From Prevotella sp. (GTDB lineage: Bacteria; Bacteroidota; Bacteroidia; Bacteroidales; Bacteroidaceae), in contig JAGAAJ010000117.1 in NCBI GenBank assembly GCA_017615355.1, positions 1-33,908 on the forward strand: a stretch of 33,908 bases of DNA. The letters are read 5' to 3'. Of this stretch, positions 1 to 33,908 are shown one piece after another. Each line of letters opens with the position of its first letter. Within the stretch, counting starts at the first letter, position 1. Both the position numbers and the translations under genes were made by a program. The notes below the pieces were generated by a model. That model did not search any database and was not told the origin of the DNA. It worked only from the letters and a program-made list of their open reading frames with translations.

Positions 1-1
1 C

Positions 2-397
2 ACCGGCCACACCATCCTGATGGGCCGCAAGACCTTCGAGAGCCTGCCCAAGGGTGCCCTGCCCAACCGTCGCAACTGTGTGCTGACACGCAGCCGCAAG
101 CAGTTGGAGGGTTGTGAGTGCTTCGCTACGTGGGATGAGTTCGTCGCTACCTGCCGTCCTGATGAAGACGTCTTTATTATCGGCGGAGCCAGCCTCTACA
201 AGAATCTGATTGACAAGGCCGACCGCCTCTGCCTGACCGAGATTGACGACACGCCGCAGCAGGCCGACACCTTCTTCCCTGACTACAGCGAGGGATGGCG
301 CGAGGTGAGCCGTGAGGAACATCCTGCCGATGAGAAACATAGTCACAGCTATGCTTTCGTGGACTACGTGCCTCAAAATGATTTAAAATCAAAGTAA
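2..397 (+). CDS. folA: Dihydrofolate reductase, 3' part (5' end outside window)
   Basis: Reduces dihydrofolate to tetrahydrofolate with NADPH in the cytoplasm, feeding thymidylate and one-carbon metabolism. The frame is open from base 2 and begins inside the protein, at the conserved DHFR stretch GHTILMGRKTFESLPKG, which is the NADPH-binding segment after strand C. Further on, FIIGGASLYKNLI matches the second conserved Gly-Gly motif, and the tail (TFFPDY, then a final Tyr-rich strand) is typical of the DHFR C-terminus. About 130 residues are visible of a usual 160 or so, so the first 30 or so residues lie upstream of the window. An internal ATG at 20 could be mistaken for the start, but it lies inside the conserved MGRKTFE motif. 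The stop is followed two bases later by the lemA start, suggesting co-transcription. Confidence 0.95.
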   Translation, partial: TGHTILMGRKTFESLPKGALPNRRNCVLTRSRKQLEGCECFATWDEFVATCRPDEDVFIIGGASLYKNLIDKADRLCLTEIDDTPQQADTFFPDYSEGWREVSREEHPADEKHSHSYAFVDYVPQNDLKSK

Positions 398-399
398 AT

Positions 400-939
400 A
401 TGGCAATTTATATTATTCTTGGAGTGGTGGTTCTGCTGCTGGCAGTTCTGTTGTGGGGCTATAACAGCCTGGTGAGGCTGCGCAACAAGGTGAACGAGGC
501 CTTTGCCACGATGGATGTGCTGCTGAAGAAGCGCTACGACCTGATTCCTGCTCTGGTGGAGGCCGTGAAAGGCTACGCACGCCATGAGTCGAACGTGTTG
601 ATAGACGTGACGAACAAACGCTCCACAGCCAGTCGCAGCGCACAGTTGAACGGAGAAGTGAAGATTGGTGATGCCCTGAAAGAGCTGTTCGTAGTGGCTG
701 AGGGCTATCCTGAGCTGAAGGCCAACGGCAACTTCCTGAAACTGCAGGATCAGCTGGTCAGGATGGAGGACGAGATATCGCTGTCGCGCAGATACTACAA
801 CGGCAGTGTCAGGGAGTATAACAACCGTTGCCAGGTGTTTCCGATGAATCTGGTGGCAGGCATGTTCGACTTCAAACCGATGCCGATGTTCTCAGTAAAC
901 AGCGATGCAGAGCGGCGGGCTGTAAACGTAAATATTTAG
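400..939 (+). CDS. lemA: LemA family membrane protein
   Basis: 179 residues. An N-terminal hydrophobic helix (about residues 3-20) is followed by the typical LemA start of the soluble domain: YNSLVRLRNKVNEAFATMDV, then LLKKRYDLIPALVEAVKGYA. The rest is helical, with the conserved YNNRCQVFPMNLVAGMF near the end. LemA proteins are anchored by one N-terminal helix and form a helical bundle; their biochemical role is not settled. The gene starts 2 bp after folA and ends 6 bp before a DUF2207 protein. LemA and DUF2207 proteins are neighbours in many bacteria, so a shared role at the envelope is plausible. The family call is firm; the function is unknown. Confidence 0.93.
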   Translation: MAIYIILGVVVLLLAVLLWGYNSLVRLRNKVNEAFATMDVLLKKRYDLIPALVEAVKGYARHESNVLIDVTNKRSTASRSAQLNGEVKIGDALKELFVVAEGYPELKANGNFLKLQDQLVRMEDEISLSRRYYNGSVREYNNRCQVFPMNLVAGMFDFKPMPMFSVNSDAERRAVNVNI

Positions 940-945
940 ACCGCC

Positions 946-2832
946 ATGAGCAAACTCAGATATCTTTGGCTGGCCCTCTTTTTCGCCCTATGCCTGCCGA
1001 CCAGTGCCAACAGGGGCGGCTTCTATTACAAGAATATCTCGATAGAGGCTGTGGTTCATGAAAACAACGTGTGGGACGTGACGGAGACCTTCGACATCTT
1101 CTTCGAGGCGCCGCGCCACGGATTCTATCGCTATATCCCCAACGGCTTCAAGGTCAAGCACAAGGTGAAGGGAAAGAAGAAGGAGTTCCGCTATGCGTGC
1201 GACATCGACGATATTGATGTGGAGGGATGGAAATTTACTACCGAGGACAGCGACGACGATTTCTGCATCATCCGCATAGGCGATGCCGATCGTGAGGTAG
1301 AGGGCGACCAGCAGTATGTCATCAGCTATACCTACACCTATCCCGACGATCGGCTTGACGACAAGGACTTCCTCTTCCATACCGTGCTGGGAACGGAGTT
1401 TGAGGAACCCATCAATCATCTGGACTTCAAGATCACCTTTGACAAAAAACTGCCTAAAGACATCCGCAAAAGGCTGAAGGTGTTTGCGGGTGAATACGGC
1501 AAAACCGACGGCATGATAGACGGTCTGGAGGTGAATGCATCGAAGCAAGAGATAACGGGCAGTGCCGACAGCATTGCACCCCGTCACGGCGTCACCCTCT
1601 ATGCAGAGCTGCCGGAAGGCTATTACGAGGGTGTGTCAAAGGCAAACCTCATCTGGTTCTACGTCTTCCTCACGCTGACCATCCTCACCATTCTGGCTAT
1701 CGTTTATTTCCAGATGCAGCAGAAGACACCCCACATCACCAAGGTCATAGAGTTCTATCCTCCAGAGGGCATCAGCAGCGGCGAGGTGGGGACCATTATT
1801 GACGGAACGGTCGACGATATCGACATCGCGTCGCTCATCCCCTGGCTGGCGGGTCAGGGCTACATCAGCATCAAGGAGGTGAAACAGGGGAAGATTTTCA
1901 AGTCAAGAGACCTTGAGCTGACCAAACTGAAAGATTTGCCAAAAAACGCTCCCAGCTACCAGAAGAAGCTGATGCACTTGTTCTTTAGAAGTGTCGACGT
2001 GATCAGCTTGAAGGAAATAGGCGAGCAGCCAGAGCTGTACAAGGATATCAAAGACGCGCTGGGGAATTATTTCAAAGGCAGCCGTAAGCTCACCATACTG
2101 GAAAAGCCCTACTGGCTCTATGTGTTGCTGGCCGTCTTTGGCATGTTGATGTTAGGGTTTAATTCGGTGGTGACCACCTTCGACACGCAACTGCTTTGGG
2201 TGAGTGTCGTCGCCTTTGGCGTGCCTTGTTTGCTGGCTTCCATCTTCAGGGTGAAGAGCAGGTTGTCAGACCTGATGCACTCATCCTTATACCGCATTTT
2301 CTTCTTTATTGGCAAGGCTGCGCTGATGGTGGGCTCGTGGGTACTGTACAATATGTTTGCCGACTATGGCGCTCCCCTCAACCAATGGGTGGTGCTGGCG
2401 TTCTTCATTGTCTGCTTCATCCTCAATGAGCTGGCTGGGCGCTTCCATGTTGATACCAATTATCGTGTACAGATGATGGGACGCCTGCTGGGCTTCAAGG
2501 AGTTTATCGAAACAGCCGAGAAACCAAGGCTGGAGCAGTTGCAGGCCGATGATCCGCAGTATTTCTACAAGGTGCTGCCCTACGCAATGGTTTTCAAACT
2601 CAGCGACCAGTGGGAAGACCTGTTCAAGGATATCAAGGTGGAGAAACCCGACTGGTATGACAGCGCCACGCCCCTCATGGGAGCTGCCCTCACACACAAT
2701 ATGGTGCATAACTTCTCCTCTACAGCCAGTAGCGCCATCACTACCATCAGTCACAGCAGTAGTAGTGGAGGTGGGTTCTCAGGTGGCTTCTCAGGCGGCG
2801 GAGGCGACGGCGGAGGCGGCGGCAGCTGGTAA
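946..2832 (+). CDS. DUF2207 domain membrane protein with Gly-rich tail
   Basis: 628 residues. A Sec signal peptide (about residues 1-21, ending near PTSA) precedes an extracytoplasmic beta-rich DUF2207 region (about 22-225) that begins with the family pattern YKNISIEAVVHENNVWDVTE. A transmembrane segment lies near residues 233-256, a soluble part follows (about 257-385), and then four more hydrophobic helices (about 387-510). The C-terminus is a Ser/Gly run ending in GGGGGSW, which is characteristic of DUF2207 proteins. Function is unknown. It directly follows lemA in the same direction, so the two probably form a unit with folA. There is no frameshift or unusual residue loss. The family call rests on order of domains, tail and neighbour. 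Confidence 0.9.
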   Translation: MSKLRYLWLALFFALCLPTSANRGGFYYKNISIEAVVHENNVWDVTETFDIFFEAPRHGFYRYIPNGFKVKHKVKGKKKEFRYACDIDDIDVEGWKFTTEDSDDDFCIIRIGDADREVEGDQQYVISYTYTYPDDRLDDKDFLFHTVLGTEFEEPINHLDFKITFDKKLPKDIRKRLKVFAGEYGKTDGMIDGLEVNASKQEITGSADSIAPRHGVTLYAELPEGYYEGVSKANLIWFYVFLTLTILTILAIVYFQMQQKTPHITKVIEFYPPEGISSGEVGTIIDGTVDDIDIASLIPWLAGQGYISIKEVKQGKIFKSRDLELTKLKDLPKNAPSYQKKLMHLFFRSVDVISLKEIGEQPELYKDIKDALGNYFKGSRKLTILEKPYWLYVLLAVFGMLMLGFNSVVTTFDTQLLWVSVVAFGVPCLLASIFRVKSRLSDLMHSSLYRIFFFIGKAALMVGSWVLYNMFADYGAPLNQWVVLAFFIVCFILNELAGRFHVDTNYRVQMMGRLLGFKEFIETAEKPRLEQLQADDPQYFYKVLPYAMVFKLSDQWEDLFKDIKVEKPDWYDSATPLMGAALTHNMVHNFSSTASSAITTISHSSSSGGGFSGGFSGGGGDGGGGGSW

Positions 2833-2881
2833 TCTTTGTATTACTGCAAGTCGCATGATAACAGATTTAATTCACATAACT

Positions 2882-5302
2882 ATGATAGGACTTAGAACAA
2901 TGATGAAAGGAATTAAAATGATGTGTATGACAGCTCTGTTGGCGGGATGTAATGCCGCAACCGACATGACTCTGGAACAGCAGGTGGACGAGCTCTATGC
3001 GAAGATGACGCAGGAGGAGCGCATCGCCCAGCTGAGGAGTATGTACATGGACGAGCTCTTCGACGAGCAGGGACGGTTGGACACGGCGAAATGCCGCGAA
3101 ATCATCCCCAACGGCATCGGTCACTTCTCGCAGTATTGCAGCCAGATACCTCGCGAGCCCAACGAGCTGCGCGACCGTGTGGCAGCCCTGCAGGACTGGC
3201 TCATCCACAACACGCCCAGCGGCATACCGGCCCTCTTCCACGAGGAGGTGCTGTCGGGCATCAACGCACGTGGTGCCACCATCTATCCGCAGCAGATAGG
3301 ACAGGCCTGCTCGTTCAACCCTGAGCTGGCCGAGAAGAAGACGCTGCAGACGAGTACCACGATGCGCAAGATGGGTGGCGTGCTGTCGCTGTCGCCGATG
3401 GTCGACGTTTGCCGCAATCCGAGCTTCAACCGTCTGGAGGAGTCCTACGGTGAGGATGCCTACCTGTCGGCCGTGATGGGTGTGGCCTTCGTGAAGGGCC
3501 TGCAGCAGGGCGATCTGAAGAAAGGCGTGGGTGCCTGCTCGAAGCACTATCTGGGCTATGGCGGTGGCGGCGATTCCGAAGACAAGGAGCTGATGGAAGA
3601 GATACTGCTGCCTCACGAGACGATGATCCGCCTGGCTGGCAGTCGTGCTGTGATGCCTGGCTATCATGCGATGAAAGACAGAAACGGCGAGGACATCAAG
3701 TGCGTGGCCAATAGCAAGATCCTGGAGGATATCCTGCGTGGCTATCTCGGCTTCGACGGTATGGTGGTGAGCGACTATACGGCCATCGACCAGCTCAGCC
3801 CCAAGGACGAGCCGATTATCTGCGCTGCGGTGGCCATCAAGGCTGGCTGCGACGTCGACTTCCCGCATGGTGCCAACTATAAGTATCTGCAGCAGGCCAT
3901 CGACAAGGGACTGGTGGAGCAAGCGACGCTGGAGCGTGCCGTGAAGAACGTGCTGCGCTATAAGATCCGCTGCGGTCTGATGGACGAGAATCCCTACCTC
4001 TACAGCAAGGAGAACATCGTCCTCGACACACCTGAGGAACGTCAAACGGCCTATGACATCGCCACGCAGTCCATTGTCCTCCTTGAGAACAATGGCATCC
4101 TGCCGCTGTCACACCTCTCACCTCTCAAAATCTTGTTGACTGGACCCAATGCCAACTCCATGTGGGCTATGTGTGGCGACTATTCCTTCCCCTCAATGAG
4201 CTATTTCTGGAAGAAGAACATGGAGGATTTGGAGCATCCGGATATCGTGACGCTCTTTGAGGGCATGAACGGACATAAGCCTGAGGGCGTCGACATTCTC
4301 TATTCACGTGGCTGTGACTGGACGGAGGAGATTGAGACGAAGTATCAGGAGCTGGGTGATGAGCGTGCCTGGGAATATGAGATACTGCACCGCAAGGTGG
4401 ACTCTGGCGAGAAGGCCGACAAGGCCGAGGCGCTGAGGATGGCCCGTCAGGCCGACGTCATCGTAGCTGCCGTGGGTGAGAACGTGATGCTCTGCGGCGA
4501 GAACCGCGACCGTCAGGGCTTGCGTCTGCCAGGCAAGCAGGAGCAGTATGTCGAGGAGCTGCTGGCTACTGGCAAGCCCGTCGTGCTGGTTGTCTTCGGC
4601 GGCAGGGCTCAGGTCATCTCAGGCATTGCTGAGCGTTGTGCAGCAGTCATCCAGGCTTGGTATCCTGGCGAGGAGGGCGGCAATGCTGTGGCCGATATCC
4701 TCTTTGGCAAAGTGTCGCCGTCGGCCAAGCTCTCCGTCAGCTATCCTAACACCGAGCTCTACGAGCCCATCTGCTACAACTATAGTTCATATGATGCTTC
4801 AGGCACCTCTTCTCCCACCTCTCACCTCTCACCTCTCACCTCTAAGATTCAGTGGCCCTTCGGCTATGGCCTGAGCTACACCACGTTTGAATATGCCAAC
4901 CTGCATGCCGAGGCTGAGGTGCCCACAAATAGCCAGTGCGTGAACCTCTCCTTCGAGGTGAAGAACACGGGTGGGGTGGCTGCCGACGAGATTGCGCAGG
5001 TCTACATCTCACCGCTCTCCTCTCAACACACACCTCTCAAACCGCAAACCCTGCAGGGCTTTGCCCGTGTCTCTTTGCAGCCCGGCGAGTCGAAGACGGT
5101 GAAGGTGAAGCTCTACACGGAGCAGTTCGGCTACTTTACCAACAATGGTCAGCCCCAGTGGAACGTCAGTCCTGGCACCTATGTGGTGAAGATTGGCGCC
5201 TCGTCGGTCGATATCCGTCTGCAGCAGCAGGTCACGCTGACGGGCGAGGCTGTCAACAAGCCATTACGTGTTCATTATTTCTCAGAGAGTACGATAAATT
5301 AG
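2882..5302 (+). CDS. Glycoside hydrolase family 3, lipoprotein (beta-glucosidase/beta-xylosidase type)
   Basis: About 806 residues. Hydrolyses non-reducing-end beta-linked glucose or xylose from oligosaccharides. The start at 2882 (or ATG at 2900/2903) gives a lipoprotein signal ending TALLAGC, so the enzyme is probably membrane-anchored outside the cytoplasm. The open frame extends upstream to 2549, but that part overlaps the DUF2207 gene. GH3 landmarks are KHYLGYGGGG and GFDGMVVSDY, where D298 is the expected nucleophile. A GH3 C-terminal sandwich domain follows (NGILPLSHL, then LLTGPNANS), then FGYGLSYTTFEY and a C-terminal Fn3-like domain. Three CACCTCT-type heptamer tracts lie in the coding region. 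Seven bp separate it from the GH31 gene, so the pair is an operon. The exact sugar specificity cannot be read; pairing with a probable alpha-xylosidase is compatible with xyloglucan oligosaccharides. Confidence 0.92.
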   Translation: MIGLRTMMKGIKMMCMTALLAGCNAATDMTLEQQVDELYAKMTQEERIAQLRSMYMDELFDEQGRLDTAKCREIIPNGIGHFSQYCSQIPREPNELRDRVAALQDWLIHNTPSGIPALFHEEVLSGINARGATIYPQQIGQACSFNPELAEKKTLQTSTTMRKMGGVLSLSPMVDVCRNPSFNRLEESYGEDAYLSAVMGVAFVKGLQQGDLKKGVGACSKHYLGYGGGGDSEDKELMEEILLPHETMIRLAGSRAVMPGYHAMKDRNGEDIKCVANSKILEDILRGYLGFDGMVVSDYTAIDQLSPKDEPIICAAVAIKAGCDVDFPHGANYKYLQQAIDKGLVEQATLERAVKNVLRYKIRCGLMDENPYLYSKENIVLDTPEERQTAYDIATQSIVLLENNGILPLSHLSPLKILLTGPNANSMWAMCGDYSFPSMSYFWKKNMEDLEHPDIVTLFEGMNGHKPEGVDILYSRGCDWTEEIETKYQELGDERAWEYEILHRKVDSGEKADKAEALRMARQADVIVAAVGENVMLCGENRDRQGLRLPGKQEQYVEELLATGKPVVLVVFGGRAQVISGIAERCAAVIQAWYPGEEGGNAVADILFGKVSPSAKLSVSYPNTELYEPICYNYSSYDASGTSSPTSHLSPLTSKIQWPFGYGLSYTTFEYANLHAEAEVPTNSQCVNLSFEVKNTGGVAADEIAQVYISPLSSQHTPLKPQTLQGFARVSLQPGESKTVKVKLYTEQFGYFTNNGQPQWNVSPGTYVVKIGASSVDIRLQQQVTLTGEAVNKPLRVHYFSESTIN
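4112..4125. repeat. CACCTCT heptamer, two tandem copies
   Basis: Two perfect copies of CACCTCT inside the GH3 gene, at the start of the C-terminal sandwich domain. They encode part of PLSHLSPLKILL. This is one of several heptamer tracts in the window. Confidence 0.6.
4816..4843. repeat. CACCTCT heptamer, four perfect tandem copies
   Basis: Four exact consecutive CACCTCT units inside the GH3 gene, encoding the low-complexity peptide SPTSHLSPLTSK just before the conserved FGYGLSYT motif. Seven is not a multiple of three, so gain or loss of one unit would shift the frame and remove the Fn3-like C-terminal domain. Confidence 0.9.
5010..5037. repeat. Degenerate CACNNCT heptamer tract
   Basis: Four units in heptamer phase (CACCGCT, CTCCTCT, CAACACA, CACCTCT) in the Fn3-like domain of the GH3 gene, in a loop encoded as ISPLSSQHTPLK. 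It is more diverged than the tract at 4816. Confidence 0.55.
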
Positions 5303-5309
5303 TGTCAAG

Positions 5310-7451
5310 ATGAAAAAAATAGTGATTATGATGACTGCAATGTTGGGTCTGAGTTTAGGCATGCAGGCCGAAGGACAGTTGACGGTGAAGAAGGTGGCAC
5401 GCAACGCCGTGCGCATCCAATATACTGACGGTCAGGTGGAAAACGACCTGCCCGACTGGATCTATGTGAAGCACGACGAGGTGGCCAACAGCGACCTCAA
5501 AGTCGAGGTGAAGGGGCAGCGCCTTGTCATCAAGGACAAGAACGGCAAGAAGGTGTTTACTGCCACACGTCATCAGCTGATAAATGGCGAGGCCACGCTG
5601 GCCTTCGCATCGCCTAAGGATGAGTGTCTCTTCGGCTTGGGACAGTTCCAGGACGGCTACAGCAATGTGCGAGGTCTCTCTCGCCGCCTGACACAGGTGA
5701 ACACGCAGATCAGCCTGCCGATGCTCATCTCCAGCAAGGGTTATGGCGTCTTGTGGAACAACTACGGTCTCACCGACTTCAACCCCTGTAGCGAGTCGGT
5801 GCGTCTGAAATCAGGTTCATCATCAGGCTCTGCACAGGAGGTGAACGTCACCACTACTGAGGGCAACCGCCGTGAGATACGTCGCAACAATATCTTCGAG
5901 GCTACCCTCGACATCGCCAAGACCGGCGACTATGCCCTCTTGCTCGACGTAGGACAGGTGATGGCCCGCCGCCATAATCTTGTCATCGACGGCGAGACCG
6001 TCATCGATGCACAGAACCTATGGCTGCCGCCAACGACCTCTATCATCGTCAACCTGCAGAAAGGCCGTCACACCATCAGCGCCGAGCTGACGGGCGGCGA
6101 CAAGCCTACATTATTCTATAAGATGGTGAACGACGAGACCGTCTTCCGCTCACCCGTCGCCACCGCTGTCGATTATACAGTGTTCGTCGGTTCACCCGAC
6201 GAAATCATTGCCACCTATCGTGAGCTGACAGGCCCTTGTCCGCAGATTCCCTCGTGGGCGCTGGGCTATATCCATTGCCGTGAGCGCTTCCATTCCTCTG
6301 AGGAAATCCTGCAGACTGCCAACCGTTTCCGTGAGGAGCAGATTCCTGTCAGCGTGATGGTGCAGGACTGGCAATATTGGGGCAAGTACGGATGGAATGC
6401 CATGCGTTTCGACGAGGAGTTCTATCCCGATCCCAAGGCACTCACCGACAGCTTACACAAGATGGACATGCACCTGATGCTCAGCGTGTGGTCGAAGATT
6501 GACAAGAACAGCGAGGTGGGCAAGCAGATGACGGCAGACAACTACTATATCCCTGGTACCGACTGGATAGACTTCTTCAATCCTGAGGCTGCTGCCTCCT
6601 ACTGGAAGAATTTTGCCGAGCGACTTGTGCCCTTAGGTATCGATGCCTGGTGGCAGGATGCCACAGAGCCGGAGAATGATGACCTCGTGGGCCGCCGTGT
6701 CAACAATGGTCGCTGGAGTGGCGAGCAGGTTCGCAACGTCTATCCCCTGATGGTCAACAAGACCGTTTTCGAGGGACTGCGTAGCGTCGGCGTGGAACAG
6801 CCTATGATCCTTACCCGTTGTGGTTTCCCGGGCATCCAGCGCTATGGCTCAGCCTTGTGGAGTGGCGATGTGGGCAACGACTGGGAGACCTTCCGCCGTC
6901 AGATTGTGGCAGGTCTTGGCGTTCAGGCCGCAGGCTTGCCTTGGTGGACGTATGACGCAGGTGGTTTTTTCCGTCCTGGCGACCAATACACCAATCAGGA
7001 GTATATCGAGCGGATGCTGCGCTGGATAGAGACCAGCGTCTACCTGCCGCTGATGCGAGTGCACGGCTATATGAGCAACACCGAGCCGTGGAACTACGGC
7101 CCAGAGGCGCAGGCCATCATTGCCGACTGTGTCAGGGAGCGCGAGCAGATGCGTCCCTATCTGGAGGAGTGTGCCCGTCGTGTGGCTGAAGAAGGCTATA
7201 CGCTGATGCGTCCGCTGGTCTTCGACTTTGCCGACGATCCCGTTGCCCTGCAGCAGAAATATGAGTATATGTTCGGCCCTGAGCTGCTCGTCAGTCCCGT
7301 CACCGAGCCAGGTGTCACCGAGTGGCGCACCTATCTGCCCAAGAACGCCAAGGGCTGGCGCGACAAGCGTACAGGACAGCACTACGATGGTGGACAATTT
7401 GTCACCACAACTGTTGACAAAGCCCACATCCCTGTCTTTATCAGAGAATGA
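5310..7451 (+). CDS. Glycoside hydrolase family 31 (alpha-xylosidase/alpha-glucosidase type)
   Basis: 713 residues with a Sec signal peptide (about 1-20, MKKIVIMMTAMLGLSLGMQA), so exported. GH31 enzymes remove alpha-linked xylose or glucose by a retaining mechanism. The catalytic nucleophile is D450 in WWQDATEPE and the acid/base is D520 in ALWSGDVGND. The sequence between the N-terminal beta domain and the barrel (about residues 168-275, including GDYALLLDVGQVMARRHNL) resembles the PA14-like insert of Bacteroidetes and Cellvibrio alpha-xylosidases acting on xyloglucan oligosaccharides. This supports alpha-xylosidase over alpha-glucosidase without proving it. It starts 7 bp after the GH3 gene and is followed by a strong hairpin terminator. 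Confidence 0.92.
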   Translation: MKKIVIMMTAMLGLSLGMQAEGQLTVKKVARNAVRIQYTDGQVENDLPDWIYVKHDEVANSDLKVEVKGQRLVIKDKNGKKVFTATRHQLINGEATLAFASPKDECLFGLGQFQDGYSNVRGLSRRLTQVNTQISLPMLISSKGYGVLWNNYGLTDFNPCSESVRLKSGSSSGSAQEVNVTTTEGNRREIRRNNIFEATLDIAKTGDYALLLDVGQVMARRHNLVIDGETVIDAQNLWLPPTTSIIVNLQKGRHTISAELTGGDKPTLFYKMVNDETVFRSPVATAVDYTVFVGSPDEIIATYRELTGPCPQIPSWALGYIHCRERFHSSEEILQTANRFREEQIPVSVMVQDWQYWGKYGWNAMRFDEEFYPDPKALTDSLHKMDMHLMLSVWSKIDKNSEVGKQMTADNYYIPGTDWIDFFNPEAAASYWKNFAERLVPLGIDAWWQDATEPENDDLVGRRVNNGRWSGEQVRNVYPLMVNKTVFEGLRSVGVEQPMILTRCGFPGIQRYGSALWSGDVGNDWETFRRQIVAGLGVQAAGLPWWTYDAGGFFRPGDQYTNQEYIERMLRWIETSVYLPLMRVHGYMSNTEPWNYGPEAQAIIADCVREREQMRPYLEECARRVAEEGYTLMRPLVFDFADDPVALQQKYEYMFGPELLVSPVTEPGVTEWRTYLPKNAKGWRDKRTGQHYDGGQFVTTTVDKAHIPVFIRE

Positions 7452-7461
7452 TGTAAAAAGA

Positions 7462-7492
7462 AGCAGCGAGCCAGTTGGTTCGCTGCTCTTGT
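7462..7492 (+). terminator. Intrinsic-type terminator after GH3-GH31
   Basis: An 11-bp stem with one G-T pair: 7462-7472 (AGCAGCGAGCC) pairs with 7477-7487 (GGTTCGCTGCT) around the loop AGTT. It starts 10 bp after the GH31 stop and separates that gene from GH28. The T-run after it is weak. Confidence 0.75.
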
Positions 7493-7511
7493 AAAGAAAA
7501 AGTTCGTTTTA

Positions 7512-7543
7512 TTTGGCGTTTTTCTCGTTTTTTCGTAATTTTG
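7512..7543 (+). promoter_or_regulatory. Bacteroidetes-type promoter of the GH28 gene
   Basis: TTTG at 7512-7515 and TAATTTTG at 7536-7543, separated by 20 bp. Both elements and the spacing fit the primary-sigma consensus of Bacteroidetes (TTTG, 19-21 bp, TAnnTTTG). The GH28 start is 38 bp downstream. Confidence 0.75.
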
Positions 7544-7581
7544 CCGACTGAACGAACGAACTAACATTTTTATCTACAACA

Positions 7582-9054
7582 ATGACGAGAAAAACTATGT
7601 CTACATTGCTGCTGCTGGCCGTGTGTTTACTGGCTGGAGCGGCTAATCCCTACAAGCAATATACCGACGGCCTGCCCTTCCAGATGGCTGAGGTGAGTGC
7701 TCCGCAGATTCCTCAGCGACAGGCCTCGCTGGCCGACTATGCGGCTGACGGCACTGGTCGGCAGCTATGCACCGAGGTGTTCCAGCGTGCCATCGACGAG
7801 CTGGCGCAGAAGGGTGGTGGACGGCTGGTGGTGCCGCGTGGCATCTGGCTGACTGGACCCATCGTACTGAAGTCGAACATCGAGTTGCACTTGGAACACG
7901 GCGCCGTCATCCAGTTTGCGGCTGACGAGAGCCTCTATCCCATTGTGACCACCTCGTTTGAGGGCTTGGACACTCGCCGCTGCCAGTCGCCCATCAGCGC
8001 CGTGGGACAGACGAATATCGCCATCACCGGCTATGGAGCCATCGACGGCAACGGCCAGTATTGGCGTCCGTTGAAGAAGTCGAAGGTGAGCGACCCGCTT
8101 TGGAAGGAGCTGACCTCGCAGCCCGGCGGCATGGAGTCGAAGAAGAACTATTGGGTGCCCTCAGAAGGTTTCGCAAAAGGCGAGGCGATGTCGTCGATGA
8201 ACGTACCCGACAAGCCCCTTAGCGATGCGGAGTGGCAGGAGATCAAGCGCTTCCTGCGTCCTGTGATGGTGAGCCTCATTGACTGCAAGAATGTGCTGCT
8301 GCAGGGGGTCATCTTCCAGAATTCGCCCGCATGGAACCTCCATCCGCTGATGTGTGAAAATATCATCATCGACGATGTGCTGGTGCGCAACCCTGCCTAT
8401 GCCCAGAACGGCGATGCTTTGGACCTCGAGTCCTGCCGCAATGCCCTCATCGTGAATTCTCGCTTCGACGCAGGCGATGACGGCATCTGCCTGAAGAGCG
8501 GCAAGGACAAGGATGGACGTCGTCGCGGCCGTCCCTGTGAGAACGTCGTCGTCAGCGGCTGCACCGTCTTCGCAGGTCACGGCGGCTTCGTCGTGGGCTC
8601 GGAGATGAGCGGCGGCGTGAGGAATATCATGGTGAAGGACTGCCAGTTCCTCGGCACCGATGTGGGCCTGCGCTTCAAGTCGACTCGCGGACGTGGCGGC
8701 ATCGTGGAGAACATCTACGTGGACGGCATCTCGATGAACGACATCAAGACCTACGCCCTCACGTTCAATATGTATTATGGCGGCAAGTCGGTGGCTGAGG
8801 TGCTGGCCGAGGGCGGTACGGCTCCCGTTGCCGTTGAGATGCCAGTGACCGAGGAGACGCCCATCTTCCGCAACATCGACATCCGCAACGTCATCTGCTC
8901 AAATGCCGGCTATGCGATGGAATTCAACGGCCTGCCCGAGATGCCCATCGACGGCATCCACCTCAAGGACATTGTCATCCGTGCGAAGAATGATGCCACC
9001 TTCAACTACAGCAAGGACATCACCAAGGAGAACGTCCAAATCATCCTGGAATGA
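7582..9054 (+). CDS. Glycoside hydrolase family 28 (polygalacturonase type)
   Basis: 490 residues with a Sec signal peptide (about 1-21), so exported. GH28 enzymes cleave alpha-1,4-galacturonan in pectin by inversion, through a right-handed beta-helix. All family signatures are present: NGDALD (D278), AGDDGICLKSG (D299, D300), GHGGFVVGSE (H333) and RFKS (R364, K366), where the usual RIK reads RFK. The N-terminus shows the pectate-lyase-like pattern DYAADGTGRQLCTEVFQRAID. A long loop at about residues 155-215 (rich in Lys and Trp) is common in Bacteroidetes members and may favour exo-action. It has its own promoter and terminator, so it is a single-gene unit. A CE8 pectinesterase lies beyond secDF and could prepare its substrate. 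The exact product is unknown. Confidence 0.93.
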   Translation: MTRKTMSTLLLLAVCLLAGAANPYKQYTDGLPFQMAEVSAPQIPQRQASLADYAADGTGRQLCTEVFQRAIDELAQKGGGRLVVPRGIWLTGPIVLKSNIELHLEHGAVIQFAADESLYPIVTTSFEGLDTRRCQSPISAVGQTNIAITGYGAIDGNGQYWRPLKKSKVSDPLWKELTSQPGGMESKKNYWVPSEGFAKGEAMSSMNVPDKPLSDAEWQEIKRFLRPVMVSLIDCKNVLLQGVIFQNSPAWNLHPLMCENIIIDDVLVRNPAYAQNGDALDLESCRNALIVNSRFDAGDDGICLKSGKDKDGRRRGRPCENVVVSGCTVFAGHGGFVVGSEMSGGVRNIMVKDCQFLGTDVGLRFKSTRGRGGIVENIYVDGISMNDIKTYALTFNMYYGGKSVAEVLAEGGTAPVAVEMPVTEETPIFRNIDIRNVICSNAGYAMEFNGLPEMPIDGIHLKDIVIRAKNDATFNYSKDITKENVQIILE

Positions 9055-9176
9055 ATGTCCTGACGCTTCCTGTTTTTGCTCAAAAATGTAAAGAAATCGG
9101 AAAGGACTGTAAGGGGTGAAAAGGGGGTGTTGACGAATTCCTCCGACACGCTTCGAAAAAATGCATTTTATATGAG

Positions 9177-9204
9177 AAGAGGTCTTTATTGGCCTCTTTT
9201 TTGT
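9177..9204 (+). terminator. Terminator after GH28
   Basis: AAGAGGTC (9177-9184) pairs with GGCCTCTT (9191-9198), with one T-G pair and a 6-nt loop, followed by a T-run. The rest of the 287-bp GH28-secDF gap holds a G-rich stretch (about 9100-9130) of no clear function and the secDF promoter. Confidence 0.75.
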
Positions 9205-9263
9205 CTTCAAAAGGCCCTGAAACGTGGAGAAAGCTTAAAAAAATGATGAAAAAAGGCCGAAAA

Positions 9264-9295
9264 TTTTTCTCTGTGTAAAAAAATCACTATATTTG
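9264..9295 (+). promoter_or_regulatory. Probable promoter of secDF
   Basis: TATATTTG at 9288-9295 matches the -7 element. A T-run at 9264-9267 (TTTT, three of four matches to TTTG) sits 20 bp upstream. The leader to the secDF ATG is about 46 nt and AT-rich. Confidence 0.65.
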
Positions 9296-9341
9296 CAGGT
9301 CAAATTGCGCATATATAGCAACAAATATTATAAAAATCAAA

Positions 9342-12300
9342 ATGCAAAACAAAGGAATTGTAAAGTTTATTGCAGTCGCGCTCGTGCTCGTCTGCTGCTT
9401 TTATCTCTCCTTCTCGTTTGTGACTTCTCACTACGAGAACAAGATTGAGCAGATGCGTGCTGAGCAGGGCGATGCAGCTGCAAGTCGCTATCAGGACTCC
9501 TTAGAGATCACCAAAGTTTGGCTGTGGTCGTGGAACCTGAAAGAGTGTCGTGAGATGGAAATGGGACTTGGCCTTGACCTGAAAGGCGGTCTGAATGCTA
9601 TCCTGGAAGTGTCGGTGCCTGACATCATCGACATGTTGGCAGCCAGCCACAATCAGGACAGCGACTATCGCAAAGTCTTTGAGGCCACTTCCAAGCAGGT
9701 GCAGGAGAAAGGCGAAGGTGATTTCGTGGACATCTTCTGCGATATGTGGGAGAGTCAGTATCCCAACCGCAAGCTGCGTGAGATTTTCGCTACGTCGCAG
9801 CTGCGCGACAAGGTGACCAGCCAGTCGGAGAACAAAGAGGTGCGCCAGGTCCTTCATGACGAGGTGACCTCCGCCATCGACAATGCTGAGAACGTGGTGC
9901 GCAACCGTATTGACAAGTTCGGTGTGGTGCAGCCCAACATCCAGCGTCTGGAAGGCCAGTCACGCATCATGGTGGAACTGCCTGGTGTGAAGGATGAGTC
10001 CCGTTATCTGAAGATGCTCGCCAGCAGCGCCAACCTGGAGTTCTGGGAGACCTACAGCGCCGCTGAAGTCACTGGCTATATCCAGCAGATGATGACCGAA
10101 TATGCCGCTATGATGGAGCACGGAGTTCAGGCCGAGACGACTGACACCGCCAACGTGGCTGTCGCTGATTCGCTGAGCCAGGCTGATGCCGACTCCACCA
10201 ATGTGGCAGCTGCTGCAAACAATGCCGACGCTTCTGACCTCACCGCTCGCTTAGGCGGTCAGCAGCAGACCAGCGGTGGCTATCAGCTGCCCAGAATCGG
10301 CTTTGCTCAGGGCAATGCACTGGTGGCTCATGTCTACAAGACCGATACCGCTGCCATCAATGATATCATCAAATCTGACATGGGTCAGCGCATCCAGCGT
10401 GAGAACAACTTCAAGCTGCTCTGGAGTGCTAAGGCTGAACCCGACCTTACCGAGGTACAGACTGGCGAGGTGTTTGGCCTGTATGCCATCAAGGTGACCG
10501 ATCCCATGGGCCGTCCTGCCTTGGAAGGCAATGTCATCGTCAGCGCTAAGGATGAGTTTGACCAGCTGGGCAAGCCCGTCGTCACCATGCAGATGGACAG
10601 CAAGGGTACGGCTGAGTGGGCACGCCTCACGCGCGAGAACATTAATAAGAGTATAGCCATCGTGCTGGATAACGAGGTGTATAGCGCACCTAACGTGAAC
10701 AGCGAGATCGACGGCGGTAACTCACAGATCTCCGGTCATTTCACCATTGAGGAGACCAAGGACCTGGCCAATACGCTGAACTCAGGTAAGATGCCGGCTC
10801 CGATGCGTATCCTGTCACACCAGATGGTAGGTCCGTCACTCGGTGCCAAGTCCATCCAGCAGGGTATCATCTCGTTCATCGTGGCATTCATCCTGCTGAT
10901 GTGCGTGATGGTGCTGCTCTACAACTTCATTCCTGGTATGCTGGCCAACATGGCCCTGCTACTCAACCTGTTCTTCACGCTGGGTATTCTGGCGTCGTTC
11001 CAGGCAGCACTGACGATGCCTGGTATCGCAGGTATCGTGCTTACGCTGGGTACGGCTGTGGATGCCAACGTGCTGATCTATGAGCGTATCAAGGAAGAGA
11101 TGCGTAAGGGCCTGCACATCCGTGAGGCTGTGAACGCAGGTTACTCGAATGCCTTCTCGGCAATCTTCGACTCCAACCTGACGTCATTGATCACCGGTGT
11201 CATCCTCTACATCTTCGGTACAGGTCCCATCCGCGGCTTCGCTACGACGCTGATCATCGGTATCTGCATATCGTTCTTCACCGCAGTATTCATGACTCGT
11301 CTCATCTACGACCGTCAGATGCGTAAGGACAAGTGGCAGAACCTCACCTTCAACACTCCGTTCTCGAAGAACCTGATGCAGAACACCAAGTTCAACATCA
11401 TGGGACAGTTCAAGAAGTCGTATGCCATCTGGGCCATCGCCGCTGTGCTGTTCTGCGTGAGCTTCGGTGTACGTGGCCTGAGCCGCAGCATCGACTTCAC
11501 GGGTGGCCGCAACTTTGTGGTGGTACTCGAGAAGGACGTGCCTGTCGAGGATGTGCGTAAGGTGCTCGAGGGTGCCTTCATCAACACTACCGGCAGCAAC
11601 GAGGGCAAGCAGGCCAACACCAGCGTCATCTCGCTGGAGGGCAAGAGCACCGTGCGTATCTCTACCAACTGGAACTACGAGGACAACAGCCCTGTCATCG
11701 ACGAGCAGGCTAAGGACATCCTCTACGAGAAACTGAAGGGCGCCGGCCTCATCACCAAGGCTACTGCCGATCAGTTCAAGGCTCCTGCCGCCAACGGCGT
11801 GGAGAAGGACAGCGAGATTGGTCGCATCGAGAGCGACATGAAGGTGGGTCCGTCAATCGCTAAGACGATTACCCGTGCCGCCTTCATCAGCGTGCTGCTC
11901 GCCCTGATCGCCATCTTCCTCTACATCCTGCTGCGCTTCCGCAACGTGGCCTTCTCCGTGGGCTCTATCGTCGCTCTGTTCTTCGACGCCCTCATCGTCA
12001 TCGGCTTCTTCTCCGTACTCTGGGGATGGGTGCCCATGTCGCTCGAGGTCGACCAGACGTTCATCGGCGCTATCCTGACGGTGATCGGTTACTCCATCAA
12101 CGATAAGGTGGTGGTGTTCGACCGTATCCGTGAGAATCTCGGCCTCTATCCGAAGCACGACAAGAAGCAGCTCTTCAACGACTCTATCAACCAGACCCTG
12201 GCACGTACCATCAATACGTCAGTGACGACGCTCATCGTGCTGCTCACCATCTTCGTACTTGGTGGCGACAGCATCCGTCCGTTCTCCTTCGCCATGATCC

Positions 12301-12413
12301 TGGGTGTCATCTTCGGCACACTGTCGTCTATCTTCATCGCTGCACCTACTGCTTACCTCATCCTGAACCGTAAGAGTAACAAGCAGCAGAAGAAAGAAGA
12401 GGCTGCAAAGTAA
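9342..12413 (+). CDS. secDF: Fused protein translocase subunit SecD/SecF
   Basis: 1023 residues, the usual fused form in Bacteroidetes. SecDF uses the proton gradient to help pull secreted proteins across the inner membrane after SecYEG. An N-terminal membrane helix (about 7-27) is followed by the SecD signature LGLDLKGGLNAILEV, a large periplasmic region with an Ala/Asp-rich loop (about 260-310), and the SecD membrane block (about 500-660) containing TLGTAVDANVLIYERIKEE. The SecF half begins near residue 687, with RSIDFTGGRNFVVVLE, and ends with its own membrane block containing TVIGYSINDKVVVFDRIREN. The last residues are Lys-rich. It is flanked by its own promoter and a strong terminator, so it is an independent housekeeping unit sitting between two pectin-related genes. 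Confidence 0.98.
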   Translation: MQNKGIVKFIAVALVLVCCFYLSFSFVTSHYENKIEQMRAEQGDAAASRYQDSLEITKVWLWSWNLKECREMEMGLGLDLKGGLNAILEVSVPDIIDMLAASHNQDSDYRKVFEATSKQVQEKGEGDFVDIFCDMWESQYPNRKLREIFATSQLRDKVTSQSENKEVRQVLHDEVTSAIDNAENVVRNRIDKFGVVQPNIQRLEGQSRIMVELPGVKDESRYLKMLASSANLEFWETYSAAEVTGYIQQMMTEYAAMMEHGVQAETTDTANVAVADSLSQADADSTNVAAAANNADASDLTARLGGQQQTSGGYQLPRIGFAQGNALVAHVYKTDTAAINDIIKSDMGQRIQRENNFKLLWSAKAEPDLTEVQTGEVFGLYAIKVTDPMGRPALEGNVIVSAKDEFDQLGKPVVTMQMDSKGTAEWARLTRENINKSIAIVLDNEVYSAPNVNSEIDGGNSQISGHFTIEETKDLANTLNSGKMPAPMRILSHQMVGPSLGAKSIQQGIISFIVAFILLMCVMVLLYNFIPGMLANMALLLNLFFTLGILASFQAALTMPGIAGIVLTLGTAVDANVLIYERIKEEMRKGLHIREAVNAGYSNAFSAIFDSNLTSLITGVILYIFGTGPIRGFATTLIIGICISFFTAVFMTRLIYDRQMRKDKWQNLTFNTPFSKNLMQNTKFNIMGQFKKSYAIWAIAAVLFCVSFGVRGLSRSIDFTGGRNFVVVLEKDVPVEDVRKVLEGAFINTTGSNEGKQANTSVISLEGKSTVRISTNWNYEDNSPVIDEQAKDILYEKLKGAGLITKATADQFKAPAANGVEKDSEIGRIESDMKVGPSIAKTITRAAFISVLLALIAIFLYILLRFRNVAFSVGSIVALFFDALIVIGFFSVLWGWVPMSLEVDQTFIGAILTVIGYSINDKVVVFDRIRENLGLYPKHDKKQLFNDSINQTLARTINTSVTTLIVLLTIFVLGGDSIRPFSFAMILGVIFGTLSSIFIAAPTAYLILNRKSNKQQKKEEAAK

Positions 12414-12450
12414 GGACGCTTCACGCAGTCAACTGCAACCTTAGAAAAGC

Positions 12451-12490
12451 AAGCCCCGGCCGCGCGCCAACTACGCGGGTCGGGGCTTTT
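12451..12490 (+). terminator. Strong terminator after secDF
   Basis: AAGCCCCGGCC (12451-12461) pairs with GGTCGGGGCTT (12478-12488), with one G-T pair, followed by T residues. It ends 15 bp before the CE8 start, so the CE8 gene has almost no leader of its own. Read-through or a promoter inside the hairpin region would be needed to express it. Confidence 0.85.
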
Positions 12491-12504
12491 CTATCATCCA
12501 TTCT

Positions 12505-13569
12505 ATGAGAAAACTACTATCTACTGTCCTGCTCTGTTGTTTGCTGGCCGTTCCCGTTTCCTTGAGCGCCCGCAAGCGATATATCATGGTCAAGCCAGGC
12601 GATGCGCAGAGCCTTTTGGAGGCCATCAGCAAGTCGAGCGTGATGAATGCCGATTCGATGTCGGAGCGGCTCTTCATCCTCATACCCGACGGCTTCTACG
12701 ACCTCGGCGAGACGGTGCTCACAACCATCTGGGGACATAATGTGGCATTGATAGGACAGAGCATGGAGGGCACCATCATCCGCAACTGCCCGCCCGTGGA
12801 GAAAGAGGGCATTGGCACAACGGCGGTGTTTCTCAATCGCGGCGTCAACACCTATGTGCAGGACCTGACTCTGCGGAACGACCTCGACTACTATCACTCC
12901 GGAGCTGCCGGCCGCGCCGTCTGCTGGCAGGATAAGGGCAACCGCGTCGTCTTCAAGCGCGTACGCATGTTGTCCTATCAGGACACCTATTACAGCCACA
13001 GCGAGGAGTGCCAGCATTATTTCGAGGACTCCGAGATACACGGCACCGTCGACTTCATCTGCGGCGCAGGCGATGTGTACTTCAACCGTTGCCTCATTGT
13101 CACTGAGAAACGTGAGGCCAACGGGCATGGCCGCAATGTCATCGTGGCCCCTCGCACATCGACCACCAACTGGGGCTATGTCTTCCGCGACTGTACCATC
13201 CGCAACGACGTCTCCACCTTCCACTATGCCCGCGGATGGCACACCCATCCCCGTTGCACATGGATCAACACCATTCTGGAGTCGCCCGAGAAGCTCGAGC
13301 CCGAGCGCTTCGACCCGCAGAGTATCCGCTCCGAGGAGTGTGAGTTTGGCGAATACGGCACCGTTGACCTGCAGGGACACGCCCTCACCCCTGACTCGAA
13401 TGTCATCACCCTTCATGGCAAGGAGGGCATTCGCACCGTGCAGACAACCCTCTCGGCCGATTCTGCCGCCCGCTTCACCCTGCGCAACGTCTTCCCCGAC
13501 TGGCAGCCCGATCAGGTGGTACGCCGCCTGGAGAAACAGAGCCTCCGCCTGGCTCGCAAGCACTTCTGA
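12505..13569 (+). CDS. Pectinesterase-like carbohydrate esterase, family 8
   Basis: 354 residues with a Sec signal peptide (about 1-22). CE8 enzymes remove methyl esters from homogalacturonan, preparing it for GH28 or lyase attack. Family signatures are visible: LSYQDTYYSH (D160, general acid position), GTVDFICGAGDVYFNRC (D183, nucleophile position) and ARGWHTHPRCTWINT (R243, W245), which stands where classical enzymes have LGRPW. The protein is a beta-helix and diverged from plant and Erwinia forms, so pectin as substrate is likely but not proven. It starts 15 bp after the secDF terminator, and I see no clear -7 element before it. It is followed by two hairpins. Confidence 0.88.
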   Translation: MRKLLSTVLLCCLLAVPVSLSARKRYIMVKPGDAQSLLEAISKSSVMNADSMSERLFILIPDGFYDLGETVLTTIWGHNVALIGQSMEGTIIRNCPPVEKEGIGTTAVFLNRGVNTYVQDLTLRNDLDYYHSGAAGRAVCWQDKGNRVVFKRVRMLSYQDTYYSHSEECQHYFEDSEIHGTVDFICGAGDVYFNRCLIVTEKREANGHGRNVIVAPRTSTTNWGYVFRDCTIRNDVSTFHYARGWHTHPRCTWINTILESPEKLEPERFDPQSIRSEECEFGEYGTVDLQGHALTPDSNVITLHGKEGIRTVQTTLSADSAARFTLRNVFPDWQPDQVVRRLEKQSLRLARKHF

Positions 13570-13614
13570 TTGAGCAAGGCTGCGAAGTAACAACATTTCG
13601 TTTCCCTCATACAG

Positions 13615-13646
13615 CGCTGGTTTTCATCCGAAAGCCAGCGTTTTTT
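13615..13646 (+). terminator. Terminator after CE8 gene
   Basis: CGCTGG plus TTTT (13615-13624) pairs with AAAG plus CCAGCG (13631-13640), followed by six T residues. It terminates plus-strand transcription from the CE8 gene. Confidence 0.85.
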
Positions 13647-13660
13647 CTTCGTGTCATCAA

Positions 13661-13687
13661 AAAAGCCCCCTTTTTGAGGGGGCTTTT
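13661..13687. terminator. Bidirectional terminator between CE8 and murF
   Basis: AAAAGCCCCC (13661-13670) pairs perfectly with GGGGGCTTTT (13678-13687) around a 7-nt loop. A/T runs on both sides let it work in both directions. It lies 8 bp from the murF stop and so ends the minus-strand operon. Confidence 0.85.
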
Positions 13688-13694
13688 CGTATGA

Positions 13695-15110
13695 TCAGAG
13701 GAACTCGGGCAGCTGGTAGAGCTTGTTGCCGTTGGAACCCTTGATGAGGATGAGCTTGCCTGTGGGACGATGGGCCTGCAGATGGGCTTTTACATCTTCC
13801 ACGTCGTGGAAGTGATGAGTGGTGAGAGGGGAGGTGTGAGGCGTGAGACCGCTGAACTCTTCTCCCACGAGCCATACTTCCTCGATGCCGCTATCGGCCA
13901 GGAGGTCGAGGATGTGCTGGTGCTCCTCGCGGCTGACGTCGCCCAGCTCGCGCATCTCGCCGAGGATGGCCATCTTGGCCTCGCCCTCAAGGGTGGGCAT
14001 GAGGCGGAAATTGTCGATGGCGGCGGCCATGCTGGAGGGGTTGGCGTTGTAGGCATCGACGATGAGGCGGTTGTGCTCTGTCTGCACCAGCTGCGAGCGG
14101 CTGTTGGTGGGCACGTAGTTTTCCAAAGCATGACAGATGGCCTTGCGGTCGACGCCGAAGTTGATGCCCACGGCGATGGCGGCCAGGAGGTTGTCGATGT
14201 TGTAGGCGCCGATGAGGTGGGTGCGCACCTTGTGCCATTTCTGCGAGGCTCCTGTCTCTTCGAGTTCCATGAGGGGCTTGCGCCAGCGGAAGGTGAGCTC
14301 CGGGTCGCAGCTCACCACCTCGCCCGAGATGCACATGTACTGCTTCTCAGGGTCGGTGCTGTAGGGGGTGAGGAAGATATCGTCGTCGTCGCCGATGAGG
14401 TCGAGGAGGATGTCGTTGTCGGCATTGATGAAGATGGGGCCCTGGGTGTTGGCCTTCAGATAGTCGTAGAGCTCGCCCTTGGTCTTGATGACGCCCTCGA
14501 AGGAGCCGAAGCCCTGCAGGTGGGCACGGCCTACGTTGGTGATGAGTCCGCAGGTGGGCTCGGCCGTCTCCACGAGTGTCTTGATGTCGCCCGGATGGCT
14601 GGCACCCATCTCGATGATGGCTATCTCATGCTCTTTGTTGAGTCGCAGCAGGGTCTTGGGCACACCCACGTCATTGTTGAAGTTGCCCTCGGTGGCCAGC
14701 ACGTTGTATTTCTCTGAGAGCACGGCCTTGATGAGCTCCTTCGTGGTGGTCTTGCCGTTGGTGCCCGTGATAGCGATGACGGGGATATCGAACTGGCGGC
14801 GATGCTCGCGAGCGATGTCCTTGAGGGCCTGAAGGCAGGAGTCGACAACGATAAACCCCCTCTCACTCCCCCCGGAGGGGGGAAGATTGTCAAGGGTGTA
14901 AACGGGGTATTGTTTTCCCCCTTCGGGGGAATTAAGGGGGGGCTCATCCACGATGGCGTAGGCGCAACCTTTTTCAAGGGCCTGGAGGGCGAAGCGGTTG
15001 CCGTTGAAGTTGTCACCCTTCAGGGCGATGAAGATGCTGCCTTCGGGGCAGTCGCGGCTGTCGGTGGTGATGCAGGGATGCTGTTGGTAGAGGTCGTAGA
15101 GGTTATTCAT
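13695..15110 (-). CDS. murF: UDP-N-acetylmuramoyl-tripeptide--D-alanyl-D-alanine ligase
   Basis: 471 residues. Adds D-Ala-D-Ala to the UDP-MurNAc tripeptide, the last cytoplasmic step of peptidoglycan precursor synthesis, using ATP. The N-terminal domain shows TTDSRDCPEGSIFIALKG (UDP binding), the P-loop is GTNGKTTT (about 116-123), followed by EMGASHPGDI and NVGRAHLQGFGS, and DAYNANPSSM lies in the C-terminal domain. Two oddities stand out. Residues about 58-86 are a low-complexity insertion encoded by a double hairpin element between VDEP and VVDSCLQ. Near the C-terminus, LTPHTSPLTTHHF is encoded by degenerate heptamers. Both keep the frame open. One base separates the start from the lptD stop, so the two genes are coupled. 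Confidence 0.96.
   Translation of the reverse strand: MNNLYDLYQQHPCITTDSRDCPEGSIFIALKGDNFNGNRFALQALEKGCAYAIVDEPPLNSPEGGKQYPVYTLDNLPPSGGSERGFIVVDSCLQALKDIAREHRRQFDIPVIAITGTNGKTTTKELIKAVLSEKYNVLATEGNFNNDVGVPKTLLRLNKEHEIAIIEMGASHPGDIKTLVETAEPTCGLITNVGRAHLQGFGSFEGVIKTKGELYDYLKANTQGPIFINADNDILLDLIGDDDDIFLTPYSTDPEKQYMCISGEVVSCDPELTFRWRKPLMELEETGASQKWHKVRTHLIGAYNIDNLLAAIAVGINFGVDRKAICHALENYVPTNSRSQLVQTEHNRLIVDAYNANPSSMAAAIDNFRLMPTLEGEAKMAILGEMRELGDVSREEHQHILDLLADSGIEEVWLVGEEFSGLTPHTSPLTTHHFHDVEDVKAHLQAHRPTGKLILIKGSNGNKLYQLPEFL
13811..13845. repeat. Degenerate heptamer tract inside murF
   Basis: Five units in exact 7-bp phase: AGTGATG, AGTGGTG, AGAGGGG, AGGTGTG and AGGCGTG. Read on the coding strand these are CACNNCT-type units, the same family as the tract at 4816. 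They encode a linker near the MurF C-terminus. Confidence 0.65.
14855..14946. repeat. Compound C/G-rich palindromic element inside murF
   Basis: It contains two hairpins: TCCCCCC/GGGGGGA (14867-14873 with 14877-14883, loop GGA) and TTCCCCC/GGGGGAA (14915-14921 with 14925-14931, loop TTC). C-runs lie at the left edge (14856-14860) and G-runs at the right edge (14936-14942). The element is read through in frame by murF. Confidence 0.75.
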
Positions 15111-15111
15111 A

Positions 15112-18100
15112 TTAATACCATTGTACGGAGTTGGAGTAGCTGGAGCGCTTGTCGTATTTCAGGGCGTCGGTCAGGGTGGAGGCGTTGCATCGGAAGCTGA
15201 AGTTATAGCTGGTGTAGGGTGCCAGCACGACTGAGCACGACATGTTGAAGCAATGCAGGTCGCGGCTGAGCGAGGCGGTGGTCATCGAGATTTTCTTGTA
15301 GTCGAAATCGTAGCCCGACGAGAAGCTGATGTTCCAGCCGTCGCTGATGCGAATGTTGCCGCTGATGTTGAGGTTTTGCGTGAACTTGTAGGGATAGCGC
15401 ATCGTGTTGTAGTTGAAGCGCTTCACATTATTATCCTCGCGCATACTGATGCCGTAGCCGAAGCTGAGGCTCCAGGGCAGCGAGAAGGCCATGTATCCGT
15501 CCTCGTCGGTCTCGGCCTTGCCTGCTTTCTCGCGCTTGGCTCCATGCTTGCCTTTCTCCAGGTCGCGGTCGACGTTGGTCTCCACCTCGTTGTCGTCCTC
15601 GTCGTAATCATCGTCATCGTCGTCATTGCGTCGGCGGTCTTTCTTCTTGTCCTTGTCGTCGCGCTCGCCCTTCAGCCAGCGGATGAGCTTTGCTATCTTG
15701 TCGTCGCTGATGGTATAGCTGAGGTTCTGCGACATACCCTGGAAACGTCCTATCTTGCCCATTCCCCAGTAGGTCTGCGTCTCGCTCAACCGAGGCGTGG
15801 CCCCTACGGAGTCGGCTTCGTAGACATAGCTGGCGAAGACGGCGTTGAGATTGAAGGTGTAGCTCTTCGTCAGCTTCAGGCGGATGCGTGTGTTGAGGTC
15901 GCTCCAGGGACGTGTCTTTGCCGCCATGTTGTAGGACATCGAGGCACCCAGCTCGTCGATGATGCTCACCTTCTTGAAACCTGAGATGGTGTCCTCGTCG
16001 CTCTTGATGCGCATCTCGATATTGTTCGACATGTCGAAGGAGATGCTGCCCGTCTTGCCCTTGCCCGGTACGCCGTAGAGGGAGCCTGAGTAGGGCGAGT
16101 ATTCCACCAGCGTGACGTTGCCCTCGGCATCGGTCTTCTGGTAGGTCTCGTAGTAGCCGTAGCGCTTGGCGCTGAAGTCGGGCGAATAGCTGAAGCTGAG
16201 CGAGGGCGTGAAGACGTGGCGGATGCGGTCGATCTTGTCGCCGAAGAGCTTGCGCGAGGGGATGTAGGAGCCGTAGAGCTTGGTGCTGGCCGACACGGAC
16301 ATGCTCCAGTTATAGACGTTGTAGAAGCCGTAGACGGTATCGTTCACCTCCTTGCTGGCCACGTCGTCCCACGACTTCATGATCTTGTTGGTGTAGGTGC
16401 GGTCGGTGAAGTTGATCGACGGGTTGATGTTGATGTAGTTGAGGAGGGAGAAGTTGCCGCTGATGGGGATGCTGTGCTGCATGCCGTTGCGCCAGTCCTT
16501 GATGATGTTGGAGTGCATCAGCTTGTCCTCCTTCGTAGAGATGGAGTTGGAGAAATGGCCGGTGTAGCTCATCGAGATCTTCTCATACCAGCGCTCCTTG
16601 CCTGCCATCTTCTTGCGCTTGAAGGGGTAGAATCGTGAGATGCTGATGTTCAGGTCGGGCATCGTCATCGCGATGGTGGAGTCCTTCATGTTCTGGTTGA
16701 GGTTCATCGTCGTGCTCAGCGACATGCCGATGCTCGAGAAGTTCGTGCTGTAGCTGACGGAAGAGGTACGCGTCGACTGCGTCATCGTCTGCGGGTTGTA
16801 CATCGACGTGAGGTTGTTCTTCTCATAGCTGCTGGTGGCGAAGTTCACCGATGCGGAGAGGTTGCTGAAGGGGTTGGCCTTCGGGTCCTGACGGTGGCTC
16901 CATTGTATCTTGAAGCTCGTGGTCTTGGCATAGTCGGGCATGTTCTTCTCGCCTGTCACCGAGTTCTGGTAGCTGGCAAAGACCGAGCCGCTGTAGCGGT
17001 AGCGCTTGCGGTAGTTGCTGGCGGTGCTGATGCCCCACGAGCCTTTGGTGTAGATCTCGCCGATGAGCTTCAGGTCCATCTTGTCGCTGATGGCGAAATA
17101 GTAGCCGCCGTCGCGCAAGTAGAAGCCGCGTGACGTCTCGTCGCCGTAGGTGGGCATAATGAAGCCCGAGGAATAGGTCTTGGTGAAGGGGAAGAAACCG
17201 TAGGGAATGGCCAGCGGGATGGGCACGTCGCATACCACGAGGTAGGATGGGCCGAAGACCACATCCTTGCCGGGACGCACCTTTGCACGGCTCATGGCGA
17301 TGTAGAAGTCGGGATGCGGGTCGTCGCAGGTGGTGTATTTGCCGTGACCCAGGAAGAGCTCGCCGTTGGCCCCGCGCTTGGCCACCTCAGCCGTCAGATA
17401 GCCGTCCTCCTGCTGGGTGTAGACCTGCTGGATAAGGCCCTTCTTCGTCTTGAAGTTGAAGGCCATCGTGTCGTTCTCGTAGGTGTCGCTGCCCATCTTG
17501 AAGACGGGAGTGCCGTACTTCTCGCCGATTGAGTCGACGGAGCCGGTGGCATGCACCAGCGACGAGTCGAGCACCATGTATATCTTGTCGCTCTGCAGGT
17601 CCATGTTGATGTACTCGACATGCGACGAGCCGTATAGCTGGGCCGTGCCTGTGGAGGCTTCGTAGATGATGGAGTCGTTGGCCGAGAACTTCACAGGGGC
17701 GTCGATGCCGTTCTTCTTCTGCTTGTTCAGCGAGTCGAGACGCAGCGAGTCGTCAATCACCTTGTTGTATTTGTAGATGGCTAGCTCCAGCGAGTCCATC
17801 AGGGTGGTGTCACGTTTCAGGGCAGCATGGGCAGGACGCGAAGGGTCAACTGGCAGGCTGTCGGGAAGGACGGGCTCGGCCTTTTCTTCCTTTTCCGAAG
17901 GGGCTTGAATCGAATCGGCTTTGAGGGAGTCGACGGGAGCGATGATGGAGTCGGCCTTCTCCTTGATGGCTTCCAAAGGAGCCTCTAATGAATCAGCTAA
18001 GGCCGCGATGGTATCGGCAAGGGCTTCTTCTATGGCCTTTATGGGAACTTCCGGCGTCGTGCTGTCAGAGGGCAGGACGATGGCGGTTTGCTTGGTCGAG

Positions 18101-18210
18101 GAGGGAACGGGCGTTGTCTTCGGCTTCTCTTTGATGAGCGACGAAGGCGTACAGGCCCACAGCAGAATGAAGGCCAGTACGAAGATAAAAGTGCCCGTTT
18201 TTTGTCTCAC
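15112..18210 (-). CDS. lptD: LptD/OstA-like outer-membrane LPS assembly protein (putative)
   Basis: 1032 residues. LptD inserts lipopolysaccharide into the outer leaflet of the outer membrane. The start is a GTG giving a hydrophobic signal ending LLWAC, a possible lipobox. A long Ala/Asp/Ser low-complexity region follows (about 35-165), then an OstA-like domain (about 170-300, beginning VKFSANDSIIYEASTGTAQLYG), then a large beta-barrel rich in alternating Tyr/Ser strands. DVPIPLAIPYGFFPF and SSGFIMPTYGDE match the Bacteroidetes LptD pattern. The chain ends NSVQWY, an aromatic C-terminus suitable for BAM recognition. A highly charged loop (about 845-900) contains six consecutive Asp. murF follows after one base. 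A -7 motif sits only 5 nt before the GTG, suggesting a very short or absent leader. Confidence 0.85.
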   Translation of the reverse strand: MRQKTGTFIFVLAFILLWACTPSSLIKEKPKTTPVPSSTKQTAIVLPSDSTTPEVPIKAIEEALADTIAALADSLEAPLEAIKEKADSIIAPVDSLKADSIQAPSEKEEKAEPVLPDSLPVDPSRPAHAALKRDTTLMDSLELAIYKYNKVIDDSLRLDSLNKQKKNGIDAPVKFSANDSIIYEASTGTAQLYGSSHVEYINMDLQSDKIYMVLDSSLVHATGSVDSIGEKYGTPVFKMGSDTYENDTMAFNFKTKKGLIQQVYTQQEDGYLTAEVAKRGANGELFLGHGKYTTCDDPHPDFYIAMSRAKVRPGKDVVFGPSYLVVCDVPIPLAIPYGFFPFTKTYSSGFIMPTYGDETSRGFYLRDGGYYFAISDKMDLKLIGEIYTKGSWGISTASNYRKRYRYSGSVFASYQNSVTGEKNMPDYAKTTSFKIQWSHRQDPKANPFSNLSASVNFATSSYEKNNLTSMYNPQTMTQSTRTSSVSYSTNFSSIGMSLSTTMNLNQNMKDSTIAMTMPDLNISISRFYPFKRKKMAGKERWYEKISMSYTGHFSNSISTKEDKLMHSNIIKDWRNGMQHSIPISGNFSLLNYININPSINFTDRTYTNKIMKSWDDVASKEVNDTVYGFYNVYNWSMSVSASTKLYGSYIPSRKLFGDKIDRIRHVFTPSLSFSYSPDFSAKRYGYYETYQKTDAEGNVTLVEYSPYSGSLYGVPGKGKTGSISFDMSNNIEMRIKSDEDTISGFKKVSIIDELGASMSYNMAAKTRPWSDLNTRIRLKLTKSYTFNLNAVFASYVYEADSVGATPRLSETQTYWGMGKIGRFQGMSQNLSYTISDDKIAKLIRWLKGERDDKDKKKDRRRNDDDDDDYDEDDNEVETNVDRDLEKGKHGAKREKAGKAETDEDGYMAFSLPWSLSFGYGISMREDNNVKRFNYNTMRYPYKFTQNLNISGNIRISDGWNISFSSGYDFDYKKISMTTASLSRDLHCFNMSCSVVLAPYTSYNFSFRCNASTLTDALKYDKRSSYSNSVQWY

Positions 18211-18215
18211 GGCTG

Positions 18216-18223
18216 CAAAATTA
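18216..18223 (-). promoter_or_regulatory. Putative -7 element just before lptD
   Basis: The minus strand reads TAATTTTG followed by CAGCC and the GTG start. No TTTG was seen at the right distance upstream. If used, transcription would begin at or next to the start codon. Confidence 0.45.
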
Positions 18224-18253
18224 CATAATTTCTTGGGGAGTAGGGGAGTGAAT

Positions 18254-18273
18254 GGAGTTAAAGGGAGTTAAAG
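18254..18273. repeat. Tandem 10-mer GGAGTTAAAG, two copies
   Basis: Two exact copies between the HD-domain gene and lptD, preceded by related GGGGAGT units (from about 18235). It is an AT-richer low-complexity tract at a gene junction. Confidence 0.6.
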
Positions 18274-18290
18274 TAGCGTAGTTTTTAAGA

Positions 18291-18854
18291 TTACTCAAAC
18301 ATTTTTGCCCATTCCATGAACTTCTCCACACCCTCATGGCCGAATTTCTCGAGACTTTGTGCCGTCTCAGCTACGCTGAGCACACGGTCGGGATGCGACT
18401 TCGAATAGAATTTGTCGGCATAGCACACCAGCTGCTCGGCTATCGTCTCGGGTACGAAGTCCTCCGTCGGCAACGGCAGCTGCTGGCGCTCAATCTGCTG
18501 ACTGGTGAGGCCGGTGCCGGTATGACGCTCGCAGACACGGGCAAAGGCTTCGTCGCAGCCCTCACGTCGCAGCAGCTCAGCACCGATCAGACCGTGACGG
18601 ATATAGGGCTCTGTGCCGTTGCAAAGGATGGAAGGGGCGTGGCACCAGCGAATGCCGATGTCGTGCAGCATTGCGGCGGCCTCGATGAAGTCCTTGTCGA
18701 GCTGCAGCTCAGGGTGTCTCTCTGCAATTGCCAGGCAGCGGTCGGCCACCTGTCGCGAGTGTTTCAGCAGGAGGCTGCGCAGCGAGGATGACTGCTGCCC
18801 GCCATCTTCTTTCTTGGGGTAATACTTGTCTATGATTGCTTGATAGTCCATCAT
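18291..18854 (-). CDS. HD domain-containing hydrolase
   Basis: 187 residues, cytoplasmic, with no signal or membrane segment. HD-domain pattern: H32 (LLKHSRQVADRC), H64-D65 (AAAMLHDIGIRW), H88 or so (YIRHGLIGAELLR), H110 or so (RHTGTGLT), and a late Asp in VCYADKFYS. These are the expected metal ligands of metal-dependent phosphohydrolases of the HD superfamily, in the arrangement found in small TIGR00277-like proteins. The natural substrate cannot be read. It sits between the RecD-like gene (24 bp upstream) and lptD (80 bp downstream) in the same direction. The junction with the upstream gene is made of TTCTCAA-type heptamers. Confidence 0.85.
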   Translation of the reverse strand: MMDYQAIIDKYYPKKEDGGQQSSSLRSLLLKHSRQVADRCLAIAERHPELQLDKDFIEAAAMLHDIGIRWCHAPSILCNGTEPYIRHGLIGAELLRREGCDEAFARVCERHTGTGLTSQQIERQQLPLPTEDFVPETIAEQLVCYADKFYSKSHPDRVLSVAETAQSLEKFGHEGVEKFMEWAKMFE

Positions 18855-18889
18855 TTCTCAATTATCAATTGTGAATTCTCAATTCCTGA
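18855..18889. repeat. AT-rich heptamer tract at HD/RecD-like gene junction
   Basis: Units in 7-bp phase: TTCTCAA, TTATCAA, TTGTGAA, TTCTCAA, TTCCTGA. The stop codon of the RecD-like gene (18879-18881) lies within the tract, and the HD gene start abuts its left end. Confidence 0.7.
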
Positions 18890-20339
18890 TTTGAGTCTGC
18901 CCCTCCGGCCAGTTGACAAGGAAAACCTTCTCCGTAGCACGGGTGAGGGCGGTATAGAGCCAATGGAGGTAGTCGGGTGTGAGCATGTCGTCGGTCATAT
19001 AGCCTTGGTCGATGTAGACGTGTGCCCATTGTCCACCCTGTGCCTTGTGGCAGGTGACGGCATAGCCGTATTTCACCTGAAGGGCATTGTAGTAAGGGTC
19101 GCTGCGAAGGGCCTTCAGCCGGTCCTGCTTCAAGGGGATGTCGGCGTAGTCTTCCATCACGTTCTGATAGAGCTGTTCCTGCTGCTCACGTGTAAGTGCA
19201 GGCGCCTCCGTAGCCAGGGTGTCAAGCAGGACGGTGACCGTCAGCTCCAGATCGTCGTAGTCGGGTAGGGTGATGGTGACGTCGGCAAAGCGGAATCCGT
19301 AGAGCTCGCGTACATTTCTATATCGCTGCACCACACAGCTGTCGCCGTTGGCCAGGAAACTCAGCGGCACATTGCCCTCGTCGTCCCTCAGCTTCTCGCT
19401 CCAGTAGTAGTTGTTTCTGACAATCATCAGCTGGTCGCCTCGGCACAGTTCGTCCTCCCGGTCGAGCACCATGTTGCGGATGCCCCGGTTGTAGACGACG
19501 GCACGTTTGTTCGACCGCGTCACCACCATCGTCTCGTCCATCCCCACACGGTTGTAGCTGCTGGCCAGCGCCTCGATCAGCTCGCCGCCCGGCATGTTGA
19601 CGATGTCGGGGAAGCCTTTGAAACGTATCTTCGGCAATGACATTCCTCTTTCCTCTCTCCTCTCTCCTCTTTCCACCATCATCCTCACCTGCGTGGCATT
19701 CCATAGGATGCCCGACTGCTGGCTCTGGCGCAGCACCTCGTTCAGGGTGGCCTCGTAGGTGTTCAGGCCTAAGGCGTGCAGCACCGCCGTCGACAGCGCC
19801 GGACTCTCCTCCTCGCCTACAGGTGGCAGCTGTGCATAATCGCCGATGAGCAGCAGCCGACAGTTCTGCCCCTGATAGACGTATTTCACCAAATCGGCCA
19901 GCAGCGAGCCCGAGCCGAAGGTGCTGCCCTCGTTGCCGCCGTAGGCCGAGATCATCGATGCCTCGTCTACGATAAACAAGGTGTCGCGATGCAGGTTGTC
20001 GTTGAGGCTGAAGACGGAGAGGTCGCCCGCCGTCTTCTGACGATAGATGCGGCGATGGATGGTGTAAGCCTCGCTGTCTGCATAAAGCGCGAACACCTTT
20101 GCGGCACGTCCCGTAGGAGCCAGCAGCATCAGCTTCTGTTTCAGAGAGAGCAATGCCTTGACGATGGCGGCGGCCAGCGTGGTTTTACCCGTGCCGGCAG
20201 CGCCTCTGAGCACCATCACCGTCAGCGGCGAACGGTCGCATAGGAAAGCCGCCACCTCATTGATGGCAGCGGTCTGCTCGCTCGTCGGCACGTGGCCGAA
20301 TCTTTGCGCTATGCGGAATGCCAATTCTTGCGCTATCAT
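18879..20339 (-). CDS. RecD-like ATP-dependent DNA helicase
   Basis: 486 residues, superfamily 1B. Likely unwinds DNA 5' to 3' in repair or recombination; no RecB or RecC partner is visible here. Motif I is VLRGAAGTGKTTLAAA (GxxGxGKT at about 46-53), motif II is LFIVDEASMIS, motif III is LLLIGDYAQLPPVGEEESP, and the C-terminal UvrD_C_2-type region has GYAVTCHKAQGGQWAHVYID followed by YTALTRATEKVFLVNW. It lacks the long N-terminal domain of RecD2, so it belongs to the short form common in Bacteroidetes. A heptamer tract encodes the unusual charged stretch VERGERREERGM at about residues 222-233, between core domains. A -7 element lies 4 nt from the ATG. Confidence 0.9.
   Translation of the reverse strand: MIAQELAFRIAQRFGHVPTSEQTAAINEVAAFLCDRSPLTVMVLRGAAGTGKTTLAAAIVKALLSLKQKLMLLAPTGRAAKVFALYADSEAYTIHRRIYRQKTAGDLSVFSLNDNLHRDTLFIVDEASMISAYGGNEGSTFGSGSLLADLVKYVYQGQNCRLLLIGDYAQLPPVGEEESPALSTAVLHALGLNTYEATLNEVLRQSQQSGILWNATQVRMMVERGERREERGMSLPKIRFKGFPDIVNMPGGELIEALASSYNRVGMDETMVVTRSNKRAVVYNRGIRNMVLDREDELCRGDQLMIVRNNYYWSEKLRDDEGNVPLSFLANGDSCVVQRYRNVRELYGFRFADVTITLPDYDDLELTVTVLLDTLATEAPALTREQQEQLYQNVMEDYADIPLKQDRLKALRSDPYYNALQVKYGYAVTCHKAQGGQWAHVYIDQGYMTDDMLTPDYLHWLYTALTRATEKVFLVNWPEGQTQIRN
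19643..19670. repeat. TTCCTCT/CTCCTCT heptamer tract inside RecD-like gene
   Basis: Four tandem 7-bp units: TTCCTCT twice, then CTCCTCT twice. The gene reads them as an Arg/Glu-rich peptide. The frame would break with any single-unit change. Confidence 0.8.
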
Positions 20340-20343
20340 GCTG

Positions 20344-20351
20344 CAAAGATA
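20344..20351 (-). promoter_or_regulatory. Putative -7 element just before RecD-like gene
   Basis: The minus strand reads TATCTTTG, then CAGC, then ATG. No clear TTTG at the correct spacing. As with lptD, the start codon would be at or near the transcript 5' end. Confidence 0.5.
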
Positions 20352-20423
20352 CGAAAAAACTGCTATTCATGGCTTTTTTTTCTTTTTTTTCTTTCCTGCG
20401 ATGCAAAAGTTGGAAAAAATATG

Positions 20424-20431
20424 TACCTTTG
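20424..20431 (+). promoter_or_regulatory. Putative -7 element for the small ORF/DUF3822/rsmD unit
   Basis: TACCTTTG, followed 8 nt later by the ATG at 20440. It lies in the 100-bp divergent region shared with the RecD-like gene, which also contains a T-rich run (about 20371-20395). Confidence 0.55.
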
Positions 20432-20439
20432 CACGTGTT

Positions 20440-20601
20440 ATGCGACTGAGCGAGAAGATAGTCAGTGCCGTGCTGGTGCTGCTGGCCGTGGTGCTGGCGG
20501 TGCTATGTGTGCGCAGCATTTACTTTACTCAGCAGGCGGCAGACAGTCAGAACTCGCCTCTCACCTCTCATCCTTCACTCCTTGAAAATGGCAGAGACTA
20601 A
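20440..20601 (+). CDS. Small single-pass membrane protein (hypothetical, 53 aa)
   Basis: 53 residues beginning MRLSEKIVSAVLVLLAVVLA, with one strongly hydrophobic helix (about residues 7-27) and a short polar tail. I do not recognise a family. It is supported by a -7 motif 8 nt upstream, a good ATG, and a 14-bp overlap of its end with the DUF3822 start, which suggests translational coupling. The tail (NSPLTSHPSLLENGRD) is encoded by a CACNNCT-type heptamer tract, so the original C-terminus may have been replaced or extended. The alternative is a translated leader for DUF3822. Confidence 0.5.
   Translation: MRLSEKIVSAVLVLLAVVLAVLCVRSIYFTQQAADSQNSPLTSHPSLLENGRD
20555..20582. repeat. CACNNCT heptamer tract before DUF3822
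   Basis: Units CGCCTCT, CACCTCT, CATCCTT, CACTCCT in phase, immediately upstream of the DUF3822 ATG and inside the small ORF. Confidence 0.65.
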
Positions 20602-21394
20602 TAACCTTTCCACCCAACGGCTGACCATCCGCATAGGCCGCGGCACGCTGGCCATGATGGTGCAGCACACCGATAGCGATGATATTCTCTACGAGCCCTA
20701 TGTGGTGCGCAGCGGCGTGTCGATGGCCGCCAATCTGCGCGAGGCCTTCAAGACCAGCGACTTGCTGCTGCAGGCGTCGCCACGTGTCCGTGTGCTCATC
20801 GACAGCGATGTGCTGATGGTGCCCGTCGAGCAGTTCGACGAGAAGACGATGGGGGACATGCACAATCATGCTTTCCCCAGAAACGAGCAGGACGCACTCT
20901 ATTATAATGTACTGCCCGACCTGAATGCCGTAGCCGTCTTCAATATGAACAAGGACTTGCGGCTGGTGCTGGACGATCATTTCCAGGACGTGCGCCTCGT
21001 CACCGCCATTCAGCCCGTGTGGAGATACATGCATCAGCGCAGCTTCACCGGCGTTCGCTACAAGCTCTACGCCTATTTCCACGAGAAAAGGCTCGAGATT
21101 TTCTCTTTCCAGCAGAACCGCTTCAAGTTCTGCAACTCCTTTGACGCCAGCAGGCCCAAGGATGCTGTGTTCTTCCTCCTTTACGTCTGGAACACCTTAC
21201 AGTTGCAGGCCGAATACGACGAGCTGCACATCATGGGTGACATGCCTGGCGAGAGTGCTATCCTCGACGAGCTGAAAAAATATCTGCAGAAGGTGTACGT
21301 GATCAATCCTGCCGCCGATTTCAATCAGCATCCTGTCACCGCCATCAAGGGAGTGCCATACGATTTGCAGACGCTGGTGGTAAGAGGCAGGTGA
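20588..21394 (+). CDS. DUF3822 family protein
   Basis: 268 residues, cytoplasmic, with no signal peptide. The start at 20588 (MAETNNLSTQRLTIRIG) is chosen because the open frame upstream of it encodes only Cys/Trp-rich sequence in the shadow of the small ORF. DUF3822 proteins of Bacteroidetes are typically encoded next to rsmD and coaD, as here next to rsmD. The fold is thought to resemble actin-like or type IV pilus assembly ATPase-related proteins, but no catalytic motif is evident, and the function is unknown. The sequence YNVLPDLNAVAVFNMNKDL and the alternating N- and C-terminal halves fit the family. The gap to rsmD (45 bp) contains a TATTGATTAACGGTTATTG repeat. Confidence 0.8.
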   Translation: MAETNNLSTQRLTIRIGRGTLAMMVQHTDSDDILYEPYVVRSGVSMAANLREAFKTSDLLLQASPRVRVLIDSDVLMVPVEQFDEKTMGDMHNHAFPRNEQDALYYNVLPDLNAVAVFNMNKDLRLVLDDHFQDVRLVTAIQPVWRYMHQRSFTGVRYKLYAYFHEKRLEIFSFQQNRFKFCNSFDASRPKDAVFFLLYVWNTLQLQAEYDELHIMGDMPGESAILDELKKYLQKVYVINPAADFNQHPVTAIKGVPYDLQTLVVRGR

Positions 21395-21414
21395 TAACGG
21401 ATATGGATATTTGC

Positions 21415-21433
21415 TATTGATTAACGGTTATTG
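21415..21433. repeat. 19-bp intergenic repeat, copy 1
   Basis: TATTGATTAACGGTTATTG, just upstream of rsmD. It matches at 18 of 19 positions the reverse complement of 27397-27415 between two phosphonate genes. Its internal periodicity is about 7 bp. Confidence 0.75.
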
Positions 21434-21439
21434 TAAAGG

Positions 21440-21973
21440 GTGAGAATCATCACAGGCAAATACAAGGGAAGGCATTTTGATATTCCCCGAACCTTCAAGG
21501 CAAGGCCCACGACCGACTTTGCCAAGGAGAATATCTTCAATGTGCTGATGGGCTATATCGACTTCGACGGCACTCGCGCTCTCGATCTCTTCGCTGGTAC
21601 CGGCAGCATCACCCTCGAACTGCTCTCACGCGGATGCAGTCAGGTGGTGAGCGTCGAGCTTGACCGCGACCATCACCGTTTCATCCAGCAATGCATCGCC
21701 AAGTTGCAGGGAGAAAATAATGTGCAATGTCTTCGAGGCGACGTCTTCCGCTTCATTAAGGGTTGCCACCAACAGTTTGACTTTATCTTCGCAGACCCGC
21801 CCTACGCCTTGAAGGAGTTGCCGCAGATTCCCGACCTAATTTTTGAGCACAATCTCCTTGCTCCCGATGGTGTTTTCGTCTTCGAGCACGGCAAGGATAA
21901 TGACTTTTCGCAGCACCCCCGCTTTGTGGAGCACCGCAGCTATGGCAGCGTGAACTTCTCTTTGTTCCGCTAA
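21440..21973 (+). CDS. rsmD: 16S rRNA (guanine966-N2)-methyltransferase
   Basis: 177 residues. Methylates G966 of 16S rRNA with S-adenosylmethionine. The start is GTG, giving MRIITGKYKGRHFDIP, the usual RsmD N-terminus (RIIxGxxxGR). LDLFAGTGSITLELLSRG is the SAM-binding motif I, VVSVELDRD is motif II, and FIFADPPYALKEL is the catalytic (D/N)PPY motif. The length is normal. It follows DUF3822 in one unit. Its stop codon overlaps that of the convergent PAP2 gene by 4 bp, leaving no space for a terminator between the two transcription units. Confidence 0.95.
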   Translation: MRIITGKYKGRHFDIPRTFKARPTTDFAKENIFNVLMGYIDFDGTRALDLFAGTGSITLELLSRGCSQVVSVELDRDHHRFIQQCIAKLQGENNVQCLRGDVFRFIKGCHQQFDFIFADPPYALKELPQIPDLIFEHNLLAPDGVFVFEHGKDNDFSQHPRFVEHRSYGSVNFSLFR

Positions 21974-22965
21974 CTTCTTTCCTTACAGCAAAAACGGTTG
22001 AAGAACCAGCGTAGGAGGAAATACATCGTCACGCCTGCAAAGAATCCAGCAATGGCATCAATGGCATAGTGCGCCTGGATGTAGAACGTGCCAAAGAACA
22101 GCAGAACAGCAAAGGGCAGGAAGGCATAGAATAGCCAGCGGTTGCGACTCTCCCATGCCAGGAACATCACTACCACCGTGACACTCACATGACTGCTGGG
22201 GAAGGCGGCCGTGGGCCTCTCGCCGGCATTGTGGGTAAACTCCAGGATGTGGTAGAAGAATCCGTCAGTATCTCCAGGCAAGGGCAGCGAGAATTGCGGG
22301 TCGAGCACGTCAAACTCCAACTGACCGAAATAGTTCTGCAGGTCGGGGTAGATGCCGGCTGAGATGTTTTCCAGGCCGACAGCCTTGAAATAAAACTGAG
22401 GACCGGCTACAGGCAAGACGACAAAGATGACATAGGAGAGGAAGAAGGAGGCCAGAATGATGAAGGTGGTGCGCTCAAAATGCTCGTATCTCCAGAAGAA
22501 GTAGAACAGCGAGACGCCCACAAACAGGGGATAGTAGCTCACATAGCCCATCGTCAGCAGCTCACTCACGATTGGCAGGTTGTACACTTGGCTGAATACC
22601 AATGCTGGCTGGCAGCCGAAGAGGCTTTCTTCCCATCCGGCAAAGATGTGGTCAAGATTGAGGAATACGCGGTTCAGCTCGTAGGTATCTGGATACCAAA
22701 GCCCAAGTAGCGACATCTGGCCTGCGATGCGCAGCATAGTGGTCAGGCGGCAGGGCTTCAGGCGATACAATCCCCAAAGCGCAAACGTCACAATAAGAGC
22801 TTGGGCGCGTGTCCAAGCCATCAGACCGATGGTGGTGCGACTGCTGGAGGTCAACAGGATAAACAGCGAGGTAGCCAGCAGATAGGTCATCATCACCCAT
22901 TCCACAGGCATCAGTCCACGACGGGGATGCTCCTCGACTGCAATCAGTTGCCTAAAGAACTTCAT
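21970..22965 (-). CDS. PAP2-superfamily membrane enzyme, AUR1/inositol-phosphotransferase-like
   Basis: 331 residues with about seven hydrophobic segments. The PAP2 core is ERPTAAFPSSHVS (H259), then, after one helix, QAHYAIDAIAG (H299, D303), the pattern of the PAP2_3/AUR1-like branch rather than classical PSGH phosphatases. In this branch the enzymes can hydrolyse a lipid phosphate or move a phospho-head group from a glycerolipid to another lipid such as ceramide. It is the last gene of the phosphonate operon and overlaps the preceding gene by 14 bp. From this context I infer that it handles the AEP-containing lipid, as phosphatase or head-group transferase. A simple undecaprenyl-phosphate phosphatase role is an alternative. 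Confidence 0.85.
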   Translation of the reverse strand: MKFFRQLIAVEEHPRRGLMPVEWVMMTYLLATSLFILLTSSSRTTIGLMAWTRAQALIVTFALWGLYRLKPCRLTTMLRIAGQMSLLGLWYPDTYELNRVFLNLDHIFAGWEESLFGCQPALVFSQVYNLPIVSELLTMGYVSYYPLFVGVSLFYFFWRYEHFERTTFIILASFFLSYVIFVVLPVAGPQFYFKAVGLENISAGIYPDLQNYFGQLEFDVLDPQFSLPLPGDTDGFFYHILEFTHNAGERPTAAFPSSHVSVTVVVMFLAWESRNRWLFYAFLPFAVLLFFGTFYIQAHYAIDAIAGFFAGVTMYFLLRWFFNRFCCKERS

Positions 22966-24034
22966 CCTTTTGCTGCTTCAGATATTCTTTGGGTTCGGTG
23001 CCGCCAATCTTCATCAGTATCAGGCCGATGACAATCCAGATGATTTCACGAACGCGGCAGATGATACTCTCGAAGATGCCCACCGCCGGCTTCAGACCCA
23101 GGGCAGCGGTGGAAATGACGATGCCGCCTTCCTGTACACCGAGTTGCATGGGCAGGAATCCGATGATGTTGGCCAGGAAGCTGGTGAATGCCAGGATAAG
23201 GATGGAGTGGAGATAGGTAAGTGCCAATCCCGACCATCCGCCGCCGCAGTCGATGCCGAAAAGCAGCAGCATGAAGAAGAACTCTGCACTCTGCACCACA
23301 CGGGAAAAATACTCGAGTATCAGCGCTGAGTAGAATGACCGTTTGTTCTGCTTGTGCAGGTTGGCTATCTGTCGGTCAATCTTGTGCAGGGTTCCTGAGT
23401 GACGTTCGAGGAAACGGTGGCTCCAGCCTTTCAGGCCGGGTATCTTTCCTGCCAGGCGAATGCCCTTGACTGCCAATCCGTGCTTATAGCCCTTGGCGAA
23501 GAGATAGAATGCCAGGAGAAACAGCACGAAGATGAGGGAAAGGATGACACCCACCATCGTGGTCATGGGCAGGTCGCCTACAGCTACCAACGCCAAATAG
23601 ATGAAGATGGAGATAAACCAGAACCAGAAGTGGGCAAAGATGTGCATCATGGCATAGAGGATGACCGACGATGCCGCATGATCCTGGCTGATGTTTTTCG
23701 AGAGCTCGATGATACGATAGGGCTCACCGCCAAGACCGCCAACGGGTGTGGAGTAGTTGAGCGCATAGCCGGTGATGGTCAGACGATAGATACGCCAGTT
23801 GCTGACGTGCTCGTCGGGACTTTTCACACCGTCGATGACACATTTCCACGACCAGGCATTGATGGCATAGATGATGATCCAGACACCCACGATGGGGATG
23901 AGCCAGTAGCCTGCATGACATAGATGCTCCCACAATTCGGCGAAGCTGACGTCGAAGGTAAAGAGCATGACCACTACGGTCACTACACCGAGGAGGAAGA
24001 AGAGATTGTTGATTCTTTGCTTAGTCCACTTCAT
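22952..24034 (-). CDS. LPG-synthase-TM/UPF0104 family membrane protein
   Basis: 360 residues, with about eight transmembrane helices and no soluble catalytic domain. Family motifs are PVGGLGGEPYR (about residue 95-105) and GFLPMQLGVQEGG (about 290-300). This family is the membrane part of lysylphosphatidylglycerol synthases (MprF), where it flips lipid; stand-alone members are linked to lipid transport or glycolipid metabolism. In the operon it lies 21 bp after the CDP-alcohol phosphatidyltransferase and overlaps the PAP2 gene by 14 bp. I infer that it moves the phosphonolipid product or an intermediate across the inner membrane. No substrate can be read from the sequence. Confidence 0.88.
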   Translation of the reverse strand: MKWTKQRINNLFFLLGVVTVVVMLFTFDVSFAELWEHLCHAGYWLIPIVGVWIIIYAINAWSWKCVIDGVKSPDEHVSNWRIYRLTITGYALNYSTPVGGLGGEPYRIIELSKNISQDHAASSVILYAMMHIFAHFWFWFISIFIYLALVAVGDLPMTTMVGVILSLIFVLFLLAFYLFAKGYKHGLAVKGIRLAGKIPGLKGWSHRFLERHSGTLHKIDRQIANLHKQNKRSFYSALILEYFSRVVQSAEFFFMLLLFGIDCGGGWSGLALTYLHSILILAFTSFLANIIGFLPMQLGVQEGGIVISTAALGLKPAVGIFESIICRVREIIWIVIGLILMKIGGTEPKEYLKQQKDEVL

Positions 24035-24055
24035 GCTGAGGAGTTGAGTAGATTA

Positions 24056-25039
24056 CTATTCAATGCTGTCGGCCATCTTCTTGCAGAAAGCCTCGTGGCG
24101 GCGAATGGTGTAGCGCATGATGAGCGTCACGATGATGATTTCAAAGAGGAATGTAGCCACAGGAATGTCGAGCAGACAGAACAGCAACAGATAGGATGTG
24201 CGGAAATTGAACACAAGCATGAACACATAGTTCAGCGTCGGCTTGGAATAGCGGCAGAACTCTTGGCGGACTGACTCTGGGAAGTTGGCCGTGTCGCCAT
24301 ATTTCTCACGCAGACGGGCCATAAGACGCTGGAACTGTGGTGTGACACGCTCCTGCTGGTAGGTGTAGTCAACATAAGACCGCTGGATGAGACGCTGCCA
24401 GAAATGACCTTTGGTCGGAATCTGGTCTAATAGCTCCTGCTGGCGTTTCACGTTGTCGAGCTCGCTGCCCTTCTCGCCTTTCAGGAAGAAGAGATGAGCC
24501 TGAATGTAATAGTCGGCAATACGTTGCTGAGGAGCGATACCAGCCAGGCCGGAGGTAATGGCCAGGATGAAGACGACGATGGTGGCGATGGTCACGGTGG
24601 TGGCTGTATCGCTGAGCCCAAGGAGGTTGAACTCGATGTCGTGGTGAACGTAAAAGCGATACGTCAGGGCGATGTAGATAGGACCATACCAAGCATAGCC
24701 TGCAAGTCCGTCAAGGATTCGGCCCAAGGCACTCTTCTTATTGGTCATGCGTGCCAATTGTCCGTCGGTATTGTCGAGGATATCGGCTATGAAGAGCAGC
24801 AGGAAAGCCATCAGGTTGTAGAAGAGGCCCCACTTTCCCTCATAGTAGAAGCAACCATGTGCGAAGAAGAAAGCGCTGGCGGCTCCAATAATCATTGAGG
24901 CGATGGTGACCGTGTTGGGATGAATGCCCAACTTGGCAAAGAAGCATGCCCAATAGTAGGTAAACGGTCTTACAATATGATAATCAACCCAGTCTTCTGT
25001 ATCAGCCGACTTGAGGGTTGCATATGCTTTTTCGTTCAT
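24056..25039 (-). CDS. CDP-alcohol phosphatidyltransferase family protein with altered motif
   Basis: 327 residues. About six hydrophobic helices follow an N-terminal amphipathic stretch. CDP-alcohol phosphatidyltransferases move a phospho group from a CDP-linked donor to an alcohol acceptor. The signature D-x2-DG-x2-AR-x8-G-x3-D-x3-D is present as D89, D92-G93, A96-R97, G106 and D110, but the last Asp is G114 (LDGLAGY). The final Asp is the proposed catalytic base in studied members, so the chemistry may be altered. The first three Asp residues that bind metal are kept. Located between AEP transaminase and the UPF0104 gene, it is a good candidate for attaching AEP to a lipid from a CMP-activated form. 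The C-terminal third, with two late helices, is longer than in small family members. Confidence 0.87.
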   Translation of the reverse strand: MNEKAYATLKSADTEDWVDYHIVRPFTYYWACFFAKLGIHPNTVTIASMIIGAASAFFFAHGCFYYEGKWGLFYNLMAFLLLFIADILDNTDGQLARMTNKKSALGRILDGLAGYAWYGPIYIALTYRFYVHHDIEFNLLGLSDTATTVTIATIVVFILAITSGLAGIAPQQRIADYYIQAHLFFLKGEKGSELDNVKRQQELLDQIPTKGHFWQRLIQRSYVDYTYQQERVTPQFQRLMARLREKYGDTANFPESVRQEFCRYSKPTLNYVFMLVFNFRTSYLLLFCLLDIPVATFLFEIIIVTLIMRYTIRRHEAFCKKMADSIE

Positions 25040-25052
25040 TGTTTTACTGTTT

Positions 25053-25084
25053 CGTTATGACGTTATGACGAAATAACGTTTTGA
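25053..25084. repeat. CGTTATGA-type 8-bp tract between phosphonate genes
   Basis: CGTTATGA twice, then CGAAATAA and CGTTTTGA, in phase. It fills most of the 52-bp gap between the AEP transaminase and the CDP-alcohol phosphatidyltransferase. Confidence 0.6.
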
Positions 25085-25091
25085 TGCTTTA

Positions 25092-26213
25092 TTACTTCTT
25101 CAGCTTGATTTTATAGAAATCCAATGCCTCTGCCATCACCACGAAGAAATTGTCGATGTCCTTCACGTCGATGGTGCCCAGGGCACAGAGACGGAAGGTG
25201 TTGGTGGTGCTAATCTTACCGGGATAAATGGTGAAGCCGCGCTCATAGCAGTAGTCGTGCACCTTCTCGAAACTCCAATTGGGATCATCGGGATATTTAA
25301 CTGACACCACGAGGCCCGACTCAATCTTCGGATCAATGACAGTCTCGAAGCCGAGTTCTTTCACACCCTTGCGGATGGCCTCGTAGACACGGCGATGGCG
25401 TGCGAACTTTGCAGTCTCACCCACTTCGAAGTATTCCTTCAGGGCCTGAATGGTGGCGTAGATGGTCTGCACGGGAGGCGTGAAGTGCATCTCGCCGGTC
25501 TTCTCGAAGTATTCGTATTGCAAGTAAAGGTTGCAGTAGTAGGAGCGGGTGGGGTAGTTCTTCGATGCCTCGATGATGGCCTTGCGACCGATAATGAACG
25601 AGAGACCCGACATGGCCATCAGTCCCTTTTGTGCCGAGGCCATGCAGAAGTCGACGTTGTCTTTCACCACGTCGAGGGGAATCATACCTAGCGTCGAGGT
25701 GGTGTCGCTGATGAAGATGGCTCCATGCTGATGGGCAAGGGCACCAATCTCGCGGATGGGGTTCAGCACGCCGGTACCCGTCTCGTGATGGCAGCAGTAA
25801 ACCACAGCCACGTCGGGATTGTCCTTCAATGTCTGCTCCACAGCTTTCAGGTCGGGCTGCTCGTAGACGCTCGATTTGAGGTCGATGTGTGGGATATGAT
25901 ACATCTGGCACACCTCTACGGCACGCGAGTTATAGGCGCCGTTGTTCACTACGAGTATTTTCTTGCCTTCGGGCACAAGTGAGTTGATGCAAATATCGAT
26001 GTTGATGGTTCCCGAACCGCAGAAGAGCACCGAGGTGTATTCGTCCTCAGGAGCATGAACCACTTTCAGCAGGTCGCTGCGCAGTCCTTTCATTAATCCT
26101 GCAAACTCTTTCTCTCGCGGACAGATATCGGGAACGACCTGTGCCATCTTCACCGTGTCGGTTGTTGTGGCAGGGCCGGGGTTCAACAATACATTTCTTT
26201 TAATTGTTTCCAT
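25092..26213 (-). CDS. phnW: 2-aminoethylphosphonate--pyruvate transaminase
   Basis: 373 residues. Interconverts phosphonoacetaldehyde and 2-aminoethylphosphonate with an alanine/pyruvate pair, using PLP. The start METIKRNVLLNPGPATTTDTV is the standard beginning of the family; an in-frame ATG 21 bp upstream is less likely. Landmarks are LFCGSGT (cofactor phosphate), ISDTTSTLG (D170, pyridine nitrogen) and MASAQKGLMAMSGLSF (K196, Schiff base). In degradation clusters this enzyme comes with phosphonatase (phnX), which is absent. Here it follows PEP mutase and the decarboxylase, so it works in the biosynthetic direction to make AEP. It is fourth-from-last in the operon, 52 bp after the decarboxylase. 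Confidence 0.95.
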   Translation of the reverse strand: METIKRNVLLNPGPATTTDTVKMAQVVPDICPREKEFAGLMKGLRSDLLKVVHAPEDEYTSVLFCGSGTINIDICINSLVPEGKKILVVNNGAYNSRAVEVCQMYHIPHIDLKSSVYEQPDLKAVEQTLKDNPDVAVVYCCHHETGTGVLNPIREIGALAHQHGAIFISDTTSTLGMIPLDVVKDNVDFCMASAQKGLMAMSGLSFIIGRKAIIEASKNYPTRSYYCNLYLQYEYFEKTGEMHFTPPVQTIYATIQALKEYFEVGETAKFARHRRVYEAIRKGVKELGFETVIDPKIESGLVVSVKYPDDPNWSFEKVHDYCYERGFTIYPGKISTTNTFRLCALGTIDVKDIDNFFVVMAEALDFYKIKLKK

Positions 26214-26265
26214 GTCTAAAAATCTAAACGTCAAACTAAAAAACGCTACGTTCCAACATAGCCTG

Positions 26266-27393
26266 TTATTGCTTGAGGAAGTCCATCAGGGCTTCTTTAT
26301 TCTGAATCGGAGTGGTGGTGGGACGTCCCAGGTCTTTCCTGTTGCCTTTCTTTACGCGGACTTCGACGAGCGCGGGGCCATTGGCCATTTTGACCTTTGA
26401 CAGCGTCTCTTGCAGGGTCTCTTTCGTCTCAACGCTATAAATCTGTTTATAACCTACAGCCTTGGCGATGGCGGGCAGGTCGATTTGCAGTCCTACGGTA
26501 GGCTGACCTCCAACGGAGTCGTGGGCACCATTGTTGAAGACTACATGTACATAGTTGCTGGGCTGCATAGAGGCCGTGATGGCCATATTGCCCATGTGCA
26601 TGATGGCAGCGCCGTCGCCGTCGAAGCAATATACGGGACGGTTGGGCTGCTGCAGGGCGATGCCCAGCGCTATCTGGGAGGCGTGCCCCATAGAGCCTAC
26701 GGTAAGGAAGTCGTGGCCGTGACCCTGGCCTTTGCGCTCTCTTATCTCAAACAGCTCGCGTGAGATCATTCCTGTGGTCGACACCACGGCGGCAGTTGGG
26801 GGCAATGCCTCTACGACGGTCTCAATGGCTTCTTCGCGGGCAAGTGTCAGTCCGCTATCCACCTTATTCTTCAGCGTATAGGTATCGAAGGTGTCTTTCT
26901 CGATGACCAAGGCATAGCACTCGTTGGTCTTCAGCATGTATTCCACAGCCGTTTTTATCTGTTTTGCTGCAGCCTCCTCGTCTTTGCTCAGCACGGTGTA
27001 GTTGATGCCCATCGTATTGAGCAAGCCTGTCGTCACCTTACCCTGTTTGACGTGCTGTGGCTCGTCGTGCACACCTGGGCGTCCTCTCCAACCTATCAGC
27101 AGCAGTACAGGGATGTTGTACACCTCCTTGTCGGTCAGCGAGGCCAACGGGTTGATGATGTTTCCTTCGCCCGAGTTCTGCATATAGACGACGGGGATGC
27201 GCCCTGTAGCCAGGTGATAGCCTGCGGCAATACCCATAGCGCCACCCTCATTGGCAGCGATAATGTTCTGCTCTCGTGGCAGCGTGTCTGTGATGTAGGC
27301 ACAGATATTCTTCAACAACGAATCGGGCACACCGGCAAAGAAGTCGATGTTGCTCTCTTTCAGTTTCTCAATAAAAAAATCAGGTCTCAACAT
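26266..27393 (-). CDS. aepY: Phosphonopyruvate decarboxylase
   Basis: 375 residues. Decarboxylates phosphonopyruvate to phosphonoacetaldehyde with thiamine diphosphate and Mg2+, which makes the unfavourable PEP mutase step run forward. The ATG at 27393 (MLRPDFFIEKLKESNIDFFAGVPDSL) is chosen over a TTG two codons upstream. The TPP glutamate is in AANEGGAMGIAAGY (E49), and the TPP-binding motif is FDGDGAAIMHMGN ending in a conserved Asn (HVVFNNGAHDSVGGQPT). It is a single fused chain, as in Bacteroides, not split into two subunits. The gap to PEP mutase is 22 bp and holds the second copy of a 19-bp repeat. Confidence 0.96.
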   Translation of the reverse strand: MLRPDFFIEKLKESNIDFFAGVPDSLLKNICAYITDTLPREQNIIAANEGGAMGIAAGYHLATGRIPVVYMQNSGEGNIINPLASLTDKEVYNIPVLLLIGWRGRPGVHDEPQHVKQGKVTTGLLNTMGINYTVLSKDEEAAAKQIKTAVEYMLKTNECYALVIEKDTFDTYTLKNKVDSGLTLAREEAIETVVEALPPTAAVVSTTGMISRELFEIRERKGQGHGHDFLTVGSMGHASQIALGIALQQPNRPVYCFDGDGAAIMHMGNMAITASMQPSNYVHVVFNNGAHDSVGGQPTVGLQIDLPAIAKAVGYKQIYSVETKETLQETLSKVKMANGPALVEVRVKKGNRKDLGRPTTTPIQNKEALMDFLKQ

Positions 27394-27396
27394 AAC

Positions 27397-27415
27397 CAAT
27401 AACCGTTAACCAATA
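27397..27415. repeat. 19-bp intergenic repeat, copy 2
   Basis: The minus strand reads TATTGGTTAACGGTTATTG, one base different from the copy at 21415-21433. It fills the gap between the PEP mutase stop and the decarboxylase start. Confidence 0.75.
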
Positions 27416-28735
27416 TTATGCCTTTTTCGTTCCCGGAATCAGGTTCAGAATCTGTTTGATGGGCATACAGTAATCGTTGCTGGCCTCCAGGCTGCGGCTA
27501 TGTTCAAGGATGCTCTCGGCGCATTTCACCATAGCGGGATAGGCCGAGCGCAGCATGTGGTTGGCATAGATGACGATGTTGATGCCCCATGAAGCCAGCT
27601 CCTCTTCGGTAAACTGGTTGTAGGTGGTGGGCACGGCCACGATGGGCGTGTGGTTGTCCTTCTCGCGGAAGCGCAGGCAGAACTCCTTGATGTCTTCGCC
27701 GCTCTTGTCCTTCGAGTGAATCATGATGCCGTCGGCTCCTGCCTCCACATAGGCGTGACAACGCTCAAGGGCATCGTCGACCGACTTGCCGGCGATGAGG
27801 CTCTCGCAACGCGAGATCACCATGAAGTCGCGGGTGATCTGAGCATTCTTGCCTGCCTTGATCTTATTGCAGAAGCCCTCGATGGTGTCTTGCATCTGCA
27901 CAGCATCGGTGCCGAAGAGCGAGTTCTGCTTCAGTCCTACCTTGTCCTCGATGATGACGGCCGAGATACCCAGACGCTCCAATGTGCGAACGGTGAATAC
28001 GAAGTGCTCTACCTTGCCGCCCGTGTCGCCATCGTAGATGACTGGCTTGGTCGTCACCTCGAGCGTGTCGTTCAGGTCGTGCAGGCGGGTGGTGAGGTCG
28101 ACTGCCTCGATGTCGGGCTTGCCCTTCGACGTGGAGTCGGTAAGCGACGAGGCCCACATGCCGTCGAACTCGCGGTGCTGTCCGTTCACCTCTACCGATG
28201 TGTGCTCGGCAATGAGTCCCGTCAGACCGTTGTGTGACTCCAGGATGCGCACGATGGGCTTAGCTGATATCAGTCGGCGCAGCGAGGCCAGGCGAGCCTG
28301 CGGCGTGACGCCCAGCGAGTCAATTTCCTGCTTCAGTCCTGATGCCGAGATGCCTTTGGTGTAGGGAATCTCGATGACTTCGCCTCCCAGCGACTCCATC
28401 GTCTTGAACACTTCGTCGCGGATGTATTTGTCGGGACCGTATTGCCAGTCGTCGCCGTGAATGATGTAGTCGGGCTTGTATTTCAGGAGGTTGGGCACAT
28501 AGCTCCACTCTTCCTGCGGAACGATGGAATCCACGCCCTTGATGTTCTCGATGACATTCTTGCGCTGCTCATAGGTCAGATACGGCAGTCGCTTGTGGGT
28601 TGCTATGGCCTTGTCGGTATAGAGGCCAATCATCACTTTACCATACTTGGCACCCTCGTTAATGATGTTGATAAGTCCGGGGTGCATAATGTCGCCTATC
28701 ATTCCCAGATAGACAGTTTTCGATGTGTCTTTCAT
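27416..28735 (-). CDS. aepX: Phosphoenolpyruvate mutase fused to N-terminal nucleotidyltransferase-like domain
   Basis: 439 residues. PEP mutase converts PEP to phosphonopyruvate, forming the C-P bond. Residues about 5-140 are a cytidylyltransferase-like domain (TagD type) with GDDW (94-97), TYEQRKNVIE and GISASGLK (128-135). The usual HxGH nucleotide motif reads HPGL (H18, L21), so one catalytic His is replaced. Residues about 155-439 are the PEP mutase: DGMWASS, YDGDTGG and the mutase signature EDKVGLKQNS (E263-K265, N271-S272), all intact. In related fusions the nucleotidyltransferase makes a CMP-activated phosphonate. It is the first gene of the operon, with a -7 element about 44 bp upstream. 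Confidence 0.96.
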   Translation of the reverse strand: MKDTSKTVYLGMIGDIMHPGLINIINEGAKYGKVMIGLYTDKAIATHKRLPYLTYEQRKNVIENIKGVDSIVPQEEWSYVPNLLKYKPDYIIHGDDWQYGPDKYIRDEVFKTMESLGGEVIEIPYTKGISASGLKQEIDSLGVTPQARLASLRRLISAKPIVRILESHNGLTGLIAEHTSVEVNGQHREFDGMWASSLTDSTSKGKPDIEAVDLTTRLHDLNDTLEVTTKPVIYDGDTGGKVEHFVFTVRTLERLGISAVIIEDKVGLKQNSLFGTDAVQMQDTIEGFCNKIKAGKNAQITRDFMVISRCESLIAGKSVDDALERCHAYVEAGADGIMIHSKDKSGEDIKEFCLRFREKDNHTPIVAVPTTYNQFTEEELASWGINIVIYANHMLRSAYPAMVKCAESILEHSRSLEASNDYCMPIKQILNLIPGTKKA

Positions 28736-28778
28736 TACTGAATATGTCTCAATAACTTGTTGTTTTTTATTTCGGCTG

Positions 28779-28786
28779 CAAAATTA
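28779..28786 (-). promoter_or_regulatory. Probable -7 element of the phosphonate operon
   Basis: The minus strand reads TAATTTTG (followed by C), 43 bp before the aepX start. No TTTG with 19-21 bp spacing was seen. It implies that the six genes aepX to PAP2 start as their own unit, not from the SDR gene. Confidence 0.6.
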
Positions 28787-28829
28787 CTCATTTTTTTCCA
28801 AATAGCGTTGCCTTTTGCTGAAAAATACG

Positions 28830-29840
28830 CTACAACCACCCATTCTCTTTATACCATTGAATGGTCAGATGGGTGCCTTCCTTCAGTTGATAATGAGGCT
28901 CATAGCCCAGCTCTTTGCGTGCCGGCTCGATATCACAACGCCAGTTGCGCTGCTTCAGGATGTGATACTTGTCGTTGTTCAGGGCCGAGATCTTACCTGT
29001 GATGTGTCCCCATTTGTCACCCAGCCACGTGATGACACGCAGTACCCAGATGGGTGCCTTGATACGAATCCACCAGGGATGGCCCAGCTCCTCGCGGATG
29101 AGGTCGCTGAACGTCGTCGACTGATAGACCTCGCCGTCTGAGAGGAAGTATTTGCGGCCTGTCTGACCTTTTTCGCAGGCAAGGAAGACGGCCTGCACCA
29201 CGTCCTGCACATAGACGAAGGTGATGTCCTGACGCTTGTAGCCCACGGCGAAATCGCTGTGCTGCTTGATGCTCTTTGCCATCAGGAAATAGTCGCGTTC
29301 GCGCGGGCCATAGACGCCGGTCGGACGCAGAATGACGTAAGGGAAAACCCCTCCTCCCGAGGGGGCTTCTAATGCGTCTAACCATTGCTCAGCCTCTAAC
29401 TTACTGCGTCCGTAGTTGGTGTTGGGCTGTGGCGTATCGTCTTCACGGATCTCCGTGTAGGGCTGTTGCTCATGGATGGCTCCGAAGACACTAAGCGAGC
29501 TGAGATAGACAAAACGCTTCAGCGGCATCTTCAGGGCCAGAAGGGCCCGCACAAGGTTCTTCGTGCCCTCGGTATTGATGCGGAAGAAATCCTCCTTGTT
29601 CAGACATTTCGTCACGCCTGCGGCATGTACCACATAGTCGAAGTCCTGTCCCTTCAATTGGCGCTCCAAGTCCTCCTGACTGGAGAGGTTCAGCTCGATG
29701 AAGTGGATGCGCTCATCGGTGAGAAACTGTTTCGAGCTGCTCTTGCGCATAGCCGCCCATGTCTCAAAGCCTTGGCGCAGGGCTTCCTCGACAATAAATG
29801 AGCCGATAAATCCGCTGGCGCCGGTCACTAATATTTTCAT
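28830..29840 (-). CDS. Extended SDR, NAD-dependent epimerase/dehydratase family
   Basis: 336 residues. The start is MKILVTGASGFIGSFIVEEAL, the NAD(P)-binding GxxGxxG motif; the frame extends 45 bp upstream without such features. The catalytic pattern is YLSSLSVFG followed by NYGRSKLEAEQW (Tyr and Lys of YxxxK). The C-terminal half contains RPTGVYGPRERDYFLM, typical of 3-beta-HSD-like and nucleoside-diphosphate-sugar epimerases. A short low-complexity insert (EAPSGGGVFPYV) sits between the YxxxK helix and the RPTGVYGP strand and is encoded by a C/G-rich hairpin. The gene is 94 bp upstream of the phosphonate operon in the same direction. Lipid or sugar substrate is not readable. A role in sphingolipid base or ceramide reduction is conceivable but unsupported. 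Confidence 0.85.
   Translation of the reverse strand: MKILVTGASGFIGSFIVEEALRQGFETWAAMRKSSSKQFLTDERIHFIELNLSSQEDLERQLKGQDFDYVVHAAGVTKCLNKEDFFRINTEGTKNLVRALLALKMPLKRFVYLSSLSVFGAIHEQQPYTEIREDDTPQPNTNYGRSKLEAEQWLDALEAPSGGGVFPYVILRPTGVYGPRERDYFLMAKSIKQHSDFAVGYKRQDITFVYVQDVVQAVFLACEKGQTGRKYFLSDGEVYQSTTFSDLIREELGHPWWIRIKAPIWVLRVITWLGDKWGHITGKISALNNDKYHILKQRNWRCDIEPARKELGYEPHYQLKEGTHLTIQWYKENGWL
29348..29364. repeat. Short C/G-rich palindrome inside SDR gene
   Basis: CCCCTC (29348-29353) pairs with GAGGGG (29359-29364) around a 5-nt loop. It encodes APSGGG and resembles the hairpin elements in murF and GH2 in composition, but it is shorter. Confidence 0.5.
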
Positions 29841-29858
29841 ATTTCCTGAATTTGTGTG

Positions 29859-29866
29859 CAAAATTA
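29859..29866 (-). promoter_or_regulatory. Putative -7 element of the SDR gene
   Basis: The minus strand reads TAATTTTG (followed by C), 18 bp before the ATG. No convincing -33 TTTG at the right distance. Confidence 0.5.
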
Positions 29867-29897
29867 CTACTTTTTCTTCAATCAACGTGCTAAAAAC

Positions 29898-32453
29898 CTA
29901 CTTTTCTTCCTCGGAAGGGGCTGAAAAGATGATGGATGCGTCGTTAAGGTAGGGCGACGAGGCCCTGACGGTGACTTGTTGCCCCTTCTCGGGTTGTATG
30001 TAGGCCACCAGCTTGCCACCTGAAACGCGTAGCTGCTGGTTGGGCCAGTAGGCAGGAGCTCGGCGTGGAGCGGCGTTGTTGTTGATGTTGCCGTTCTCCA
30101 TTCCTAAGAGACGACCTCCCTGCACGAAGAGTGTTACCATGTTGTCGGCATTCTTTACGAGGTTCCCTTGCTCGTCGACCACCTCCACGAAGACGTGCAT
30201 CAGCGAGTCGGTGGTCAGGCGCAGGGCAGCAGGACTGCCGCTGGTCTTCAGCTCATAGAAGGCTCCGTTGTCGGCCTCGCAGCGCAGCGTGCCGGGCTTG
30301 TAGTCGATGTCGCAATAGAGGATGCCGGTTTCCTCGTGGCGCTGCAACGTCACATCTAAGGGCTGGCCGTTGAGGAAGAGACGGGCGCTGTTGGCGTTGG
30401 TATAGCACATCACACGAACACGGTCGCCTTCACGATAGTTCCACGTGTCGTTGGCGTAGGGCGATGGCGGAGCACCCCAGGCTCTGTTGTTATTGCGGCG
30501 ACCATTCCTATTGCCCCTGTTAGGCCCATTGGTGCCAGTTGTTCCAAGATAGCACACAGGCTTTTCGCTCCACAACGAGGCGCGATACCAGCCGATGGGT
30601 TTGCGCTGTCCGGCCAGGTCGAGCAATCCGGCGGTGCTGCCGCGTGCAGGCCATGTGCCGCTCTCGCCCAAGTAGTCGATACCCGTCCATAGAAATTGTC
30701 CGAAGATGAAGTCACGGTCGGTGACGGCTTTCCAGGCAGGCAGGTCGTGACGGTTCTCCGAGCCGTAGAGGATGCGCTGCGGATAGGTCTTGTGGTCGGC
30801 GTCGTAGCGGCTCTCAGTATAGTTGTAGCCCACCACGTCGACAGCTTCGGGATAGGCCGTCTGGTTCGACATCACCACGCCGGCCAAGGCTCCTGTCGTG
30901 GGACGCGAGGGGTCGATGTCCTTCACAATCTTGGCCAGCCTTTGGGCGATGATGCCGATGCGCATTGCGTCAGGCTGACCAGGCTTGTAGCCGCCATACA
31001 TGGGTTGTGTGAAGCCTGAGCCGTCGCCATCGAGTACGGGATGCGTGTAGGGGTCGTTGGGATAATCCACCTCGTTGCCGATGCTCCAGAGGAAGACGCA
31101 GGGATGGCAACGGTCGCGGCGCACCATATCGGCCACGTCGCGGTCAATCCATTCCTCGAAATAGGTGTAGGTGCCCTCGAAGCCTGGCTTGCCCTGATTC
31201 CAGCCTTTCATCCATTTGCGCTTGGGAAACTCCCACTCGTCGCTCGCCTCGTCCATCACCAACATTCCCTCCTCGTCGCAGATATCGTAGAGGGCTGGAG
31301 CATGGGGATTGTGGCTCATGCGCAGGGCGTTGACGCCGATGGCCTTGAGCTCGCGCACGCGGCGTCGCCACACCTCGGCAGGCACGGCGGTGCCCAAGAC
31401 TCCCGCATCGTCATGCACGCAGACTCCCTTCACCTTCATCCATTGTCCGTTGAGGGCAAAACCCTTCGTAGGTGAGAATTCCAGCGTGCGCAGGCCTGCC
31501 TTCACTACCGACTGGTCGCCATTGCTGAGCTTGGTGGTGAGGGTGTAGAGATAGGGATTGTCGAGCGACCATCGCTTGGGATTCCTGATCGTGAGTCTGA
31601 CCGTCTTCTTCTCCTGCGCTCCAATGCCTGTAGTTGTCGTCGCCACCACATTCCCTTCTGCATCCATCAGCTCAACAGTAGCGGAAAAGGTATCTCCTCC
31701 CCTCCCTATAAGGGAGGGGTTGGGGGTGGGTCTTGTTGTCTCAATGTCAACCTCTACTACGGCTTTGCTGTTGTTGATACTCCGTAGTCGGTAGGCCGTG
31801 CCCCATTGAGCCAAGTGCACTTCAGGCGCGCTGACGAGCCACACATTGCGGTAGATGCCCGAGCCCGTGTACCAGCGGCTATCGGCTTCTGCGGAGTGGT
31901 CGACACGCACGGCCAGCACGTTCTGTCCGTCGCTACGCAGATAGGGCGTCAAGTCATAGAGGAACGATGCGAAGCCGCTTGGACGCTTGCCCAACAGATG
32001 ACCGTTGAGGTAGACCTCGGAGTGGTTGTAGACGCCTTCGAAGTAGATAAAAAGAGACTCACCCCCACCCCCTCCCTGTAAGGGAGGGGAGTAATTACCT
32101 CGCAAGTCCGTGTTATCTGCGGTAGAAGTATCTCCTCCCCTCCCTTTAGGGAGGGGCTGGGGGAGAGTCTTCCTATACCACCCCACGCCTCCTGGCAGGT
32201 AGCCTTGGCAGCTTCCCTTGTCGGGCGACATCGGCAGCTCCACGCTCCAGTCATGGGGCAGGGTGACGCGACGCCAGCGCGAGTCGTCGAAGTCGGGATT
32301 CTTCATGTCGGGCGATTCCGACACGTTCCAGGCGCTGTCCACCAGCAGGAAGCGCCAGTCGTCGTTCAGCAGCTGGGCTTGGCCGAAGGACACTTGTGCA
32401 TGGGCCTTTCCGAGCAGAAAGGCGAACAAAGTCAGGATGAATAGTCTTTTCAT
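29898..32453 (-). CDS. Glycoside hydrolase family 2 (beta-galactosidase type) with DUF4982
   Basis: About 851 residues. The start is at MKRLFILTLFAFLLGKAHA, a Sec signal peptide; the frame extends 126 bp upstream with no coding character. A sugar-binding N-domain is followed by an Ig-like domain, then the barrel with FLWSIGNEVDYPND (E461, acid/base) and RILYGSENRHDLP (E566, nucleophile position). WTGIDYLGESGTWP, the DUF4982-type domain and a final Ig-like domain complete the usual architecture. A Gly/Asn/Arg-rich linker (GNRNGRRNNNRAWG) lies near residue 650. Three hairpin elements are inserted: two near residues 95-132, between WYRKT and FIYFEG, and one near 240-254, all read in frame. Substrate is probably a beta-galactoside or related plant glycan. 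It has its own promoter. Confidence 0.9.
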   Translation of the reverse strand: MKRLFILTLFAFLLGKAHAQVSFGQAQLLNDDWRFLLVDSAWNVSESPDMKNPDFDDSRWRRVTLPHDWSVELPMSPDKGSCQGYLPGGVGWYRKTLPQPLPKGRGGDTSTADNTDLRGNYSPPLQGGGGGESLFIYFEGVYNHSEVYLNGHLLGKRPSGFASFLYDLTPYLRSDGQNVLAVRVDHSAEADSRWYTGSGIYRNVWLVSAPEVHLAQWGTAYRLRSINNSKAVVEVDIETTRPTPNPSLIGRGGDTFSATVELMDAEGNVVATTTTGIGAQEKKTVRLTIRNPKRWSLDNPYLYTLTTKLSNGDQSVVKAGLRTLEFSPTKGFALNGQWMKVKGVCVHDDAGVLGTAVPAEVWRRRVRELKAIGVNALRMSHNPHAPALYDICDEEGMLVMDEASDEWEFPKRKWMKGWNQGKPGFEGTYTYFEEWIDRDVADMVRRDRCHPCVFLWSIGNEVDYPNDPYTHPVLDGDGSGFTQPMYGGYKPGQPDAMRIGIIAQRLAKIVKDIDPSRPTTGALAGVVMSNQTAYPEAVDVVGYNYTESRYDADHKTYPQRILYGSENRHDLPAWKAVTDRDFIFGQFLWTGIDYLGESGTWPARGSTAGLLDLAGQRKPIGWYRASLWSEKPVCYLGTTGTNGPNRGNRNGRRNNNRAWGAPPSPYANDTWNYREGDRVRVMCYTNANSARLFLNGQPLDVTLQRHEETGILYCDIDYKPGTLRCEADNGAFYELKTSGSPAALRLTTDSLMHVFVEVVDEQGNLVKNADNMVTLFVQGGRLLGMENGNINNNAAPRRAPAYWPNQQLRVSGGKLVAYIQPEKGQQVTVRASSPYLNDASIIFSAPSEEEK
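31691..31734. repeat. CCCCTCCCT hairpin element, copy A (inside GH2)
   Basis: Stem CCCCTCCCT (31699-31707) with AGGGAGGGG (31711-31719), 3-nt loop ATA, followed by TTGGGGGTGGGTCT. It encodes PTPNPSLIGRGG in the GH2 gene. Confidence 0.85.
32055..32098. repeat. CCCCTCCCT hairpin element, copy B (inverted)
   Basis: Stem CCCCTCCCT (32069-32077) with AGGGAGGGG (32081-32089), loop GTA. The flanking GACTCACCCCCACC is the inverse of the tail of copies A and C. It encodes NYSPPLQGGGGGESL. Confidence 0.85.
32129..32170. repeat. CCCCTCCCT hairpin element, copy C
   Basis: Stem CCCCTCCCT (32137-32145) with AGGGAGGGG (32148-32156), loop TT, then CTGGGGGAGAGTCT. It shares the left flank GTATCTCCTC with copy A. 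It encodes LPQPLPKGRGGDT. Confidence 0.85.
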
Positions 32454-32490
32454 GTTGGTGATGTTTTTGTTGTCAATAGGATTGTGGCTA

Positions 32491-32522
32491 CAAAGATAAC
32501 GCTTTTTTCGCGTTCCCGCAAG
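32491..32522 (-). promoter_or_regulatory. Probable promoter of GH2 gene
   Basis: On the minus strand, CTTG (32522-32519) and TATCTTTG (32498-32491) are separated by 20 bp, close to the TTTG/TAnnTTTG consensus. The leader is about 37 nt. Confidence 0.65.
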
Positions 32523-32589
32523 TATTTCACATTCTTTCTTGCGGATAAAGAAAAAAGCAAAATTTCTTGGGCTTTTCACATTTTTCCAC

Positions 32590-32597
32590 TATCTTTG
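32590..32597 (+). promoter_or_regulatory. Putative -7 element for DUF3737 gene
   Basis: TATCTTTG, followed 25 bp later by the ATG at 32623. The upstream -33 element is poor (TTGG about 19 bp upstream). Confidence 0.6.
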
Positions 32598-32622
32598 CAC
32601 GAACAAAACGAACAACGACGAT

Positions 32623-33465
32623 ATGAACATCATCAAGAACCAACACTTCGAAGGCGAGCGCCCTCTGTTTGAGAGCCACAAGCTACGACTGGAGCAGGTC
32701 ACGATAGGCGACGGCGAGAGTGCCGTGAAGGAGTGCTCGGACATCGAGGCCGAGGACTGCCGCTTCTGGGGCAAATACCCCTTCTGGCACGTGCACGGAT
32801 TGAAGATCAACCGCTGCCAGTTCGATGCCGGAGCCCGCTCGGCGCTGTGGTATAGCGATAATCTCCGGATGACGAACACGCGCATCGATGCTCCGAAGAT
32901 GTTCCGCGAGATGCACGATATGGACTTGGAAAACGTGGTCATCAACGATGCCGACGAGACCTTCTGGCGCTGCCGCAACATCAGGGCATGGAACCTCGAG
33001 CTGCACGACGGCACCTATCCTTTTATGTTCTGCGAGAATGTCAGGATCAACGGTCTGAAGAGCGATTCGAAATATGTCTTCCAGTATTGCAAGAACGTGG
33101 AGATTCAGAACGCCCACATCGTCACGAAGGACTCGTTCTGGGAGTGCGAGAACGTCACCATCGTCAACAGCATCCTCGACGGCGAATACCTGGCGTGGCA
33201 CTCCAAGCATGTGCACCTCATCAACTGCCATCTCGCCGGCGAGCAGCTGCTCTGCTATGCCCACCATCTGGAGTTGGACAACTGCACCTTCGACAAGGCC
33301 TGCGACCGCGTCTTCGAATACAGCGAGGTAGAGGCCGACATTCGCGGACATATCGAGAACATCAAGAACCCCACGACCGGCTACATCATCGCCGACAGCA
33401 TCGGCAGCATCACCATCGACGAGAATATTAAGCAACCAGCTGATTGCAAGATAGAGACAAGATGA
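32623..33465 (+). CDS. DUF3737 family right-handed beta-helix protein
   Basis: 280 residues, cytoplasmic, with no signal peptide. The start MNIIKNQHFEGERPLFES is the DUF3737 N-terminus; the open frame upstream runs through the promoter region. The chain consists of about ten repeats of roughly 20 residues with aromatic, Asn and Cys positions recurring (CRFWGKYPFWHVHGLKINRC, then FMFCENVRINGLK, VFQYCKNVEIQNA, SFWECENVTIVNS), which indicates a parallel beta-helix. The function of the family is unknown. Its stop overlaps the start of a PatB/MalY-like aminotransferase (ATGA), so the two are translationally coupled and probably act together. Confidence 0.88.
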   Translation: MNIIKNQHFEGERPLFESHKLRLEQVTIGDGESAVKECSDIEAEDCRFWGKYPFWHVHGLKINRCQFDAGARSALWYSDNLRMTNTRIDAPKMFREMHDMDLENVVINDADETFWRCRNIRAWNLELHDGTYPFMFCENVRINGLKSDSKYVFQYCKNVEIQNAHIVTKDSFWECENVTIVNSILDGEYLAWHSKHVHLINCHLAGEQLLCYAHHLELDNCTFDKACDRVFEYSEVEADIRGHIENIKNPTTGYIIADSIGSITIDENIKQPADCKIETR

Positions 33466-33908
33466 AGAACTTTGACTTTGACGAGATCATAAACCGTCGT
33501 GGTACCAACTGCGTGAAGTGGGACGAGGCGCCTTCGGCGGATGTAATCCCGCTATGGGTGGCCGATATGGACTTTAAGGCCGCTCCAGCCATTCAGGAGG
33601 CCGTGAGGAAACGCGCTGAGCACGGGGTGTTTGGCTATAGCATCGTCCCTGATGCCTACTACGATGCCGTCATCAACTGGTTCCAGCGGCGTCACGATTG
33701 GACCATCCATCGCGAGGAGATTCTCTACACCACGGGCGTGGTGCCTGCGATGAGTGTTGCCCTGAAGGCGTTGACGATGCCAGGCGAGAAGGTGCTCATC
33801 CTCTCGCCCGACTACAACTGCTTCTTCTCGAGCATAAAGAACAACGGCTGCGAAGTCCTTGAGAGTGCGTTGCGGTTCACCCGCAACGGTCGCTTCGAGA
33901 TCGACTTC
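33462..33908 (+). CDS. PatB/MalY-like PLP aminotransferase or C-S lyase, 5' part
   Basis: 149 codons are visible; the 3' end lies outside the window. The start is the ATG overlapping the DUF3737 stop. The N-terminus (NFDFDEIINRRGTNCVKWDE, then VIPLWVADMDFKAAPAIQEA, FGYSIVPDAYYDAVINWFQRRH and YTTGVVPAMSVALKALT) is the standard beginning of fold-type I enzymes of the PatB/MalY cystathionine beta-lyase group. The PLP lysine is not yet reached. Such enzymes cleave C-S bonds of cystathionine or act as aminotransferases; which applies here cannot be told. Confidence 0.93.
   Translation, partial: MKNFDFDEIINRRGTNCVKWDEAPSADVIPLWVADMDFKAAPAIQEAVRKRAEHGVFGYSIVPDAYYDAVINWFQRRHDWTIHREEILYTTGVVPAMSVALKALTMPGEKVLILSPDYNCFFSSIKNNGCEVLESALRFTRNGRFEIDF

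Follow-up and report, generated by a model that had tools for sequence, protein, structure and literature searches.

The window, a 33,908-nucleotide stretch of DNA from a gut Prevotella, carries six open reading frames on the minus strand, running from position 28735 to 21970 with gaps of 16, 31, 52 and 21 bp and one 14-bp overlap (the 16-bp gap presumes that aepY starts at TTG; counted from the first ATG it is 22 bp). Reading frames, order, spacing and gene families all bore out the original prediction of six tightly spaced genes in one direction, of which the first three would make 2-aminoethylphosphonate (AEP). The products of these three score above the curated cut-offs of their families: aepX (27416..28735), a PEP mutase with the EDKxxxxxNS motif and an N-terminal cytidylyltransferase-like domain (PF01467; TIGR02320, 407 bits), aepY/ppd (26266..27399), a phosphonopyruvate decarboxylase (TIGR03297, 520 bits), and phnW/aepZ (25092..26234), a 2-aminoethylphosphonate aminotransferase of the PhnW-AepZ type (TIGR03301, 473 bits). 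They are followed by a CDP-alcohol phosphotransferase (CAPT, 24056..25039), a candidate CMP-AEP:lipid transferase by its PF01066 domain, clade and profile matches; by an LPG_synthase_TM (UPF0104/HpnL-like) membrane protein (22952..24034), a putative lipid translocator with 81 bits to PF03706, above that model's own cut-off, and 65 bits to the HpnL model TIGR03476, under its cut-off of 196; and by a PAP2_3 membrane phosphatase/phosphotransferase (21970..22965, PF14378), the role of which in an AEP pathway is uncertain. The six genes recur in identical order and with identical flanks at locus L214, and locus L218 has the same order and flanks with one extra gene, PntC, between aepY and phnW; being kept in both, the arrangement is more than chance.

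An additional gene, absent from the original prediction and bearing on how PAP2 is read, lies 94 bp upstream of the cassette on the same strand (28830..29885) and encodes an extended SDR of the NAD-dependent epimerase family (PF01370).

Sequence signature of the CDP-alcohol phosphotransferase

The CAPT matches PF01066 with 37.3 bits against a gathering score of 22. Its catalytic stretch, D89-N90-x-D92-G-x-x-A-R...G-x3-D110 (24710..24775, minus strand), follows the family signature D1xxD2GxxARx8GxxxD3xxxD4 in part: D1 to D3 and the G, A, R and G are present, and alignment places Gly114 at the fourth Asp, a residue that is absent from 65/65 aligned CAPT sequences, the window included. On account of this replacement the protein is considered a divergent offshoot of the CDP-alcohol phosphotransferases. 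D89, D92, G93, A96, R97, G106 and D110 are invariant across 62 CAPT sequences, and N90, Y118, Y271 and F273 are common to all ten sequences compared that have Asn after D1 (Asn-type), including that of the diverged locus L223 (61%).

A CAPT profile search of solved structures ranked users of CDP-headgroups (AF2299, CPT1, CEPT1 and IPCT-DIPPS) above users of CDP-DAG (PgsA and PssA). Foldseek placed PIP synthases, which are CDP-DAG users, above CPT1 and CEPT1, with no match below an E value of 0.001, and the best NCBIfam models were archaetidylinositol- and phosphatidylinositol-phosphate synthases, all far under cut-off. These last two rankings count against the AEP-lipid reading proposed below, and likeness does not settle which donor the CAPT takes.

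Distribution of CAPT clades and their neighbours

The surroundings of the enzyme were compared across the genus in a census of 123 loci with a CAPT of at least 50% identity, the window and six further loci below 50% being left out; AEP and LPG_synthase_TM neighbours were counted if they shared the strand of the CAPT and lay no more than 6.5 kb away. Loci L215, L217, L219, L220, L228 and L230 were dropped as copies of L085, L086, L126, L087, L094 and L125, respectively; in eleven other named records no CAPT was identical to any in the genome set. An LPG_synthase_TM gene accompanies the CAPT in 113/123 loci, and the two form a core that recurs across the genus. The residue after D1 is Cys in 111 loci, Asn in 10 and Ser in 2, and the neighbours follow it. 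AEP genes lie near nine of the ten Asn-type CAPTs, as they do near the likewise Asn-type CAPT of the window, and near none of the 111 Cys-type ones on either strand. The ten named records with an Asn-type CAPT all derive from metagenome bins. Conversely, Cys-type loci have a HisC/CobD-like PLP enzyme nearby in 93/111 cases, 70 of them with an NTP transferase as well (18/111 have neither), and this PLP enzyme was not found near Asn-type loci. Residue 90 and residues 271-273 divide accordingly into the sets N/YVF, found with AEP genes, C/WNG, found with the PLP enzyme and often the NTP transferase, and mostly S/YTN, found with inositol-type genes. Close relatives of the CAPT elsewhere in the genus appear to act with other head groups.

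A first CAPT tree was built from 43 census loci and the window, a second from 42 loci and the window, with the long-branch L048 dropped; in the second, from which the ten discriminating columns were removed, the Asn-type clade has a support of 95/99. An independent origin of the Asn-type CAPT of L223 is unsupported, as L223 stays in the clade without those columns; its branch is long, however, and a clade made up of the other ten rows, with L223 outside, passes an AU test unrejected (p 0.335). In a quick aepX tree (42 relatives and the window, without the fragments L123 and L124) the partners of Asn-type CAPTs are placed so that well-supported branches force three changes, so that the AEP genes either joined the clade more than once or were exchanged.

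Beyond the genus, 18 of 392 other genomes from the order bear aepX, and a CAPT occurs in 3/18, never near aepX: on different contigs in two and about 95 kb away on the same contig in G533. An incomplete gene table lists no CDP-alcohol transferase by aepX in plasmid regions of Burkholderia stagnalis, Rhizobium rhizogenes and Segatella copri DSM 18205. No cluster of AEP genes with a CDP-alcohol transferase in Bacteroidota was among the matches listed from the open-access literature (the best 20 or fewer per listing). Lipid genes apart from AEP genes, which the original prediction would take as a refutation, are the rule for the gene families as wholes, the Asn-type CAPT clade being the exception. 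Census and trees together uphold the predicted coupling of AEP synthesis to two partners, a putative lipid translocator and a CDP-alcohol phosphotransferase, the latter from one particular clade.

The PAP2 gene and a possible ceramide acceptor

In the window, as in L214, L218 and L230, the cassette ends with PAP2. However, it is present in 282/299 genomes of the genus and usually paired with the SDR, which lies directly upstream of it in 25/29 loci (the best-scoring 29 relatives of the 282 genomes), and it is off-contig from the CAPT in G237, G314 and G322. Because of its genus-wide presence and usual pairing, the six-gene unit as such was rejected, and PAP2 no longer appears to be a dedicated pathway member; instead, a five-gene AEP-lipid cassette sits between the SDR and PAP2, which are usual neighbours in the genus. 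The proposed AUR1 likeness drew no support from the PDB, where searches by sequence and by profile gave only a PgpB-type phosphatase, and weakly.

This weighs on the original version of the pathway, a sub-case of the lipid reading developed below, in which AEP-diacylglycerol is flipped outward and PAP2 then moves AEP to ceramide, yielding ceramide-AEP. Such a step is consistent with the terminal position of PAP2 in the four loci and with a serine-palmitoyltransferase-like gene with a PACA motif (under the TIGR01825 cut-off) in the window genome, and precedents exist in the dihydroceramide-phosphoethanolamine made by P. copri DSM 18205 (mBio 2024) and the periplasmic ceramide reductase of Caulobacter (JBC 2024). 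Set against the wide distribution, SDR pairing and phosphatase-only PDB sequence matches of PAP2, we regard it as unlikely. An assignment of the SDR as a ketosphinganine reductase of the BT_0972 type is disfavoured, since BT_0972 is described as a short-chain family protein of about 31 kDa (PMC9278070) and the protein encoded here is of the extended epimerase type with 351 aa; it may yet be a ceramide reductase (CerR).

Activation of AEP and its use in glycans

The PEP mutase/nucleotidyltransferase fusion had been taken to point to CMP activation. This part of the prediction fared poorly: alignment to Fom1 (5x3d, HPGH) and to relatives reveals HPGL in place of HxGH at residues 18-21 of the fused domain (28673..28684, minus strand), so that the PF01467 domain of aepX departs from the Fom1 type by a change of the second His to Leu, which disfavours aepX as the CMP-AEP enzyme. 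A separate PntC is present in 24/26 PhnW-type loci and absent from the window operon and L214. A clearly intact cytidylyltransferase is therefore missing from the operon, which counts against a lipid reading. The window genome does have a PntC on contig C100, where it adjoins two of the four LicD genes of the genome (PntC-LicD-LicD). It is 75% identical to the PntC of the sister operon L085, the best match of which is T. denticola PntC seen with CMP-AEP (6pd1/6pd2; Rice 2019), and 89-91% identical to those of the LicD-type AEP loci L101, L102, L104 and L105. With the second His lost from the fused domain, the PntC encoded on C100 is probably the source of CMP-AEP.

Since this probable source adjoins two LicD genes, a glycan use of AEP has to be weighed, and the absence of capsule genes near the cassette loses the force it had been given as an argument against it. 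Here AEP would go to a glycan via PntC and LicD encoded away from the cassette, and CAPT and the membrane protein would serve another head group, as in their Cys-type relatives. The high identity of the C100 PntC to the copies of LicD-type loci fits such an arrangement, and so does the finding that AEP genes of this genus usually have a LicD beside them: one lies near in 25/36 loci without a CAPT, against 0/9 loci with one, a contrast that itself speaks for the lipid reading (Fisher p 1.9e-4, overstated because the genomes are related). Around the AEP genes of the window no LicD is found over 5 kb on the upstream and 11.5 kb on the downstream side. The association of AEP genes with Asn-type and never with Cys-type CAPTs, the lack at Asn-type loci of the PLP enzyme that would supply another head group, and genome G129 (82% complete), which has the cassette and in which LicD was not found, all argue against it, and it seems quite unlikely as the sole use of the cassette.

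Proposed route to an AEP lipid

In combination, the data make an AEP-lipid branch the best reading of the cassette, one that we hold to be reasonably probable. By the functions of the named families, aepX would convert PEP to phosphonopyruvate, aepY phosphonopyruvate to phosphonoacetaldehyde, and phnW the latter to AEP. AEP and CTP would then give CMP-AEP, most likely through the C100 PntC, and the CAPT would take CMP-AEP as donor and place its AEP on the free hydroxyl of a lipid, most probably diacylglycerol, in a phosphonate counterpart of the CDP-ethanolamine phosphotransferase reaction. The HpnL/LPG_synthase_TM protein would finally carry the product across the inner membrane. Attachment of AEP to a lipid thus survives from the original prediction, through the tie of the AEP genes to an Asn-type CAPT and a translocator-like gene, whereas PAP2 as a dedicated part and CMP activation by the fusion find no support. 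Against the AEP-lipid reading stand G314 (98% complete), where an Asn-type CAPT occurs in a genome that lacks PEP mutase, as well as the missing fourth Asp of the CAPT, the four LicD genes of the window genome and the separation of CAPT from aepX in the genomes outside the genus. The CMP-AEP pool is probably common to the CAPT route and the LicD transferases of the window genome, so that AEP may reach both lipid and glycan.

Phosphatidylethanolamine is the donor for EptA-type enzymes that decorate lipid A or glycans, and AEP-diacylglycerol might by analogy be merely a donor for periplasmic decoration. The translocator-like protein that follows the CAPT and the AEP capsule of Bacteroides fragilis (Rice 2019) are compatible with this, but no EptA-type transferase was found among the nine proteins scanned at the locus, and we deem such a role improbable. 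That the CAPT has a degenerate active site and performs no head-group transfer, as loss of the fourth Asp might suggest, is most improbable given the seven invariant residues and the retention beside LPG_synthase_TM in most loci.

Comparison with known systems

Clusters of lichen Nostoc and a Burkholderia, proposed from their genes to direct phosphonolipid synthesis (PMC5987646, Fig. 7, adapted from Yu 2013 PNAS), resemble the window cassette by gene content in that, taken together, they likewise hold pepM, ppd, an AEP aminotransferase, a CDP-alcohol phosphatidyltransferase and an hpnL putative membrane protein. The Nostoc clusters include further genes, one of them for an Fe(II) oxidase, and an NTP transferase belongs to this type of cluster, whereas the window genome has its own on another contig and an aepX-fused domain without HxGH. 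Lacking that gene in the cluster, the window operon would work like this type without being a full member. CEPT1 and CPT1 of the eukaryotic Kennedy pathway are matched by the CAPT profile, and the proposed donor, CMP-AEP, would stand in for CDP-ethanolamine as its phosphonate analogue; however, the similarity is local (about 90 residues), the fourth Asp is absent and Foldseek puts both below PIP synthases. The LicD-type AEP glycan loci (Pnt pathway, Rice 2019) likewise contain aepX, aepY, PntC and phnW, with CAPT and LPG_synthase_TM here replacing LicD.

The alternate inositol-lipid cluster of Prevotella and Bacteroides (Heaver 2022) combines an NTP transferase, a CDP-alcohol transferase and a HAD gene. 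NTP transferase and HAD gene content occurs near 7/10 CAPT loci below 50% identity mapped among L035-L054, likened to that cluster by gene content alone; CAPTs of this type mostly have S90 versus N90 in the window, and the head group also differs. The BT_1522-1526 inositol-lipid cluster of B. thetaiotaomicron also has a CDP-alcohol transferase and a PAP2-type gene, but the donor given for BT_1523 is CDP-diacylglycerol, and neither MIPS nor a PIP phosphatase/PgpA-like gene, traits of that cluster, was found among the nine proteins scanned at the window locus.

A broader reading, which we put forward tentatively and at somewhat less than even probability, is that Prevotella has a modular Kennedy-type head-group platform with one CAPT and translocator core, donor specificity residing in residue 90 and residues 271-273, so that a swap of supplier genes is a swap of head group, here giving phosphonolipids in Prevotella of rumen and like habitats and a bacterial source of rumen AEP. 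The making of surface phosphonates is described as almost wholly obscure (Rice 2019), and phosphonolipid clusters have often been predicted; the present cassette offers a compact, testable set: a single enzyme clade with its residue code, and matched controls of the Cys and Ser types from within Prevotella. Regular phospholipases reportedly do not cut a phosphonate head group (PMC5987646), which could aid survival among rumen predators. Rumen protozoa have been traced by AEP, a marker questioned since bacteria and feed contain it as well (PMC4659874); if the AEP-lipid reading is true, the cassette names a bacterial route to rumen AEP. The Cys-type cluster, the head group of which is perhaps ethanolamine- or serinol-phosphate, indicates yet another lipid head-group pathway, so far uncharacterised.

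CAPT loci and their association with AEP genes

The six genes of the operon run on the minus strand from 28735 to 21970, as originally predicted, and the gene families named in that prediction agree with the domain and family assignments found here. The assembly (3.2 Mb, 147 contigs, 90% complete) carries the window as contig C55. Relatives of the operon's CDP-alcohol phosphotransferase (CAPT, PF01066; 24056..25039, minus strand) were found in 249 of 299 genus genomes (E 1e-40 or better), and a census of the neighbourhoods of every match with at least 50% identity plus eleven named records gave 123 loci, window excluded. In 113 of these, a gene for the proposed lipid translocator (LPG_synthase_TM, HpnL-like, PF03706) lies within 6.5 kb on the same strand as CAPT.

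The residue following the first catalytic Asp is Cys in 111 of the 123 loci and Asn in 10. Genes for synthesis of 2-aminoethylphosphonate (AEP) accompany nine of the 10 Asn-type CAPTs and, with both strands checked, none of the 111 Cys-type. The remaining Asn-type locus (L126, genome G314) has CAPT and translocator; PEP mutase was not found in this 98% complete genome, for which gene loss, an assembly gap or another donor are the alternatives. A second CAPT of at least 50% identity was not found among the matches in seven Asn-type genomes (own, G128, G129, G166, G237, G314 and G322).

The Asn-type CAPTs form a single clade with a support of 99 in a quick tree, and of 95/99 in a careful tree built without the ten discriminating columns. 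Across the ten Asn-type sequences compared, N90, Y118, Y271 and F273 are invariant and position 272 is V in nine and I in one; Cys-type CAPTs carry C, F, W, N and G at positions 90, 118, 271, 272 and 273 in 26 to 29 of 29. The aepX partners of the Asn-type CAPTs do not form one clade, well-supported branches of a quick tree forcing three changes between lipid-linked and LicD-linked genes. Consequently, the AEP–CAPT association has persisted through repeated exchange or joining of the supplier genes. The compared set includes L223, with CAPT, translocator, PntC, aepX, aepY and phnW in a different gene order (L223:9001-15377); its CAPT is much diverged (61%) yet retains most Asn-type residues. 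The named records carrying an Asn-type CAPT number ten, all of them metagenome bins; nine are titled Prevotella or Prevotellaceae and L223 uncultured Bacteroidetes. Two titles give roe deer rumen or reticulum, and three carry RUG names, which we take to denote rumen genomes.

CMP activation

Fused to aepX is a domain similar to the Fom1 cytidylyltransferase in which HPGL (28673-28684) stands in place of HPGH. The motif was readable in 43 genus fusions, window counted. The last His of HxGH is retained in 11, 10 of them with an iron alcohol dehydrogenase and none with PhnW or a separate cytidylyltransferase (PntC) at the locus; five (L118 to L122) have an extra nucleotidyltransferase stretch at the N-terminus. 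The other 32 read HPGL or HPGY: 26 occur with PhnW, 24 of these also with a separate PntC, and six with neither. Thus this His is lost in 26/26 PhnW loci and kept in 10/10 iron alcohol dehydrogenase loci. The two PhnW-type loci lacking PntC in the operon are the window and L214. PntC of L085 gives a 156-bit match to 6pd1/6pd2, which Rice 2019 describes as Treponema PntC crystallised with CMP-AEP.

The own genome carries a PntC gene on another contig (C100:16371-17090); behind it come two LicD genes and a kinase-like gene, which was named on visual inspection with the PF06293 protein of L098 as a guide. Since this PntC sits with LicD genes, away from the CAPT operon, the genome probably supplies two users from one CMP-AEP pool. 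The whole stretch (C100:13895-17090, L322) looks like an AEP glycan locus minus the AEP synthesis genes, its gene order resembling that of the LicD-type locus L101 without them.

CAPT chemistry and the PAP2 neighbourhood

The CAPT structure model is good (pLDDT 91.7). Foldseek placed AF2299 and PIP synthases on top (probability 1.00, best E 0.0075, TM 0.3-0.4) with CPT1 and CEPT1 lower, a ranking of the predicted fold that confirms the CAPT family and not its donor. A profile search ranked AF2299, CPT1 and CEPT1 top, and the closest NCBIfam models, below cut-off, are inositol-phosphate lipid synthases. All 65 aligned sequences lack the fourth Asp of the family signature. For the putative AEP transfer, diacylglycerol would be the favoured acceptor because of the likeness to CPT1/CEPT1. 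Ceramide is possible, as the own genome has an SPT-like gene with a PACA motif, a marker taken from an mBio 2024 paper.

The PAP2 membrane protein (PF14378; good structure model, pLDDT 88.6) occurs in 282/299 genus genomes. An SDR gene (28830..29885, minus strand, in the window) lies directly upstream of it in 25 of the 29 best-scoring relatives, window excluded; two of the four exceptions start at the edge of a contig, and a third is the cassette of G128. SDR and PAP2 flank the AEP cassette in the window, L214 and L218; in G129 the cassette precedes the SDR–PAP2 pair. Such joining at two junctions may reflect either function or a site preference.

Destination of AEP and relation to known clusters

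An aepX match is present in 39/299 genus genomes, own genome counted, and adjoins CAPT in five (own, G129, G166, G237 and G322). Of the 36 loci that have no CAPT, 25 have LicD (PF04991) near the AEP genes, versus none of the nine with CAPT; of the eleven loci with neither, five have less than 3 kb of contig downstream. Of a further 392 genomes taken from the order, a few of them belonging to this genus, 18 show a match to aepX, which covers the fused domain in 17; CAPT occurs in three of the 18, twice on another contig and once ~95 kb off. These LicD and CAPT counts make the proposed lipid branch a minority side line of an AEP pathway directed chiefly at glycans.

PMC5987646 describes lichen Nostoc clusters, with Burkholderia for comparison, containing pepM, ppd, an AEP aminotransferase, an NTP transferase, a CDP-alcohol phosphatidyltransferase and hpnL, and reads the Nostoc gene set as phosphonolipid synthesis. 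The same idea appears here in Bacteroidota, with a genus-specific CAPT in the window operon. Three features seem to be new: the residue-coded CAPT clade, the swap relative to an unnamed head-group cluster of wide distribution, and the splitting of the activation step. No paper on them was found among the best matches of open-access literature searches.

Other CAPT neighbourhoods

The Cys-type cluster is probably an unnamed CDP-head-group lipid pathway. CAPT, LPG_synthase_TM and a well conserved HisC/CobD-like PLP enzyme (PF00155, within 6.5 kb on either strand; HisC and CobD models match below cut-off) recur in 93 of the 111 loci, e.g. L043:4651-8519, and 70 of the 93 add a PF12804 nucleotidyltransferase; 18/111 have neither enzyme. 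In a member of another taxonomic family, L053:5359-10215 combines CAPT, LPG_synthase_TM and a separate PF01467-like cytidylyltransferase with an SDR and two acyltransferase-like genes (the last three by eye), and is perhaps a further head-group variant. A DUF5686/CarbopepD_reg_2 protein of ~850 residues, a possible outer-membrane partner of CAPT-locus lipids, is encoded near CAPT on the same strand in 15 of 60 mapped loci (L041-L043, L045, L048-L051, L054, L133, L144, L148, L155, L162 and L164).
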